A stretch of DNA of 64,000 bases from Thiomicrospira pelophila DSM 1534. GTDB taxonomy: Bacteria; Pseudomonadota; Gammaproteobacteria; Thiomicrospirales; Thiomicrospiraceae. The position numbers and the translations under genes were made by a program. The DNA is taken from positions 1,178,001 to 1,242,000 of the forward strand of contig NZ_JOMR01000001.1 in the NCBI RefSeq assembly GCF_000711195.1, in the 5' to 3' direction. Every line of letters begins with the position of its first letter. Positions within the stretch are counted from its first letter, which is position 1. The notes below the pieces were generated by a model. The model was not told where the DNA came from. It ran no database searches and saw only the letters and a program-made list of their open reading frames with translations. This document shows positions 1 to 64,000 of the stretch, one piece after another.

Positions 1-78
1 TCGAATCGACTTTAGGTCGAAAGGTCGGACAACTAAACCGTGGTCGGTCGCCCACGAAAATACTTATTAATGCATAAT

Positions 79-97
79 AAGGGCTTTGACCCCTTTT
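79..97. repeat. REP-like palindrome, left copy
   Basis: This 19-bp stretch (AAGGGCTTTGACCCCTTTT) matches the reverse complement of the hairpin at 4700-4721 with only the outer bases differing. The two copies face each other and bracket the accessory region. Similar G-run/C-run palindromes accompany REP elements and their Y1 transposases in other gammaproteobacteria, but no such transposase is seen here. Confidence 0.4.
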
Positions 98-151
98 AAC
101 TCCTCCGCTGTTGCGGGCGTTATGACTACTAAACCAGAAGGAGAGTGCTGT

Positions 152-796
152 TTGAATAACGAAAATAAGAAACCTGTCGGAGTAATTGGGTGTATTTTTG
201 CAGGGGGTTACTCTTTTATAGTTCTGGCGAGCGGACTTGCCTGGGTCGTAGCCTTCTTTGATTTGGAACTCGTACCTGCGGATTCTGTCGTGTCCGTTGC
301 CGACCTCCAAGCCGACTACGTACATCGTTCAGTCATCGGGGCTGGATATGTCGAAAAGAGCAAGGTTCACAAAGAGTATGTCCTCAAGGAGGATGTAGAT
401 GAAATCCTTCAAGATTACCTTCCTTCCAAAACAATCAGCCGAGATTACGTCCCGAGAGAAGAATACGAAGCCATTGCTGAAGAAAACCGGCGCCTTAAAG
501 CCGAGTTTCAAAGCATTCCGTCTCCGTTTGAGCCAGTTCGGCGAGAGTTAAGTCTCTTTGGCAAGTGGCACAACCAGCGCTTGGGCGTATATATAGAAAT
601 CAAGGATGCTGGTGGCTCCAAGGGGAAAATGGATGTCACATTCTCCCTAGAGTTGCCAGACTCACCCCGACATGACGAGCGCGTTTCAGAGGACCGAGAC
701 GGCGTGCATCAGTGGCAGTTCAACAAAGCTGGCAGGGATTTTGAGTTGTTTCTGGAACGCGTATACCCTCCAATATTCGTAGTTCGTGAAATCTAA
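152..796 (+). CDS. Hypothetical single-pass membrane protein
   Basis: I do not recognise this protein of about 214 residues. It has one strong hydrophobic segment near residues 10-37, then a long polar, probably periplasmic part. The polar part contains repeated Tyr-Val steps (DYVHRS, GYVEKS, EYVLKED, DYVPREE) that may form a coiled or repeat structure, and a beta-rich C-terminal portion. I chose the TTG at 152 because AAGGAG lies 8 bases upstream; in-frame starts also exist at 86 (TTG) and 122 (ATG) but lack a ribosome binding site. The stop codon lies inside ATCTAAC, which fits the RYYYAAC end of an integron attC site, and GGCGTTATGA lies upstream, so this may be a gene cassette. That is inference; no integrase gene is present in the window. 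Confidence 0.6.
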   Translation: MNNENKKPVGVIGCIFAGGYSFIVLASGLAWVVAFFDLELVPADSVVSVADLQADYVHRSVIGAGYVEKSKVHKEYVLKEDVDEILQDYLPSKTISRDYVPREEYEAIAEENRRLKAEFQSIPSPFEPVRRELSLFGKWHNQRLGVYIEIKDAGGSKGKMDVTFSLELPDSPRHDERVSEDRDGVHQWQFNKAGRDFELFLERVYPPIFVVREI

Positions 797-887
797 CGCA
801 ATAACGAGTTTAATCTCCGAGTAAGAAGTGAGCATCGAATGGAGATATTTTTCTCTCAAGTGATTGACTCACTCTGGTAAGGCCTGA

Positions 888-1171
888 ATTTACTCGACCA
901 CAAAAAGCGCCGCTCTTTCTTCGCTATGCTTTTTGTGTCCGGTGATGCAGGGTGTTCAGCAGTCACGAGTTGAAATACGGAAGCAAAAAAGGGATGCGAC
1001 CCATTAATTTGGTAAAGCGTTAATGAATTGCGTTCCCGTTGCATGAAAAAGAGTTCAAACAAGAAATGTAAAAAGTATTTTCTGCTAAGACTTTTAACTC
1101 TCCGTAACAACTTCAGAAACTTAAAAGCCGCAATTTGATATTATTCCTTTCAAACCACCAGGCCTGGTGGT
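888..1171. repeat. 284-bp direct repeat, copy 1
   Basis: This stretch is repeated at 4323-4605 with about 93% identity by eye and no large gaps. It fills most of the gene-free interval between 797 and 1191. Near its start is an inverted repeat (CCACAAAAAG with CTTTTTGTG around 898-940), and its last 17 bases contain the palindrome CCACCAGGCCTGGTGG. Minus-strand open frames in both copies encode similar peptides but have no convincing start, so I treat them as passengers. Sequence on either side of the two copies differs, so the unit is a discrete repeat and not part of a larger duplication. Confidence 0.85.
1157..1168. repeat. ACCAGGCCTGGT iterated palindrome (intergenic)
   Basis: Full 12-bp palindrome, extended here to 16 bp (CCACCAGGCCTGGTGG). 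It ends the 284-bp repeat and lies about 24 bases before the MscS-like gene. Confidence 0.95.
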
Positions 1172-1191
1172 GACTATTAAGAGTTAAATAT

Positions 1192-1755
1192 ATGGATTTA
1201 TTTGAGCAGTATCGCTGGGTAACACAGTTGGCCTTTACGCTAGGTGCATTTATTGCCTATTTAATGGTCTTTAAGTTAGTCGCCAAGGGCGTTCGCTCTT
1301 GGGCGGCACAGCACAGCAAACGAAAAGTGCGGGTTGAGCAGGTAGTCCGTTACTTTAAGGTGTTAATGTTAGTTGTTTTGTTTATTTTGGTTACGTTGAT
1401 CTGGGGTGTGGATTATCGTGGCTTGTGGTTAGTGGCCTCATCTGTTTTGGCCGTTTTGGGTGTGGCGTTATTTGCTCAGTGGTCGATTTTAAGCAACGTA
1501 ACATCCGGTGTTATCGTGTTTTTTACTTTTCCGGCCAGAGTCGGGGATTCGATAGAGATTGTGGATGGCGTTAACTCAGTGAAAGGTGAGTTGTTAGAAA
1601 TTGGGATGTTTCAGATTCATGTGCGCGATGATGAAGGGCATACGTTAGTCTATCCAAACAATCTGTTGTTGCAAAAACCAGTCAAGAAAATTAAACCTTT
1701 GAAAACAAAGCCTACAAATCAGGCGCTTAACTGGAAAAAGCGTAGGGCGGATTAA
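1192..1755 (+). CDS. Small MscS-type mechanosensitive channel
   Basis: The 187-residue protein has three hydrophobic segments (about 12-34, 52-73 and 77-100). A MscS signature follows: the third helix runs into SILSNVTSGVIVFF and then VGDSIEI, the start of the beta domain. MscS proteins form homoheptameric inner-membrane pores that release solutes after hypo-osmotic shock. This one is shorter than E. coli MscS (286 residues) because most of the C-terminal alpha/beta domain is missing and replaced by a lysine-rich tail; short homologues of this kind are common, so I do not call it truncated. The ribosome binding site is weak. It lies inside the accessory segment between the two 284-bp repeats. 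Confidence 0.8.
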   Translation: MDLFEQYRWVTQLAFTLGAFIAYLMVFKLVAKGVRSWAAQHSKRKVRVEQVVRYFKVLMLVVLFILVTLIWGVDYRGLWLVASSVLAVLGVALFAQWSILSNVTSGVIVFFTFPARVGDSIEIVDGVNSVKGELLEIGMFQIHVRDDEGHTLVYPNNLLLQKPVKKIKPLKTKPTNQALNWKKRRAD

Positions 1756-1878
1756 AACTATCCGTCATGGCTTTTGATAAATGGGGATGCTCCCATTAAA
1801 CGCTGTCGAAAGCTGCAACTGTATAACCAGGGCTTACATTCTCAATCTCAATAAAGGCTTATCTCTAAACGTTAACTT

Positions 1879-2088
1879 ATGAATCCAGAAAACTTAAAAA
1901 AACTCGTTACCGTCACGATGCCTTATGGCAAATACAAGGGACGAATTATTGCTGATTTACCAGGAAATTACCTTAATTGGTTTGCGCGTGAGGGCTTTCC
2001 ATCTGGTCATTTAGGGCAATTATTAGCTCTAATGCAGGAGTTAGATCACAACGGTTTAAAGCACCTTCTTGATCCGTTAAGAAAGTAA
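1879..2088 (+). CDS. DUF3820 family protein
   Basis: The 69-residue protein carries the DUF3820 pattern MPYGKYKGR, then LP-x-x-YL-x-W, across residues 14-34 and fills nearly the whole length of the family. DUF3820 members are small soluble proteins of unknown biochemical role; one annotation calls them putative quorum-sensing-regulated virulence factors, with little support. The upstream 120 bases contain no clear promoter. The next gene begins 28 bases after the stop, so the two may be co-transcribed. Confidence 0.75.
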   Translation: MNPENLKKLVTVTMPYGKYKGRIIADLPGNYLNWFAREGFPSGHLGQLLALMQELDHNGLKHLLDPLRK

Positions 2089-2116
2089 GCTTTTTGAATT
2101 GAGAAAAGGGATTTGC

Positions 2117-3157
2117 ATGGACTTAAAACGTAGTCAACTTAATGAGGCGGCTGAAGATGGCTTGATAAGTCAGCAGCAGGCCGACAAGCTTTGGGCTTTT
2201 TTGAGTGAGCGGGGGATGGATACGCCGAGTTTTCGTTTTTCTCATATCCTATATTACGCGGGTGGCTTGACGGCGATTGGTGCCATGAGTTTGTTTATGA
2301 CACTGGGTTGGGAGCGTTTTGGTGGATGGGGACTGTTTTTTATTGCGCTTGCTTATGCTGGCGCGGGGCTTTGGTTAACGGAGTTTTTGTTAAACCGTAG
2401 TAAACTCCCCATTCCAGCCGGCATTACGGCTTCGTTTGTTGTCGTGTTAACGCCCTTGGCGGTGTATGGGTTGCAAGTTGCATTAGGTTGGTGGGAAGAA
2501 GGGCAGGTTTATCGTGATTTACATCGTTTGATTGATGGACGCTGGATGTTTATGGAGCTGGCGACTCTGGCGGTGGGCGCGCTTATGTTGTGGCGTTATC
2601 GTTTGCCTTTTTTGGTGATGCCAGTTGCGGTGACGCTTTGGTATATGAGCATGGACCTTACGCCATTCTTGTTTAACAATGAGGATTTGACGTTTGAGCT
2701 TCGAAAGTTAGTCTCGCTGATATTTGGCCTTTTCATGCTCGTATTGGCTTTTTGGGTTGATATTCAAACCCGCCAACAAAAAGACTATGCTTATTGGCTT
2801 TACCTGTTTGGCGTGGTCGCCTTTTGGGGTGCCTTGTCGTTTATGAACTCAGACAGCGAACTGAGCAAATTCATCTATTTATGCATCAATCTGCTGATGA
2901 TTGTCATTGGCGCCATTCTTTCACGTAGAGTCTTCACGGTGTTTGGTGGATTGGGCGCGGCTGGCTACCTTGGGCACTTAGCTTATGATGTATTCAAAGA
3001 CAGTATGTTGTTTCCTTTTGTGCTGACATTGATGGGACTTGGTGTTATTTTGCTTGGTATCTATTGGCAGCGACATGAAGCTAATATTAGTGGCTATCTA
3101 CGAGGCTTAATGCCACAAGCCATGAAACAATTGATCGAGAATCGGCATTCATTTTAG
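2117..3157 (+). CDS. DUF2157-like polytopic membrane protein
   Basis: This protein of about 346 residues starts with a soluble N-terminal segment (about 45 residues, rich in Gln, Ala and Leu) followed by roughly ten hydrophobic helices to residue 325. The layout of a short helical N terminus (GLISQQQADKLWAFL) and then many helices resembles DUF2157 membrane proteins of unknown function. I chose the ATG at 2117 because AAAGGGA lies 7 bases upstream; an in-frame TTG at 2099 would add six residues. No catalytic motif is visible. The gene sits in the accessory segment and ends just before an intergenic palindrome at 3194. Confidence 0.6.
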   Translation: MDLKRSQLNEAAEDGLISQQQADKLWAFLSERGMDTPSFRFSHILYYAGGLTAIGAMSLFMTLGWERFGGWGLFFIALAYAGAGLWLTEFLLNRSKLPIPAGITASFVVVLTPLAVYGLQVALGWWEEGQVYRDLHRLIDGRWMFMELATLAVGALMLWRYRLPFLVMPVAVTLWYMSMDLTPFLFNNEDLTFELRKLVSLIFGLFMLVLAFWVDIQTRQQKDYAYWLYLFGVVAFWGALSFMNSDSELSKFIYLCINLLMIVIGAILSRRVFTVFGGLGAAGYLGHLAYDVFKDSMLFPFVLTLMGLGVILLGIYWQRHEANISGYLRGLMPQAMKQLIENRHSF

Positions 3158-3193
3158 GCTGCCACAGATTGTTTTATTAGATTTTCGCCCACC

Positions 3194-3205
3194 ACCAGGC
3201 CTGGT
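3194..3205. repeat. ACCAGGCCTGGT iterated palindrome (intergenic)
   Basis: Full 12-bp palindrome between the DUF2157-like gene and the GFA-like gene. Five bases after it begins a 21-base copy of the start of the acyltransferase gene at 5511. Confidence 0.95.
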
Positions 3206-3209
3206 GCTT

Positions 3210-3230
3210 ATGGAATTACGTTTACTTCAA
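3210..3230 (+). pseudogene. Fragment of the acyltransferase gene start
   Basis: These 21 bases match the first 21 bases of the acyltransferase gene (5511-5531) at 20 positions, beginning with its ATG. Similarity stops after the seventh codon. A match of this length is far beyond chance in 64 kb, so this is most likely a scrap left by a rearrangement next to the palindrome at 3194-3205. Confidence 0.6.
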
Positions 3231-3263
3231 AGGCGTTAAAACAGAGGGTATGGAAGGGTTTTT

Positions 3264-3665
3264 ATGACGGATCATTTCGGTTCTTGTCTGTGTGGCACAG
3301 TGAAATTTTCGGTAAAAGGTGAGTTTGATAGCTTTTACCTGTGTCATTGTCAGTACTGTCAAAAAGATACAGGCTCAGCTCATGCGGCCAATCTATTCTC
3401 AAATTCAGCTAAATTGGTCTGGCAATCGGGTGCAGATGCGGTGACTTCCTTTACGCTCCCTGGTACTCGCCATAATAAGAGCTTTTGTAAGTTGTGTGGT
3501 TCAGCATTGCCAAGCGCTCAAATGGCAGATGTGCTCGTCGTTCCGGCAGGGTGCTTGGACACTGAAGTCAATATGTTGCCAACGGCACACATTTTTTTAT
3601 CCAGCAAAGCGGCTTGGGATGAGGGGTTAGCAGAGGTGCCAAAGTTCGAGGAACGGCCTGATTGA
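3264..3665 (+). CDS. GFA/CENP-V family zinc-binding protein
   Basis: The 133-residue protein has the zinc-ligand layout of the GFA (glutathione-dependent formaldehyde-activating enzyme-like) fold: Cys8 and Cys10 in CLCG, Cys27, Cys29 and Cys32 in CHCQYC, and Cys75 and Cys78 in CKLCG. These form two zinc sites on a beta-tent fold. The founding enzyme was reported to speed addition of formaldehyde to glutathione, but most relatives have no proven reaction, so the substrate here is unknown. The ribosome binding region (GGAAGG before ATG) is good. It lies between two sequence scars in the accessory region. Confidence 0.85.
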   Translation: MTDHFGSCLCGTVKFSVKGEFDSFYLCHCQYCQKDTGSAHAANLFSNSAKLVWQSGADAVTSFTLPGTRHNKSFCKLCGSALPSAQMADVLVVPAGCLDTEVNMLPTAHIFLSSKAAWDEGLAEVPKFEERPD

Positions 3666-3717
3666 GCTAGCACCATATAACTAAGAGGTATATAAACCCT
3701 ATCTCAGAGTTACATTC

Positions 3718-3724
3718 GTTAGGT
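3718..3724 (+). other. Integron core-site-like GTTAGGT
   Basis: GTTAGGT fits the GTTRRRY right-end core of integron recombination sites and lies 18 bases before the methyltransferase start. The sequence to its left (from about 3675, ATATAAC) folds back only poorly, so a complete upstream attC is not convincing. Confidence 0.35.
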
Positions 3725-3742
3725 ATTAGTAGAGTTTGAATT

Positions 3743-4315
3743 ATGAGTAAAGAGTGGGATGAGTACGCTGAAGGATGGGATAGCAATTCTGATGTAATCT
3801 CATATTCGGCAAAAGCTTTTGATAGTCTTTCTAAAGTGGTAGATATTAAAGGCCTTAGGGTTTTAGATTTTGGTTGTGGAACAGGCCTTCTTACCGAGAG
3901 AATATCGCCACTCGCCAAAGAAATTGTTGCCTTAGATACTTCCAATAAAATGATCTCGATTTTGAATCAAAAGAAGCTGGTTAATGTCGTGGCATTAACT
4001 GATGAGTTAACAGAAAGTCTAGTTAATGAAGGCGATCTGTTTTCCAATAAATTTGATGTTGTAGTAGCTTCGTCTGTATGTGCATTTCTACCTTGCTTTG
4101 AGGATACATTGTCGCTTATTAAGTCCATATTGAAGCCCAATGGTACTTTCGTTCAATGGGATTGGCTAGCAGAAATAGATGATGGAGATTTTGGACTTAG
4201 CAAAGATAGAGTAATAGAAGCATACAATAGCGCAGGTTTAAAATTACATTTTATGGATGAGCCTTTTACCATGAATGATATGAAAGTATTGATGGCAGTG
4301 GGAAAAAATGCCTAA
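3743..4315 (+). CDS. Class I SAM-dependent methyltransferase
   Basis: The 190-residue protein has motif I VLDFGCGTG at residues 40-48, an acidic residue after beta-2 (VALDTSNKM), and a motif-IV-like stretch (FDVVVASSVCAF). It therefore has the Rossmann fold that binds S-adenosylmethionine. The order resembles small methyltransferase-11/UbiE-type enzymes; the acceptor cannot be told. Its stop codon lies inside GCCTAAC, the left end of an attC-like site, and GTTAGGT lies just upstream. The codon use looks more AT-rich than in flanking core genes. Together these suggest a mobile gene cassette of about 671 bp (3719-4389). Confidence 0.75.
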   Translation: MSKEWDEYAEGWDSNSDVISYSAKAFDSLSKVVDIKGLRVLDFGCGTGLLTERISPLAKEIVALDTSNKMISILNQKKLVNVVALTDELTESLVNEGDLFSNKFDVVVASSVCAFLPCFEDTLSLIKSILKPNGTFVQWDWLAEIDDGDFGLSKDRVIEAYNSAGLKLHFMDEPFTMNDMKVLMAVGKNA

Positions 4316-4395
4316 CAAGCGCATTCACTCGACCACAAAAAGTGCCGCTCTTTCTTCGCTATGCTTTTTGTGTCCGGTGATGCAGGGCGTTCAGC
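4311..4395 (+). other. attC-like integron recombination site
   Basis: The site begins GCCTAAC (fits RYYYAAC) overlapping the methyltransferase stop and ends GTTCAGC (one departure from GTTRRRY). Between them the arms GCATTCACTCGACCAC and GTGTCCGGTGATGC fold together with an unpaired base (ATTCAC against GTGAT), and CCACAAAAAG pairs with CTTTTTGTG farther in. The length of 85 bases and the imperfect, bulged palindrome are typical of attC sites (57-141 bases). The imperfect R' box and lack of an integrase in view lower confidence. Confidence 0.5.
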
Positions 4396-4605
4396 CGTCA
4401 CGAGTTGAAATAAGGAAGCAAAAAGGGGATGCGACCCATTAATTTGATAAAGAGTTAATGAATTGCGCTCCCGTTGCATGAGAAATAGTACAAACAAGAA
4501 ATGCAAAAGTATTTTCTGCGAAGACTTTTAACTCTCCGTAACAACTTCAGAAACTTAAAAGCCGCAATTTGATATTATTCTTTTCAAGCCACCAGGCCTG
4601 GTGGT
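4323..4605. repeat. 284-bp direct repeat, copy 2
   Basis: Second copy of the repeat at 888-1171, in the same orientation. It overlaps the attC-like site at its left end and finishes with the iterated palindrome at its right end. Directly after the palindrome the sequence becomes a decayed piece of the acyltransferase gene. Recombination between the two copies would excise or duplicate about 3.4 kb holding five genes. Confidence 0.85.
4591..4602. repeat. ACCAGGCCTGGT iterated palindrome (intergenic, junction)
   Basis: Full 12-bp palindrome at the exact border between repeat copy 2 and the acyltransferase fragment. It aligns with the palindrome at 5989-6000 inside the intact gene. Confidence 0.95.
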
Positions 4606-4692
4606 CGGCGAAAGCGGATTGGCTCATCCGCCACGATTGTCATTTCCCTTGGTTAATCGCGCTTATCAAATCTGTGATGATTTTTTAGCGCG
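4591..4692 (+). pseudogene. Decayed internal fragment of acyltransferase gene
   Basis: From the palindrome onward this stretch aligns with 5989-6091 of the intact FemAB-like acyltransferase gene. The shared core includes AAGCGGATTGGCTCAT and CCACGATTGTCATTTCC, with scattered substitutions and one small gap. No open frame is kept. It fills part of the 545-base gene-free interval between the methyltransferase and the CBS gene; the remainder holds the hairpin at 4700-4721 and otherwise nothing I can name. Confidence 0.85.
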
Positions 4693-4699
4693 ATGTAAG

Positions 4700-4721
4700 A
4701 AAAGGGGTCAAAGCCCCTTTT
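4700..4721. repeat. REP-like hairpin, right copy
   Basis: AAAAGGGG and CCCCTTTT form an 8-bp perfect stem around the loop TCAAAG. It could end transcription in either direction. It is the inverted partner of the motif at 79-97. Confidence 0.55.
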
Positions 4722-4860
4722 GTAGTATTACAATGCACAGGAGAGGTAAACAAAACAAGATCCCGTCAATTTTATGAGCTGAAACTACGTTATGGGCCGA
4801 ATTGAAAACAAGTCGTATTGGATAAAAAATAAATAATCACCCTGTTTTAGAGGTCATCGT

Positions 4861-5500
4861 ATGTTTGCAATTTACAATATCCAAGGTCGTCGTTTTAGAG
4901 ACAACTTAGAAAACCTTAAAAGAGTACATTCGCCTCATCAAACTCAGGATGTTGGTTTCCACGCCAATATTGCTCAAGATGAAACCCTTGTCGTCCAAGG
5001 GCTCACTACCTCTGATACCTCTGAAGTCAATGCTAAGGGTGTTGATGCCTATAAAAAAATGATTCACGCTAATAAGCGTGAACGAGTATTTCACGCTTAC
5101 CAAGTCATGAAACATCCCGTGATCACCATACCGCTTGAAACCCCGGTTCAAGAGGCTTACCACCTGCTTCACTCACATAAGGTGAATCAGATGCCCGTCA
5201 GTAATAAACAAATGCGTTTAGTTGGCTTAGTAACGCTTAATGATTTATATAGCTTTTATAATCGAAGATGGTGACAAGATTTCATTCGTTAGGAACAAAA
5301 CCGTTGAAGATGCCATGTCTGATGAAGTGATCACGGCTGACCCGGTGTCAGATGTAAGACGTATCGCACATGTCAAGGTTGAATACCATTTAACCGCCGT
5401 GCCTATTGTTAACGAACAAGACCATCTTGTTGGCATTGTGACACGGACAGATTTGCTTAAAGCGATGCTCCAAGACCCTCCTTTAAATCTTTGGGGTTAA
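4861..5500 (+). pseudogene. CBS-domain protein, frameshifted
   Basis: Two overlapping frames together encode one protein of about 213 residues with a pair of CBS domains. The first frame (4861-5274) ends its CBS motif MRLVGLVTLNDLY and then runs into an unrelated SFYNRRW and a stop. The second frame (from 5240) continues with FIIEDGDKISFVRNKTVEDAM and a second CBS repeat ending LVGIVTRTDLLKAML. The switch lies in about 5245-5270 (GATTTATATAGCTTTTATAA), consistent with loss or gain of one base. CBS pairs bind adenine nucleotides and usually regulate a partner protein. A ribosome binding site (AGAGG) precedes the ATG. A sequencing error could also explain the break. Confidence 0.8.
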
Positions 5501-5510
5501 ATCTTTCCAT

Positions 5511-6665
5511 ATGGAATTACGTTTAGTTCAACAGATTGCGGATATTGATCGACAGGCCTGGAATGCGTTGGTGGTGGATAATAATCCGTTTTTACGCCAT
5601 GAGTTTTTACAGGCGTTGGAAGATCATGGCTGCGTGAGTGCCCAATTTGGTTGGTATCCGCAGCATGTGGCGTTATATGATCAGGGTCGTTTGATTGCGG
5701 CGATGCCGCTTTATGCTAAAACCAATTCGTATGGTGAGTTTGTGTTCGACCAGGCCTGGTCACAGGCTTGGCAGTCGGTGGGCTTGGCGTATTTCCCTAA
5801 ATGGGTGAGTTCGATTCCTTATGCGCCAGTGACGGGGCAACGTTTTCTGATTAGTCATGATCTTAATGATCGCTACACGTCAGATCAAATCCGCGCGTTA
5901 TTAGTTAAACATTTTCAGAAGTTAGCTGAAGAGCAGGGTGTGAGTGGTTGGCATATTTTATTTGCCGAGCATTATGAAGAGCCGAACGACCAGGCCTGGT
6001 TGTCAGACCAAGCGGATTGGCTCATTCGCCACGATTGTCATTTCCATTGGTTTAACCGAGATTATCAAACCTTTGATGATTTTCTAGCGCAATTAAAACC
6101 CAAGAAACGTAAGAATATCAAACAAGAACGCCGCAAAGTTGAAGAAGCCGGTGTAACCTTGAGACGCTTAAATGGGCACACCGCCAGCGAGCAGGATTGG
6201 CAAGATTTTGCCTATTTTTATGAAAAGACTTTTGCCGAAAAACACAGTTTAGCGACTTTAAATCAAGGCTTTTTTCAGGCGGTTGCCCAGGCCTTGCCGG
6301 AACAAGTATTACTGGTGATGGCGGATCGTGATGGGGAAACGATTGCCGGTTCGCTCATGTTTGTGAGCGATTCGGTTTTATTTGGCCGTCATTGGGGCTG
6401 TATAGATGAGGTGAACAGCCTGCATTTTGAAGCTTGCTATTACCAAGGCATTGAGTTTGCGATAGAGAAAGGTTTAAAACGTTTTGAGCCCGGCGCAGGT
6501 GGTGAACACAAAATAGCGCGCGGGTTTGAGCCGATTATCAGCCAATCCGCACATTGGTTAACGCCCAATCCATTTCAAGAGGCATTGAATGGGTTTCTGC
6601 TAGAAGAACAACGCATGATTGAAGATTATTATGCGGATTGCCAATCACATAGTCCATTTCAATAA
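5511..6665 (+). CDS. FemAB-like GNAT acyltransferase (DUF482)
   Basis: The 384-residue protein matches the FemAB-like/DUF482 family (COG3146): an N-terminal half with FLQALEDHGC and the sequence PYAPVTGQR, a basic stretch KPKKRKNIKQERRKV near residue 200, and a C-terminal GNAT-like half with FYEKTF and FEPGAGGEHKIARGF. Family members are predicted acyl-transfer enzymes of unknown substrate. It carries two copies of the iterated palindrome (5749-5760 and 5989-6000, exactly 240 bases apart), both read as DQAW. Fragments of this gene occur at 3210-3230 and 4591-4692, so it has taken part in local rearrangements. It starts 10 bases after the CBS gene. Confidence 0.8.
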   Translation: MELRLVQQIADIDRQAWNALVVDNNPFLRHEFLQALEDHGCVSAQFGWYPQHVALYDQGRLIAAMPLYAKTNSYGEFVFDQAWSQAWQSVGLAYFPKWVSSIPYAPVTGQRFLISHDLNDRYTSDQIRALLVKHFQKLAEEQGVSGWHILFAEHYEEPNDQAWLSDQADWLIRHDCHFHWFNRDYQTFDDFLAQLKPKKRKNIKQERRKVEEAGVTLRRLNGHTASEQDWQDFAYFYEKTFAEKHSLATLNQGFFQAVAQALPEQVLLVMADRDGETIAGSLMFVSDSVLFGRHWGCIDEVNSLHFEACYYQGIEFAIEKGLKRFEPGAGGEHKIARGFEPIISQSAHWLTPNPFQEALNGFLLEEQRMIEDYYADCQSHSPFQ

Positions 6666-6767
6666 GTTTAAGCCTTAAGTGAGTTGATCCATATCAATGT
6701 GGCTTGGTTTTTGCTAACAAACCAATCAGTTAGTGAACCCTTTTAGATCAAGCTCTGGAGAGCCGTT

Positions 6768-7970
6768 GTGATTACTTTTAACTTCAATTTCAAACAGCCC
6801 AGCATTCTCAGGAATATGTTTTTGGCCTTTTTAGGCTTTGGGATCATCATGGGCTTAGTGTTTCCGATTTTTGCCGATCTGTTTGTGGAATGGAAACCAG
6901 GCATGTTGATTTGGTTTGTGATCGCCTGTATTGCGGCGGGTGTGAGTATTGGATTATTTAACTTTTGGTTATTAAACAAGATGTTACTTAAGCGTCTTCA
7001 ACGTATTGGTGAGGTCGCAAAGTCTATCAGCAATAATGATATTTCGGTTCAGTGCACATTTAATAGCCATGACTTTATTGGTGAGATGGCTGACAGTTTT
7101 AATATCATGACGCATAACTTGCGTTTTATGGTGCAAAAGATTTACGACGTATCGTCGCAGATGAACCATGCTGCATTAACCATGTTGAATGAAGTGGAAG
7201 TGACACAGAAAGACGTGGATGTACAAAAACAAGATACTAAAAAAATGGTGCAGGCCATGCAGTCTATGCGTGAGGCTTTAGAAAAGGTTTCTATTCAGGC
7301 AAAAGACGCTTTAAATGCGGCCGAGGTCGCGAATAAAGAATCACAACAGGGTCGTCAAAACGTAGAAAACTCGACACGTTCAATTAATGAGCTAGCCAAT
7401 CAAGTGGATGCCGCCGCTGAGGTGATTAAGCGCCTAGAAAAGGATAGCGTTAATATTTCGAATGTACTGGGTGTGATTCAAGACATTGCCGAACAAACCA
7501 ATTTATTAGCGTTAAATGCGGCGATAGAAGCCGCGCGCGCAGGTGAGCATGGGCGAGGTTTTGCGGTGGTGGCCGATGAGGTGCGTGTTCTTGCCAGCCG
7601 TACCCAAGAATCGACTTTGGAAATTGAAGCGACCATTTCACACCTTGCAAAAGTGTCAAGAGAAGCGGCCAAAGTAATGTCAGAAGGGCGCGAACAAGCA
7701 CACTTAAGTGTTCAGCAAGCCAACACAGCTGGCCAGTCGTTAACCTCGATTGAAAAAGCGGTTTCTACGATTAATCAAAAGAACTCACAGATTGTAGAAT
7801 CGAGCCTTCAGCAGTCTAAACACGCTGACTTGGTGGATAGTAATTTAAATAAAGTCAGTGATGCGTCAGAGAAGGTTGTTAAGAGCGCACACAAGACACT
7901 GGATGCGAGTAATCAGGTTGGTCAGCTAGCGAATCAGTTAAGCCAGTTAATTGGCATGTTTAGAGTTTAA
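6768..7970 (+). CDS. Methyl-accepting chemotaxis protein without periplasmic domain
   Basis: The 400-residue protein has two membrane helices (about 11-37 and 44-68) separated by only a few residues (VEWKPG), then a HAMP linker and a long signalling domain. The hairpin tip [19 protein letters not shown] and [17 protein letters not shown] are the conserved contact region for CheA and CheW. With no ligand-binding domain outside the membrane, it must sense an internal or membrane-borne signal. The GTG start at 6768 is chosen because CTGGAG lies about 7 bases upstream. It is a single gene, followed by a strong terminator shared with efp. No other chemotaxis gene is nearby. Confidence 0.92.
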
Positions 7971-8010
7971 ATACGCTAGATGAAGTTGTGATTAGATTTT
8001 TTTGCCCAAT

Positions 8011-8039
8011 AAAAATGCCCCAATTAATGGGGCATTTTT
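8011..8039. terminator. Bidirectional terminator between MCP gene and efp
   Basis: AAAAATGCCCC pairs with GGGGCATTTTT around a 7-base loop, with T runs on both sides. It lies between the two convergent genes. Confidence 0.85.
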
Positions 8040-8064
8040 ATTTTTGCGTTTGAAGCGTTACGAA

Positions 8065-8625
8065 TTAAGCGCGTTTGCGGAATTCGTTTGTGCGAGTATC
8101 GATTTCGATTTTATCACCAATCTCAACAAACGCGGCCACTTGTAGTTCTGCACCGTTATGTAGGCGAGCCACTTTCATCACTTTACCTGACGTGTCGCCA
8201 CGAGCGGCCGGCTCGGTGTAAGCCACTTCACGCACGATGATGATCGGCATTTCGATCGAAATTGGCTTTTCGTTATAGAAGGTTACTTCACACTGGTCTT
8301 CCATGCCGTCTTCGATGTAGTTTAAAGCGTCACCTAGGTTTTCTTTTTCAACTTCGTATTGGTTGTATTCTTCGTCCATGAAAACGTACAAAGGATCAGC
8401 GAAGTAGCTATAAGTACAAGCTTTCTTCTCAAGAATAACTTGGTCGAACTTATCGTCTGCTTTATAAACCTGCTCACTCGCGCTGCCGTTCAGTAGGTTT
8501 TTCATTTTCATTTTAACGACCGCAGAGTTACGGCCAGACTTGTTAAATTCGGTCTTTAAAATAACCATTGGCTCATCGCCAACCATAATCACGTTACCAA
8601 CGCGAAACTCTTGTGCTGTTTTCAT
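8065..8625 (-). CDS. efp: Elongation factor P
   Basis: This 186-residue protein is EF-P, which binds stalled ribosomes beside the P-site tRNA and helps make peptide bonds in proline runs. The loop that reaches the peptidyl-transferase centre reads NKSGRNS with Arg32 at its tip, not the lysine found in E. coli. Arg32 EF-P is activated by rhamnose addition by EarP, and the earP gene lies directly upstream on the same strand, so the pair is internally consistent. AGGAAAC precedes the ATG. The three-domain length is normal. Confidence 0.96.
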
Positions 8626-8657
8626 GCTTGTTTCCTAAAAATTTAAAAATCGCCGCA

Positions 8658-9794
8658 TTATACCTTGCTTTTAGCAAACTTGACTAGATTTGCGCTAAGT
8701 TCGCCTAAACTTTCTAAGTGATTTATCCAGTTTTCGGCATGCTGATTTAAACTTGGCCATTGTTGCATTAACAAGTGCCAGGCCTGGTGCTCGATTTTTT
8801 GGTGGTTCCAACTTTGATTAAAGCTTATAAGAGCTTGTTTTGCAGCGGGATTTAAGGTATGACTATAGACGTCAAAAAATGCATTTAACTTAGTCCAGTG
8901 CGCATCGTCTTCTGTTGGGTAGATGTGCCAAACAAACGGTTTACCGGCCCATTGGGCACGCACTAAAGATTCTTCGCCACGCACAAAATTAAGGTCGCAT
9001 AGCCATAACAAGTGGTCATATTGAGATTGGGGTAAAAACGGCAGAATATGCAAACGCATTTGACCTTGTTGTATTGAATCTCCAGCTTTTAGCGGTTGAT
9101 TAAAATAAGCTTGCGCGCTGCTTAATAATCGACCTTGCGGCAAATACACCTCAATCGGTTGTTCACTTTTCGCCCAGTTATCAAAAAGCGAGGCTAATGC
9201 TTTGTTTTCATAAGCGAAAAGCGAGACCTTAAAGCTGTTTTGAATCGGTTCGGGTAAACCAATTTCAGATAACCAGGCCTTTATGCCCGTATGGTGGTGA
9301 CGGCTTATAAATTGCGCGCGACGTTGCAATAAATCAGCTTCGCGCATTAAGCCACCGGTGCCTGATAGGATGCTGGGAAAAAAGAAAGTTTTATCTAGTC
9401 CGTTGGCTTGTTTAGATGGTAAACCGTGAAAGTCTTGCACCCAGGGTTCGGCACTGAAATACTCCAGGTTAATCCAAATGGGTTTGGATATTTTCATTTG
9501 TTCGACATAGTCGCTCGGCAATTCACAACCAAAGGCTTCAATCACCACCTCACCAGGCCTGGTGCTTAGATCGTAGTTTAAATGCTGAACTTCAATTTGC
9601 TGGATAAATTGTTGGTTTAAAACCGGATCGGTTTCAGGCACGAGGGTGTGCAAGGCATTCAAATCATCTACAAATAAACGTACGTTTTGCTGAAAGTCGT
9701 GACGCAGGATTTTCGCCAAACGCCAACTGACACCAATATCGCCATAATTGTCGATGACAGTGCAAAAAATATCCCAATTTAATTGTGTTTGCAT
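8658..9794 (-). CDS. earP: EF-P arginine rhamnosyltransferase EarP
   Basis: The 378-residue protein is EarP (DUF2331). It shows the N-terminal motif DIFCTVIDNYGDIGVSWRL and the C-terminal nucleotide-sugar site VRGEESLVRAQWAGKPF. EarP has a GT-B fold and transfers rhamnose from dTDP-beta-L-rhamnose to Arg32 of EF-P. The family usually has RGEDSFVRAQW, so Glu-Ser-Leu here is a mild variation. The gene contains two iterated palindromes (8777 region read as HQAWH, 9552-9563 read as TRPGE). It starts divergently from yigZ and is followed 32 bases later by efp. Confidence 0.95.
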   Translation of the reverse strand: MQTQLNWDIFCTVIDNYGDIGVSWRLAKILRHDFQQNVRLFVDDLNALHTLVPETDPVLNQQFIQQIEVQHLNYDLSTRPGEVVIEAFGCELPSDYVEQMKISKPIWINLEYFSAEPWVQDFHGLPSKQANGLDKTFFFPSILSGTGGLMREADLLQRRAQFISRHHHTGIKAWLSEIGLPEPIQNSFKVSLFAYENKALASLFDNWAKSEQPIEVYLPQGRLLSSAQAYFNQPLKAGDSIQQGQMRLHILPFLPQSQYDHLLWLCDLNFVRGEESLVRAQWAGKPFVWHIYPTEDDAHWTKLNAFFDVYSHTLNPAAKQALISFNQSWNHQKIEHQAWHLLMQQWPSLNQHAENWINHLESLGELSANLVKFAKSKV

Positions 9795-9798
9795 AACA

Positions 9799-9810
9799 AC
9801 CAGGCCTGGT
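9799..9810. repeat. ACCAGGCCTGGT iterated palindrome (intergenic)
   Basis: Full 12-bp palindrome five bases upstream of the earP start codon, in the divergent earP-yigZ spacer. Confidence 0.95.
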
Positions 9811-9902
9811 ATCGTGAACGAGAGGCTATTTTACGTGAAAACCATTTGCGTATCACAAGGCTTTGTCTTAGGCTATGGCAAATTTTTAAAATAACGAATC
9901 AC

Positions 9903-10499
9903 ATGAGTTACCCAATTCCGGCTGAGCGTGGCCGCGCTGAGATTGAAATTAAAAAAAGCCGATTTATCGCTTATGCGGATTTGGTTGAAACCCGTGCGCA
10001 GGCGATGACGATGCTGGAAGAACTGAAAGCCGATTATCCTGACGCACGTCATCATTGTTGGGCCTATTTGTTGGGTGATCCAAATTGCGCGTCGAATGCG
10101 GGCATGGGCGATGATGGCGAGCCCTCGGGCACGGCGGGTAAACCAATTTTAAATGTGCTGCAGCATAAGGGTGTGGGCGATGTGATGCTGGTCGTGGTGC
10201 GCTACTTTGGTGGCATCAAACTGGGTGCGGGTGGTTTAACACGAGCTTATAGTCAAGCGGCGCAAGCGGTGATGGCCGATTTGCCGATACAAACCTTTGA
10301 AGCTCAACTCACCTTACAGCTTGAGTGTGGTTTTGGCGATGAGCAGGTGATTCGACACCAACTTGAATTACTAAACGGGTCGATTTTACAAACCGAATAC
10401 AGCGAACAAGTGCGGTTAGAGGTGCAATTGCCGCTGGCCTCACAAGGCGAATTCGAGGCATTTTTGGCCAACCGAAAAATACAAATTCTTGATCAATAA
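9903..10499 (+). CDS. yigZ: YigZ/IMPACT family protein
   Basis: The 198-residue protein has the UPF0029/IMPACT signature: KKSRFIAY, then HHCWAYLLG, DDGEPSGTAGKPIL and VVVRYFGGIKLGAGGL. The C-terminal ferredoxin-like half is also present. The family is related to the eukaryotic translation regulator IMPACT, and E. coli YigZ structures suggest nucleic-acid binding, but its role is not settled. The frame is open further upstream into earP, but residue 1 is best placed at the ATG at 9903, which gives the normal length. No ribosome binding site is visible, and a possible promoter (TTGTCT, 18 bases, TAAAAT at 9863-9892) would give an almost leaderless message. Confidence 0.9.
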   Translation: MSYPIPAERGRAEIEIKKSRFIAYADLVETRAQAMTMLEELKADYPDARHHCWAYLLGDPNCASNAGMGDDGEPSGTAGKPILNVLQHKGVGDVMLVVVRYFGGIKLGAGGLTRAYSQAAQAVMADLPIQTFEAQLTLQLECGFGDEQVIRHQLELLNGSILQTEYSEQVRLEVQLPLASQGEFEAFLANRKIQILDQ

Positions 10500-10516
10500 A
10501 ATAATAAGAGAGAACC

Positions 10517-12817
10517 ATGAACAGTTTGAATTTTGCGCAGATTATTGCAGATGAGTTAAAGGTTAAGTCAAACCAAGTGGAGGCGGCTATCGCGTTATTA
10601 AGCGATGGCGCTACGGTGCCCTTTATTTCGCGTTATCGTAAAGAAGCAACGCAAGGGTTGGACGATATCCAACTGCGTCAGCTCGAGACACGCTTGGGCT
10701 ATTTAACCAGTCTGCAAGAACGCAAACAAACCATTCTCAAAAGTTTAGAAGCGCAACAAAAACTGACGCCGGAATTAGAAAAGGCGGTGGCCAACACCCA
10801 AAGCAAGACCGAGTTGGAAGATATTTATCGACCTTATAAACTCACCCGTAACTCAAAAGCTTTAAAAGCCAAAGAAGCCGGGCTTGATCCGTTGGCGCAG
10901 GCGTTGTTAGCCAATCCAAAACTTGATCCGCTAGCTGAGGCACAAGCCTATATTAATGTCGAAAAAGGCATTGAAACCGCGGAAGCGGCATTAAGTGGCG
11001 CGCAGGATATTTTGACCGAGCAACTGTCGCAACCACCAGGCCTGGTGGCCGAGTTGCGTGAAACCCTGTGGCGAGAAGGGGTGGTGACCAGCCGTTTGGT
11101 TAAAGGGCAGGTGGATGAAGGCGAAAAGTTTAAAGACTATTATGAGTATGAAGAACCGATTCGTAAGATTCCTTCGCACCGTGCTTTGGCGTTGTTCCGT
11201 GGAGAACAGGCTGGGGTTCTTAAACTCAAGCTGGAATTGCCGCAGGTAGAATCTACCAGCTCTCATCCATTCTTAGCGCGCATTCAGCAGTTTCATCAAT
11301 TGCAGTTTGAGCGTTTACCGAGCCAAACCTTTTTTAGTCAGGTTATTCACCAGGTCTGGCGCTTAAAGTTGGCCAAGTCACTCGAAACCGAACTGTTTAG
11401 TCGTTTGCGTGAAATGGCTGAACAGGGCGCGATAGACGTGTTTGCGCATAATTTAAAAGATTTATTATTGGCCGCACCCGCGGGCGCCAAGGTCACGTTA
11501 GCGCTTGATCCGGGGTTTCGTACCGGCGTAAAACTGGCGTTAGTTGATCAAACCGGTAAATTTTTACATCATGGCGTCATTTATCCGCATGCGCCGCAAA
11601 GCCAGTGGGATCAAAGTAAACAAACACTGGCCACGCTGATTAAAGATTACGGCGTTGAGTTGGTTAGCATTGGCAACGGCACCGCCTCACGCGAAACCGA
11701 GCAGCTTGTAAATGAGGTTTTAAACCAAAATAAGTTCTCTAATACCCAGAAAGTGGTGGTATCAGAAGCCGGCGCTTCTGTGTACTCGGCTTCTGAAATG
11801 GCTCAGCAAGAGTTTCCACAACTGGATGTAACGGTTCGCGGTGCGATTTCGATTGGCCGCCGCTTGCAAGATCCGCTTGCCGAGTTAGTTAAGATTGATC
11901 CAAAAGCGATTGGTGTGGGCCAATATCAGCATGACGTGAACCAAACGGCTTTGGCACAATCCCTACAGAATACGGTAGAGGATTGTGTGAACTCCGTTGG
12001 GGTGGATTTAAATACCGCGTCTAGCGCCTTGTTAAGTTATGTATCGGGCTTGTCGTCGCGTTTGGCGCAAGAAATTGTGAATTGGCGTGATGAAAATGGG
12101 TCGTTTCGTAATCGTCAGCAATTAAAGAAAGTACCACGTTTAGGGCCAAAAGCGTTTGAGCAGTGTGCTGGGTTTTTACGAATTCGCGAAGGTGAGCATC
12201 CATTGGATCAATCAGCGGTGCATCCTGAATCTTATGAGATTGTTGAACAAATGGCCAAAAAACTGAGTGTGGATTTAGCGCAATTAATTGGTCAGCCTGA
12301 GCAGGTAAAACGCATTAACGCAACCGAGTTTGTAAATGAAAACATAGGCTTAATGACGCTACGTGATATTTTATCTGAACTTGAAAAACCCGGGCGAGAT
12401 CCGCGTCCGACGTTTAAAACGGTTGAATTTAACGACGCGATTACGGAAATTAAAGACTTATCACCAGGCCTGGTGCTTGAAGGTGTGGTGACGAACGTCA
12501 CGCATTTTGGCGCATTTGTGGATGTCGGTGTGCATCAGGATGGTTTGGTGCATATCTCACACCTATCGAATGGCTTTGTCAGCGACCCACACACCATTGT
12601 GAAAGCCGGACAAATTGTGAAGGTGACGGTTTTGGAGGTGGATGAAGCGCGCAAACGTATAAGTTTGTCGATGAAAACCGCACCGAATGTAACCGAGAAG
12701 GGCGTTGCCGGTGCTCAAACCGCAACCAAATCTAAACAAGCGACACCGAAGCCATCACCAAACAATAACAGCATGGGCACACTTGCGGACAAGTTCGCCC
12801 AATTGAAACGTAATTAA
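10517..12817 (+). CDS. tex: Tex RNA-binding transcription accessory protein
   Basis: The 766-residue protein matches Tex over its full length. It has an N-terminal helical region (RYRKEATQGLDD), a YqgF-like RNase H fold (ALDPGFRTGVKLA near residue 330), helix-hairpin-helix repeats (around 495-560) and a C-terminal S1 domain (LEGVVTNVTHFGAFVDVGV, about 652-720). Tex proteins bind structured nucleic acids and influence transcription and virulence gene expression. The gene carries two iterated palindromes, read as PGLV at 11035-11046 and directly before the S1 domain at 12463-12474. It follows yigZ by 17 bases with a good ribosome binding site (GAGAG). Confidence 0.95.
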   Translation: MNSLNFAQIIADELKVKSNQVEAAIALLSDGATVPFISRYRKEATQGLDDIQLRQLETRLGYLTSLQERKQTILKSLEAQQKLTPELEKAVANTQSKTELEDIYRPYKLTRNSKALKAKEAGLDPLAQALLANPKLDPLAEAQAYINVEKGIETAEAALSGAQDILTEQLSQPPGLVAELRETLWREGVVTSRLVKGQVDEGEKFKDYYEYEEPIRKIPSHRALALFRGEQAGVLKLKLELPQVESTSSHPFLARIQQFHQLQFERLPSQTFFSQVIHQVWRLKLAKSLETELFSRLREMAEQGAIDVFAHNLKDLLLAAPAGAKVTLALDPGFRTGVKLALVDQTGKFLHHGVIYPHAPQSQWDQSKQTLATLIKDYGVELVSIGNGTASRETEQLVNEVLNQNKFSNTQKVVVSEAGASVYSASEMAQQEFPQLDVTVRGAISIGRRLQDPLAELVKIDPKAIGVGQYQHDVNQTALAQSLQNTVEDCVNSVGVDLNTASSALLSYVSGLSSRLAQEIVNWRDENGSFRNRQQLKKVPRLGPKAFEQCAGFLRIREGEHPLDQSAVHPESYEIVEQMAKKLSVDLAQLIGQPEQVKRINATEFVNENIGLMTLRDILSELEKPGRDPRPTFKTVEFNDAITEIKDLSPGLVLEGVVTNVTHFGAFVDVGVHQDGLVHISHLSNGFVSDPHTIVKAGQIVKVTVLEVDEARKRISLSMKTAPNVTEKGVAGAQTATKSKQATPKPSPNNNSMGTLADKFAQLKRN

Positions 12818-12824
12818 TCTTATC

Positions 12825-13409
12825 TTAAATCGCTTTTTTACCAAGTTGCAACAAGGTCTCTAACCAGGCCTGGTTCATATGTGGCTTGGTTTTTCCCATA
12901 AAACCAATCAAGGTTTCGCCGGATATTTTTATACCACTAAACTTAAGGATGTTTCGCTTAAAGCTTTTTAAGCTATGCGCGCCATAAAACCAACGATAAA
13001 TAAACGCCGGCATGCCCATGGTCACCACTATTCGAGCAGTTTTACCTTTGAGTAATCCACCTTTTCGTTGTTCGTCATCCGCTTTGCCTATCGCGAAGCC
13101 GGGTCGAAACACCTGCTCTAAAAAGGCTTTTAAAATCGCGGGCATATCGCCTAACCATAACGGATATATAAACACCAAATGATCGGCTTGCTCAATCGCT
13201 TGTTGGGCAGGTTTTAAGGTTGGTGGAATGTCACCATGCTCAAACTCTTCATCGGACTTTAACCAGGGAAAATCTAAACGGGCGACTTGAATAATCTGCA
13301 CTTGATGACCCGCTTCGTGTGCACCGTCAAGATACTGTTGCGCCAAGGCATGGCCAAAATGGGCATGAGTATTATCAGGATGACCTTGAATAATCACGAT
13401 ATTTTTCAT
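12825..13409 (-). CDS. NAD(P)H-dependent flavin oxidoreductase (KefF/MdaB type)
   Basis: The 194-residue protein has a flavodoxin-like fold: IIQGHPDNTHAHFG at the N terminus, then DHLVFIYPLWLGDMPAILKAFLEQVF, the FMN/FAD-binding core of the flavodoxin-2 family. Relatives include KefF, MdaB and NQO1-like quinone reductases that move two electrons to quinones and avoid radicals. The exact substrate is unknown. It faces tex tail to tail with 7 bases between. One palindrome (12863-12874) encodes NQAW near the C terminus. Confidence 0.85.
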   Translation of the reverse strand: MKNIVIIQGHPDNTHAHFGHALAQQYLDGAHEAGHQVQIIQVARLDFPWLKSDEEFEHGDIPPTLKPAQQAIEQADHLVFIYPLWLGDMPAILKAFLEQVFRPGFAIGKADDEQRKGGLLKGKTARIVVTMGMPAFIYRWFYGAHSLKSFKRNILKFSGIKISGETLIGFMGKTKPHMNQAWLETLLQLGKKAI

Positions 13410-13465
13410 ACTAGTCTCCGTTTAATAATGAAACGAAACTTGAATGTACCAGTGATTTGAATTGA

Positions 13466-13505
13466 AAACCAGCCCTGCAAACAATGAACATTGTTAGGCT
13501 GGTTT
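13466..13505 (-). terminator. Terminator after the nitroreductase gene
   Basis: On the minus strand AAACCAGCC pairs with GGCTGGTTTT, with an inner AACAATG/CATTGTT stem, and is followed by T-rich sequence. Confidence 0.7.
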
Positions 13506-13512
13506 GGTAAAT

Positions 13513-14166
13513 TTAAACTTCAGTAATAATCTGATCTTCAGGCCAGCGCGATTTCGGCAGGGTGGCGTTAAAGTCATTTTCTTGTTTATAACCTAATGAG
13601 ACCACGGCCAGGGCTTTGTAACCCTGACTTGGTAGATCAAATTCTTCATCCAATACTTCGGTATCCACCCCTTCGATCGGTACGGCATCTAGGCCTAGAG
13701 CGCCCGCACCTAATAGCAAAGCGCCCATATTTAAGTAGACTTGTTTTTCCATCCAGCATTGGGTGTCGTGCCAGTTTACGCGGTGTAGGTCAGCATAAAA
13801 GGTTCGAACAGCATTCACCTTATCTTTCATTTCTTGAGAGTCAATACGGCCATCTGATTCTTCTTGGTTAGTGATAGCGTGTATATAGTCGTCGGTGAAG
13901 TCGGTTTTGACACAGTAAACAATAGTATGCGAACCGTTTAGGATTTTTGATTCGTTCGCTACATAAGAACCCTGCGCCGACTTCGCGATACGCGCTTTGC
14001 CTTCATCTGTGCCACTGATAATAAAGTGCCAAGGCTGTGAGTTGACACTGGATGGACTTAAGCGTAGTAGGGCTTTGATTTGCGCCAGATCCGAATCTGA
14101 AATACGGCGAGTTTTATCAAATTTTTTGGTGGAGTAACGTGTTTGTGCAATTTCAACTATATTCAT
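13513..14166 (-). CDS. nfsB: Oxygen-insensitive NAD(P)H nitroreductase
   Basis: The 217-residue protein belongs to the NfsB group of nitroreductases. It has RYSTKKFDKTRRIS at the N terminus, LRLSPSSVNSQPWHF (FMN phosphate and ring contacts), and the C-terminal VVSLGYKQENDFN. These homodimeric FMN enzymes reduce nitroaromatics, quinones and dihydropteridine with NAD(P)H. Length equals that of E. coli NfsB. It is followed by its own terminator and lies beside another flavin reductase gene on the same strand, but the spacing (103 bases with the terminator) argues for separate transcription. Confidence 0.92.
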   Translation of the reverse strand: MNIVEIAQTRYSTKKFDKTRRISDSDLAQIKALLRLSPSSVNSQPWHFIISGTDEGKARIAKSAQGSYVANESKILNGSHTIVYCVKTDFTDDYIHAITNQEESDGRIDSQEMKDKVNAVRTFYADLHRVNWHDTQCWMEKQVYLNMGALLLGAGALGLDAVPIEGVDTEVLDEEFDLPSQGYKALAVVSLGYKQENDFNATLPKSRWPEDQIITEV

Positions 14167-14207
14167 TTCGATCGCCTTTAAGTGTTCAATAGTGTATTTA
14201 AAACCAA

Positions 14208-14906
14208 TTATAGTAAGCTTATATCGTCGTATGTCTGCTGTTTGAAACAGGTCGCGATTAAGCGTTGCGCCGCGGATTCCACGGTTTCGTTTTGGCAGGG
14301 CGGTTCGCCTGGATAGAGTTTGGAGCGTAAGTGGCTGGCGAGCGCAGGGAAGTGCGCAATTACACCTTGAAGGTTTGCGTTTTCTTCTACCACTAGCTGA
14401 GTGAGTTGTTCTAAACCGGCTTTAGCCACGGCATAAGCGCCATAATATTGTTGATTATTTTTTACCGCTTGGTCAGAAATAGTCACCAACCAGGCCTGGT
14501 TACTAGCTTTTAGCTTCGGTAGGCAGGTTTGAATCAAATGGAAGTTAGCATTTAAGTTGGTTTGCATCACTTCGTACCATTGCATGGGATCAAAGTGTTC
14601 AATTGGCGTTAAAGCTGGCAAAATGGCGGCGTTTAAAAACAAGCCATCCAGTTGGCTGAATTCATTTAAACCTTCGGCCAATTGTTCAAATTCGGCTTGA
14701 GCAGAGCCGGTTAAATTCATGGGGAACAAAAAAACATTATTCCAACCGCTGGCATCGAGTTCGTCATAGAGTTTATTCAGCGCTTTAAGATCGCTATCAA
14801 GCAAAATCAATTGATGCTGTTCGCCATTCAAATGTTGCGCTAATGCACGCCCCAAACCATTGGCGGCGCCGGTAATTAAAAAGGTTTTTTTCGGTTGTAA
14901 ATCCAT
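14208..14906 (-). CDS. Short-chain dehydrogenase, YciK-like
   Basis: The 232-residue protein is a classical SDR: glycine motif TGAANGLG at residues 12-19, LNAAIL near residue 90, a Ser in the VTISD segment and YGAYAVAKAG with catalytic Tyr and Lys. It resembles YciK, a gene often found after ubiG and gph in gammaproteobacteria; the substrate is unknown. Its ATG overlaps the gph stop by one base, so translation is likely coupled. One palindrome (14489-14500) is read as NQAW before beta-5. Confidence 0.85.
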   Translation of the reverse strand: MDLQPKKTFLITGAANGLGRALAQHLNGEQHQLILLDSDLKALNKLYDELDASGWNNVFLFPMNLTGSAQAEFEQLAEGLNEFSQLDGLFLNAAILPALTPIEHFDPMQWYEVMQTNLNANFHLIQTCLPKLKASNQAWLVTISDQAVKNNQQYYGAYAVAKAGLEQLTQLVVEENANLQGVIAHFPALASHLRSKLYPGEPPCQNETVESAAQRLIATCFKQQTYDDISLL

Positions 14907-15571
14907 TAGTTAAAACGCTCTTTTAGAAACTGAGTAATGTCATATGGCGTGCGGAAAAGAAAATCAGCTTGATCTAAGTTGTCGATTTTATCTTCAGGTA
15001 AGTAGCCAAATAAGGCCGCGCCGGTTTGCATGCGGGCGTTGATGCCGGCTTCGATATCACGCGGATGATCGCCTAGATACAAACACTTTTCGGGCGCAAA
15101 ACCGCATTGTTCAGCAGCCAACCACATGGGTTCTGGGTTGGGTTTGCGAATGGGTAAGGTATCGCCACACACAATACTTTGGGGTGCACTGGGGAAGTCA
15201 AAGTTTTTTAGTAAATGATGCGTTAATTTTTCTGGCTTATTGGTGACGATGCCCCAAGGAATGTTTTTTTCCGCCAAGTGCACCAGGCCTGGTAGTAAGC
15301 CTGGGAAGACTTGGGTATGCAAGGCAATATGATCGTGATAATTGGCTAAAAACTGTTGGCGGCGTTGTTCGAATAAAGCATCATCGGCCTCTGGAAAAGC
15401 AAGGCGGGTAAGGGCGGCACCGCCTTGCGATACCGTATTGCGAACTTCGGCATAACCCGGTGGGGTTTGGCCTAGCTCAGCGCAAGTTAAGTTTAAGGCA
15501 TAGCTAAAATCGTATGAGGTATCTAGCAAGGTGCCGTCTAGGTCGAATAAAATGCAATCAATTTGGGTCAT
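14906..15571 (-). CDS. gph: Phosphoglycolate phosphatase, HAD family
   Basis: The 221-residue protein has the HAD motifs: FDLDGTLLDTS at residues 8-18, VTNKPEK for motif II, KPNPEPM for the motif III lysine and YLGDHPRDIEAG for motif IV. The cap is of the Gph type. Gph dephosphorylates 2-phosphoglycolate, made by Rubisco oxygenation or DNA repair. In an autotroph the first source would matter most, but Rubisco is not in this window. It sits 8 bases after ubiG and overlaps the SDR gene. One palindrome (15282-15293) is read as PGLV. Confidence 0.9.
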   Translation of the reverse strand: MTQIDCILFDLDGTLLDTSYDFSYALNLTCAELGQTPPGYAEVRNTVSQGGAALTRLAFPEADDALFEQRRQQFLANYHDHIALHTQVFPGLLPGLVHLAEKNIPWGIVTNKPEKLTHHLLKNFDFPSAPQSIVCGDTLPIRKPNPEPMWLAAEQCGFAPEKCLYLGDHPRDIEAGINARMQTGAALFGYLPEDKIDNLDQADFLFRTPYDITQFLKERFN

Positions 15572-15579
15572 GGTTTGGG

Positions 15580-16287
15580 TTAATCCAGCTTTTGAAAGGC
15601 CATTAAGTAGTTAATGTCGAGATTATGACTTAAAGCATAGTGTTTAAATAGGGGGTTAAAATCAATACCGGCGGAGTCAATTAAAGTTAAACCAGCACCA
15701 CGTGCCATCTCACTCAACTCACTCGGTTTGATAAACTTATCATGCTGATGGGTACCTTTAGGGACCAGGTTTAATACATATTCCGCTGCCAGTACACCTA
15801 ATAGATAGGATTTAGTGGTACGATTCAAGGTCGAGAAAAACACATACCCACCAGGCCTGGTGGCATGGGTCGCTGCTTTAATAATGGCTTGCGGGTTGGG
15901 AACATGTTCCAACATTTCCATGCAAGTTACCACATCATAATGCTCGGGGTGCTGTTGTGCGTGATCTTCGGCTGAGATAAGTTGATAGTCTAATTCGACG
16001 CCAGCATCTAAACTGTGTAATTTGGCCACGTTTAAAACATCTTCTGCCAAATCTATTCCCGTCACATTAGCGCCCAATTTGGCCATGGATTCGCTTAAAA
16101 TACCACCACCACACCCAATATCTAAGATGGTTTGGCCAGACAAGGACACATGGCGCTGCATAAACTCCAGTCTCAATGGGTTAATTTTATGCAGGGCACC
16201 AAACTCTCCCTCGGTATCCCACCAAGTTTGCGCATGTTGGTTAAAATTGTGCAACTCTTGTTGATCAAAATTGTCTGAGACGTTCAT
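15580..16287 (-). CDS. ubiG: Ubiquinone biosynthesis O-methyltransferase UbiG
   Basis: The 235-residue protein has the UbiG hallmarks: WWDTEGEFGALHKINPLRL near the N terminus, motif I ILDIGCGGGILSE, and MEMLEHVPNP. UbiG methylates two phenolic hydroxyls in ubiquinone synthesis at the inner membrane. The gene heads ubiG-gph-yciK, a common gammaproteobacterial order. The conserved TRPGG loop after motif III is encoded by an iterated palindrome (15850-15861). Confidence 0.96.
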   Translation of the reverse strand: MNVSDNFDQQELHNFNQHAQTWWDTEGEFGALHKINPLRLEFMQRHVSLSGQTILDIGCGGGILSESMAKLGANVTGIDLAEDVLNVAKLHSLDAGVELDYQLISAEDHAQQHPEHYDVVTCMEMLEHVPNPQAIIKAATHATRPGGYVFFSTLNRTTKSYLLGVLAAEYVLNLVPKGTHQHDKFIKPSELSEMARGAGLTLIDSAGIDFNPLFKHYALSHNLDINYLMAFQKLD

Positions 16288-16380
16288 AGGGCTTATGTCA
16301 GCTTTTTAGTTAAAACACATAGGGCGATATTCTACTGGATTAAAAACGCTTTGTACCCGCTTATTTTTTGCATTTCGCGC

Positions 16381-16409
16381 TAATAGTCCTGTCATAATTC
16401 GGTTATAAT
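16381..16409 (+). promoter_or_regulatory. Probable gyrA promoter
   Basis: A perfect TATAAT lies at 16404-16409, about 40 bases before the gyrA start. The -35 region at 16381-16386 (TAATAG) is poor, so the promoter may depend on the -10 or on supercoiling. Confidence 0.5.
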
Positions 16410-16449
16410 GCTGACTTTATGTCAAAAATATAACTAGATTGGATGCTCC

Positions 16450-19155
16450 ATGTCAGATTTTGCACGTGAAATACACCCGATATCGCTTGAAGATGAAATG
16501 AAACAGTCCTATTTAAGTTACGCGATGAGCGTAATTATAGGACGCGCACTACCCGATGTTCGTGACGGTTTAAAGCCGGTTCATCGTCGTGTCTTGTACG
16601 CCATGAATGAATTGAAGAATGATTGGAACAAGCCCTATAAGAAATCGGCGCGTGTCGTGGGTGACGTGATTGGTAAATACCACCCACACGGTGACACCGC
16701 TGTGTATGACACGATTGTTCGTATGGCGCAGCCTTTCTCTTTACGTTATATGTTGGTCGACGGTCAGGGTAACTTCGGTTCGATTGATGGTGATAACGCC
16801 GCCGCTATGCGTTACACCGAAGTACGTATGTCTAAAATCGCGCATGAGTTACTAGCCGATCTAGAAAAAGAAACCGTTGATTTCACAGCCAACTATGACG
16901 GTTCTGAGCATGAACCTAACGTATTACCAAGTCGTATTCCTAATCTATTAGTCAACGGTTCGGCTGGTATCGCCGTCGGTATGGCGACCAATATTCCGCC
17001 TCACAATCTTAATGAAACGATTGATGCGTGTTTGGCGTTAATTGAAAACCCGGATATTGATGTCGCTGGCTTGATGGAACACATTCCTGGTCCAGATTTC
17101 CCAACTCGCGCCATTATTAACGGTACACGCGGTATTCGCGAAGCTTATGAAACCGGTCGTGGTCGTGTACAAATTCGTGCTCGTACCAAGATTGAAACCG
17201 ATAAGTCTGGCAAACAAACCATCGTCGTTTATGAAATTCCTTATCAAGTTAACAAAGCTCGTTTGATTGAACGAATTGCTGAGTTGATCAAAGAAAAGAA
17301 AATTGAAGGTATCACGGCGTTACGTGATGAGTCTGACAAAGACGGTATGCGTATTGTCATCGAACTACGTCGCGGTGAAGTGCCAGAAGTCATGGTTAAC
17401 AACTTGTATAAGTTGACCTCGATGCAAACTGTGTTTGGTATCAATATGGTGGCGCTAATCAATGCCCAGCCTAAGTTACTTAATCTGCGCGAAATTATTG
17501 AAGCCTTTGTCCGTCACCGCCGTGAAGTGGTGACGCGCCGCACTATCTTTGAGCTGCGCAAAGCACGCGAAAAAGCCCATTTGTTAGAAGGTTTGGCCGT
17601 TGCGTTAAGCAATATTGATGAAATGATTGAGTTAATCAAGTCATCGCCAACCGCTAGCGTGGCTAAAGATCGTATGCTAGAACGCAATTGGCCGGCTGGT
17701 AATGTTATTCAATTGTTAGAGCGTGTAGAAGCAAAAGATACCCGTCCTGAAGAGCTTGAACCTGGCTTTGGTATGGTTGAAGCGGATATTTATCGTTTAT
17801 CACCCACCCAAGCACAAGCTATTTTGGATATGCGTTTAAACCGTTTAACTGGTTTAGAGCAAGATAAAATCTTAGAAGAATACAAAGGTTTGATTGAAAA
17901 GATCTTTGAATTCCTCGAAATTCTGCGCAATCCAGACCGTTTAACCGAAGTAGTCCGCGAAGAGTTGGTTGAAATTAAAACGCTGTACGGTGATGAGCGT
18001 CGTACTGAAATTGATCATGCTTACGTAGACTTAGACGAAGAAGATTTAATCGCTGTTGAAGACCGAATTGTGACCTTGTCGCAAGATGGCTATATTAAAA
18101 CCCAACCGGTCAGCGACTATCGCGCACAAAAACGCGGTGGACGCGGTAAATCCGCTACCGCAATGAAAGAAGAAGACGAAGTCGGTCAAATTTTAGTCGC
18201 CAGCACACACGATATGCTGCTGTGCTTCTCGAACCGAGGCAAATTGTACTGGCAGAAGACTTGGCAGTTACCTTTAGCTAGCCGTGGTGCACGTGGTAAG
18301 CCAATTGTGAATGTGTTCCCGTTAGAAGACGGTGAGCATATTTCGGCGATTTTACCAATTAGCCAATTTGATGAAGAGCACTTTGTATTTATGGCGACCA
18401 AACATGCGGTGGTTAAACGTGTGCGTTTAACGGATTTCTCGCGTCCACGTGCCAACGGCATCATCGCGGTCGATTTGTTAGACAACGATGAGTTGGTGGG
18501 AACAGCACTGACGAATGGTAATCAAGAAGTGATGTTGTTTGCGGATGGTGGTAAAGCGATTCGCTTTAAAGAGTCGGATGTACGTGTCATGGGGCGTCAG
18601 GCTCGTGGTGTTCGCGGTATGAAACTAGCGGCTGGTCAAACCATTATTAGCATGCAAATTGCGACACCTTCAACGCTCATCTTAACCGCCACTGAACATG
18701 GCTATGGTAAATGTACGACGGTTGATGATTATTCGACCATTAACCGTGGTGGTCAGGGCGTAATCTCGATTAAAACGTCTGAGCGCAACGGTAAAGTGGT
18801 ATCGGCCTTGTCGGTTGTGCCTGAGCAAGAAGTGGTATTAATTACCAATAAAGCCACCTTGGTGCGCACACGTGTGAGTGAAATCTCAGTTGTGGGCCGT
18901 AATACACAAGGTGTTAAGTTAATTAATGTTGGTAAAGACGAAGCCGTAGTAGGTCTGGCCGTCGTTAATGCGTCAGAAGATGACGATATGATTGATGAAG
19001 ATTCAGTCGAAACAGATAACACCGTCATGGCCTCTCAAACAACGGAAGCCACATCAACGGTAGAAGAGTCACAAACCACTGAAAATGAGTCAACTCAAGC
19101 TGATGATCCTGATGACTTCCAACTTGATTTAATTGATCCTAACGAAGATAAATAA
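16450..19155 (+). CDS. gyrA: DNA gyrase subunit A
   Basis: The 901-residue protein is GyrA, the DNA-cleaving subunit of the A2B2 gyrase. The catalytic Tyr is residue 122 (RYTEVRMSK), in the same numbering as E. coli. The quinolone-determining segment reads [10 protein letters not shown] with Thr at position 83 and Asp at 87. The C-terminal part holds the pinwheel repeats including the GyrA box QRGGRGK, and an acidic tail rich in Glu, Asp and Thr. No iterated palindrome lies in the gene. It leads a long co-directional block that continues with serC 19 bases later. Confidence 0.98.
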
Positions 19156-19174
19156 CTCGGAGCAAGCCTGAAAA

Positions 19175-20242
19175 ATGTCAAGAGCCTTTAATTTTAGCGC
19201 CGGTCCGGCCATGTTGCCAGAAGCCGTGATGCGCAAAGCGCAAGCGGAAATGTTGAACTGGAACGACACGGGCATGTCTGTAATGGAAATGAGCCACCGT
19301 TCAAAAGAATACATGGAAATGGCCAAGCATGCTGAGCAGACTTTACGCGAAATTATGGGCATTCCGGACAACTACAAAGTATTGTTTACTCATGGCGGTG
19401 CCTCTTTACAGTTTAGCGCGATTCCGTTAAACCTAAGCCAGCCGAATGATGTGGTGGATTATTTTGATACGGGCGTTTGGTCGCATAAAGCGATTAAAGA
19501 AGCCCAGCGTTATGTCAATGTGAATGTGGTGTGTGAAAACCACCATCGTATTCCCGATTCATCGGAATGGTCGTTATCTTCGAATGCTAAATATGTGCAT
19601 TACACACCGAATGAAACCATTAGTGGTGTGGAATTTATGAAACCGCCAAAAGTTGATGTGCCTTTAGTCGCCGATATGTCGTCCACTATTTTATCGCGCC
19701 CAATTGATGTCTCGCAATTTGGTGTGATTTACGCAGGCGCGCAAAAAAATATCGGCCCTGCTGGATTGGCGATTGTGATTGTGCGTGAAGATTTATTGGG
19801 CGAGGCTCGCGATAACACACCCGTACTTATGAATTGGCAAGTCACGGCAGAAAACGATTCAATGTATAACACGCCACCTACCTATGCCTGGTACCTAGCC
19901 GGTCTGGTATTTGACTGGATTAAAGAACAGGGCGGTGTAGAGGCTATGGCTAAACACAATCAAACCAAAGCTTCAAAACTTTATGCGGCGATTGATGCGA
20001 ATCCCTTTTACAGTAATCCGGTTGAGCCTTCTCAGCGCTCATGGATGAACGTGCCATTTACTTTAAAAGATTCAAGCTTGGATAGCCTATTCTTAGAAGA
20101 ATCCAAAAAAGCTGGCTTGCTAAACTTAAAAGGTCATAAAGTGGTCGGTGGCATGCGCGCTAGCATTTATAATGCGATGCCGGAAGAGGGCGTTGAAGCG
20201 CTGATTGCGTTTATGAACGACTTTGCTCAACGCTACGGATAA
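19175..20242 (+). CDS. serC: Phosphoserine aminotransferase
   Basis: The 355-residue protein matches SerC: FNFSAGPAMLPEAV at the N terminus, the PLP lysine in AGAQKNIGPAGL near residue 192, and VGGMRASIYNAM at the C terminus. It converts 3-phosphohydroxypyruvate to phosphoserine, and also serves pyridoxal phosphate synthesis. Placement between gyrA and pheA is the known pseudomonad-like order. CGGAGC precedes the ATG. Confidence 0.97.
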   Translation: MSRAFNFSAGPAMLPEAVMRKAQAEMLNWNDTGMSVMEMSHRSKEYMEMAKHAEQTLREIMGIPDNYKVLFTHGGASLQFSAIPLNLSQPNDVVDYFDTGVWSHKAIKEAQRYVNVNVVCENHHRIPDSSEWSLSSNAKYVHYTPNETISGVEFMKPPKVDVPLVADMSSTILSRPIDVSQFGVIYAGAQKNIGPAGLAIVIVREDLLGEARDNTPVLMNWQVTAENDSMYNTPPTYAWYLAGLVFDWIKEQGGVEAMAKHNQTKASKLYAAIDANPFYSNPVEPSQRSWMNVPFTLKDSSLDSLFLEESKKAGLLNLKGHKVVGGMRASIYNAMPEEGVEALIAFMNDFAQRYG

Positions 20243-20255
20243 CAAGAGTTTGCGC

Positions 20256-21359
20256 ATGACACCGAATACACAAGAAGCTGAGCAATTAAATAGTATCCGA
20301 AATGAGATCGATGCGATTGATGCACAAATTCAGGAGCTGATTGGCGAACGCGCGCGTTGCGCACAAAAAGTAGCCGACATAAAAACCCAAGGTGGCAAAG
20401 TTGAAGCGGTTTTTTACCGCCCAGAACGTGAAGCCCAAGTTTTACGTGCGGTTAAACAGCGCAACAATAGTCCTTTGTCTGACAATGATATGGCGCGTTT
20501 ATTCCGCGAAATCATGTCCGCTTGTTTGGCACTAGAGCAGCCTATTAAAGTGGCTTATTTGGGCCCAGAAGGCAGTTATACGCATGCGGCGACCATTAAA
20601 CAATTCGGTTCGTTTGCCCAGCCTTATCCGGTATCGACAATTGAGGACGTATTTAAGTCGGTTGAAACGGGTGTGACGCATTATGGTTTGGTGCCAGTTG
20701 AAAACTCCACCGAAGGCGTGGTTAATGCTACCCAAGACAGTCTAATAACCATGCGCGCTCATGTGACGGGTGAAGTCGATTTAGCCATTCATCATTGCTT
20801 ATTATCCAATGCCAAAGATATGGGCTCAATCACTAAAGTCGTTGCTCACGCACAAGCCTTAGGGCAATGCCGAAGCTGGTTAAAAAATAACTTGCCTGGG
20901 GTTGAATTGGAAGCGGTTGAATCGAATGCGCTAGCCGCCAAAATGGCACAGGCGGATACGTCATTGGCCGCGATTGCTTCAGAACAAGCGGCGGTTTTAT
21001 ATCAATTGACGATTTTAAAATCTCATATTGAAGATGTGAGTGATAACACCACCAAGTTTTGGGTTATTGGGTCTGAAACAACTTGTCCAAGTGGCGAAGA
21101 TAAAACCGCGCTAGTGTTATCGATCCAAAACCGAGCCGGTGCTCTAGCCAAAATTTTGGATAGCTTTGCTAAACGCGACATTGGCATGACCCGTATTGTG
21201 TCTCGACCATCCAACAATAAAAAATGGGATTATGTATTTTTTATTGATATTGTCGGCCATCAAACCGAATCCAAGGTGGCGGAAGCTTTAAACGAAGTGG
21301 AAGCGCAAACCAGCTTTTTCAAGCTCTTAGGTTCTTATCCGGTTTCGCCACTCGAATAA
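20256..21359 (+). CDS. pheA: Chorismate mutase/prephenate dehydratase
   Basis: This bifunctional P-protein of about 367 residues has an AroQ-type chorismate mutase (first 90 residues, LNSIRNEIDAIDAQI and YRPEREAQVL), a prephenate dehydratase domain (AYLGPEGSYTHAA, VPVENSTEGVV, DNTTKFWVIG) and a C-terminal ACT domain (GALAKILDSFAKRDIGMTRI). It makes phenylpyruvate and is normally feedback-inhibited by phenylalanine through the ACT domain. An in-frame TTG at 20223 would overlap serC; the ATG at 20256 gives the usual N terminus. It follows serC by 13 bases. Confidence 0.96.
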   Translation: MTPNTQEAEQLNSIRNEIDAIDAQIQELIGERARCAQKVADIKTQGGKVEAVFYRPEREAQVLRAVKQRNNSPLSDNDMARLFREIMSACLALEQPIKVAYLGPEGSYTHAATIKQFGSFAQPYPVSTIEDVFKSVETGVTHYGLVPVENSTEGVVNATQDSLITMRAHVTGEVDLAIHHCLLSNAKDMGSITKVVAHAQALGQCRSWLKNNLPGVELEAVESNALAAKMAQADTSLAAIASEQAAVLYQLTILKSHIEDVSDNTTKFWVIGSETTCPSGEDKTALVLSIQNRAGALAKILDSFAKRDIGMTRIVSRPSNNKKWDYVFFIDIVGHQTESKVAEALNEVEAQTSFFKLLGSYPVSPLE

Positions 21360-21410
21360 ATCGTTAACAAACGATTAGATCGACCCCCATTTAATTGTAG
21401 AGAGTCTTGT

Positions 21411-22508
21411 ATGAGTCCCATATTTGAACATTTAGTTCAGCCACAAATTCAATCAATTCAACCTTATGTTCCTGGCAAACCGGTGAGTGAGCTGCAGCGT
21501 GAACTTGGTTTAAAGCACATCAGTAAATTAGCATCGAATGAAAACCCTTTAGGTGCCAGCCAGAAAGCATTGAGTGCGATTGAGGTTGCACTCAAAGACA
21601 TCGCTCGTTATCCCGATGGCAATACCTTTTATTTACGCGAAGTATTGAGTGACTTCTTATCAGCACCGACAAATCAAATTGCGTTGGGGAACGGGTCGAA
21701 TGAGTTGCTTGAGTTAGTTGGTCGCGTTTTTTGCGGTCAAGGCGATGAGATAATCTACTCTCAATACGGGTTCGCGGTCTATCCGATTACGGCACAAATC
21801 GTGGGCGCTACTGGCGTAGAGGTTCCGGCTAAGAATTATGCTCATGATCTTCAAGCTATGGCTCGGGCGGTTACACCAAAAACAAAACTGATCTATGTTG
21901 CCAACCCAAACAATCCAACCGGAACTCTTTTTGGCCGAGCCGAATGGGAAAGCTTTATGAAGGCTGTACCTGACACGGTCATGGTCGTGCTGGATGAAGC
22001 TTATTTAGAATATGTAGAAACATCAGACTACCCGAATGGCTTGGATTATTTAGCGCAATATCCAAATTTGATTGTGTCACGTACCTTTTCGAAAGCTTAT
22101 GGTTTGGCATCTTTGCGTGTAGGCTACATGGTGGCTAGTGAGGAAATTATCTCGTATATTAACCGCTTACGCGCGCCATTTAACGTCAACCACTTTGCTC
22201 AAGTAGCGGCCGCTGCGGCTTTGCAAGATCAGCAATTTGTTTTGCAATCGGTTGAATTGAATCGCCAAGGTAAACAACAAATCTGCGAAGCTTTAGCTAG
22301 ATTGGATATCTCATTTATTCATTCAGAAGGCAACTTTGTGTGTGTTGAATTTGGTGATAAGGCTTCAGAAATAAACACAAAACTATTACACCATGGCGTG
22401 ATTGTTCGCCCAGTTAGTAACTATGGTTTAACTCGTTTTTTACGCGTTTCCATTGGTAACCGGGCCGAAAACCAACACTTTATCGATGCCCTGCATCAGG
22501 TGCTTTAA
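21411..22508 (+). CDS. hisC: Histidinol-phosphate/aromatic aminotransferase
   Basis: The 365-residue protein is a class I/II PLP aminotransferase of the HisC group: LASNENPLGAS, VANPNNPTGT, DEAYLEYVE and the PLP lysine in SRTFSKAYGLASLRVGY. It lies between pheA and tyrA, away from his genes, as do HisC paralogues that also transaminate phenylpyruvate and hydroxyphenylpyruvate. I infer a broad or aromatic role, which the sequence alone cannot prove. A good ribosome binding site (AGAGAG) lies upstream. Confidence 0.92.
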   Translation: MSPIFEHLVQPQIQSIQPYVPGKPVSELQRELGLKHISKLASNENPLGASQKALSAIEVALKDIARYPDGNTFYLREVLSDFLSAPTNQIALGNGSNELLELVGRVFCGQGDEIIYSQYGFAVYPITAQIVGATGVEVPAKNYAHDLQAMARAVTPKTKLIYVANPNNPTGTLFGRAEWESFMKAVPDTVMVVLDEAYLEYVETSDYPNGLDYLAQYPNLIVSRTFSKAYGLASLRVGYMVASEEIISYINRLRAPFNVNHFAQVAAAAALQDQQFVLQSVELNRQGKQQICEALARLDISFIHSEGNFVCVEFGDKASEINTKLLHHGVIVRPVSNYGLTRFLRVSIGNRAENQHFIDALHQVL

Positions 22509-22511
22509 CGC

Positions 22512-23390
22512 ATGAGAATTGAGCGCTTATGTGTAATCGGAGTGGGTTTGATTGGCGGTTCGTTTGCTTTAAAGCTTAAACAGCTGGGTTTGGTAGATGA
22601 AATTGTCGGTTACGGACATCGCGTCGAAAATCTAGAAAAAGCGGTTGCGCTCGGTGTCATTGACCGCTATGAAACAGACGTCACCTTCGCCGTTAAAGAC
22701 GCGGATTTAGTGGTGTTGTCCGTCCCATTAGGCGCGATTGGTTCGCTATTTGCCGAAATAGTGCCACATCTTAATCCAAAAACAATTGTAACGGATGCCG
22801 GTAGTGCCAAAGACAGCGTAATCAAAGATATTGTAGAGAAACTGGGAGATTGTCCGCCAAACTTTGTACCTGGGCATCCAATTGCAGGTCGTGAAAAAAG
22901 CGGGGTGGAAGCGGTTGAAGCGGATTTGTACCAAAACCATCGTGTCATTTTAACTCCCACTGAAACCACCAGTGAATCCGCAGTTGAGTTAGTAAAGTCA
23001 CTTTGGACATCGGTTGGCGCTAATGTCAGCTTAATGGCTCCGGCTTTTCATGACGAAGTATTTGCTGCAACCAGTCATTTGCCACATATGCTGGCATTTG
23101 CGTTAGTGGATATGTTGAATGAACACGCTGAGCTGGGCAATGTTTTTCAATACACCGCTGGAGGATTCCGCGACTTCACACGGATTGCATCCAGCGATGC
23201 GACTATGTGGCGAGATATAGCTTTGCATAATTCGACAGCCCTAGTGAAGTGGTTGAACGAGTATCAGGCGGAATTAAAACAACTCACACAGTTAATTGAA
23301 TCCAAAAATGGTCCCGCGTTATTTACACTGTTTGATCAAGCCAAAGCGGCACGGGATCAACATATTCTAAATCGCAACACGGATATTTAA
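22512..23390 (+). CDS. tyrA: Prephenate dehydrogenase
   Basis: The 292-residue protein has the dinucleotide motif GVGLIGGSFALKL at residues 10-22 and PGHPIAGREKSGVEAV, the prephenate-binding signature, plus TSHLPHMLAFALVDML. It oxidises prephenate to 4-hydroxyphenylpyruvate with NAD. There is no chorismate mutase or ACT domain, so it is the single-domain form. The start is 3 bases after the hisC stop. Confidence 0.95.
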   Translation: MRIERLCVIGVGLIGGSFALKLKQLGLVDEIVGYGHRVENLEKAVALGVIDRYETDVTFAVKDADLVVLSVPLGAIGSLFAEIVPHLNPKTIVTDAGSAKDSVIKDIVEKLGDCPPNFVPGHPIAGREKSGVEAVEADLYQNHRVILTPTETTSESAVELVKSLWTSVGANVSLMAPAFHDEVFAATSHLPHMLAFALVDMLNEHAELGNVFQYTAGGFRDFTRIASSDATMWRDIALHNSTALVKWLNEYQAELKQLTQLIESKNGPALFTLFDQAKAARDQHILNRNTDI

Positions 23391-23435
23391 TAATCTAACT
23401 TCTTTAAATTAAAATTCAATATTAAGACCAACCTT

Positions 23436-24776
23436 ATGAAAAATATACGTTTTATTATCCAGCCTGGTGGCTCATTAACCGGTACGATTCGTGTTCCAGG
23501 TGATAAATCTATTTCACACCGAAGCATCATGTTGGGGTCAATTGCAGAAGGCACAACCAGCGTAACGGGCTTTTTAGAAGGTGATGATAGCTTGGCGACC
23601 TTAAAAGCTTTCCAAGCAATGGGGGTTAAGATTGATGGCCCACATCAGGGCAAAGTTATAATTGAAGGCGTCGGCTTGAAAGGTTTAAAGGCACCCAGTC
23701 ACGCGCTGAATATGGGAAATTCAGGCACTTCTATGCGCTTATTATCTGGCATTTTGGCTGGTCAAGACTTTAGTTGTGAATTAACCGGCGATGCCTCTTT
23801 AAGCAAACGTCCCATGAAGCGTGTAATTGATCCTCTAACACAAATGGGAGCGACGATTGCCAGTGAGGATAAAGGTCTTCCTCCACTAAAGATTCAGGGA
23901 AGTCCTAAGCTTAAAGCGATTGATTACACCTTACCCATGGCGAGTGCACAGGTTAAGTCTTGCGTGTTATTGGCCGGTTTATATGCCGATGGCGTAACCC
24001 GCGTTATTGAGCCTGCACCGACTCGAGACCATACGGAACGCATGTTGCGCGGTTTTGGTTATGAAGTGCAATCTGAAGCCTTAGATAAATTAGCCACACG
24101 CGTTACATTAAAAGGTGGCGGAAAACTCAAAGCTGGGCCTATTGATGTGCCATCTGATATTTCTTCAGCCGCGTTTTATATGGTTGCCGCCTCGATCGCA
24201 CCAGGATCGGATTTATTAATTCAGCACGTAGGTTTGAACCCAACTCGCACCGGCATTATTGATATTTTGCGTTTGATGGGTGCTGACTTAACCTTGGAAA
24301 ACGAACATGAAGTCGGCGGAGAGCCGGTGGCGGATGTCCGTGTACGCTATGCAAAACTAAAAGGAATTCAGATTCCTGAAGCTTTAGTGCCTTTAGCGAT
24401 TGATGAATTCCCGGTTTTATTTGTTGCTGCTTCCGCCGCTGAAGGTACAACGGTGTTAACTGGTGCTGAAGAATTACGCGTCAAAGAGTCTGATCGGATC
24501 CAAGTTATGGCGGATGCTTTGCAGGCCATTGGTGTTGACGCGCAACCGACAGAAGATGGCATGATCATTAAAGGTGGCCAACAAGTACCGCAAAAATCAA
24601 AAATCATTAGTCATCATGATCATCGTATTTCAATGGCAATGACGGTTGCGGCCTTAACGGCAGTGGCACCGATTGAAATTGAAGATTGCGCCAACGTAAA
24701 CACGTCTTTTCCTGGATTTGTTGAGCTGGCAAACTCAGTTGGTCTTAAAGTTGTCGCACAGGAGGCATCAGAATAA
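23436..24776 (+). CDS. aroA: 5-enolpyruvylshikimate-3-phosphate synthase
   Basis: The 446-residue protein is EPSP synthase: PGDKSISHRSIMLGS at the N terminus, NSGTSMRLLSGIL, RPMKRVIDPL, and DHRISMAMTVAAL at the C terminus. It joins phosphoenolpyruvate to shikimate-3-phosphate in the shikimate pathway. The DKSISHRS form resembles class II enzymes more than E. coli AroA (SKSVSNRA), while the glycine in the NSGTS loop is kept. Its stop overlaps the cmk start by one base. Confidence 0.97.
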   Translation: MKNIRFIIQPGGSLTGTIRVPGDKSISHRSIMLGSIAEGTTSVTGFLEGDDSLATLKAFQAMGVKIDGPHQGKVIIEGVGLKGLKAPSHALNMGNSGTSMRLLSGILAGQDFSCELTGDASLSKRPMKRVIDPLTQMGATIASEDKGLPPLKIQGSPKLKAIDYTLPMASAQVKSCVLLAGLYADGVTRVIEPAPTRDHTERMLRGFGYEVQSEALDKLATRVTLKGGGKLKAGPIDVPSDISSAAFYMVAASIAPGSDLLIQHVGLNPTRTGIIDILRLMGADLTLENEHEVGGEPVADVRVRYAKLKGIQIPEALVPLAIDEFPVLFVAASAAEGTTVLTGAEELRVKESDRIQVMADALQAIGVDAQPTEDGMIIKGGQQVPQKSKIISHHDHRISMAMTVAALTAVAPIEIEDCANVNTSFPGFVELANSVGLKVVAQEASE

Positions 24777-25432
24777 TGCATACAATCGTTACTGTTGATG
24801 GCCCAAGCGGAGTTGGGAAAGGCACATTAGCTCAACTTTTATGTGACTATACAGGTTTTCATTTTTTAGATAGTGGGGCGATTTATCGCACGCTCGCTTA
24901 TGGCGTGATCGCGAAAAATATTGATCTGGCCAATATGCCTGAACTGGTGAATTTAGCCGAAAGCTTACCGGTGATATTTGAATCTGGACGCGTACTGTTT
25001 GATGGTAAAGATATAACCACGGCCATTCGCAATGAAGAGGTCGCTGCCATGGCCTCCAAAGTAGCGGCGATTCCTGAAGTACGCGCGGCTTTATTACAGC
25101 GCCAAAAGGATTTCGCACAAGCACCAGGCCTGGTGGCTGATGGTCGTGATATGGGTACGATTGTTTTCCCAAAAGCACATGCAAAACTTTTTTTAAAGGC
25201 CTCCGCTGAAGTACGTGCAGAAAGACGCGTTAACCAGTTGAAAAATCAAGGTGTTACTGTTAATATTGCCCAAATAACTCGCGACATTATGGAACGTGAC
25301 GAGCGTGATCAAAACCGCTCAGTATCGCCTTTAGTGCCTGCGCAAGATGCTTTTATCATTGATACGAGCGATTTAAACATCGATCAAGTCTTTGAAAAAG
25401 CAAAAGAATTCCTACAAAAACGTGGGATATGA
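24776..25432 (+). CDS. cmk: Cytidylate kinase
   Basis: The 218-residue protein has the P-loop GPSGVGKGTLAQLL at residues 9-22, DSGAIYR and GRDMGTIVFP, with the lid RDIMERDERDQNRS. It phosphorylates CMP and dCMP with ATP. The start codon overlaps the aroA stop. One palindrome (25123-25134) encodes PGLV just before the conserved DGRD loop, the only copy between 15.9 and 28.1 kb. Confidence 0.97.
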   Translation: MHTIVTVDGPSGVGKGTLAQLLCDYTGFHFLDSGAIYRTLAYGVIAKNIDLANMPELVNLAESLPVIFESGRVLFDGKDITTAIRNEEVAAMASKVAAIPEVRAALLQRQKDFAQAPGLVADGRDMGTIVFPKAHAKLFLKASAEVRAERRVNQLKNQGVTVNIAQITRDIMERDERDQNRSVSPLVPAQDAFIIDTSDLNIDQVFEKAKEFLQKRGI

Positions 25433-25438
25433 CGACAA

Positions 25439-25461
25439 GGTTGATTATTGGGGAATCAACC
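25439..25461. terminator. Hairpin between cmk and rpsA
   Basis: GGTTGATT pairs with AATCAACC around ATTGGGG. There is no T run, so it is more likely a pause or processing site than a full terminator. Confidence 0.4.
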
Positions 25462-25543
25462 ATTGCTAACTGACCCGAAACACATTACTTGCCCCAAAAT
25501 TGGTATTGTATTCGGTTTTGTAATTTAATTTGGTAATCCACTC

Positions 25544-27202
25544 ATGAGTGAAACTTTTGCACAGTTATTTGAAGAATCTCTTCAGCTAGACCGCTTCCAA
25601 ACAGGCGCTTTAATCATCGGTACTGTTGTTGGTATTGATAAAGAAACCGTAATGGTTGATGCCGGTATGAAATCAGAATCGGCCATCCCAAGAAAACAAT
25701 TTGAAGACGCTAATGGCGAACTAGAAGTCGCCGTTGGTGATGAAGTTGAAGTTTGCCTAGAGGCCTTAGAAGATGGCTTCGGCGAAACTCGCTTATCGCG
25801 CGAAAAAGCGAAACGCGCGAAAACTTGGGATCGTCTTGAAGCTGCCGTTGAAGAAAACGAAACCGTTATTGGTTTTGTTACCGGTAAAGTTAAAGGCGGC
25901 TTGACCGTTGATGTTGAAGGTGTACGTGGTTTCTTACCAGGTTCATTGGTTGACACACGTCCGATTCGCGACTTTGGTTTCCTAGAAGGTAAAGAAGTTG
26001 AGTTGAAGCTGGTTAAGATCGATCGTAAGCGTAACAACGTGGTGGTATCACGTCGTGCCGTGATCGAAGCTGAGAGCAGTGCAGAACGTGAAGCGCTATT
26101 GGCGAACATGGAAGAAGGTTCCGTTCTTAAAGGTATCGTTAAAAACCTTACTGACTACGGCGCATTCATCGATTTGGGTGGTGTTGACGGTCTATTGCAT
26201 ATCACTGATATGGCATGGCGTCGTGTTAACCATCCTTCAGAAATCGTTCAGGTTGGTGATGAAATCGAAGTTAAGGTTCTTAAGTTCGACAAAGAACGTA
26301 ACCGTGTTTCTCTAGGCTTGAAGCAAATGGAAGAAGATCCATGGTCAGATATGGTCGCGCGTTACCCAATCGGTTCTGAAACCGCTGGTAAAGTGGCTAA
26401 CATCACAGACTACGGCGCATTCATCGAAATCGAAGAAGGCATCGAAGGTCTTGTTCACACCTCTGAGTTGGATTGGACTAACCGCAACATTCACCCATCT
26501 AAAGTGGTTCACTTGGGTCAAGAAGTGCGCGTGAAAATCCTAGACGTAGACCAAGAACGTCGTCGTATTTCATTAAGTATCAAACAGTGTACTGTTAACC
26601 CATGGGAAGGCTTCTCAGCGACTCATAACAAGGGTGACAAGATCACAGGTAACATCAAGTCAATTACTGACTTCGGTATCTTTATCGGCCTAGACGGCGG
26701 TATTGATGGTTTGGTTCACTTGACGGATATCTCTTGGGCTCAAAATGGCGAAGAAGCCATTCGTGAATTCAAGAAGGGTGACGAGCTTGAAACCATCATT
26801 CTTTCTATTGATCCAGAAAGAGAGCGTATTTCGCTAGGTCTAAAGCAGCTTGAGCAAGATCCTTTCTCACAATATGTGGCCGCTAATGGCAAAAACAGCA
26901 TTGTAGTTGGGACGGTTAAGTCTGTAGACGAGAAGGGCGCGGTAATCGATTTAGCTGAAGAAGTGGAAGGTTATCTTCGTACTTCAGAACTTAAAGAAGA
27001 AACGCGTGATGCAACTACTGTTCTAAGTGTTGGTGATAAAGTTGAAGCTAAGATCACTAACATTGACCGTAAGAGCCGTAGCCTATCTTTGTCTGTTAAA
27101 GCGAAAGATAAGCAGGATGAGGCAGAAGCGATTAAAGGCTATACCTCTAATCAAGATCAAGCCACCAATACGCTTGGTGACTTATTAAAAGGTCAGCTCT
27201 AA
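25544..27202 (+). CDS. rpsA: 30S ribosomal protein S1
   Basis: The 552-residue protein carries six S1 RNA-binding repeats, for example [40 protein letters not shown] and [20 protein letters not shown]. Length is close to E. coli S1 (557). S1 recruits messages to the 30S subunit and usually represses its own translation. The cmk-rpsA-ihfB order is standard in gammaproteobacteria. Codon use is strongly biased, as expected for high expression. Confidence 0.98.
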
Positions 27203-27208
27203 ACCTGA

Positions 27209-27252
27209 CAAACGATTTTTAATTCATTAGCTTGAATTAAAAATATTGTTTG
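27209..27252. repeat. Long AT-rich inverted repeat after rpsA
   Basis: ACAAACGATTTTTAATTCA and TGAATTAAAAATATTGTTTG fold into a stem of about 16 pairs around TTAGCT. It may end rpsA transcripts or protect their 3' ends; the T run is internal, so classical termination is uncertain. Confidence 0.55.
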
Positions 27253-27327
27253 GTCGTTCAGTGTTGAGTTAATTTTATTAGCTCAATGCTGTTCCTCATC
27301 ATTAGTGAGAAGGTAAAGAGTATTGAA

Positions 27328-27633
27328 ATGACCAAGTCAGAATTGATTGAGCTCATAGCGAGAAAACAAACCCAACTCTCACAAAAAGATGTCGAGATTG
27401 CGGTAAATCAGATTATTGAGTCGATGATTAATGCTTTAGCTGAAGGCGATCGAATTGAAATTCGTGGGTTCGGCAGTTTTAGTTTGCATCATAGACAAGC
27501 CAGAATGGGACGAAATCCTAAAACTGGTGAAGCAGTAAAGCTACCCGAAAAGCGTGTTCCACACTTTAAACCGGGTAAAATTCTGCGTGAACAGGTTGAT
27601 GCGTCTAAAGCATCGACTGATATCATATGTTAA
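27328..27633 (+). CDS. ihfB: Integration host factor subunit beta
   Basis: The 101-residue protein is a DNABII protein of the IHF-beta type: [14 protein letters not shown] at the start, [13 protein letters not shown], and the DNA-intercalating arm [22 protein letters not shown] (written here across residues 56-77). IHF bends DNA by about 160 degrees. The frame is open from 27286, but the ATG at 27328 gives the family N terminus with AAAGAG upstream. It follows rpsA in the usual order. Confidence 0.95.
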
Positions 27634-27651
27634 AAATTGAGCCAACCTTTT

Positions 27652-27981
27652 ATGATTAAGCTCCTATCTTTAATTGCAACCCTTGCATTTGTTGGATTTG
27701 GAGTCGTATTGGGTTTGCTTAATCCAACACTTGTGTCGTTTGATTATTTATTTGGTCAGCGGCACATTCCTCTTTCCGTTTTACTCAGTGTTTCATTTGT
27801 CCTTGGTATGCTTTTCGCCGGTCTATTCGTGTTTACGCAAGTCATGCGTTTGCAATGGAAACTGCATCGTTTGAATAAACAGCATAAACAACAAGCCATT
27901 GAAATTATTGAACTCAAAAAACAATTGCATAAAACACCCTCAGCCCCGTCACATGATATGGCACTTAAGAATCCGGGCTAA
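27652..27981 (+). CDS. lapA: LapA-domain membrane protein
   Basis: This protein of about 109 residues has two membrane helices (about 1-24 and 37-63) followed by a coiled-coil tail (RLNKQHKQQAIEIIELKKQL). This fits LapA/DUF1049, which in E. coli works with LapB to control LpxC and lipopolysaccharide synthesis. Here lapB is not seen; pyrF follows 43 bases later. An in-frame TTG at 27637 would add five residues. Assignment rests on layout and position after ihfB. Confidence 0.8.
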   Translation: MIKLLSLIATLAFVGFGVVLGLLNPTLVSFDYLFGQRHIPLSVLLSVSFVLGMLFAGLFVFTQVMRLQWKLHRLNKQHKQQAIEIIELKKQLHKTPSAPSHDMALKNPG

Positions 27982-28024
27982 GTGTTTAAATTTAAATTAA
28001 TTTTACGTTACTAGGGGAACGATC

Positions 28025-28720
28025 GTGTCGTCATCTTCTCGTGTTATTGTGGCTTTAGATTTTGCTAATCAAGCCGATGTTTTCAAGCTTGTTGATCAGC
28101 TTGATCCAACGCAATGCAAGCTCAAAGTGGGCAAAGAATTATTTGCCATCGCCGGACCAGGCCTGGTTGAACAGCTGGTCAGTCGTGGTTTCGATGTGTT
28201 TTTAGATTTAAAGTATCTTGACATTCCAAATACGGTTGCAATGGCCTGTAAAGCCGCGGCAAACATGGGTGTTTGGATGGTTAATGTGCATGCTTTAGGT
28301 GGTCCCAATATGATGACTGCTGCCAAAGAGGCTATATTGTCTGCTGATCATCAGCCGATTTTAACCGCGGTGACTATTCTTACCAGCTTTGATCCTGCAC
28401 AGCTAAATGCTATTGGCCTATCAGGAAGTATTCAAGACAATGTCGTGCGTTTGGCTAAACTGGCGCAAAGTTCTGGTGCAGACGGGGTAGTGTGCTCTGC
28501 ACAAGAAGCCACCGAACTTAGAAAACATGTGTCAAAGGATTTTTGTTTAGTCACTCCGGGGATTCGTCCAGCCGGCTCAAAAACGGATGATCAGAAGCGC
28601 ATTATGACCCCGGTTGAAGCCGTTCAAGCTGGCTCGGATTATTTGGTGATCGGCCGTCCAATTACTCAATCATCAGACCCTTTGGCATCGTTATTAGAAA
28701 TTAACCAATCTTTAAGCTAG
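28025..28720 (+). CDS. pyrF: Orotidine 5'-phosphate decarboxylase
   Basis: The 231-residue protein is Pyr[12 protein letters not shown], the catalytic Asp-Lys-x-x-Asp in [21 protein letters not shown], and [10 protein letters not shown]. It makes UMP from OMP. The histidine common in DLKFHDIPNT is a leucine here, while the catalytic residues are intact. The start is GTG with AGGGGAACG upstream. One palindrome (28156-28167) encodes PGLV. Confidence 0.95.
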
Positions 28721-28737
28721 AAAGCCCTCTAAACTTA

Positions 28738-28766
28738 TTGCATTAAGGCGTGGATTTCTCTATAAT
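28738..28766 (+). promoter_or_regulatory. Promoter of the rpsF operon
   Basis: TTGCAT (28738-28743) and a perfect TATAAT (28761-28766) are 17 bases apart, upstream of the S6 operon. Confidence 0.75.
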
Positions 28767-28770
28767 TCTC

Positions 28771-28833
28771 GCCTTTCATGCGGCATAAACGCCGTTTTGG
28801 AATTCCTTGCCTTATCATTGAAAAGTGAAAGGC
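28771..28833 (+). promoter_or_regulatory. Possible S6:S18-binding leader RNA
   Basis: GCCTTTCA pairs perfectly with TGAAAGGC, enclosing a CGGC/GCCG hairpin, in the leader between promoter and rpsF. S6:S18 leader motifs that let the protein pair repress its own operon are known upstream of rpsF in many bacteria; the match here is by position and shape only. Confidence 0.45.
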
Positions 28834-28861
28834 TCTGTTATTAGATCCATAAGGAGAGACC

Positions 28862-29221
28862 ATGCGTCATTATGAAGTAGTATTCCTAGTGCATCCTGAT
28901 CAAAGCGAGCAGGTGCCTGCAATGATCGAGCGTTACCGTTCGATCATTGAACAAGCTGATGGAAAGATTCACCGTCTAGAAGACTGGGGTCGTCGTCAAT
29001 TAGCTTACACAATCAACAAAGTACACAAAGCGCATTACATTCTAATGAATATTGAATGTAACCAAACCGCTTTGGATGAACTTGAAAATGCGTTCTATTA
29101 CAATGATGCCGTGTTACGCAAAATGGTAATCGCACGTAACGAAGCGGTTACTGAGCCGTCTGTCATGGCAGGCAAGAAAGATGATAAATCTGAAGCCACT
29201 TCATACCATAAGGGAGAGTAA
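28862..29221 (+). CDS. rpsF: 30S ribosomal protein S6
   Basis: The 119-residue protein is S6: [31 protein letters not shown] and [12 protein letters not shown]6 pairs with S18 on the platform of the 30S subunit. A strong ribosome binding site (AAGGAGAG) precedes the ATG. The acidic C-terminal tail ([10 protein letters not shown]) has Glu/Asp content but not the poly-Glu tail of E. coli S6. Confidence 0.97.
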
Positions 29222-29222
29222 C

Positions 29223-29450
29223 ATGGCGAGAAATTTTGGACGTAAAAAATACTGCCGTTTTTCTGCAGAAGGCGTTAAAGAGATCGATTATAAAGATATT
29301 GATACCTTGCGTGCTTACATTACCGAAACAGGTAAAATCGTACCTAGCCGTATTACAGGTACCAGCGCTAAGTATCAGCGTCAATTGGCGACAGCTATTA
29401 AGCGTGCACGCGTATTAGCTTTATTGCCATACACTGATCAGCACAAGTAA
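29223..29450 (+). CDS. rpsR: 30S ribosomal protein S18
   Basis: The 75-residue protein is S18: [19 protein letters not shown], then [21 protein letters not shown] chose the ATG at 29223, one base after the rpsF stop, with GGGAGAG upstream; the longer frame from 29181 overlaps rpsF. S18 binds S6 and 16S rRNA. Confidence 0.97.
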
Positions 29451-29478
29451 TTAAAGTTCTGAAGAAACAAGTAATACT

Positions 29479-30375
29479 ATGATAGCAATTGCCAATTTTG
29501 TGATGAAAGGCCCTATGCAGGCTTATCTAGCAGCGATTGGGTTTGCCTTGTTGACTGTTTGGTTTAGCCCGTTTGGTATTTTTGCGGGTGCCGTTATCGC
29601 ATTAATTACATTACGAGTTGGTGTAAACGATGGTTTTAAAACATTATTAGCTGCAATGGCTGTTCACCTGGTGGTTTCTGGATTTTTATCTGGAACTTAC
29701 TTACCTGGTCTAATAGCCATTATTGAGTTTATGGTGCCTATTTGGATTTTGGCGGTTGTGTTACGTCAAAGCAATTCAATGGGTTCAACACTTCAGTTAG
29801 CGGCCTTAATGTCCGGTGCAGGTTTATTACTCGCTCATTTCATGTTAGGGGATTTACCTGCATGGTGGATGGGTTTATTTGACCAGATGTTCCGTCCTGT
29901 TTTAGAAGAAGCCGGTGTGGCTTATTCGACCGACACGATTGAGCAAATGACCAATGTTATGTCTATGTTATTAGCCATGTTTGCGGTTGTTCTCTGGTTT
30001 GGTACGGTGTTAATCGGGCGCTGGATGCAGGGTGTTTTATATTATCCAGGACAGTTCCAAAAAGATTTTCATCAGTTAAGATTGCCTAAGAATGTGGCGA
30101 TAGCAACGGTGATTGTCGCGATTGCCAGCTTATTTTTAAATGAATCTAGCGGTGGATTGTTAGGTGACTTATTTGGCTTGCTTAGTATTGTATTAATGTT
30201 TCAAGGACTGGCGATTAGCCACCATGCAGTGTTTATTAAACATCTCAGCAAGGGTTGGTTATTTGCTCTATATTTTTTACTGCTTGTGTTTCCACAAACA
30301 GTATTAGTTTTAGCGATCGTCGGCTTAGCGGATACATTTAGTGATTTCCGCAGTCGATGGGTAGAAAGTAAATAG
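29479..30375 (+). CDS. DUF2232-type polytopic membrane protein
   Basis: The 298-residue protein has about eight hydrophobic helices and no soluble domain. It lies between rpsR and rplI, where many gammaproteobacteria and other bacteria carry a DUF2232 membrane protein of unknown function. The similarity I see is in layout and position; no catalytic residues stand out. Its start is 28 bases after rpsR and it ends 10 bases before rplI, so it is part of the ribosomal protein operon. Confidence 0.75.
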
Positions 30376-30385
30376 AGGTTTTCTT

Positions 30386-30835
30386 ATGAACGTTATTCTG
30401 CTTGAAAAAGTACAAAATTTAGGCGGTTTGGGTGATCAGGTTGCGGTTAAAGCCGGATATGCTCGTAACTTCCTGATTCCACAAGGTAAAGCTAAACCTG
30501 CTACAAAAGACAACGTAGCGGAATTTGAAGCACGTCGTGCAGAGCTTGAAAAGCAAGCGGCTGAGTTATTAGCTCAGGCCCAAGCGGTATATGAAAAAAT
30601 GAATGGTATGGTTGTCACGATTGAAGCGAGCGCTGGTGAAGAAGGCAAGCTATTCGGTTCAATCGGTACCCAAGATATTGCGGATTCACTAAAAGCATCT
30701 GGTTTCGATATCGAGCGTCGTTTTGTGCGTATGCCTGAAGGGCCACTTCGTCATACCGGCACATTTGAAATTGATGTTCAATTACATACTGATGTAATTG
30801 CTTCAATTAATGTTGAGGTAAAAGCAGGCGCTTAA
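30386..30835 (+). CDS. rplI: 50S ribosomal protein L9
   Basis: The 149-residue protein is L9: [35 protein letters not shown], a central helix, and the C-terminal domain [17 protein letters not shown]9 binds 23S rRNA at the base of the L1 stalk region. GAGG precedes the ATG, and a strong terminator follows. Confidence 0.97.
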
Positions 30836-30857
30836 TTCGTCAGCTTTACTTGCGTTT

Positions 30858-30896
30858 AAAAAAGCCAAAATGATTTTTTCATTTTGGCTTTTTTTT
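30858..30896 (+). terminator. Terminator after rplI
   Basis: AAAGCCAAAATGA pairs with TCATTTTGGCTTT around a T-rich loop and is followed by eight T residues. Confidence 0.88.
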
Positions 30897-30965
30897 ATTT
30901 CAACTCGACAGCCCCGATTTTTCTATCCGCATCGTTTATAATAAGAACTCATTTATAAATTCAGC

Positions 30966-32426
30966 ATGTTGGTTATGAAAGGCAATCTCCAAACCGTTAC
31001 AACGGCCGCCCAAACTCCCTTTAAAGTGCCACCGCACTCCATCGACTCAGAACAATCTGTACTGGGCGGGTTAATGTTATCAAACACTTCATTTGAAGAT
31101 GTTTCAGTTGTCATTAACGAATATGATTTCTATACCAAACAACATCAAGCGATTTACTCGGCCATTTGCGAATTAAGCCGTAGTAATAAACCATTTGACT
31201 TGGTTACAGTGGTGGAGTTGTTAGAAGCCTCAAATCAAATTGAATTGGCGGGGGGGAAAGCTTATCTTGCAGAACTTGTGTCAAATACACCGGGTGCCGG
31301 TAACATTCTATTCTATGCACAAATTGTGCGCGAAAAATCGGTTCTTAGAAAGCTGATTGATGCATCAAATGAAGTGTCGGAAAGCTGTTTCTTTACCAAA
31401 GGTAAAGATATTCGTGAAATTCTGGACTTTGCTGAATCCAAAATCATGGCGATCGCTGAGCATGGAGAAGGTAAACAACGCCAATACAAAACCATGGATG
31501 AGCTATTGGCCTCAGCCATTAACCGAATTGATGAACTATTTAACTCAGATGGTTCGATTACCGGAATTGAAACCCACTTAACTGAGTTTGATGAAATGAC
31601 ATCCGGCCTGCAAAATGGTGATTTATTAATTGTGGCCGGACGACCATCCATGGGTAAAACCACTTTTTCGATGAACCTGGCTGAAAACGTAGCGACAAGA
31701 AGCGGTTATCCAGTCGCGGTCTTTAGTATGGAAATGCCCGGCGAGCAATTGGCGATGCGTATGATTAGCTCGTTGGGCCGAATTGACGCCCATCGCATGC
31801 GAACTGGTAAGCTCCAGCCGGAAGACTGGGCCAAGATGAATAAATCTATTTCACTTTTGTCTAGCGCTGATATTTATATTGATGATACACCCGCTCTCAT
31901 GATTACAGAGTTGAGAGCCCGCGCACGTCGTATTGATAAAGATATTCGGGATAAACAACGCCGCAAAGCGATCGATTCGGGGGTTGAGGATCCGGAATCA
32001 AAAGTAACCGGTTTAGGTTTAATTGTCATCGATTACCTTCAGCTTATGCGAGGCTCTCATAATACCGATAATCGTGTAAATGAAATATCCGAAATTTCGC
32101 GTGGTTTAAAAGCCCTTGCAAAAGAATTAAACATCCCCGTTATTGCTTTATCACAGCTCAACCGAAGCTTAGAACAACGCCCAGATAAACGTCCCAAAAT
32201 GTCAGACTTGCGAGAATCCGGTGCGATTGAACAGGATGCCGACTTAATTATTTTCATTTATCGTGATGAAGTTTATCACCCTGATACCGATGATAAAGGC
32301 ACCGCTGAAATTATTATTGGTAAACACCGTAACGGCTCTATAGGTACGATTCGTCTAACCTTTATTGGCGAATATACTCGTTTTGAAAATTACGCTTCCA
32401 TGCCAGCACAGGATATGCATTACTAG
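30966..32426 (+). CDS. dnaB: Replicative DNA helicase DnaB
   Basis: The 486-residue protein is DnaB: the N-terminal domain (PPHSIDSEQSVLGGLML), the linker, and the RecA-like C-terminal motor with Walker A GRPSMGKTTFSMNL, Walker B LIVIDYLQLM and ALSQLNRSLEQRPDKRP. It is the hexameric helicase of the replication fork. No intein interrupts it. The start may be 30966 or the ATG at 30975; neither has a clear ribosome binding site. A TATAAT lies at 30937-30942. It follows the S6-L9 operon, a common arrangement. Confidence 0.97.
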   Translation: MLVMKGNLQTVTTAAQTPFKVPPHSIDSEQSVLGGLMLSNTSFEDVSVVINEYDFYTKQHQAIYSAICELSRSNKPFDLVTVVELLEASNQIELAGGKAYLAELVSNTPGAGNILFYAQIVREKSVLRKLIDASNEVSESCFFTKGKDIREILDFAESKIMAIAEHGEGKQRQYKTMDELLASAINRIDELFNSDGSITGIETHLTEFDEMTSGLQNGDLLIVAGRPSMGKTTFSMNLAENVATRSGYPVAVFSMEMPGEQLAMRMISSLGRIDAHRMRTGKLQPEDWAKMNKSISLLSSADIYIDDTPALMITELRARARRIDKDIRDKQRRKAIDSGVEDPESKVTGLGLIVIDYLQLMRGSHNTDNRVNEISEISRGLKALAKELNIPVIALSQLNRSLEQRPDKRPKMSDLRESGAIEQDADLIIFIYRDEVYHPDTDDKGTAEIIIGKHRNGSIGTIRLTFIGEYTRFENYASMPAQDMHY

Positions 32427-32427
32427 T

Positions 32428-33507
32428 ATGTCACGTCCTATTTGCGCCCAAATCAACTTAGCGGCATTACGTCATAATTTAAACCAAGTTCGCGATTTAG
32501 CACCAAATTCTAAAATTTGGGCGGTGATTAAAGCGAATGGATACGGTCATGGAGTAGGCCGAGTGGCTAATCAACTTGCTTCGGCTGACGGATTTGCGGT
32601 GGCGTCAGTTGATGAAGCTCTAATTTTGCGTCAAAAAGGATTTATCCATCGTATCCTGCTACTTGAAGGGGTTTTTTCAGCCGATGAAATCAATCTAGTA
32701 GAACAACACCGCTTAGAAATGGTAGTGCATTCACCTCATCAAGTTAACTGGCTATTGAAAGCGGATATTCAAACACCGATTAAAGTCTGGGTGAAATTAG
32801 ATACGGGCATGCATCGGTTAGGATTTAGTCCGCAAGATTTTGAACAAATTATGATTAAGTTACAAAGTGTCCAACCCAGGATCAGTTTGCATGTGATGTC
32901 TCACTTTGCCAGTGCGAGTGAGAGCGCCGAATTTACGGCTAAACAACTTGCAGTTTTTGAACAAATGACTCAGAACCTTGACTACCCAAGAAGTTTTGCT
33001 AACTCAGCAGCCGTGCAACACCTAACGCAGGCGCATTTTGAGTGGGTTCGTCCTGGCATCATGTTATATGGCGCAGGTATTTTAAATAAGTGGCAAACTC
33101 AATTCCGTGCCGTACTCACTTTTCGTACGAAACTTATCAGCCTTAAATGGATTGAGCCAGATGAGGCGGTGGGATATGGTCAAACATGGCAAGCTGAACG
33201 CCGCAGTTTAATTGGTGTGGCTGCGGCGGGTTATGGTGATGGTTATCCTCGTCATGCGCCTAGCGGTACCCCCGTTTTGGTTAATGGAGAACGTGCTCAA
33301 ATTGTCGGTCGTGTTTCCATGGATATGATTACGATAGATTTAACCGACTTTGCAGACACGGTAAAGATTGGCGATCCAGTGATCTTGTGGGGAGACGGTT
33401 TAAGTGTGGACGAAATTGCTGACTCGGCTGGTACAATCGGTTATGAACTCTTATGTGGTATTACCCAACGCGTGCCCATAGTTGAAGTGAATAGTGAGGT
33501 TCAGTAA
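32428..33507 (+). CDS. alr: Alanine racemase
   Basis: The 359-residue protein is Alr: the PLP lysine in WAVIKANGYGHG near residue 35, VKLDTGMHRLGF, and the catalytic-tyrosine region GYGDGYPRHAPSGTPV, with SMDMITIDLTD. It makes D-alanine for peptidoglycan. An in-frame ATG at 32365 lies inside dnaB; the ATG at 32428, one base after the dnaB stop, gives the family N terminus (CAQINLAALRHNL). The dnaB-alr order is standard. Confidence 0.96.
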   Translation: MSRPICAQINLAALRHNLNQVRDLAPNSKIWAVIKANGYGHGVGRVANQLASADGFAVASVDEALILRQKGFIHRILLLEGVFSADEINLVEQHRLEMVVHSPHQVNWLLKADIQTPIKVWVKLDTGMHRLGFSPQDFEQIMIKLQSVQPRISLHVMSHFASASESAEFTAKQLAVFEQMTQNLDYPRSFANSAAVQHLTQAHFEWVRPGIMLYGAGILNKWQTQFRAVLTFRTKLISLKWIEPDEAVGYGQTWQAERRSLIGVAAAGYGDGYPRHAPSGTPVLVNGERAQIVGRVSMDMITIDLTDFADTVKIGDPVILWGDGLSVDEIADSAGTIGYELLCGITQRVPIVEVNSEVQ

Positions 33508-34107
33508 TTGAAAAAAACACTTAATATTCATTCGAAAACAATCGCTTATCAAGGATTCTTTAGAATTGAATTAGTCGATTTCCAGCACAGTCTTTATCAA
33601 GGTGGCATGAGCCCAAACATACAGCGTGAACTATTCAATCGAGGCCAAGCGGTGGTTGTTTTACTTTACGACTTAGCTAAACAATGCGTGGTTTTAATTG
33701 AGCAGTGCCGAGCAGGCGCATTAGATCAAGCTCACAAAAATCAAGACGACCACCAGGCCTGGTTGATCGAACCGGTTGCCGGTATGATTGACGAAGGTGA
33801 AACTGCATTAGAAGCATGTGAACGCGAAGTATTAGAAGAGGCGGGGATCGCTTTAAATAATTTTGAATACATAACGCAGTTTTACCCCAGCCCAGGCGGT
33901 TCAAGCGAAATTTTACACCTTTATGCGGCCGAACTAGACAGCGATCAAGTGGCTGAATACTCGGGTTTAGAACATGAGGTGGAGGATATTCGAATTATCA
34001 GGTATCCCTTTGATCAAGCTAAACAACAACTACTGAATGGGGAATTTAATGTAGCCAGTACCATCATTGGGTTACAATGGCTTTTTTTTCAACGTTTAGC
34101 CTCCTAA
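33508..34107 (+). CDS. nudF: Nudix hydrolase, ADP-ribose diphosphatase type
   Basis: The 199-residue protein has the Nudix box (GMIDEGETALEACEREVLEEAGI) from about residue 92 and the upstream IEPVAG typical of ADP-ribose diphosphatases such as NudF. These cut ADP-ribose to AMP and ribose-5-phosphate with magnesium. The start is TTG directly after the alr stop, with no ribosome binding site beyond the end of alr (GTGAGG), so it may be translationally coupled. One palindrome (33752-33763) gives HQAW just before the IEPVAG segment. Confidence 0.85.
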   Translation: MKKTLNIHSKTIAYQGFFRIELVDFQHSLYQGGMSPNIQRELFNRGQAVVVLLYDLAKQCVVLIEQCRAGALDQAHKNQDDHQAWLIEPVAGMIDEGETALEACEREVLEEAGIALNNFEYITQFYPSPGGSSEILHLYAAELDSDQVAEYSGLEHEVEDIRIIRYPFDQAKQQLLNGEFNVASTIIGLQWLFFQRLAS

Positions 34108-34124
34108 ACCACTGAGTATCAGCC

Positions 34125-34463
34125 ATGCTTGACCTATTTCGTTATGCCCATCCCAGCAAAAGACTGCATCAGATAATGGTTCTAATCAGTTCAGCTGCGT
34201 CCGTAATCTGGTTATATTACACGATCATAGCGCAGCAACTTTTACCGCGTATGATTAAAGGCGAAACTGAATTGTTGGATGCTTTAATAGGGTTTCCTTT
34301 GGTCTTAGCCTTGGCGATTGTAATTTATGCGATTGTGTATTGGTCAATTAAATGGTTCATTATCTTTGTAGCCCCCCAAAAACTAACTTTACCTCCTGAA
34401 GAACATGAGGTGGAATTTGATCCTTCGTCTCAGAATGATCAACCGCCTTCAGATAAGCCTTAA
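34125..34463 (+). CDS. Hypothetical two-helix membrane protein
   Basis: I do not recognise this 112-residue protein. It has hydrophobic helices at about 17-36 and 54-82, and an acidic, proline-rich C-terminal tail of 25 residues, probably cytoplasmic. It begins 17 bases after the nudix gene and ends 6 bases before the MATE gene, so it is likely transcribed with both. Confidence 0.65.
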   Translation: MLDLFRYAHPSKRLHQIMVLISSAASVIWLYYTIIAQQLLPRMIKGETELLDALIGFPLVLALAIVIYAIVYWSIKWFIIFVAPQKLTLPPEEHEVEFDPSSQNDQPPSDKP

Positions 34464-34469
34464 AATCTC

Positions 34470-35828
34470 ATGACATTCATTGCTATTAAAGCTGAAATTA
34501 AACAGCTGATTCGTTTGGCTCTACCTATTTTTACCGCCCAACTTGCTTTAACCAGCCTAGGTGTTGTGGATACCATTATGTCTGGCTGGGTTGGGGTGGC
34601 CGATTTGGCGGCGATTGGCCTAGGTTCCAGTGTATTACTGCCAGTCTTTATTTTTACCACCGGCATCCTGTTAGCGATGACGCCAATGACGGCACGATAT
34701 TTAGGTCAAAATAAAGTCGAGCAAATTGGCTATAACCTAGCGCAAGGTTTATGGCTAGCTTTACCATTGGGCATCGCCAGTATGCTAGTTTTAATGAATC
34801 CGCAAGCTTTACTAAACCTACTGAACCTAACACCCGAAGTGTTTTCTTTGACCGAAGACTATCTATTTTGGGCGGCATTCGGCTTACCTGGCATCGCACT
34901 GTTTCAAGTCTATCGATTCTTTTGGGAAGGCCTGGGGATCACATTGCCAACCTTAACATTAAGTTTGGGCGCGTTATTTTTGAATATTCCGCTAAATGCC
35001 TTATTTATTTACGGTTATGGACCAATAGAGGGCATGGGAGCGGTCGGTTGTGGTGTCGCGACAGCAATTGTTATGTGGTCGATGTTGATTGGGGGCTGGG
35101 TTTATGTGCGTTTTTCCGCTAAAACACAGGCCTACCGCGCAAAAACTAGAGTTTGGCCGAATTGGTTAACCGGCTTTAAGCCGATTTTGCTGCTTGGCCT
35201 ACCGATGGCTTTTGCATTGTTGTTTGAAGTAGGCATGTTTAGTTTTATTGTTTTGTTTATTGCACCCTTAGGCACAAGCGTGATTGGTGCGCATCAAGTG
35301 GCTATGAGCTTTACATCTTTATTATTCATGTTACCGCTGAGTTTAGCTATGGCGATGACGGTAAGAGTAGGGTTAGCCTACGGTCAAGAAAACCGCGACG
35401 CTCTACTGTGCAGTATTTATACTGGGGCAGGGCTAGCTTTGTTATTTGGTATTATCTTGTCTTTATCCACCTTAAGCTTTAGAGAAAATATAGTAGCCCT
35501 ATATACTTCACATACGGATGTTGTGCAGATTGCTTTGATACTTTTTTTATTTGCCGCATCTTATCAAGTGTTTGATGCGATTCAGGTTGCAATGGCTGGC
35601 GCACTTAGAGGGCTGCATGATACACAAGTTACTATGTGGGTAACTTTGATGAGTTATTGGGGTATTGGCTTAGGTGGCGGCTATATTCTGGCTTTCTTTA
35701 ATCCGTTTGGTGCGACCATGGGGGTATTTGGTTTTTGGCTTGGCATTGTATGTGGTTTAGCTATGGCCGCCATTTTATTAATATATCGCTTACGCTGGAT
35801 GATCCAACATGTTGAATTCAAACAATAG
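34470..35828 (+). CDS. MATE family efflux transporter
   Basis: The 452-residue protein has twelve hydrophobic helices and MATE signatures: VVDTIMSGWVG near residue 32, and IGLGSSVLLPVF. MATE transporters of the NorM type export cationic drugs or metabolites using sodium or protons. Substrate is unknown. The start follows the small membrane protein by 6 bases; the end overlaps the YchJ-like gene by 20 bases, suggesting coupling. Confidence 0.9.
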   Translation: MTFIAIKAEIKQLIRLALPIFTAQLALTSLGVVDTIMSGWVGVADLAAIGLGSSVLLPVFIFTTGILLAMTPMTARYLGQNKVEQIGYNLAQGLWLALPLGIASMLVLMNPQALLNLLNLTPEVFSLTEDYLFWAAFGLPGIALFQVYRFFWEGLGITLPTLTLSLGALFLNIPLNALFIYGYGPIEGMGAVGCGVATAIVMWSMLIGGWVYVRFSAKTQAYRAKTRVWPNWLTGFKPILLLGLPMAFALLFEVGMFSFIVLFIAPLGTSVIGAHQVAMSFTSLLFMLPLSLAMAMTVRVGLAYGQENRDALLCSIYTGAGLALLFGIILSLSTLSFRENIVALYTSHTDVVQIALILFLFAASYQVFDAIQVAMAGALRGLHDTQVTMWVTLMSYWGIGLGGGYILAFFNPFGATMGVFGFWLGIVCGLAMAAILLIYRLRWMIQHVEFKQ

Positions 35829-36225
35829 TTTACCCAAATCTTCTAAAGGTTGCGCTTGTACTTCAGGCAAGAAATATTCGGATTGTTGCCAACCTTTACA
35901 TAATAAAACGCAACCGGCTTTAACCGCTGAAGCCCTAATGCGATCAAGATTTAGTGGGTTTTGTTTGGGTTTAACGGATTATCTACTAAAGAGTTGGTGT
36001 GACACTACGCGACCCAACGATCTGGATTTAACTGATCAGCCTAATTGGCTAAAGCTTGTTATTTACCAGACACATATGGGATTAGAAAAGCATGCCATTG
36101 GCACGGTTGAGTTCGGTGCATTTTATCAACATGGTGAAAAGCTAGAAGAAATGCGAGAAATCAGTCAATTTCAACGAAACTCGAACGGCCAATGGTGCTA
36201 TCTTAGCGGTGAGATTATAAGTTAG
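35809..36225 (+). CDS. YchJ family protein (UPF0225)
   Basis: The 138-residue protein begins with the SEC-C-like motif CACTSGKKYSDCCQPLH (residues 15-31), then the YchJ core AEALMRSRFSGFCLGLTDYLLKSW and REISQFQRNSNGQWCYLSG. The SEC-C motif binds zinc; the core is NTF2-like. The family has no proven role. Length is near the family norm, but the usual second C-terminal SEC-C motif is absent, as in many homologues. Confidence 0.85.
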   Translation: MLNSNNSLPKSSKGCACTSGKKYSDCCQPLHNKTQPALTAEALMRSRFSGFCLGLTDYLLKSWCDTTRPNDLDLTDQPNWLKLVIYQTHMGLEKHAIGTVEFGAFYQHGEKLEEMREISQFQRNSNGQWCYLSGEIIS

Positions 36226-36233
36226 AGTCGTTG

Positions 36234-36395
36234 TTACTCAGATTTATTAGATTGGTTCGGTTTTTCGTCTTTTCTATTTTTAAAAAAACGATATAAACCA
36301 AACATCAGTGCTCCAACGATGGTAACGCTGATAACCGTTAAAACTAACATGAGTAAAAGTGCATCCAGCACTTGATCCAAAGTAATCGAAGCCAT
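36234..36395 (-). CDS. Small single-pass membrane protein (53 residues)
   Basis: A short open frame encodes 53 residues: a polar start (MASITLDQVLD), one hydrophobic helix (ALLLMLVLTVISVTIVGALM, residues 12-31) followed by YRFFKNRKDEKPN, a positive-inside tail. A modest ribosome binding site (TGGAAA) lies upstream. It fills the gap between the YchJ-like gene and the SPOR gene on the other strand. I do not recognise a family; function is unknown. Confidence 0.55.
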   Translation of the reverse strand: MASITLDQVLDALLLMLVLTVISVTIVGALMFGLYRFFKNRKDEKPNQSNKSE

Positions 36396-36480
36396 TTAAA
36401 TTTCCATTTATTTTTTATGGCTTACATTCTACAATAAAAAACTTAATTCACATCACCATTGAGGCAGTTGGGAAGATTTT

Positions 36481-37584
36481 ATGGCACAAACAATTTCAGA
36501 ACTTGAGAAAGAGCGCGCCAAGTTGCTCGAAGCGATCGAAGCTCAAGCCAGTCAGATTTCAACGAAACGTTCACCATCATCGAGCGCGTCTACCAACGAA
36601 GCGCGTCCCCATACTTTAAACGATTGGCTAAACGCCGCGGAGCAAGTTATGCCTGTATCTCAAAATGCACCATCTAGCAGTAGCAGTTCACGTGATTCTT
36701 ACAGACAACAAAGTCGGCCCGCTTCAAACAAACCACCAATGAACACACCCAATAATAAAGTGTCTTTTTTTGGGGTGATTATTATGTTGTCTTTGCTGTT
36801 GACGGTTATCGGAGTGGTTTACATTGCCTACACCACGATTCAGAAAGACTTGCAGCAAATGAGCAATATTCATAACGAAACCATCGAAACTATGGCTCAA
36901 CTGCAAGAAGATATGGTTGCGCTTCGAGAAACAGTTGAACAGGGTGGAAACTCTGAGGCTTTTGAAGAAGTGATTGCGCGTCTAGATCAATACGAGCAAG
37001 AACTAAGCGGTATAAAGCACCTACAAGCTAACATGCAGAATCAACGCCCACGTTTAAACCCGAATGCATTAAACGATGTCACTCAAACTTTAGAGCGCCA
37101 AATGGAATCACGTTTACAAGGTTTGGTGGATCAACTTAAACAATCAGGGGTTGCTTTGGAGGGGTTAACGTCTGATGAACCAGAAACCACTCAAAATGAG
37201 ATGACAATAAATGAGCCGACCGTGGCCGAACCGAAAGAACCAAGTGTGCCTAGAGTTGAAGAAAAGTTAGTTCGTCTAGTTGAACCCCAATCCGCTAAAG
37301 AAGAGGGTTTAAGTTGGTTAAAACAACAAACACCGGAACACTATGTTTTACAACTTGCTAGCATGCAAGAACGTGCCGGCATTGAGAAAATTATTGAGAA
37401 TAAAAACATTAAGAATGCGCAAATCATTCCACAGATACGTGACGGTAAACAGAGTTATGTATTAGTGCTAGGTACTTATAGTCAGCGCACAGAAGCCAAC
37501 CAAGCCTCAATCCAGGTGAAAGAAGAGACCAAAATTTCACCTTGGATTCGTCGAGTACGTGATTTAACTAGTCGAATTGAGTAG
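36481..37584 (+). CDS. SPOR-domain membrane protein
   Basis: The 367-residue protein has a low-complexity serine-rich N terminus, a single membrane helix (about 97-120), a coiled-coil stretch (about 125-235) and a C-terminal SPOR domain (about 287-365; HYVLQLASMQERAGIEKII and YVLVLGTYSQRTEANQAS). SPOR domains bind denuded glycan strands at the division septum, so this is probably a DamX-like division or wall protein facing the periplasm. The last 21 bases overlap the end of the histidine kinase gene on the other strand. Confidence 0.85.
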   Translation: MAQTISELEKERAKLLEAIEAQASQISTKRSPSSSASTNEARPHTLNDWLNAAEQVMPVSQNAPSSSSSSRDSYRQQSRPASNKPPMNTPNNKVSFFGVIIMLSLLLTVIGVVYIAYTTIQKDLQQMSNIHNETIETMAQLQEDMVALRETVEQGGNSEAFEEVIARLDQYEQELSGIKHLQANMQNQRPRLNPNALNDVTQTLERQMESRLQGLVDQLKQSGVALEGLTSDEPETTQNEMTINEPTVAEPKEPSVPRVEEKLVRLVEPQSAKEEGLSWLKQQTPEHYVLQLASMQERAGIEKIIENKNIKNAQIIPQIRDGKQSYVLVLGTYSQRTEANQASIQVKEETKISPWIRRVRDLTSRIE

Positions 37585-39099
37585 ATTCAAACTTAATTTA
37601 AAACACACACCTTGCAGGTCAGCTTGTTTCCAATTGCTGGCTTGCAAATCAGCTTGATGAAACTCTGCAATCAATCGTGCCAGATATAACCCCAAGCCTA
37701 AATGTGTTTCCTCTGTTTCACTTGGCAGCCGCATGGATACCATGCCTTCGAATATCTGCGTTTCAAAACCCACCGGCAATAGTGGGCCGCAATTAATCAC
37801 TTCAATACTTATTTTCATAGCAGTGTTTGCTAAACGAATTCGAATCGGACAAGCTGCATTATTAAAAGATAAGGCATTGTCGATCAATTTATCTAAAAGC
37901 TGTTCTAGCAAAAAACCATCGGCTTTTATAGTTAAATCATGTTTAGATAATTGATTCTCTATGACCACCAGGCCTGGTGCTTGACTCGATTGCACATCAA
38001 CAAAATAGTTAAGCAGTCTAGGTGTAACTTTGAGTGACATTAAGCGGTGATTTTGTAAGCTTTGCTCTAAGCTTGATGATTCTGATAAAGCTTGGATGAT
38101 GCGCTGAAGTTGCTGCAGACTTTGTTGAGCTTGCTCAATCCTTGGATGATCGGATTCTAAACTGAGAAGCTCTAAGCTCGCACTTAAGCGATTAATCGGG
38201 TTGTGTAATTCATGACGTAAACTATTTGGCAATTGTTTTAGATAACGCTCATAACTGGCTATTTTCTGAAGAATTTCTAGTATGTTCTGGCGTAGGTCTG
38301 TAATTTCATCTGCATAAGGTTCAGGGCGTTTTAAAACATGAGGTTGCCATTGGCGGGTCTCTAATTCAAAACTGCTGGTTACATCATTACTCAAGCGCAC
38401 AATGCGATTGGATAAAGAGCGTGAATACCACCAAACCCCCAATAACACTAACAGCATTAACACACTGCCTAAACCAACCAAATAATGAAAGTGGCGTAAG
38501 GTTTGATTAAAAATCGTGTCGAGGTTTTGCTCAAATACAATTGCGCCCACTTGTTGTTTATCAAGATAGAGTGGGCTTGCCGACATTAAGCTAACTGGTT
38601 TACCTTGTTGATCAGTACGGTATTGTTGACTGGGTTGGCCTTTTAACGCCATCTTTATTAAGGTGAGTTCGGGTTTTTCGCTTTGTGGAAAAGGGTAAGG
38701 CAAAACTTGACCCGAAAGCCGACCGACTAGCCCAATAACTTGCGCACCTAACTGTTCAAAAATCGGGGTTGATTGTGGAATTGGTTTGGCCAATTGTCCC
38801 ATTACATAGTTGGTTTGACCTTGTGGGTTAACTAACCAAATTGAACTGCTATGCAAATCAACATGGGACAGAACTTGACCAGCAGCCTGAGTTTGTCCCC
38901 ATAGATCCGGACGATTCTCTAAAATCAGTGCCAGGTTTTGTACCGTATGCTGATGCAACCGTGCTTGGTGCTCAAGTAACAAGTGTTGAAAGTCCATCGC
39001 AAACCGATAGGCGAGAAGCGGTAACAAACCCAGCATTAAAAGCAGGAGTACTAAACGACGTCGAATCGTAAACTTAAAGGGAAGGTTTGGCGGTTTCAT
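37564..39099 (-). CDS. Sensor histidine kinase
   Basis: The 511-residue protein has a membrane helix at about 14-34, a periplasmic region of about 180 residues, a second helix near 208-228, a HAMP-like linker, a dimerisation domain with LRHELHNPINRL (phospho-acceptor His near residue 300), and an ATPase domain with N box DKLIDNALSFN and G box GLGLYLARLIAEF. The usual HELRTPL is HELHNPI here. It follows the response regulator by 33 bases and should be its partner. One palindrome (37977-37988) encodes PGLV. Confidence 0.9.
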   Translation of the reverse strand: MKPPNLPFKFTIRRRLVLLLLMLGLLPLLAYRFAMDFQHLLLEHQARLHQHTVQNLALILENRPDLWGQTQAAGQVLSHVDLHSSSIWLVNPQGQTNYVMGQLAKPIPQSTPIFEQLGAQVIGLVGRLSGQVLPYPFPQSEKPELTLIKMALKGQPSQQYRTDQQGKPVSLMSASPLYLDKQQVGAIVFEQNLDTIFNQTLRHFHYLVGLGSVLMLLVLLGVWWYSRSLSNRIVRLSNDVTSSFELETRQWQPHVLKRPEPYADEITDLRQNILEILQKIASYERYLKQLPNSLRHELHNPINRLSASLELLSLESDHPRIEQAQQSLQQLQRIIQALSESSSLEQSLQNHRLMSLKVTPRLLNYFVDVQSSQAPGLVVIENQLSKHDLTIKADGFLLEQLLDKLIDNALSFNNAACPIRIRLANTAMKISIEVINCGPLLPVGFETQIFEGMVSMRLPSETEETHLGLGLYLARLIAEFHQADLQASNWKQADLQGVCFKLSLNLLNSTS

Positions 39100-39132
39100 A
39101 ATCTGTCATTTCTTAAACTAGAATTAGTGGTA

Positions 39133-39861
39133 TTAATTTGCATCTCGCCAGCTATATCCTCGTCCGTAAACGTTATGAATTTGATCAAAATTCGGGGAAT
39201 GTTGTTTAAACGCTTGTCGAATTCGACAGATATGAGTATTGATTGTATTACGTTCCACCACACCTTGTGTTGCGGCCTGTAATTGCTGGTAAGAAATCAC
39301 TGAACCCGCCGGCTGTTGAGCAAATTGTTCAAGCATTTCAAGTTCAGTAATCGTTAATGCCAAAAGCTGATTTTGCCAATAGGCTTTGAGGTTTGGCTTA
39401 TCAATTACCAAACCTGATAACTGACTAGTGGTTTGATCTGAAGGCGCTTGTGAAACCGCGTGATTTGACCCCTTTGTCAGTCGCAGTATATTCGTCACTT
39501 TGCGTTGTAATACCGCTAAACTCACGGGTTTAGGCAGATAATCAACCGCTCCCAAATCATGACCGAGCATAATATCAAATTCAGATTGACGCTCAGACAG
39601 GAATATAATTGGAATAGGGCGCTGATAGGATTGTAACTCTCGCGCTAAATCAAAGCCCGCATCCTTATCAGAGCCCAAAATAATATCCGCAATAAACAAA
39701 TCAGGTAACTGCTGTTTAAAGCGTTGCTGAACATCCGTTTTAGTCTGGTAGGCTTCTAAAACAAGGCCTGGCTGCTGTGAAAGAGCCACGCGTAAGTTTT
39801 CAAGTTGCGCTAAGTCATCCTCAACTATCAGCACACAATAAGTCTCATGCTCTGATTGCAT
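39133..39861 (-). CDS. OmpR-type response regulator
   Basis: The protein of about 242 residues has a receiver domain (LIVEDDLAQLENL, phospho-acceptor Asp in LFIADIILG, and Lys in VDYLPKPVSL) and a winged-helix DNA-binding domain (VISYQQLQAATQGVVERNTINTHICRIR starts near residue 182). The start may be GTG at 39867 or ATG at 39861. The spacer before it is the iterated palindrome CCAGGCCTGG, whose AGG is the only Shine-Dalgarno-like element. It lies between a cupin gene and the histidine kinase gene, all on the same strand. Confidence 0.92.
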   Translation of the reverse strand: MQSEHETYCVLIVEDDLAQLENLRVALSQQPGLVLEAYQTKTDVQQRFKQQLPDLFIADIILGSDKDAGFDLARELQSYQRPIPIIFLSERQSEFDIMLGHDLGAVDYLPKPVSLAVLQRKVTNILRLTKGSNHAVSQAPSDQTTSQLSGLVIDKPNLKAYWQNQLLALTITELEMLEQFAQQPAGSVISYQQLQAATQGVVERNTINTHICRIRQAFKQHSPNFDQIHNVYGRGYSWRDAN

Positions 39862-39865
39862 GATC

Positions 39866-39877
39866 ACCAGGCCTGGT
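39866..39877. repeat. ACCAGGCCTGGT palindrome at a stop-start junction
   Basis: The palindrome fills the whole gap between the cupin stop codon (39877-39879) and the response regulator start, overlapping the alternative GTG start. Confidence 0.95.
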
Positions 39878-40809
39878 TATTTAACAAACTGAAAATCAAG
39901 GATCTGCATATTCATAATTAAGCCGGCATCTTGAATAGGCAACACAATCGCATCTTCATCCGACTCGTTGTGGTGTGAGTGCCACCAGCCTGGAGGCGTA
40001 ATAAACACCGATCCAGCAACCCAGTTGGCACGGATCGGATCCACTATTTGGCCGTTCTCATCCAATTCTTTACCAATCATTGTGTAGGTGTTTTCACCCG
40101 CTGATACACAATAGTCGATCGCGATGGAATTATGACGATGCGGCTTCTGAACGACTTTTTTCGGCAAAACATTATATAAAGACCAAAGCGTGTGCGTTAA
40201 AGTCATGGTTAATGGAAAGTTCGGGTTAGATAACAAAATACCGGTGCGATTCCGACCTTCGCCTTGTGCTCGAACTCTGGCTAATTCTTCATGTAGGCGT
40301 TGTTTGGTATAAAGTACTGGCTCAAAACGTTGCTCAGTCGGCTGTACGCCCAAGTAGTTTAATAACGGTGCATCGTGTACCCAATAAAGCGCAGAATCGG
40401 CTGTTGCGCTGTGTAAAGCATCAGGCACAGCCGGTAATGTAAACAAGTCACCTTCGTTCCACTCAATTGTGCCATGTTGCATTTGAGTACGCCCTTTGCC
40501 TCGAATCACATAAAACATTTGCGAGGTAGCTTTGGCATCGGTGCGAATACTGGTGCCGTCGCTAATACGTATAAAATTCGCCATCAAGTTGGGTGTGGTC
40601 GCATCATAGCTGGTTTGCAGCTGCGCCTTTAGATCGAACGGAATAATGCGTGTCGCGCCATCTTTATGCAAACTGTGCGGAAAATCAATCACATCAATTT
40701 TTGGCATCGGCGGATTTACAGCTGACATATACTCTTTAAACTCAGCCTGATGTTGCCATTTTTGTTGGGCTGCTTGCTGAACTTGTTCGATAGGTTGTCT
40801 ATTCATCAT
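39877..40809 (-). CDS. Bicupin, gentisate 1,2-dioxygenase-like
   Basis: The 310-residue protein has two cupin modules: SQMFYVIRGKGRTQMQHG with EGDLFTLP in the first half, and KPHRHNSIAIDYCV with FITPPGWWHSHHNES in the second, where the histidines could hold iron. Spacing resembles gentisate dioxygenase and related ring-cleaving bicupins, but no aromatic degradation genes are nearby, so the substrate is open. It is the first gene of the cupin-regulator-kinase set. The start is one of two adjacent ATGs. Confidence 0.75.
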   Translation of the reverse strand: MMNRQPIEQVQQAAQQKWQHQAEFKEYMSAVNPPMPKIDVIDFPHSLHKDGATRIIPFDLKAQLQTSYDATTPNLMANFIRISDGTSIRTDAKATSQMFYVIRGKGRTQMQHGTIEWNEGDLFTLPAVPDALHSATADSALYWVHDAPLLNYLGVQPTEQRFEPVLYTKQRLHEELARVRAQGEGRNRTGILLSNPNFPLTMTLTHTLWSLYNVLPKKVVQKPHRHNSIAIDYCVSAGENTYTMIGKELDENGQIVDPIRANWVAGSVFITPPGWWHSHHNESDEDAIVLPIQDAGLIMNMQILDFQFVK

Positions 40810-40857
40810 AGGATTTATCTCGCTATTAAAGGGTCTATGTTTATGCGGCTAATTATA

Positions 40858-42390
40858 TTAGCGAAAGCGATGCAGTTTTTTGCGTTCGCTAGAGGAGGGG
40901 ATGCCTAAAGCCTCACGATATTTAGCAATCGTTCGGCGAGCGACACTAATATCCTTTTCTTCCAATAATTCCATTAATTTATTATCGCTTAAAGGCTTTT
41001 TGGCCTCTTCTTGAGATATTAACTCCTTGATATGCGCTTTAATCGCAATCGCCGATTGATCGTCACTGCCATATTGGCTAACGCCAGTTGAAAAGAAATA
41101 TTTTAGCTCAAAGGTACCGCGCGGTGTTTGAATATATTTTTGATTGGTGGCGCGTGAAATGGTCGACTCATGCAACTCTAGAACTTCAGCTACCTCACGT
41201 AACACTAAAGGCTGCATGGCTTGCTCACCTTCTTCAAAAAAACGGTGTTGTTTTTCTACAATATAACGTCCAACCCGCAATAGGGTTTCTCCACGGCTCT
41301 GCACGCTTTTAATCAAACCACGCGCTTCAAGTAATTGCTCTTTGATTTTTCGTGCTTGTTCACTATCGGTTAATTTACTGGCTAAATCGATATAAGTGGA
41401 GTTTACGGTTAATCGAGGAAAAGCATCCGCATTCAACTCAACCACCCAACCTTGGCGTGAACGAAACAAACGTAAATCCGGCACGACAATATCGGCCTGG
41501 GTAACCGAAAACTCTCGGCCCGGACGCGGATTGAGTGACTGGATACTACGAAGCAATTCATCAAGTTGAGCATCATCTAGCCCGTACACTTTCTTAATAC
41601 GCTTATGATCGTGGTAGGACAACCAATCAAAGTGCTCTTCTATCAATTGCTTAGCGGTAACAAAGTAGGGCGTTTTCGGCATAGATTTGAGTTGCAAAAG
41701 TAAACACTCTTGTACTGAACGAGCACCGACGCCTGAAGGTTCGAATTGCTGAACAATTTCTAACACGGCTTCTAGATCTTTGAGACTTACTTTTAATGAA
41801 GGCTCATTTTGTTGGATTGAGTTGAGTACAGATTCAAGTGGTGCATGGAGATAACCTTCGTCATTGATTTCATCAATTAAGAACGAAGCGATAGTGGCGA
41901 AGCTATCGGATGGCCAAGCATAAATATCGGCTTGCCAATTTAGGTGACTATGTAAGCTAACTTGTTCGGCGGTGTAATTTTCCGGTGCGGTGTAATCATC
42001 AGAGTCTTGTGAACTGCTGGTTTGAGATGAGGAAGGGGTGGTTTGGCGATCACTATACAGGTCATCCCAGGTGTAATCAGCACTGTAGGCATCGTCAGCA
42101 TGGTTGACATCATCATTAATATCCAGGGCTTTTAAGTCGCTATCTGTGGACAATGGGCTATCAGAATCAGAATCTTCAGGCGCGTCTTTATCACGCGATT
42201 CATCTGAGCTATCAAACTCATCGATCAACTCATCTTCAACCTCAAGCATAAAGTTGGTTTCAAGCGTCGCTTGAATCGTCTGCTGAACCTCCAGAGCGGA
42301 ATACTGTAATATCTTAATTGACTGTTGCAACTGTGGCGTCAATTTAAGTTGTTGGCCAATATTTATTTGTAAACCTGGCATCATTGCCAT
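40858..42390 (-). CDS. rpoN: RNA polymerase sigma-54 factor
   Basis: The 510-residue protein is RpoN: glutamine-rich region I (LQINIGQQLKLTPQLQQSIK), an acidic region II (about 50-140, rich in Asp and Ser), the core-binding and DNA-binding region, and the RpoN box ARRTIAKYREALGI. Sigma-54 reads -24/-12 promoters with activator ATPases. The usual neighbours lptB, hpf and ptsN are missing. AAAGGAGTG precedes the ATG; starts at 42390 and 42384 are both possible. Confidence 0.96.
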   Translation of the reverse strand: MAMMPGLQINIGQQLKLTPQLQQSIKILQYSALEVQQTIQATLETNFMLEVEDELIDEFDSSDESRDKDAPEDSDSDSPLSTDSDLKALDINDDVNHADDAYSADYTWDDLYSDRQTTPSSSQTSSSQDSDDYTAPENYTAEQVSLHSHLNWQADIYAWPSDSFATIASFLIDEINDEGYLHAPLESVLNSIQQNEPSLKVSLKDLEAVLEIVQQFEPSGVGARSVQECLLLQLKSMPKTPYFVTAKQLIEEHFDWLSYHDHKRIKKVYGLDDAQLDELLRSIQSLNPRPGREFSVTQADIVVPDLRLFRSRQGWVVELNADAFPRLTVNSTYIDLASKLTDSEQARKIKEQLLEARGLIKSVQSRGETLLRVGRYIVEKQHRFFEEGEQAMQPLVLREVAEVLELHESTISRATNQKYIQTPRGTFELKYFFSTGVSQYGSDDQSAIAIKAHIKELISQEEAKKPLSDNKLMELLEEKDISVARRTIAKYREALGIPSSSERKKLHRFR

Positions 42391-42568
42391 CTACAAACAC
42401 TCCTTTAATTCATCAGAATAGTCTGGTCTTATTCTAACAATAAAACCCAGACAAACGGATACAGTCTAAGTATCAAATTCACCCCTAAAGCACAGAGTTG
42501 CCGATATAATAATCGAAAACTAATGAAAACGTAACGACAACGTCAAAAAGTCTTGGGAGGATACAAAA

Positions 42569-43012
42569 ATGTCAATGAAACTTGAAGTAAAGCAACTTGT
42601 TGATCAGCTTGATGAAAATGCAAATTGGGACGACTTAGTTCGTGAATTAATTCGCCAACGTAAAGTGACTATCGGAATGCGTGAAGAGGAAATTCAACAA
42701 TCCGAAGAACTCACTGTGTCTGATGCAAATGCCATTATGGCGCGCCTAAATTCAAGCAAATCATTACCTGATGATATGCGCAACACCAACAAATATAAAC
42801 CTGGAAATGCGACCACTTTTGGTATGGTAGCCGGTATTTTAGCCATTCTATTTGTTGTGATTCCACCCATTTCATGGATTGCTGCAGTAACGGCGTTTGT
42901 GTCTGGGGTTTATGGCATGATTAAAAAAGAGGAAAAGGCATGGATTCCAATTCTATTAGCTATCGTGTCTTTGTTTGCTTATTTTGTTATTGATATGGGT
43001 ATGGGGAGTTAG
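42569..43012 (+). CDS. Hypothetical two-helix membrane protein
   Basis: I do not recognise this 147-residue protein. The first 85 residues are polar and charged; then come two hydrophobic helices (about 88-115 and 122-144) with the short loop KKEEKAW. A good ribosome binding site (GGGAGG) precedes the ATG, and a clear terminator follows, so it is a single-gene unit. It is divergent from rpoN. A role cannot be inferred. Confidence 0.7.
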   Translation: MSMKLEVKQLVDQLDENANWDDLVRELIRQRKVTIGMREEEIQQSEELTVSDANAIMARLNSSKSLPDDMRNTNKYKPGNATTFGMVAGILAILFVVIPPISWIAAVTAFVSGVYGMIKKEEKAWIPILLAIVSLFAYFVIDMGMGS

Positions 43013-43048
43013 GCGCATTTTTCGTCTCGATTAAGCTCTATTAATTCT

Positions 43049-43075
43049 AAAACCAGCTTTAATGCTGGTTTTTTT
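43049..43075 (+). terminator. Terminator after the 42569 gene
   Basis: AAAACCAGC and GCTGGTTTT form a stem around TTTAAT, followed by a T run. The remaining 200 bases to 43283 are AT-rich and hold nothing I can name. Confidence 0.85.
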
Positions 43076-43283
43076 ATGTATGCATAATACAAAAAGATTA
43101 ATCGTAATTTTAGAGAAATGCATTATAAAAAAATATCGGGATTTTTAGATTATTTATCATGTAGATAGCGTTATTCCAGATCTGGGGAAACCTTATCAAT
43201 TATTCGCATAATGTATATTATGTTAAATTCAATAAATAAAAAAAGGACGCATAATAGTAGGTACTAAGCCCGCCTACTTGTGG

Positions 43284-43646
43284 TTAAGAAAATAACTGAG
43301 TCACCGTTTCCGATGGTCTAGCAATAACGGCTCGCTCACCAATCACCACAATTGGTCTTTGAATCAGCTTTGGATGATTACTTAAAATCTCTAACCAGGC
43401 CTGGTGGTCACGTTCGTCGTTTACATTTAAACCCATGGCTTGAAATAGAACTTCATTTGTCCGAATAATATCCGTCACCTGACAGTTTAATAATTGGCAT
43501 AACCGATCAAGTTCTTCAGTATTTGGCGGTGTTTCTAAATAACGTATTTCTTCAACTTCATAACCATTGGCGTGCAATAAGGTTAAAGCTCCTCGACTTT
43601 TTGAGCACATAGGGTTGTGGTAAATGCGGGCTTGTTTGGCTGTCAT
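43284..43646 (-). CDS. arsC: ArsC-family reductase
   Basis: The 120-residue protein has the ArsC motif IYHNPMCSKSRGAL with catalytic Cys14, and QRPIVVIGERAVIARP with the substrate-loop arginines. Glutaredoxin-linked arsenate reductases and the Spx-like YfgD group share this pattern; isolated copies like this one, away from arsB or arsR, may have other roles. One palindrome (43394-43405) encodes HQAW in the helix before the QRPIVV loop. Confidence 0.85.
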   Translation of the reverse strand: MTAKQARIYHNPMCSKSRGALTLLHANGYEVEEIRYLETPPNTEELDRLCQLLNCQVTDIIRTNEVLFQAMGLNVNDERDHQAWLEILSNHPKLIQRPIVVIGERAVIARPSETVTQLFS

Positions 43647-43675
43647 AAACCTATCCTTGATCTTTTTTTTATTCT

Positions 43676-43906
43676 TTATTCTTTGCTATCTTTATCTAAA
43701 CGCTTATTTAAGGCCGCTTCAACCGCGTCTAAACGTGATTTGCACACCTGATAGGCATGACTGGCATCATCAACCATCGGTACTAATTGGTCAATATCAA
43801 CCTCTTCCGCATGGGTTAATTGCTCGGCAATCTCTTGTAAACGCGCATAATTTTGTTTAAAGCTTTCCGCTTTTGTAGACGCTTTGGTTTGAACTTTAGC
43901 CGTCAT
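43676..43906 (-). CDS. xseB: Exodeoxyribonuclease VII small subunit
   Basis: The 76-residue protein fits XseB: NYARLQEIAEQLTHAEEVDIDQLVPMVD, then a helix with YQVCKSRLDAVEAAL. Several XseB chains coat each XseA. It follows xseA by 21 bases on the same strand, which supports the call despite short length. Confidence 0.88.
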   Translation of the reverse strand: MTAKVQTKASTKAESFKQNYARLQEIAEQLTHAEEVDIDQLVPMVDDASHAYQVCKSRLDAVEAALNKRLDKDSKE

Positions 43907-43927
43907 CTTGACTAGACTCCTAATTAA

Positions 43928-45547
43928 TTAACTCTTTAGTGGTTGTACTTGAACCGATCCATCCTGAAACTCAACTCTAAATTGGCTTAGAGATTGAGCT
44001 TGAGCTGCACTTGATATCGGCGCACCCTGTTGCGTTTTAGCCATAGCAAAACCGCGTTTAAGCTGCGACTGTGGTCCTGAACTCAAAATAAACCCCATAG
44101 TTTGTTTAAGCTGTTGGCGAAAGAAGCTAATCGCCCTTTTAGCATTCTGCTCAATTAGCTGTTGGTTGCTCTCTATCTGTTGTTTTGACCGGCTAATCGG
44201 TTGCTGAGCTTGGCTTATAATGTGTCGCAATTGATAATCTAAACTTGCTCGTTCACTACTAACCCATTGCTGACTAGTGTGTTTAATTTGAGTATATAAG
44301 GGTTCCAGCTGGGTTTTCCAATGCGTCAAGTTACGATTTTGTGAATAGTCAATTTGTTGTTTGAGTTGCTGTAACTGAGCTTGCGTTGTCTGCAATTGCT
44401 GCTGACTCAGGCGTTCAATTTGTTGCCAATTTTGCGTCGCTTGTTTTGCGCTGTTTTCAATTCGATGCCAAATACCGGCAACCACTTTACTGGGTGTGTC
44501 AAATCTTAGGCAGGCGACTTCGTCTAATATAGTGTTATCTCGCTCATGTCCTATGCCGGTTAAAACTGGTAAAGGTTGGGTTGTAATTGCTTTGGCTAAC
44601 TCCAATTGATTTAAAGGGTTTAGATCCAACTTAGCACCACCACCACGAATAATAACCAAGGCATCGAACGGGTTTTTTTGATGAATGCCGCTAAAGGCAT
44701 CCAGCGCACTGAGCATTTCGCTCACGGCCGCTTCGCCTTGAAAGCTGCTATGAAAATAAACAAACTCACATAAATTATAGTATTCAAGCGCATCCGCTTC
44801 GGCACGAAAATCACCCAATCCAGCCGCATTTGGTGGTGAAATCACCGCGATTCTAAACAAATCAGCCGGAAATGGAATTTGTTTATTAGACTGATAAATT
44901 CCTTGTTTTATCAATTCCTTACGAATAGCAATTAAATTTGCTTCAATCTCACCCAAGGTAAATTTTGGATCAAGGTCTTCCACCACTAATGAAAAGCCGA
45001 ATTTCTCATGGAAGTTAATCCCGACCTGAATTAAGACCTTTTGCCCGTCTTGCAAAGCACTGCCGGTCACCTGCTCAAATCGGCTTAATAAGCGACTGGC
45101 ATTTGATGCCCAAATCATGGCGCGACACGACGCTAAGGTTTGACCTTGGTCGTTATTTTCACTGAGTTCTAAATAAATATGGCCACGTCGCTCATTAATA
45201 TTCGCAATCTCCGCCCTCACCCATAAAGCTTTTGGAAACGCGCCTTTTAGCTTGGTCTGCACTTGATTTAACAATTGCGACAAGCTGACACTGTTAGCTT
45301 CGGTTTCTTCCTCTGAAGACAGAGTAACCGAATCAAAACTCAAATCCAGCGAAGCCGTTTGCGAATCAACAATGGCATTTTGACCACTCAAATCTGATTG
45401 GTTTGAAGAATCAAGCCATTGTGAAAACAAACTTAAATCCACTTGATCAGGGTCCGGCAAATACCATTTGCGTTTAAGTGGATCCCAGCCAGCCCCTTGC
45501 TGCTTGGCTAAATCTTTGTCGGGATAAGGCACATCAAGGTATAGCAT
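43928..45547 (-). CDS. xseA: Exodeoxyribonuclease VII large subunit with DUF5710 N-terminal domain
   Basis: The 539-residue protein has the XseA order: an OB-fold domain (LWVRAEIANINERRGHIYLEL, about residue 109), the catalytic region (VISPPNAAGLGDF, IIRGGGAKLDL, TGIGHERDNTILDEVA), and a long coiled coil. Before the OB fold are about 85 extra residues: YLDVPYPDKDLAKQQGAGWD with KRKWYLP, the pattern of DUF5710, a small domain usually found in plasmid primases and helicases. Then a Ser/Asp-rich linker follows. This fusion is unusual. The ATG at 45547 with GGAG upstream is chosen; it overlaps dusA by 14 bases. Confidence 0.93.
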   Translation of the reverse strand: MLYLDVPYPDKDLAKQQGAGWDPLKRKWYLPDPDQVDLSLFSQWLDSSNQSDLSGQNAIVDSQTASLDLSFDSVTLSSEEETEANSVSLSQLLNQVQTKLKGAFPKALWVRAEIANINERRGHIYLELSENNDQGQTLASCRAMIWASNASRLLSRFEQVTGSALQDGQKVLIQVGINFHEKFGFSLVVEDLDPKFTLGEIEANLIAIRKELIKQGIYQSNKQIPFPADLFRIAVISPPNAAGLGDFRAEADALEYYNLCEFVYFHSSFQGEAAVSEMLSALDAFSGIHQKNPFDALVIIRGGGAKLDLNPLNQLELAKAITTQPLPVLTGIGHERDNTILDEVACLRFDTPSKVVAGIWHRIENSAKQATQNWQQIERLSQQQLQTTQAQLQQLKQQIDYSQNRNLTHWKTQLEPLYTQIKHTSQQWVSSERASLDYQLRHIISQAQQPISRSKQQIESNQQLIEQNAKRAISFFRQQLKQTMGFILSSGPQSQLKRGFAMAKTQQGAPISSAAQAQSLSQFRVEFQDGSVQVQPLKS

Positions 45548-46592
45548 CTTGAGACTCCATACGTCGCTCAGTCGCTTGTTGAACCAAAGCATAAGCTTGC
45601 TGCAATACTTCTATTCCCACGCCCGGTTTAAAGGCATTTTCTGATAAGTGCCGACGCCATAAGCGTCCACCCGGTTGACCGTGAAATAATCCCATCATAT
45701 GTCGGCTAACATGGTTGACACGACCGCCAGACGAAAGATGCGCTTCTATATAAGGATACATACTCTCTAGTACTGTTTCTCGCGTCTTGATGGCATGCTC
45801 ATCGCCATAATATAACGCGTCCACCTCGGCCAATAAATAAGGTTGTTCATACACCGCGCGCCCCAACATCACCCCGTCAACAGCTGGTAACTGACTGTAG
45901 GATTCAAGATGCACCAGGCCTGCTTGCGGAGTGGCAATCCCACCATTTATCATGACTTCGAGCGCCGGGAAGGCTTTTTTTACTTCATGTACCCAATCAT
46001 AATTTAGCGGAGGCACGTCTCGGTTTTGCTTGGGGGATAAACCTTGTAGCCAAGCCTTGCGTGCATGAATAATCACCCCATCCACCTGCGCTTCGACCAG
46101 GCCTCCGATGAAGGATAATAAGGTGTCTAGGTCTTCTTGGTCATCAATTCCAACACGACATTTGACCGTCACTGGAATGGACACAGCTGATTTCATTGCG
46201 GCCACAGAGTCGGCGACTAACTTAGGGTGTGCCATTAAGCACGCGCCAATTAGGTTGTTTTGCACTCGATCACTCGGGCAACCTACGTTTAAATTAATCG
46301 AGTTATAGCCCCACTCTTCACCTAACTTAGCACAATGCGCTAAGTCAGCCGGTTCACTGCCGCCTAGCTGCAATACAACAGGGGCATCCTGCTCATCGTG
46401 ACCTAAAAAACGCGGTAGATTTTTGCCATAAATAATCGCACCAGTCGTTACCATTTCGGAATACAACCAGGCCTGGTGACTGAGTTTACGATGAAAAACA
46501 CGACAGTGACGATCGGTCCAGTCCATCATGGGAGCAACGGCAAATCGATGCGGGCTGATATTTGAAGACATTGAGTTAAAAGATTTGTTCAC
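45534..46592 (-). CDS. dusA: tRNA-dihydrouridine synthase A
   Basis: The 352-residue protein is DusA: FAVAPMMDWTDRHCRVFHR near the N terminus, LNVGCPSDRVQNNLIGACLM with the catalytic Cys, VKCRVGIDD, and NGGIATPQAG. It reduces uridines at positions 20/20a of tRNA using FMN and NADPH. The final end overlaps xseA. The first ATG at 46592 or one at 46571 could be used. One palindrome (46466-46477) is read as HQAW, and a nearby one-off CCAGGCCTGC lies at 45914. Confidence 0.96.
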   Translation of the reverse strand: MNKSFNSMSSNISPHRFAVAPMMDWTDRHCRVFHRKLSHQAWLYSEMVTTGAIIYGKNLPRFLGHDEQDAPVVLQLGGSEPADLAHCAKLGEEWGYNSINLNVGCPSDRVQNNLIGACLMAHPKLVADSVAAMKSAVSIPVTVKCRVGIDDQEDLDTLLSFIGGLVEAQVDGVIIHARKAWLQGLSPKQNRDVPPLNYDWVHEVKKAFPALEVMINGGIATPQAGLVHLESYSQLPAVDGVMLGRAVYEQPYLLAEVDALYYGDEHAIKTRETVLESMYPYIEAHLSSGGRVNHVSRHMMGLFHGQPGGRLWRRHLSENAFKPGVGIEVLQQAYALVQQATERRMESQDAIP

Positions 46593-46701
46593 AGGTCACT
46601 TTAAGTCGTGTAATTAAAGACTGAGATTATCCATTAAGATGCATTAACATGCAATTCTGAGCCCTACTTGTTGACAGACAGTGTGATTAAATTGGTTTGA
46701 T

Positions 46702-46730
46702 TTGGACTTTTACGCGTTTCATTGTAGTAT
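46702..46730 (+). promoter_or_regulatory. Probable promoter of the parvulin gene
   Basis: TTGGAC (46702-46707) and TAGTAT (46725-46730) are separated by 17 bases, about 67 bases before the start codon. Confidence 0.45.
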
Positions 46731-46796
46731 TACGCGCTCGAATAGCGTGCAATAAATTCACGCTGACATTGACCCCTAAGACATAAGGAAATAACT

Positions 46797-47081
46797 ATGG
46801 CACAGCGCGCATCAGCTCGTCACCTATTGGTTGAAACCGAACAACAATGTTTAGACTTAAAAAAGCAAATTGAAGACGGCGCCGACTTTGCCGACATCGC
46901 CAAGCAACACTCAAGCTGCCCATCGGCCGCTCAAGGTGGAGAGCTAGGTGAATTTGGCCCAGGTATGATGGTTCCTGAATTCGACAAGGTCGTATTTAGT
47001 GCGCCGGTTAATACGGTACAAGGCCCAGTTCAAACTCAGTTTGGCTATCACTTGCTAGAAGTCACCAGCCGTACAGAATAA
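46797..47081 (+). CDS. ppiC: Small parvulin-type peptidyl-prolyl isomerase
   Basis: The 94-residue protein is a stand-alone parvulin domain: ARHLLVETEQQ, FADIAKQHSSCPSAAQGGELGEFGPGMMVPEF and VQTQFGYHLLEVTSR. It matches E. coli PpiC in size (93 residues) and lacks a signal peptide, so it is cytoplasmic. Such enzymes speed cis-trans isomerisation at proline. AAGGAAATA precedes the ATG. rlmA follows 12 bases later. Confidence 0.93.
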   Translation: MAQRASARHLLVETEQQCLDLKKQIEDGADFADIAKQHSSCPSAAQGGELGEFGPGMMVPEFDKVVFSAPVNTVQGPVQTQFGYHLLEVTSRTE

Positions 47082-47093
47082 GTCAGCTTAACT

Positions 47094-47915
47094 ATGTATC
47101 GTTGCCCACTTTGTCAACACCCGCTTGAGCAAGATGGGCAACAATGGCGCTGTGATTTAGGTCACAGCTTTGACATTGCCAAACAAGGCTATGTTAACCT
47201 CCTGCCCGTTCAAAACAAACGTTCAAAATCCCCTGGCGACAATGCCGATATGATGCGAGCCCGTCGAGATTTTCTCAATGCCGGCTTTTATCAGCCATTA
47301 TCTGACCAACTAAACCAGTTGTTTATGGATCACCTTGGCACCATTCCAACACCACAAATTTTGGATTTAGGCTGTGGCGAAGGCTATTATAGTGCCCGAC
47401 TTCAAGCCGCCCTGCGTCAACAAACAGCGTCCCAAGTCTGGGGATTAGACATATCCAAAGATGCGATTCGTTATGCGGCGAAACGAGACAAACACATTCA
47501 ATTTTGTGTCGCGAGTGCCTATGATTTACCTTTTCCCGACCAATCCTTTGATGGTTTAATGCGAATTTACGCACCCTCTTTAGCCTCAGAAATTTTCCGT
47601 GTTACCAGGCCTGGTGGTTGGTTAATCACCGTACAGCCCGCAGCCAATCATTTAATCCAATTAAAACAAGCCATTTATAGTCAGCCGTTAGCGCATGATG
47701 AAACCCCTGAGTCGGTTCAAGGCTTTGCACTGATCAATCAGCATAAACTTAGCTACGACATGACACTTGATACCGAAACCGACCGTCTGAACTTGCTTAA
47801 CATGACGCCATTTGGTTGGAAGCTTAATCCTGAGCAAAAACAAAACCTATCGCAATCACTGGTTAAAGTGAAAGCGGACTTCTTAATTAACGTTCAGCAA
47901 AAAACCAATAATTAA
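47094..47915 (+). CDS. rlmA: 23S rRNA (guanine-N1)-methyltransferase RlmA
   Basis: The 273-residue protein has the RlmA zinc site (Cys4, Cys7, Cys20, His24), YVNLLPVQNKRSKSPGDNADM, and SAM motif I ILDLGCGEGYY. It methylates G745 (E. coli numbering) in 23S rRNA helix 35. The conserved TRPGG loop after motif III is made by an iterated palindrome (47604-47615), as in ubiG. The gene is 12 bases after ppiC. Confidence 0.93.
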   Translation: MYRCPLCQHPLEQDGQQWRCDLGHSFDIAKQGYVNLLPVQNKRSKSPGDNADMMRARRDFLNAGFYQPLSDQLNQLFMDHLGTIPTPQILDLGCGEGYYSARLQAALRQQTASQVWGLDISKDAIRYAAKRDKHIQFCVASAYDLPFPDQSFDGLMRIYAPSLASEIFRVTRPGGWLITVQPAANHLIQLKQAIYSQPLAHDETPESVQGFALINQHKLSYDMTLDTETDRLNLLNMTPFGWKLNPEQKQNLSQSLVKVKADFLINVQQKTNN

Positions 47916-47940
47916 GTAAATACTGACATTTAGCCCATCC

Positions 47941-47952
47941 GCCAGGCCTGGT
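47941..47952. repeat. CCAGGCCTGG iterated palindrome (intergenic)
   Basis: Exact 10-bp core at 47942-47951 (a G replaces the outer A) between rlmA and relA, about 64 bases before the relA start. Confidence 0.95.
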
Positions 47953-48014
47953 GGCTCCTTTTAAAGTTCAAATCTGTTAGCATATTGGCTTAATTTAATG
48001 ATAGAACGTATAAG

Positions 48015-50177
48015 ATGACGCCTGAACTCGACTTAGCTCAACGTTTGTTTCCCAAGCGTAATCCCGATCAGTTTTCGACTGAGTTATTACAAGCCTGTAA
48101 ATTGGCATTGGAATCGCAATATCTACCCGAACGTCGTTTAATATCGAGCTTAGAAGCCATGGATGTGTTGCTCAGCTTAAATCTTGACGACGACACATAC
48201 ATTGCGACCTTAATCAGCGACCTGAATTTAGAGCCGCTTTACACCATTGCCGACTTTGAGACCAAGTTTGGAAAAAATACCGCCAAACTGGTTGAAGGCA
48301 TTCGTCGCTTAAACAATTTTAAAGAGTTTGATGTGAATGCCCATGGCGACGAAATTCAAACCGAGCGTTTGCGTCAAATGCTGCTCGCTATGACCTCCGA
48401 CATTCGTATTATGGTGGTCAAACTGGGTTATCGCGTGGCCCGCTTGCGACACTTAAAAGTAGAAGATGAAAGCACACGCCGCTTAATTGCCGAAGAAACC
48501 CAGCTGATTTTTGCCCCACTCGCCAACCGCTTGGGGATGGCTCAACTTAAATGGGAACTGGAAGATTTATCTTTTCGTTACCTCCATCCCGATACCTATA
48601 AAGCCATTGCCAAGCAACTCGCCGATAAACGCACCGAGCGTGAAAACTACATTCACGATTTAACCGTTACGCTGAAATCGTTACTAGATAACGAAGATTT
48701 GATCGCCGAAGTTTCCGGTCGCCCCAAACATATTTATAGTATCTGGAAAAAGATGTCGAAAAAGCAGGTGGATTTGGACGAACTCTATGATCTGCGCGCA
48801 TTGCGTATTTATGTGCAAAACGTGTCCGACTGTTATCGGGCTTTAAGCTTGGTTCACAGTAAATGGAATTTCATTCGTGATGAATTTGATGACTACATTG
48901 CCACCCCAAAAGAAAATGGCTATCAGTCGATTCATACCGTCATTATTGGCCCGCAAGGCAAAACGGTTGAAATTCAAATCCGGACTTACGACATGCATCA
49001 ACATGCCGAACACGGTATTGCTGCGCATTGGAAATATAAAGAAGGCGGCAAAGGCCATGATGTAAACCTAGAGGCTAGTATTAACAGCATGCGCCAACTG
49101 CTTGAAAACCGGTCAGATTCCGAAGTTTTCAACGAAATTAGTATGGAACTGCAAAGCCAAAACATTTATGTATTAACGCCCAGCAATCAGATCATCACTC
49201 TACCGCAAGACGCGACGCCGCTCGACTTTGCTTATGCCATCCATACCGATTTAGGTCACAGCTGTCGAGGCGCTAAGTTAAACGGCAAAATTATTCCATT
49301 AACCTATGCGTTAAAAACCGGCGACCGAGTAGAAATCTTATCCATTAAGCACGGCGAACCCAATCGAAACTGGCTCAACCCAAACTTGGGTTACATCAAA
49401 ACCAGCCGTGCTCGTACTCGTATTAAAAACTGGTTTAATAAACGCAACAAAGACGCCAATATTGAATCTGGCGAACAATTATTTCAACGTGAAATTAAAC
49501 GCTTAAATGCCCGCCAAATCACGGCAAAAACCATCGCTGAACACTTTCACCTAGAGGCCGAAAAAGACTTCTTTGAAGCTTTGGGAAAAGGCCAATTAAA
49601 TGAACGTCAGCTTTTAAATGCAATTCAAAAGCGTATTCAACCTAATTTAAAAGCCAAACAGGCTTTACCACCTCAACCCGCTAGCCTTCCAACCGAAGAA
49701 ATTCAGCCGTTTGTAGTCGGCGCACCCAATTTACGTACACAACTTGCGCCCTGCTGTGAACCCAAACCAGGCGATCAAATTACGGGGTTTGTCACACGTG
49801 GACGTGGCATCACGATTCACCGTGTGGATTGCGCGAACATATTGAATTTATCTGATAGTGATAAACAGCGTTTAATTGATGTGCGCTGGAGCAATCAATC
49901 CGACCAGCAACATATCTTTATGATGACCTTGCATATTTTAGCTTTTGATCGCAAAGGCTTATTGCGCGATGTAATGGCTAAGTTAACGGAGTTTGATGTC
50001 AACTTAGTTCGTTCAGATACTCAAACCGATCGTCAGGAACGCACAGTAGATATGCAAATGGAACTCGAAATTAGTGAATCGACCGACTTAGGTCAGCTAC
50101 TGGATCAATTAGAAGCCCTGCCAAATATTGAAGAAGTCAGTATTGAGCAGCATGAGGTGACGGATGCGCTCGATTAG
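48015..50177 (+). CDS. relA: (p)ppGpp synthetase RelA
   Basis: The 720-residue protein has the RelA/SpoT order: an HD-like domain (about 20-190), synthetase (RPKHIYSIWKKM, DLRALRIYV, YIATPKENGYQSIHT), TGS (VLTPSNQIITLPQDATPLDFAYA), a zinc-finger/helical region (LAPCCEPKPGDQITGFVTRGRG) and a C-terminal ACT domain. The HD motif is lost: where hydrolases have HD, this has Ser-Asp (residues 68-69, ATLISDLN). So it should only make (p)ppGpp in response to starved ribosomes. No SpoT is in the window. The stop overlaps the next gene by 14 bases. Confidence 0.95.
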   Translation: MTPELDLAQRLFPKRNPDQFSTELLQACKLALESQYLPERRLISSLEAMDVLLSLNLDDDTYIATLISDLNLEPLYTIADFETKFGKNTAKLVEGIRRLNNFKEFDVNAHGDEIQTERLRQMLLAMTSDIRIMVVKLGYRVARLRHLKVEDESTRRLIAEETQLIFAPLANRLGMAQLKWELEDLSFRYLHPDTYKAIAKQLADKRTERENYIHDLTVTLKSLLDNEDLIAEVSGRPKHIYSIWKKMSKKQVDLDELYDLRALRIYVQNVSDCYRALSLVHSKWNFIRDEFDDYIATPKENGYQSIHTVIIGPQGKTVEIQIRTYDMHQHAEHGIAAHWKYKEGGKGHDVNLEASINSMRQLLENRSDSEVFNEISMELQSQNIYVLTPSNQIITLPQDATPLDFAYAIHTDLGHSCRGAKLNGKIIPLTYALKTGDRVEILSIKHGEPNRNWLNPNLGYIKTSRARTRIKNWFNKRNKDANIESGEQLFQREIKRLNARQITAKTIAEHFHLEAEKDFFEALGKGQLNERQLLNAIQKRIQPNLKAKQALPPQPASLPTEEIQPFVVGAPNLRTQLAPCCEPKPGDQITGFVTRGRGITIHRVDCANILNLSDSDKQRLIDVRWSNQSDQQHIFMMTLHILAFDRKGLLRDVMAKLTEFDVNLVRSDTQTDRQERTVDMQMELEISESTDLGQLLDQLEALPNIEEVSIEQHEVTDALD

Positions 50178-50697
50178 ATTAGGTATCTTAAAAGGCATTC
50201 GCGCAATCAAATACAGCCGTTGGTTAAATGAAAAATTTCCGGGACTAAAAAACCGCGATCTCTGGCGTGGCGACCGCAATACTTTTGCCAAAGCCGGTTT
50301 TGTCGGCGTATTTTGCGCCTTTATTCCCATGCCTTTGCAAATGCCGCTCGCGGCGATTTTTTCCTACTACGCAAAAGCCAACATTCCGTTGGCGGTCGCC
50401 CTCGCTTGGATCACCAATCCGCTCACCATGTGGCCAATTTGGAGTTTTGGATATATTGTGGGGGCTCGCCTATTAGATAGGCCGACAGTTCGAAATATTG
50501 AAGTCACGGATGGGGTCGGTGTTTGGGGTTGGATGATCGAAGTATTGCCGCAAATCTGGATACCCCTTTGGTTCGGCAATATTTTTACCGGCACACTATT
50601 GGGTACTGTCTTATATTTAGCGATTCGCTTTATGCGCTTGCCGCGTATTCAATGGCGAAAAGCCAAGCCAAAACAATCTAAACCGAACACCAAATAG
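50164..50697 (+). CDS. DUF2062 family membrane protein
   Basis: The 177-residue protein has the DUF2062 pattern: a basic N terminus, then FAKAGFVGVFCAFIPMPLQMPLAA, and LAWITNPLTMWPIWSFGYIVG, with three or four membrane helices and a lysine-rich tail. Its role is unknown. It overlaps relA by 14 bases and is probably translated with it. Confidence 0.88.
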   Translation: MRSIRLGILKGIRAIKYSRWLNEKFPGLKNRDLWRGDRNTFAKAGFVGVFCAFIPMPLQMPLAAIFSYYAKANIPLAVALAWITNPLTMWPIWSFGYIVGARLLDRPTVRNIEVTDGVGVWGWMIEVLPQIWIPLWFGNIFTGTLLGTVLYLAIRFMRLPRIQWRKAKPKQSKPNTK

Positions 50698-50726
50698 CTT
50701 TGTAAGCTTAATAAATTAAAGCCGTT

Positions 50727-51422
50727 CTAAGCTCCTAAATAAGCTGCTTGATCAATATATACCCAGGTTTGTTGATCCGATGCTAATTGATTAATGGGTA
50801 AAGGCTGCTGATTTAACCAAGCTGTCACTGCTGCATGCTTGCCAACACCGCTAATGAGTTTAAGCATCACGTGCGTATTAGCTAAACGTTGATAACTTAA
50901 ACTCACTCTTTCTGAAGGTGGTTTAGGTGAGTTATTGACTCCGATCACATCGGCACTTTCCAGCAAATTATCGTGACCAGGAAACAGACTTGCGGTATGA
51001 CCGTCTTCTCCCATGCCCAACATTACCAAATCAAACGGCCCTACCGATGCTAAGGTTTGATTATATAAGGCAACAGCACGCTCCAGTCCAAGTTCGACAG
51101 GAATGATCTTAATATTATCAGCCGGGATAGGCACGGACGACAACCAGGCCTGGTGCAAAGCCGAGCTGTTACGCTCTGGATCATCCAGCGGCAATACACG
51201 CTCATCACCCATATAAATAAACCATTTCGACCAGGCCTGGTGCTTTTGTTCGCGTAACAACTCGTAGCAACGATTAGGTGTGGTGCCACCTGCCGTGACC
51301 AGATGAAACGCGCCTCTTTGCGCAATCGCCTGCTCTGCGGTTTTTATAATCAACTTAACCGCCTGTTGAGCCAGACTTTCGGCCTCATCAAATAACAACC
51401 AACCCTCGGGTAAATCACTCAT
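50727..51422 (-). CDS. pgl: 6-phosphogluconolactonase
   Basis: The 231-residue protein is of the DevB/SOL type: [32 protein letters not shown], and [16 protein letters not shown]. It hydrolyses 6-phosphogluconolactone in the oxidative pentose phosphate path. The frame is open to 51467, but the ATG at 51422, overlapping the zwf stop region by 8 bases, fits the family start. Two palindromes 87 bases apart (51143-51154 and 51230-51241) both encode HQAW. Confidence 0.93.
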
Positions 51423-52896
51423 GTTCAGGTTCCAAAGAATAACGCCAAGTTTGACCAGCTTGATCAAACAGTTTCACCGAATCTTTTGGCCCCCAACTCC
51501 CTGACGCATAAGTATCAATATAGCCACGCTCACTTGACCAAGCCTGTAACACCGGGTCCACCACTTTCCAGGCGGCTTTAACTTCGTCGTAACGTAAAAA
51601 TAATGAACGATCGCCCTTGATCACATCCAGCAACAAGTCCTCATAAGCATCACTTCTCAAGCTTCCTGGTTCGTGCATAAAGGCATCGAGGCTTATTTGC
51701 TGAGTATTAATTTCCAAGCCGGGTTTTTTAGCCGTCATTTCAATCCGAATCGTTTCTTCAGGCTGAATCCCAAACACCAACCAATTTGGATCCATCTTTT
51801 TGACCTGCGAATCGCGAAAGAATTGTTTCGGCGGATGTTTAAAACAGATTGAAATAAGTGTCTGATTTTTTGGCATATTCTTACCCGTTTGTACATAAAA
51901 CGGAACGCCTGCCCAGCGCCAATTTTCGATATACAATTTTAAAGCCGCATAGGTTTCGGTAACACTATCCGCAGAGACACCTGGCTCATCTAAATAAGAT
52001 ACCGCCGGCTTGCCTTCAACTTCGCCCGCTGCGTATTGCGCGCGATAAGCTTGTGCATTAACCGAACTTTTGGCAATGGGGCGTATAGATTTTAGTAATT
52101 TCACCTTCTCATCGCGTAAAGCTTCCGCTTCAATTGAAGCCGGTGGCTCCATCGCAATCAGCGCGAGCAATTGCAATAAATGGCTTTGAATCATGTCGCG
52201 TAATGCGCCACTACCATCGTAGTAACCGGCGCGCTGGCCAATGGGCTTGGCTTCGGCATGAGTGATTTGGATATGATCAATATAGTTGCGGTTCCAAAGC
52301 GGCTCCATCAGCAAGTTCGCAAATCGAAATACCAATAAATTCTGTACCATGCCTTTGCCTAGGTAATGGTCAATTCGATACATCTGACTTTCATCAAGTT
52401 GCTTATTGAGTTGAATTTGAAGACTTTTTGCACTGTCGACATCATAACCAAACGGCTTTTCAAAGATCACCCGCTTCCAGCCATTCTGCTCATTCAGTAA
52501 TTTAGTTTTACCTAGATTTTCGACCACTTGGGCAAAGTCTTTTGGGCTAATAGACAGATAGAACGCCATATTTTTTGAAAACTGGTTGGACTCAAAATAA
52601 CTCGCTAAGCGCTCAAAGCTTTCAAGATCATCAATATCGGCTTTAAAATAATCCAATCGCTGACTAAACTTTTCAAACAAGTCATCTTTGATGCCACCGC
52701 GTGCCAATGGGAAGATCGCCTCACGCGAGGCTTTAACCCAATCTTCTCGTTGCCAATCACGCCGACCAATGGCGACGATTTTGACCCCTTCATCTAAACG
52801 CCCGACTTCTTCCAAGTGGTAGAACGCGGGTAGCAATTTGCTAAGCGATAGATTGCCAGTCGCGCCAAAAATCACATAAGTGCAATGCGTGGTCAT
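51415..52896 (-). CDS. zwf: Glucose-6-phosphate 1-dehydrogenase
   Basis: The protein of about 493 residues is Zwf: the N-terminal [22 protein letters not shown], and the substrate site [15 protein letters not shown]. It oxidises glucose-6-phosphate with NADP. The ATG at 52896 has GAGG 7 bases upstream, inside the end of gnd; an alternative GTG at 52902 overlaps the gnd stop. gnd-zwf-pgl are tightly joined in one operon. Confidence 0.96.
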
Positions 52897-52898
52897 AA

Positions 52899-54347
52899 TC
52901 ACACCTCGTAGGTGCTAGAACGGATATTTCCGCCTGAACCTACCCAATCAGTATGGAACCATTCCCCACGTGGACGATCAACACGTTCATAAGTATGTGC
53001 GCCAAAATAATCACGCTGCGCCTGAATCAGATTGGCCGACACCTGTTCACTGCGATAACCGTCGAAAAAAGCCAGTGCCGAGCTTAAGGCGGGCGTTGGG
53101 ATCGAGTTTTGTACGCCAAAAATCACCGCATGACGCCAATTAGATTCGGCTTCTTTAATCGCTTGTTCAAAAAATGGCGCTTGTAATAGATTCGCGAGAT
53201 CCAGCTGTTTATCAAATGCGCTTTTTATTTCGCCCAAAAACCGACTGCGGATAATACAGCCGCCTCGCCACATTAAAGCGATACCGCCATAGTTAAGCGG
53301 CCATTTAAACTCGCTAGCGGCCTGCGCCATCAACATATAGCCTTGGGTGTAAGAAATGATTTTAGCGGCGTATAAGCCGTCGTGAATCGCCTGTAACATC
53401 ACCTCACGCTCAACCTCAACGGTGGGTAAGGTTCGAGGATAAATTTTAGCGGCCTGCAGTCGTTCATTTTTTAACGCCGATAAGCAACGCGCATACACAG
53501 ACTCAGTAATTAATGTGAGCGGAATCCCCATTTCAAGTGAGCTTATTCCGGTCCATTTACCTGTACCTTTTTGACCGGCCGCATCTAAAATCTTATCCAC
53601 CAAAGGCTCACCGTCTGTATCTTTAAAACTTAAAATATCAGCGGTAATTTCAATTAAATACGAATCCAATACGCCACGATTCCATTCTTTAAAGACTTCG
53701 TGACATTCGTCCGCGCTCATCCCTAAGCCTTCACGCATAAGTTGATAAGCCTCTGAGATTAGCTGCATGTCGCCATATTCAATACCGTTGTGCACCATTT
53801 TGACGTAATGACCCGCGCCTTCTGGCCCCACCCATTCACAACACGCGTCGCCATCCGACTGGGCGGCAATCGCTTGAAATATGGGTTTAACAAAAGGCCA
53901 AGCTTCTGGATGACCGCCTGGCATAATCGACGGCCCAAAACGCGCGCCCTCTTCACCACCAGATACGCCTGTACCAATAAAGTACAAGCCTTTGTTACCC
54001 AGTTCACGTGTCCGACGTGTCGAGTCAGTGTAGAGCGAATTGCCGCCATCAATAATGATATCGCCCGCATCTAATAAGGGGGTCAGCTGATCTATAAAGT
54101 CGTCGACCACCGAACCGGCTTTTACCATCAACATAATTTTTCGCGGTTTAGACAGGGAATTGACCAAATCGGTTAGAGTTTCGGCCGCTTGAATGCTTTT
54201 GCCTTTTGCCGAGCCGTCTATAAAAGTCTGGGTTTTATCAAATGAACGATTATAAACCGTGACCTTAAAACCATGGTCGGCCATATTTAAGACTAAATTT
54301 TGCCCCATAACCGCCAGGCCGATTAAGGCCATATCCGCTTGAAACAT
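52899..54347 (-). CDS. gnd: 6-phosphogluconate dehydrogenase, decarboxylating
   Basis: The 482-residue protein is Gnd: [15 protein letters not shown] with the NADP fold, [36 protein letters not shown] with the catalytic lysine, and the C-terminal GGCIIRS. It makes ribulose-5-phosphate and CO2. It leads the gnd-zwf-pgl operon, with AAAGGAAAC upstream and a promoter at 54372-54400. Confidence 0.97.
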
Positions 54348-54371
54348 ATTACGTTTCCTTTGTATGCGTTG

Positions 54372-54400
54372 AGCATAGTTTTGATGATATGTAATGACAA
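54372..54400 (-). promoter_or_regulatory. Promoter of gnd-zwf-pgl
   Basis: On the minus strand TTGTCA and TATGCT are 17 bases apart, ending about 25 bases before the gnd start. Confidence 0.6.
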
Positions 54401-54518
54401 ATTAGAAAACGAGCTTAACTTTAAAATAACCAATAACGGAAGGAAATCAACCTTGACTGAACGTCATTCTGTTAATAAATGTACCATAAGATTTGGGAAA
54501 TTAAAGCCGTAGAAATGA

Positions 54519-54554
54519 AAAAGCCCGAGTAAACTGAGTTTACTCGGGCTTTTA
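54519..54554 (-). terminator. Terminator of the tRNA operon
   Basis: AAAAGCCCGAGTAAACT pairs with its complement around a tiny loop, with A and T runs at the outer ends. It lies just after the last tRNA on the minus strand. Confidence 0.85.
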
Positions 54555-54558
54555 GTGT

Positions 54559-54634
54559 TGGCGTCCCGTAGGGGAGTCGAACCCCTGTTACCGCCGTGAA
54601 AGGGCAGTGTCCTAGGCCTCTAGACGAACGGGAC
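54559..54634 (-). tRNA. tRNA-Glu (anticodon TTC)
   Basis: Seventy-six bases with full cloverleaf, acceptor GTCCCGT, anticodon loop CCTTTCA giving TTC, T-loop GTTCGACTC, and encoded CCA end. It is the same sequence as the copy at 54801-54876. Confidence 0.97.
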
Positions 54635-54722
54635 GTATTTGTATTCCATGCTAAGCATGGATTAGGTCAAACTGAATAGGGTTTATTACAAACCAGCCTA
54701 GGCTATTCAATTCAACAAAATT

Positions 54723-54798
<76 letters not shown>

Positions 54799-54800
54799 AA

Positions 54801-54876
54801 TGGCGTCCCGTAGGGGAGTCGAACCCCTGTTACCGCCGTGAAAGGGCAGTGTCCTAGGCCTCTAGACGAACGGGAC
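54801..54876 (-). tRNA. tRNA-Glu (anticodon TTC), second copy
   Basis: Identical to the copy at 54559-54634, with encoded CCA. The duplicate lies two bases from the glycine tRNA. Confidence 0.97.
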
Positions 54877-54903
54877 AAATTTTTGTATCAAACTTGGGGT
54901 TAT

Positions 54904-54979
<76 letters not shown>

Positions 54980-54997
54980 TCAAGCTGATAGCGGCGT

Positions 54998-55025
54998 ATT
55001 ATAAAGACTCCACCGCCAGCGTCAA
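54998..55025 (-). promoter_or_regulatory. Promoter of the tRNA operon
   Basis: On the minus strand TTGACG and a perfect TATAAT are 16 bases apart and end 18 bases before tRNA-Ala. The spacer is GC-rich (CTGGCGGTGG), as in stringently controlled stable RNA promoters. Confidence 0.8.
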
Positions 55026-55086
55026 GCGGTTTTTAGTAAAAACAGCAAAAAAACTTTTCGATCAGACCGGCATTTGCGCCCTACTC

Positions 55087-56601
55087 TTAGCCGACTTTCT
55101 TTTGCACCCACAACAACGAATCTAAGCGACCATCGGCAAACAATTGATATCCTTGTAAATGGCGTTGCGTCACCGCATATTGGTTTTCATACCAAAGAGG
55201 TAAAATCGGTAAAGTCTGTTGTAAATGTGCCTGTAATTGTTGATAAAGAGCCGCCTGCTCCTCAACCGAATCGGCTTGCACAGCTTGCTGAATTATTTGA
55301 TCAGCTTGCTCGCTTCGATAGCGACCCCGGTTTGCACCATTAGGCGGAATCGCATCGCTGGCAAATACATATTGGAAAATGTCTGGGCTTTTAATGCCCA
55401 CCCAAGCCAAGCCAAACATTTGAAAGCGACCTTGTACGATATCGCTATAAAACGTGCCCCAATCGTAGCTTTGAATTTGCAAATCAATGCCTACGCGTTT
55501 TAATTGCGCTTGATATAAGGTCGCCAGCCGAATGCGAGTTGGATCACTTGAGGTTTTATAACTCAAAACCAGTGGCTTACCCTCATCTTTACCCAGATAA
55601 TCCACCTGCGCGATCAAGGCACGCGCTTTATCCAGGTTATGCGGCCAGCCACTTAACTCAGAATTACCCGCCCAATGTTCTGGTACTAGTAAACCACCAG
55701 CTAAACGAGCTTGGCCGTTAAAAATGGCCTCAATAATTTGCTGTCGGTCAATCGTATAAGCAATCGCTTCTCGCAAAGCGGCTTGGCTAAGCAATGGATC
55801 ATCAAAGTTAAAACCTATATAGGAATAACTGGTGCCCTTTTGCCAAGTTACCACCAGGCCTGGTTGTGATTCGCAATAGTTTACTAGCTCGGGAGATAAA
55901 TCATTTTGTAGGCAATCCAGTTCGCCCTTTTGGAGTTTAAGCACCCGAACCATCGCGTCTTTTACCACAATAAAATGCAATTCAACTTGATCAGGACGGC
56001 GTAAAACCAGGCGTTGTTCATTCATTTCAATAAACTCAGCTTGCCCCGAACCAAACGGACGATCGGTAAAGTCATGCCCCGCTTCAATCAGGTCTTTTGG
56101 CAAAATACCCAAAGTAAGACGCCCCACAAACAAAGAATCCGGTTCGCTTAGATGAAACTCGAGTGTTTTATCATTAATTACATCAATACGTGCAATATGT
56201 TTAAGTGGCCCACGATGTGGTGATCCAAACGAAACCTCTAACATACTCTGATAAGTAGCCGCGACATCCTCAGCATTCAGAGGCTTGCCATGTTTAAATA
56301 CGGATTCTTCGCGTAAGGTAAAACGATAATGTTGAGTAGAAAGTTGCTGCCAATCGGCCAGATCCGGCACCGGTTCAGAACGCTCATTAAAATCAATTAG
56401 CTGACGATACAGCAATCGGTTCACACGACTTGATAAGGCATCGGTTGCGCGCCTAGGATCAAGCATTCGTGGGCGCGTGGTAACACCCACTAGTATTTGA
56501 TTCGCCTGGCTTGGTCGCTCACAACCACTTAAAAAGGGTGAAACCGCCAGCAAGCCAAGACTGCTTTTTAACAGGCTTCGGCGTTTAATCGGATTTGGCA
56601 T
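55087..56601 (-). CDS. Peptide-type ABC transporter substrate-binding lipoprotein
   Basis: The 504-residue protein is of the SBP-bac-5 family: PRMLDPRRATDALSSRV at the start of the mature part, FTLREESVFKHGKPLNAEDV, and a C-terminal LPILPLWYENQYAVT. The signal peptide has twin arginines (KRRSLLKSS) and a lipobox LSGC near residue 26, so it is probably a membrane-anchored lipoprotein. Members bind peptides, nickel or other ligands for DppBCDF-like permeases; no permease genes are beside it. It follows the TolC-like gene by one base. A palindrome (55853-55864) encodes PGLV. Confidence 0.85.
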   Translation of the reverse strand: MPNPIKRRSLLKSSLGLLAVSPFLSGCERPSQANQILVGVTTRPRMLDPRRATDALSSRVNRLLYRQLIDFNERSEPVPDLADWQQLSTQHYRFTLREESVFKHGKPLNAEDVAATYQSMLEVSFGSPHRGPLKHIARIDVINDKTLEFHLSEPDSLFVGRLTLGILPKDLIEAGHDFTDRPFGSGQAEFIEMNEQRLVLRRPDQVELHFIVVKDAMVRVLKLQKGELDCLQNDLSPELVNYCESQPGLVVTWQKGTSYSYIGFNFDDPLLSQAALREAIAYTIDRQQIIEAIFNGQARLAGGLLVPEHWAGNSELSGWPHNLDKARALIAQVDYLGKDEGKPLVLSYKTSSDPTRIRLATLYQAQLKRVGIDLQIQSYDWGTFYSDIVQGRFQMFGLAWVGIKSPDIFQYVFASDAIPPNGANRGRYRSEQADQIIQQAVQADSVEEQAALYQQLQAHLQQTLPILPLWYENQYAVTQRHLQGYQLFADGRLDSLLWVQKKVG

Positions 56602-56602
56602 A

Positions 56603-57928
56603 TTAACTTGGGTTACTCAATAACTGGTCAATTTCACGCAAGTGATCAACATTTAGTTCACCTAAGGTATTTTGCAAACGCAACTGAGTTAACAGCAAGT
56701 TATGTAAGGCTTCGGCTAAGTTGCTTTGTGCATCGAATAGGTTCGCCCGAGCGGTAACCACATCAATTAAATTGCGCAATCCCACTCGATAACCCTCTTC
56801 TGCTGCTTCAACAAAGGCTTCACTTGATTTAACGGCTTCACGTAAGGCGGCCACTAACGAATAGCCGCGCTGTAAGTTTTGAGCTTGTACACGCGCATCC
56901 AAGCGCGCTTGCTCACGCGCATCACGCACGGATATATTAGCCGCTTGGCTATTAAAACGCGCTTCTGATACTTGTGAACTGGTTGCGCCGCCCCGGTATA
57001 AAGGGACATTCAAAGTAATACCGACTGAGGTGTTTTGGTTATCCAAACGCGTCGTAAAACCGGTTGTATTATAACCAGAATAGCTTGTATCACTGACCTG
57101 CGCATTCAAGGATACATTAAACCAATGACCGGATTTTTGCGCTTCAACTTCTTCCGACGCAACCAAATAATCTTGCTGCGCTAAACGCACCTGCAGGTTA
57201 TCAACTTCGGCTTTAAGTTCTAACGCGGTTTTGTCCATGTTTAACTTGGGCAAGGCCACATCCAACACCAATTGCTTGATTTGTCTAACCGGTTTACCGG
57301 TGAGTTTAGTCATGGCCTCATAGGCGCTATCTAGGGTGTTTTCGGCATTAATACGCGTCGAGATTGATAAGTCATAGGCTGAGCGCGCTTGCAGTACATC
57401 GGTACGACTGGCTAAGCCGACATCGGATGAAGCTTGCGCTTTTTCCCACTGAATTTTGTCCGCTTCTTGCTTAGAGGTCGCCAAAGCTAGATTTTGCTCA
57501 GCCAGCAATACATCAAAATACACGCTAGAAACGCGTTCTATTAAACTTTGCTGAGCTAAACGATAAGTGATTTCTGATGATTCCAACTGGTATTTGGCTT
57601 GGTCGTAGCGACTAAAGGCTTCGCGATTAAATAAAGGTTGCTCTAAACTAACCGATAAAATCTGATCACTTCCTGTGTTTCTATCCGAATTACTTTCATT
57701 TTGTTGCAGGGTGGCACGTGCATCAATTTTGGGTAAAAGTAAGCTTCTGGCTTGCGTCATGACTTCGCGCTCAGCGTCATAACGCGCTCGAGCTTGCGCC
57801 AATTGCGCATCATGCAATAACGCCATTTGGTAAATATCCACCAGGCCTGGTGCCGCCTGGCTCGGTAAAGAGGTGAGTAAACCCGCGCTCATCGCGCTGA
57901 TTAATGCCCAGTGTTTAACGCTTCTCAT
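56603..57928 (-). CDS. TolC-family outer membrane protein
   Basis: The 441-residue protein has a signal peptide (cleavage after SLPSQA, near residue 25), then two TolC-type helical repeats (YQMALLHDAQLAQARARYDAER and RLAQQDYLVASEEVEAQKSG) and beta-barrel strands (NVPLYRGGATSSQVSEAR). TolC trimers make the outer-membrane duct of type I secretion and efflux. No membrane-fusion gene is adjacent. It overlaps the CYTH gene by 14 bases. The mature N terminus (APGLVDIY) is encoded by a palindrome (57840-57851). Confidence 0.9.
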   Translation of the reverse strand: MRSVKHWALISAMSAGLLTSLPSQAAPGLVDIYQMALLHDAQLAQARARYDAEREVMTQARSLLLPKIDARATLQQNESNSDRNTGSDQILSVSLEQPLFNREAFSRYDQAKYQLESSEITYRLAQQSLIERVSSVYFDVLLAEQNLALATSKQEADKIQWEKAQASSDVGLASRTDVLQARSAYDLSISTRINAENTLDSAYEAMTKLTGKPVRQIKQLVLDVALPKLNMDKTALELKAEVDNLQVRLAQQDYLVASEEVEAQKSGHWFNVSLNAQVSDTSYSGYNTTGFTTRLDNQNTSVGITLNVPLYRGGATSSQVSEARFNSQAANISVRDAREQARLDARVQAQNLQRGYSLVAALREAVKSSEAFVEAAEEGYRVGLRNLIDVVTARANLFDAQSNLAEALHNLLLTQLRLQNTLGELNVDHLREIDQLLSNPS

Positions 57929-58412
57929 CGAGAGTCCATTCCTTGTAGGGGTGTTTGCTCAAACTAATGTTGTAATACTTTACGTCATGTGTCACTTCTG
58001 CGCCAGCCCAAGGCGGCAAGCTTAAAGATTGAGTTTCAGATTCGAGCTCAACTTCGGCCACCACTAACCCAGCATTATCACCAAAAAACTCATCAATCTC
58101 CCAAGTCATTCCTGCATGCTCAACCAAGTAACGAACTTTTTCAATAACTGGCCCAACTGACAGTTTTTTAAGCATTTTTTCCGCATCCGCCAACGGGATT
58201 GAATACTCATATTCATCCCGACTTAAACCAATTTCTAAGCTTTTGATATTGAGGTTTGCGACTTCACCTTCAATGCGGACTCGCACCGAACTTTTGCTTG
58301 AACTTTCCTCAATTTGATTCAGGTAGCCTTGTAAAAAACGGGTTTGCTTTTTAACCGATTGCCGCCATGTTTCATTAGCTAATAAAAATTTACGTTCTAT
58401 TTCTCGCGCCAT
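57915..58412 (-). CDS. CYTH-domain protein (triphosphate tunnel enzyme)
   Basis: The 165-residue protein starts with the CYTH signature EIERKFLL (residues 4-11), then FLQGYLN, SSVRVRIEG, and WEIDEFFG with VVAEVELES, the charged residues lining the tunnel. Such small bacterial CYTH proteins are often inorganic triphosphatases. The true substrate here is not known. It overlaps the TolC-like gene and follows the exonuclease by 7 bases. Confidence 0.88.
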   Translation of the reverse strand: MAREIERKFLLANETWRQSVKKQTRFLQGYLNQIEESSSKSSVRVRIEGEVANLNIKSLEIGLSRDEYEYSIPLADAEKMLKKLSVGPVIEKVRYLVEHAGMTWEIDEFFGDNAGLVVAEVELESETQSLSLPPWAGAEVTHDVKYYNISLSKHPYKEWTLDEKR

Positions 58413-58419
58413 GTTTATC

Positions 58420-59214
58420 CTAATTATCGCTATTTAAACCCAACCAGGCCTGGTGGTAGGCCTGCCAATGGGGCTGATTGGGGTTAAGTAAAACTTGCGC
58501 TAACTCATCGCAGGCTTGTTGGTATTGGCTAGGCGTAAACCAGCCTCGCATCAATTGAAAACGCAAATACACCAGGTAGGTGTTAATCACGTCTAACTCG
58601 CAATAGTCCCGGATGCCTTTAATATCGCCAGCCAAATACTGATCCAATACGCCTGCGCCGCTCAGACCCATTTTGCCGGGCAAACCCAGCAACTGGGCAA
58701 TCTCATCCAATTTCGCCACCGCGCGAGGTTGATAACCCGCCATCACATCCATTAAATCAATGTGCGCAAACTGAAATCGACTGATGTAGTTATGCCATTT
58801 TCGATCTCGATCAAAATCACCCATATCCCAATAACTGCGGGCGCTGATACCATGTAATAAAGCGCGATAATGTAATACTGGCAAATCAAACCCGCCACCG
58901 TTCCAGGACACAAGCGTGGGTTTAAAACGTTCAATGCCTTCAAAAAAGCGTTCAATCAAAGTTTTTTCGTCGCTGTCGACATCACCTATTGACCAAATTT
59001 TAACCGAGTCGCCGGTTTTCATCACGGCGGATATGGCGACGATTTTGTGCAAAAAGTGTTTTTGAAACTCACCACCGCTTTCAATTCGACGTTTTAAATT
59101 AATCGCCTGCAAAGTATCTGCGTCCGACAAACCTTCCAAGTCAAACACGCGACGTGCGCCAGCAAGATCCGGTACGGTTTCAATATCAAAAATTAAAGCC
59201 GGTTGCATACTCAC
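58420..59214 (-). CDS. PolB-like 3'-5' exonuclease
   Basis: The 264-residue protein has DnaQ-type exonuclease motifs: ExoI IFDIETVPDLAG near residue 8, ExoII LVSWNGGGFDLPVLHYRA, and ExoIII RDYCELDVINTYLVYLR. It resembles the PF10108 predicted 3'-5' exonuclease related to DNA polymerase B. Its target is unknown. It overlaps cysM by four bases. The C terminus (YHQAWLGL) is encoded by a palindrome (58443-58454). Confidence 0.88.
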   Translation of the reverse strand: MSMQPALIFDIETVPDLAGARRVFDLEGLSDADTLQAINLKRRIESGGEFQKHFLHKIVAISAVMKTGDSVKIWSIGDVDSDEKTLIERFFEGIERFKPTLVSWNGGGFDLPVLHYRALLHGISARSYWDMGDFDRDRKWHNYISRFQFAHIDLMDVMAGYQPRAVAKLDEIAQLLGLPGKMGLSGAGVLDQYLAGDIKGIRDYCELDVINTYLVYLRFQLMRGWFTPSQYQQACDELAQVLLNPNQPHWQAYHQAWLGLNSDN

Positions 59215-60107
59215 TCCGCCGGAAACACATTGGTCGACAAATAACGATCGCCACGGTCACAAACAATGCTCACAATTAACGCGTTTTCAAGCTCGTTGGC
59301 AAGCTGCAGTGCCGCCGCGGTTGCGCCGCCAGAAGAAATGCCGGCAAAAATGCCTTCCTGGATGGCGAGTTGACGCGTGGTTTCTTCGGCCAGATTTTGT
59401 GGCATATCAATAATGCGGTCCACGCGTTTATCATCATAAATGTCAGGCAAATACTCTTTCGTCCAACGTCGAATACCCGGAATGGACGCGCCCTCAGTCG
59501 GCTGAACACCAACGATTTGAATATTTGGGTTTTGTTCTTTCAAATACATTGAGCAACCCATAATCGTGCCGGTTGTACCCATCGCACTAACAAAATGTGT
59601 CAGTTTGCCTTGAGTATCGCGCCAAATTTCAGGGCCGGTTGAATGATAATGTGCGAGCGGATTATCAGGGTTAGCAAACTGATTTAATACCCGCCCTTCG
59701 CCTCTGGCTTGCATCGCCAGCGCCATGTCGCGCGCACCTTCCATACCTTGAGCTTGGGTTACCAAAACCAATTTTGCGCCATAAGCGGCCATGGAGGCGC
59801 GGCGTTCAATACTCATATTATCCGGCATAATCAGAATCATTTTATAACCAAGCGTAGCCGCCGCCATCGCTAAGGCAATACCGGTATTACCACTGGTGGC
59901 CTCAATTAAGGTATCACCAGGCTTAATTTCAGCGCGTTTTTGGGCTTGTAAAATCATATTTAAAGCCGGACGATCTTTCACTGAACCCGCCGGATTATTA
60001 CCTTCGAGCTTCACCAATACCACCGAGCCGGTTGTCGGGTTCACCAAACGCTGCAATTGAACCAAAGGCGTGTTACCGACGGTGTCCATCAGAGTTTTAA
60101 ATGACAT
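59211..60107 (-). CDS. cysM: Cysteine synthase B
   Basis: The 298-residue protein is of the CysM type: VGNTPLVQLQRL, the PLP lysine in NNPAGSVKDRPALNMI, SGNTGIALAMAAATLGY and GTTGTIMG. CysM makes cysteine from O-acetylserine, also with thiosulfate as sulfur source, which would suit a sulfur-oxidising bacterium (inference). The ATG at 60107 with AGGAGC upstream is clearly better than the longer frame from 60131. Confidence 0.93.
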   Translation of the reverse strand: MSFKTLMDTVGNTPLVQLQRLVNPTTGSVVLVKLEGNNPAGSVKDRPALNMILQAQKRAEIKPGDTLIEATSGNTGIALAMAAATLGYKMILIMPDNMSIERRASMAAYGAKLVLVTQAQGMEGARDMALAMQARGEGRVLNQFANPDNPLAHYHSTGPEIWRDTQGKLTHFVSAMGTTGTIMGCSMYLKEQNPNIQIVGVQPTEGASIPGIRRWTKEYLPDIYDDKRVDRIIDMPQNLAEETTRQLAIQEGIFAGISSGGATAAALQLANELENALIVSIVCDRGDRYLSTNVFPAE

Positions 60108-60155
60108 GCTAGCTCCTATTAAACTGTCCAACGAATACGTTATTTTGTTGTGAAT

Positions 60156-61058
60156 TCACGATCCAGCCAACCACAAGCCCAAAGCCAGCAATAACGGCAT
60201 GAATAAATTCAGCATCACATTCCACTTTAAAGCCGGTTGTAACTGATCTAGGTCATCAAAATACTGGCTGACTTTAAAATACAAAGGCACAGCCAAAATC
60301 AGGCTTAAACCACCTAGTAACGCCCACAAAGGCAAATATTCTAACGCGACCAATAACAGAAGGGTTAAAAAAGCCGCTAATAAAAACCAACGAAATACTA
60401 ACGCACCGCGTTGCAGACCAGCTGAAATCAGCAAATTACGCCGCCCTACTTGCCGGTCGGCTTCTAGGTCTGGAAACTGATTGAGCAATAACAAGTTATT
60501 CACCAGAAAGAACGGAATCAAAGACACGCCAAACGCCAGCCAGCTGTATTCGCCCATCATCACAAAATAAGTGCCCATCACCATCAAAGGGCCAAAGCCT
60601 AAGCCGGGAGCAACCAAACATAACCAAGGCGAACGGGTTAGTTTAGGTGTATAACTCAGCACCACTAAAATCCCCAACAAACCCAGCGGTAATAATCCCC
60701 AGCCGCGCAAATAGATAAAAAACAAACCGATACTGATCACCACGCCCAGCATGATATAGCCTAAGGCCTCAACCCATTTGAGTGCTTGAGGCGTGTTTTG
60801 CAACGATCCACTGCCACCGCTGAAGGCGGTACGCTGGGTTAAGTTATCCAAACCTGAACGCGCATCATGCGCTTCGTTAAGCAAATTCACACTGGCATGG
60901 GCGGCCAATGCGCCCAACATAATCAAACTAAATAAGCCATTCGACCAATCAGCGCCTGCATACCAAGCTAAAGCGCCGCCCAAACAAACAACGGAAATGC
61001 TTAATAATAAAAATGGCGGCCGCATACTGCGGATAACGGCATTAAAAACTGAAGTCAT
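60156..61058 (-). CDS. MenA-like UbiA-family prenyltransferase
   Basis: The 300-residue protein has about nine membrane helices and two Asp-rich loops: NLLNEAHDARSGLDN (near residue 59) and NQFPDLEADRQVGRRNL (near residue 194), which bind magnesium and the prenyl diphosphate. The spacing and the GRRNL fit MenA and relatives more than UbiA. No other menaquinone gene is in the window, while ubiG shows ubiquinone synthesis. The acceptor is therefore unsure. Confidence 0.8.
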   Translation of the reverse strand: MTSVFNAVIRSMRPPFLLLSISVVCLGGALAWYAGADWSNGLFSLIMLGALAAHASVNLLNEAHDARSGLDNLTQRTAFSGGSGSLQNTPQALKWVEALGYIMLGVVISIGLFFIYLRGWGLLPLGLLGILVVLSYTPKLTRSPWLCLVAPGLGFGPLMVMGTYFVMMGEYSWLAFGVSLIPFFLVNNLLLLNQFPDLEADRQVGRRNLLISAGLQRGALVFRWFLLAAFLTLLLLVALEYLPLWALLGGLSLILAVPLYFKVSQYFDDLDQLQPALKWNVMLNLFMPLLLALGLWLAGS

Positions 61059-61087
61059 ATAAAATCAAATATTCCTATTTAACCAGC

Positions 61088-61099
61088 ACCAGGCCTGGT
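61088..61099. repeat. ACCAGGCCTGGT iterated palindrome (intergenic)
   Basis: Full palindrome in the 55-base gap between the prenyltransferase gene and the secreted protein gene; it could also form a small hairpin after the upstream stop. Confidence 0.95.
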
Positions 61100-61113
61100 G
61101 ATTCACTTGTGTT

Positions 61114-61920
61114 TTATTCAACTGCATATTTTGCTACGCGCTTAGCCCAGCCGGGCATCCAACGTTGTTCATTACGTTCAATCGGCGCATTCTTTACGCG
61201 CTGTCTTAAGACTGTTTCTGCCGCCTGAGCATAATCTTGCAGCGCTAATTTTGGGTTTGATGTAGACGGCATGATTTGTAAAACTTGTAACAAGCCCCAA
61301 CCTTGGTTTTGATAGCGTTCAGCTGGATGATCGCCGAAGCCTTTAAAATTGGCGTAATCAATTAAGGCGAAATAGCCGGCTCGGGTTTGGCTTAGGGTTT
61401 GAACTTTGGCGCGAATTTTAACAGATTGTTCTTTTGGTAAGTCGCTTAATAAGCGCGCCATCCGTGCTTCAAAACGCTGCATAATGAACGCGGTTTGTTG
61501 GGGCTTGGTTTTAACTAACCATTCACGTAAGGTCTGCATGTCTTCCGACCACCATGCCTGGTCAAACTCGGCTTTATCCACCCATGGAGCATGGCGCTGT
61601 TGAATCCATTTTGGCGCTGACACGCTTTGCGAAACAAACGCGACCATCTCGACAAAAGTCGATTCAAAAGGCACTTCAACATGCTTTGGAATCCAAATAA
61701 AATGTCCTATTCCAAAAGACGGAAATTCTTCGTTCGGACTCCAAAAAGTCAGGTTTTCTACTTTACCAGCCGTTTCATTTTGAAAGATTTTTTCGCCGAT
61801 CCAAGCCCTATCCGATGCTGATAAATCAGAAGATAAAACTAAACTAGATGCCTGAGGGCTAATCATTAAAAAGGTATAAATAACAAAAACTAAAGAAATG
61901 AATTTAAACATGAATGTCAT
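61114..61920 (-). CDS. Secreted protein of unknown function
   Basis: The 268-residue protein has a signal peptide (cleavage near residue 25, after SPQAS). The mature part includes IGEKIFQNETAGKVENLTFW and FPSFGIGHFIWIPK, a pattern I associate with a family of uncharacterised periplasmic proteins; a lysozyme-like role could be imagined from the Glu and GIGH segment but is not shown. It overlaps the next upstream gene by 17 bases. A near-palindrome with one change (ACCATGCCTGGT) gives DQAW here too. Confidence 0.65.
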   Translation of the reverse strand: MTFMFKFISLVFVIYTFLMISPQASSLVLSSDLSASDRAWIGEKIFQNETAGKVENLTFWSPNEEFPSFGIGHFIWIPKHVEVPFESTFVEMVAFVSQSVSAPKWIQQRHAPWVDKAEFDQAWWSEDMQTLREWLVKTKPQQTAFIMQRFEARMARLLSDLPKEQSVKIRAKVQTLSQTRAGYFALIDYANFKGFGDHPAERYQNQGWGLLQVLQIMPSTSNPKLALQDYAQAAETVLRQRVKNAPIERNEQRWMPGWAKRVAKYAVE

Positions 61921-62716
61921 ATTTTATTTGGGTATTCGGACGTAGTGCTACCACGCCTTCATACACTGATCGGATAAATAACGCCAACGCCATAAAAGGC
62001 ACAATGGAGGTGGTTAATAACAAGGTCACGGCGACTAACCATGGACTGAAGCCATCAATTTGGGCTAAGGCCAAAATATTGTGCTCGATGTACATAGCGG
62101 TACGTGCGATATGTTGAAACAGTATTTCAGAATGATTCACACTAGCGCGCACAAATTCGAGCAGTTCAACGCTCATGGGTTCAAAACGCATTGGTGGCCA
62201 ACGCATATTAACCGTGAGTTGCATCACCAACATATAAAGCGCTCCAATCAACACGCTGATATAGGCACGGCTAAAATCATGAATCGCGGTTTTAACGTAA
62301 CGCTGAAATGTCAATTTAATCATCAGCAAGGTCACAATCGTCAAACCCGATAATAGAATCCATGCAGTGGGATAACCCGAAGCGGTATAGACAAGCACCA
62401 TCGCACTAATCGTCAAAATACCTGCCAATAATAAGGCAATCACTAGACTGCTTAATCGCGCCTCAATTACCCAACGCACCCAAGGATGATCGGTAATGAC
62501 GCTGGCTAAATATAAATTAAGTTGGCGCGTGGCACGATAGACAGTGATAAAAATCGCCAGCAAAAATACCCCACCAAATAGCGGCAAATGCCAGTTTTGC
62601 AACCAAGGCTCAGTATATTTAAACCCCAGTAACCAGCTGCCACCTATTAACAAAGTTAGCAGCAGGCTCGTGCTTTTAGGATAACGATCAAACCAGTTTG
62701 TCACAGATTTAATCAT
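61904..62716 (-). CDS. Hypothetical polytopic membrane protein
   Basis: I do not recognise this 270-residue protein. It has about six hydrophobic helices, with a periplasmic loop of about 50 residues (around 165-220) before the last helices. It overlaps the secreted protein gene by 17 bases and begins 2 bases after the small coiled-coil membrane protein, so the three form one unit. Confidence 0.7.
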   Translation of the reverse strand: MIKSVTNWFDRYPKSTSLLLTLLIGGSWLLGFKYTEPWLQNWHLPLFGGVFLLAIFITVYRATRQLNLYLASVITDHPWVRWVIEARLSSLVIALLLAGILTISAMVLVYTASGYPTAWILLSGLTIVTLLMIKLTFQRYVKTAIHDFSRAYISVLIGALYMLVMQLTVNMRWPPMRFEPMSVELLEFVRASVNHSEILFQHIARTAMYIEHNILALAQIDGFSPWLVAVTLLLTTSIVPFMALALFIRSVYEGVVALRPNTQIKYDIHV

Positions 62717-62718
62717 AA

Positions 62719-62949
62719 TTACTCATAAAGCCGATTCATTTTAGATGCATCATGCTTGGCGAGCGCTTCTTTTAAGCGTTCTTGTTCAAGCTGACTCAGG
62801 GCCAATTCGGCCTGCAAGTCTTCAACCTGTTGACTCAACGCCTGATTGGTTTCTCTTAGCTCTTGAAGTTGAATTAAATCCGGCCCATAGGCATACATAA
62901 CCAAAGCCAGCAATGCAACAAACAATGCAAAAAACGCGACTTTTAACAT
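62719..62949 (-). CDS. Small membrane-anchored coiled-coil protein
   Basis: The 76-residue protein has one membrane helix (about 2-22) and then a leucine/glutamine coiled coil (LQELRETNQALSQQVEDLQ) to the end. It resembles FtsB-like layout but lacks FtsB motifs. It begins the three-gene envelope unit. GGAGAT precedes the ATG. Confidence 0.65.
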   Translation of the reverse strand: MLKVAFFALFVALLALVMYAYGPDLIQLQELRETNQALSQQVEDLQAELALSQLEQERLKEALAKHDASKMNRLYE

Positions 62950-63033
62950 CTCAATCTCCTAAAAGTTGAATTAAAAACAAATCACAGGTTTCGATTGATA
63001 GCACCAGGCCTAGTGGTCATCCAAAAATACAGT

Positions 63034-63867
63034 TTAACGCCCCCGACGAGTCGGTTTAATTGGTGCTTTTTTAGTTTGTTTGATCGCTACTTGACCGCGC
63101 AAATCAGGACGAACTTCGCCCGGTAAATCCACACTTTTAAGCAAAGTGTTAACCTGCATCCAGTTTAAAGCTTGGGTTTTACCACGACGCAAATTACGCG
63201 GCAAACTGAAATCGCCATAACGTGTACGCATTAAACGACTCACTTGAACCCCTTGCGATTCCCATAAACGACGCACTTCACGATAGCGCCCTTCTTTTAA
63301 CACCACTCGGTACCATTGATTTTGCGCATCTTCTTCTGAGGGTAAGCGAGACACCAGGTCAAATTTGGCCAAGCCGTCATCTAACATTACACCTTGACGC
63401 ACATTGGTGAGCATCTCCTCAGTAACCTCACCGAAAATACGCACCGCGTATTCGCGTTCAATTTCATAAGATGGGTGCATTAAACGGTTTGCTAATTCAC
63501 CATTATTGGTGACCAATAATAGTCCGCTGGTATTAATATCCAAACGGCCAATCGTAATCCAACGTCCATTTTTTATATGCGGTAGTTGGTCAAAAATCGT
63601 ATCGCGAGCTTTTTCATCCGAGCGTGTGCAAACCAAGCCTTCGGGTTTGTGATAAAGCAGAACTTCGGTCGGCTGTTTAACCAAACGCGTCGATTTAACA
63701 CTGTTACCACGCACTTGAATTTTATCGGTTTCTGTCGCGCGATCACCTAATTTGGCTGTGCGGCCATTTAATTGCACTTGGCCTTGTTCAATCATGCGCT
63801 CAATTTCACGACGCGAACCATAACCGCCACGTGCGAGAATTTTTTGAAGCTTTTCACCTGTAATCAT
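63034..63867 (-). CDS. rluB: 23S rRNA pseudouridine synthase RluB
   Basis: The 277-residue protein has an S4 domain (EKLQKILARGGYGSRREIERMI), the catalytic GRLDINTSGLLLVTNN with Asp near residue 104, and KEGRYREVRRLW, followed by a basic tail. RluB modifies U2605 in 23S rRNA. A near-palindrome with one change (CCAGGCCTAG) lies just after the stop at 63004. Confidence 0.93.
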   Translation of the reverse strand: MITGEKLQKILARGGYGSRREIERMIEQGQVQLNGRTAKLGDRATETDKIQVRGNSVKSTRLVKQPTEVLLYHKPEGLVCTRSDEKARDTIFDQLPHIKNGRWITIGRLDINTSGLLLVTNNGELANRLMHPSYEIEREYAVRIFGEVTEEMLTNVRQGVMLDDGLAKFDLVSRLPSEEDAQNQWYRVVLKEGRYREVRRLWESQGVQVSRLMRTRYGDFSLPRNLRRGKTQALNWMQVNTLLKSVDLPGEVRPDLRGQVAIKQTKKAPIKPTRRGR

Positions 63868-63938
63868 GACAACCTTTACGTATTTACTGAGTTTGTTATT
63901 AATGGATGGATTTTACCATTACACGAGCGGCGTGGAAT

Positions 63939-64000
63939 TTATAAATCCAAATCGATACGGTTTTGACTTTGCGCTTGTTCCTGCTCTTGAATAAAACGCT
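63939..64000 (-). CDS. C-terminal end of a truncated gene (possibly scpB)
   Basis: An open minus-strand frame enters at the window edge and stops at 63939. Only 19 residues are visible, ending QNRIDLDL, rich in Gln and Glu. scpB often lies before rluB, which is the only reason to suggest it. Confidence 0.35.
   Translation of the reverse strand, partial: RFIQEQEQAQSQNRIDLDL

Follow-up and report, generated by a model that had tools for sequence, protein, structure and literature searches.

Exonuclease VII (ExoVII), a bidirectional exonuclease specific for single-stranded DNA, is a core repair enzyme, and how it is recruited to its DNA is poorly understood. In E. coli, an excess of the large subunit XseA without the small subunit XseB is toxic. 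Ordinary XseA proteins begin at the OB fold, as a preliminary description of the DNA studied here had stated, and several canonical gammaproteobacterial xseA loci that we read adjoin an IMP dehydrogenase (guaB-like) gene.

The domain DUF5710 (PF18974) is common yet uncharacterized on conjugative plasmids and phages. Its carriers include ArdC-N/MPTase/Toprim_3 primases, a UvrD/SLFN-like helicase, and an RNase_T exonuclease. The last of these (L047:1381-2493) ends in a weak DUF5710-like stretch of 23 bits, below the cut-off, and represents a second exonuclease type with such a stretch, at the opposite end from that of XseA. Rep_3 plasmid initiators also carry the domain (PMC11233732), and ArdC and TraC1 travel with plasmid single-stranded DNA (ssDNA) during transfer (PMC5512222). 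The polyvalent primases and Rep_3 initiators, which are mobile-element DNA proteins, have the same key DUF5710 residues as XseA; the domain lies inside the primases, often in tandem, or on the initiators, whereas XseA has a single N-terminal copy. Our literature search found no description of DUF5710 on XseA and met the domain only for plasmid Rep proteins (PMC11233732); the account of polyvalent proteins in PMC5512222 covers ArdC-N and Toprim proteins, not XseA.

The window, by which we mean the whole 64,000-nt stretch of Thiomicrospira pelophila DNA analyzed here, encodes a predicted ExoVII large subunit with intact catalytic residues (Table 1). The annotation calls this protein plain XseA; the combination of DUF5710 with XseA is presumably already listed in domain databases. 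By its NCBIfam score, the protein is an equivalog of TIGR00237. Asp246, Arg301, His334, and Asp337 are invariant in 39 aligned rows and align with the E. coli ExoVII catalytic positions; the GHxxD and RGGG motifs and the upstream Asp are present, and His334 aligns with E. coli position 238, which is mutated (H238A) in the structure 8txr. The window protein shares with E. coli ExoVII the OB fold, nuclease, long helix, and C-terminal part, as well as a small subunit gene. Indeed, 8txr is the top PDB match to the OB-nuclease-long helix body of the AlphaFold model, with ~20-24% identity in the structural match. The window XseA differs from the E. coli enzyme in its extra DUF5710 and linker and in belonging to a divergent branch. 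Its partner XseB is of a variant type, scoring 94.6 bits with xseB_Acin_var (NF045605; cut-off, 40) and 40.4 bits with the general xseB model. Across most of the window's family (the Thiomicrospira relatives), xseA and xseB are adjacent in a conserved dusA-xseA-xseB array.

Table 1. Features of the xseA locus in window coordinates
Feature	Coordinates	Strand	Basis
xseA, plasmid-type ExoVII large subunit with N-terminal DUF5710, 539 aa	43928..45547	-	TIGR00237, 279.5 bits (cut-off, 180)
DUF5710 domain, residues 1-45	45413..45547	-	Pfam match, AlphaFold model
Linker, residues 46-87; acidic, Ser-rich, disordered; net charge ~-8 in the window species	45287..45412	-	Low pLDDT, fast-evolving
OB fold (PF13742), residues 88-192	44972..45286	-	Pfam
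Exonuc_VII_L (PF02601) nuclease, long helix, and C-terminal part, residues 219-534	43946..44893	-	Pfam
xseB, variant-type small subunit (xseB_Acin_var)	43676..43906	-	NCBIfam; sole xseB in genome
dusA, 14-nt overlap with xseA start	45534..46592	-	Gene order
Shine-Dalgarno-like GGAG, 7 nt before the xseA ATG	45555..45558	-	Upstream sequence

The preliminary description had reported a DUF5710-like N terminus of about 85 extra residues, with the strings YLDVPYPDKDLAKQQGAGWD and KRKWYLP followed by an acidic linker. Both strings are there, 87 residues precede the OB fold, and the domain is a true DUF5710. A Pfam scan matches it in the full protein with 51.2 bits (E, 1e-13) and in the isolated N-terminal segment with 56.6 bits, against a gathering cut-off of 26.5 bits, and the match covers model positions 1 to 43 of 44. 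It is the only DUF5710 match in the 2.1-Mb genome (55.7 bits). The linker is equally real, and the interval first singled out, 45300 to 45547, corresponds to XseA residues 1 to 82, that is, the domain and most of the linker. Starting at the OB fold is a usual trait of XseA and not a defining one.

The segment would be an artifact if translation began downstream, as the preliminary description had recognized, and in-frame GTG and TTG codons do occur in it. We regard this as hardly credible. The GGAG motif precedes the ATG at 45547, which lies within the end of dusA. In all family loci with dusA found upstream, the dusA stop falls within 17 nt of the domain start, on either side of it. In some relatives (L015 and L030), the open frame itself starts at the domain. 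These positions, the full-length Pfam match, and dN/dS values in the domain as low as in the core (see below) support an xseA start at 45547, with the domain included.

All 33 intact XseA proteins found in the window's family carry DUF5710. Among 36 family genomes, including that of the window, 34 have a DUF5710 match, 33 of them in XseA-length frames; the other match lies in a short frame in G004, a fragmented assembly with no XseA detected, and in the two genomes that lack a DUF5710 match, XseA was likewise undetectable. In a class sample of 369 gammaproteobacterial genomes, 22 have any DUF5710 match and 10 have intact fusions, namely, 4 of the window's family together with G055, G082, G137, G253, G286, and G340. 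A profile search of named genomes, built from a 4-row alignment, located the fused form in many Burkholderiales and in Methylococcaceae, Parabeggiatoa, Fluviicoccus, Thiomicrorhabdus, Hydrogenovibrio, and Sulfurivirga. Confinement of DUF5710-XseA to the window's family is ruled out by these fusions in other class genomes and in named genomes. Similarly, tblastn of plasmid records found DUF5710-XseA on Polaromonas pPNAP03 and on Variovorax and Vibrio megaplasmids, mostly arranged xseA-xseB. DUF5710-XseA is no local oddity: plasmids and chromosomes both carry it, either in addition to another ExoVII or as the only one.

Several genomes hold damaged or multiple copies. In G352, a frameshift, whether a real loss or a sequencing error, severs DUF5710 (a 116-aa frame) from XseA, whose own frame begins within the linker. 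G232 has several broken or partial DUF5710-XseA copies (L044, L052, and L054) in addition to a canonical XseA, and another contig carries a variant XseB; the pattern looks like that of a mobile, decaying gene. Azohydromonas australica and Noviherbaspirillum malthae each combine about four plasmid-type copies with a canonical XseA, and in N. malthae the copy that we read has a degenerate DUF5710. The planctomycete Paludisphaera soli has a frameshifted DUF5710-XseA beside a canonical XseA, suggesting transfer across phyla.

Fused XseA proteins match TIGR00237 with E-values of 1e-62 to 1e-83, and most other full-length gammaproteobacterial XseA proteins do so with 1e-105 to 1e-153. We built a tree of 81 rows from the XseA core without the N-terminal domain, by a quick search with SH-aLRT support only. 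The plasmid-type branch stands apart from canonical proteobacterial XseA, with which it does not group (SH-aLRT, 100), on a tree that has several long rows and weak inner forks. Within the branch, Bacteroidota XseA proteins fall outside the proteobacterial group. The Bacteroidota-type and Francisella/Psychrobacter proteins belong to the window's branch and have motifs of the AAGLGDF/GIGHERD type but, unlike the window XseA, lack DUF5710. DUF5710-free members of the branch were found in Francisella, Cysteiniphilum, Psychrobacter, Moraxella, and Bacteroidota by the named-genome scan. By tblastn, others turned up on plasmids of Acinetobacter, Pseudomonas, and Burkholderia and in phage records of Moraxella and Acinetobacter. 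Outside Comamonadaceae and Vibrio, plasmid XseA mostly lacks the domain. The presence of DUF5710 changes five times on the tree, which would most simply reflect a single gain, at the root of the proteobacterial group, followed by about four losses. The window XseA is a member of this divergent, plasmid-associated branch, in which DUF5710 is most simply ancestral, rather than a canonical XseA with a local add-on.

The small subunit follows the same branch. The xseB_Acin_var model scores above its cut-off in 15 of the 369 class genomes, every one of which has a plasmid-type XseA. These include three Francisella-like genomes in which XseA lacks DUF5710, indicating that the XseB variant follows the XseA branch and not the domain. 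The window genome has a single xseB, of the variant type, and lacks canonical xseA and xseB, as would be expected if a plasmid-type pair had displaced the chromosomal one. Plasmid-type XseA is likewise the only type in Methylolobus, HdN1, Thiomicrorhabdus, Hydrogenovibrio, Thiomicrospira, Fluviicoccus, Ideonella, Curvibacter, Psychrobacter, Moraxella, and Francisella, and it accompanies a canonical XseA in Rhodoferax, Polaromonas glacialis, Pseudorhodoferax, Acidovorax, Azohydromonas, Noviherbaspirillum, and Paludisphaera. The plasmid-type ExoVII takes the place of the usual chromosomal enzyme throughout the window's family. We infer the direction of transfer, from plasmid to chromosome, which the tree itself does not fix.

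To look at selection, we used 14 related pairs with unsaturated dS. The dN/dS of the domain, mostly within 0 to 0.13, is 0 to 0.05 in 6 pairs and 0.07 to 0.19 in the remaining 8, with a value of 0.02 between the window species and its nearest relative. Values for the XseA core range from 0.03 to 0.34 and those for the linker reach 0.59, and the linker also varies in length among XseA rows. The low values in domain and core and the high ones in the linker show that the domain and nuclease are constrained while the linker drifts. Across 72 XseA rows (window protein numbering), Trp28, Phe41, and Trp44 are invariant, positions 21 and 29 are aromatic in 71, and positions 11, 15, 20, and 26 are Lys or Arg in 69 to 71. 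The net charge of the domain is close to zero (median, +1). The window XseA is the sole row with Gly (GGC) at residue 20 (45488-45490), a position that is Lys or Arg in 69 of 72 relatives; its context reads GAGWD instead of GARWD, and the nearest relatives have Arg (CGT). This Gly20 may weaken the domain in the window species.

The AlphaFold full-length model gives residues 1 to 30 a pLDDT of ~93 and shows DUF5710 as a beta-alpha-beta-beta core with a short helix, followed by a disordered linker (pLDDT <50 for residues 55 to 82). Foldseek of the domain model against the PDB returned no match with an E-value below 1.8, and a profile search of PDB sequences with DUF5710 gave chance-like matches only. 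Against a viral structure library, the model matched other DUF5710 proteins and, weakly, epsilon-exonucleases. As to a conceivable relation of DUF5710 to the HARP domain, a Pfam scan of 41 domains gave no HARP match, and there was no PDB fold match for DUF5710.

We consider it somewhat probable that a plasmid-type XseA/XseB pair displaced the canonical pair and that the tethered DUF5710 gives the enzyme an extra ssDNA contact. DUF5710 is a small, complete domain under selection, joined to the front of the OB fold by a flexible acidic tether. The tether would most likely let it touch single-stranded or partly single-stranded DNA beside the OB fold, and this contact could keep the enzyme on its substrate or make it prefer a certain type of DNA end or structure. 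The pair probably originated on, or was spread by, mobile elements with single-stranded stages and would have displaced canonical chromosomal xseA and xseB in an ancestor of the window's family. The preliminary description had left the added contact as one with nucleic acid or protein. Conserved basic and aromatic residues and the DNA-handling carriers of DUF5710 favor DNA, and purifying selection on the domain supports a contact of either kind; we infer DNA contact by DUF5710 in XseA, and any effect of it on activity, from such features. Points against this explanation are the lack of a PDB structure match (Foldseek), the near-zero net charge, and the copies without DUF5710, among them most plasmid XseA outside Comamonadaceae and Vibrio. 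The enzyme does not need the domain, since Francisella, Psychrobacter, Moraxella, and Acinetobacter plasmid/prophage copies lack it.

The main rival is that DUF5710 docks on a protein such as SSB, primase, relaxase, or another part of the replisome and recruits ExoVII without touching DNA. A disordered tether carrying a small domain is apt for recruitment, many unrelated DNA enzymes have DUF5710 next to them, and SSB genes lie close to some plasmid copies. We nevertheless hold docking to be rather unlikely, as no single partner shared by all carriers is known and the basic/aromatic set is more typical of nucleic-acid contact, neither of which is decisive. Less probable still, to the point of being a minor alternative, is a regulatory domain that shields the OB fold or the active site, or curbs the toxicity of XseA on its own, until the right substrate or XseB releases it. 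The acidic linker could mimic DNA, and such a role would fit the toxicity of unpartnered XseA in E. coli, but a linker that varies so freely in sequence and length is ill-suited to a fixed lid. Finally, DUF5710 might be a passive relic of plasmid origin with no present role, given that it was lost about four times while XseA was kept, is degenerate in Noviherbaspirillum, and is severed in G352. Every intact family XseA has kept it, and in most pairs the domain and the nuclease core have equally low dN/dS; both points make this very improbable.

DUF5710-XseA is a form of ExoVII with an added domain that is known otherwise from DNA-handling proteins of plasmids and phages. A broader proposal, possible but doubtful, is that mobile-element ExoVII is a specialized ssDNA processor for incoming or transferring DNA that repeatedly took over the chromosomal role, with DUF5710 as a new module for ssDNA recognition that plasmid primases, initiators, and exonucleases have in common. 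A natural, widely kept ExoVII with an added module offers a direct route to the role of DUF5710, through one enzyme with and without the domain. The finding also suggests that repair genes carried on plasmids can supplant the chromosomal ones, small subunit included.
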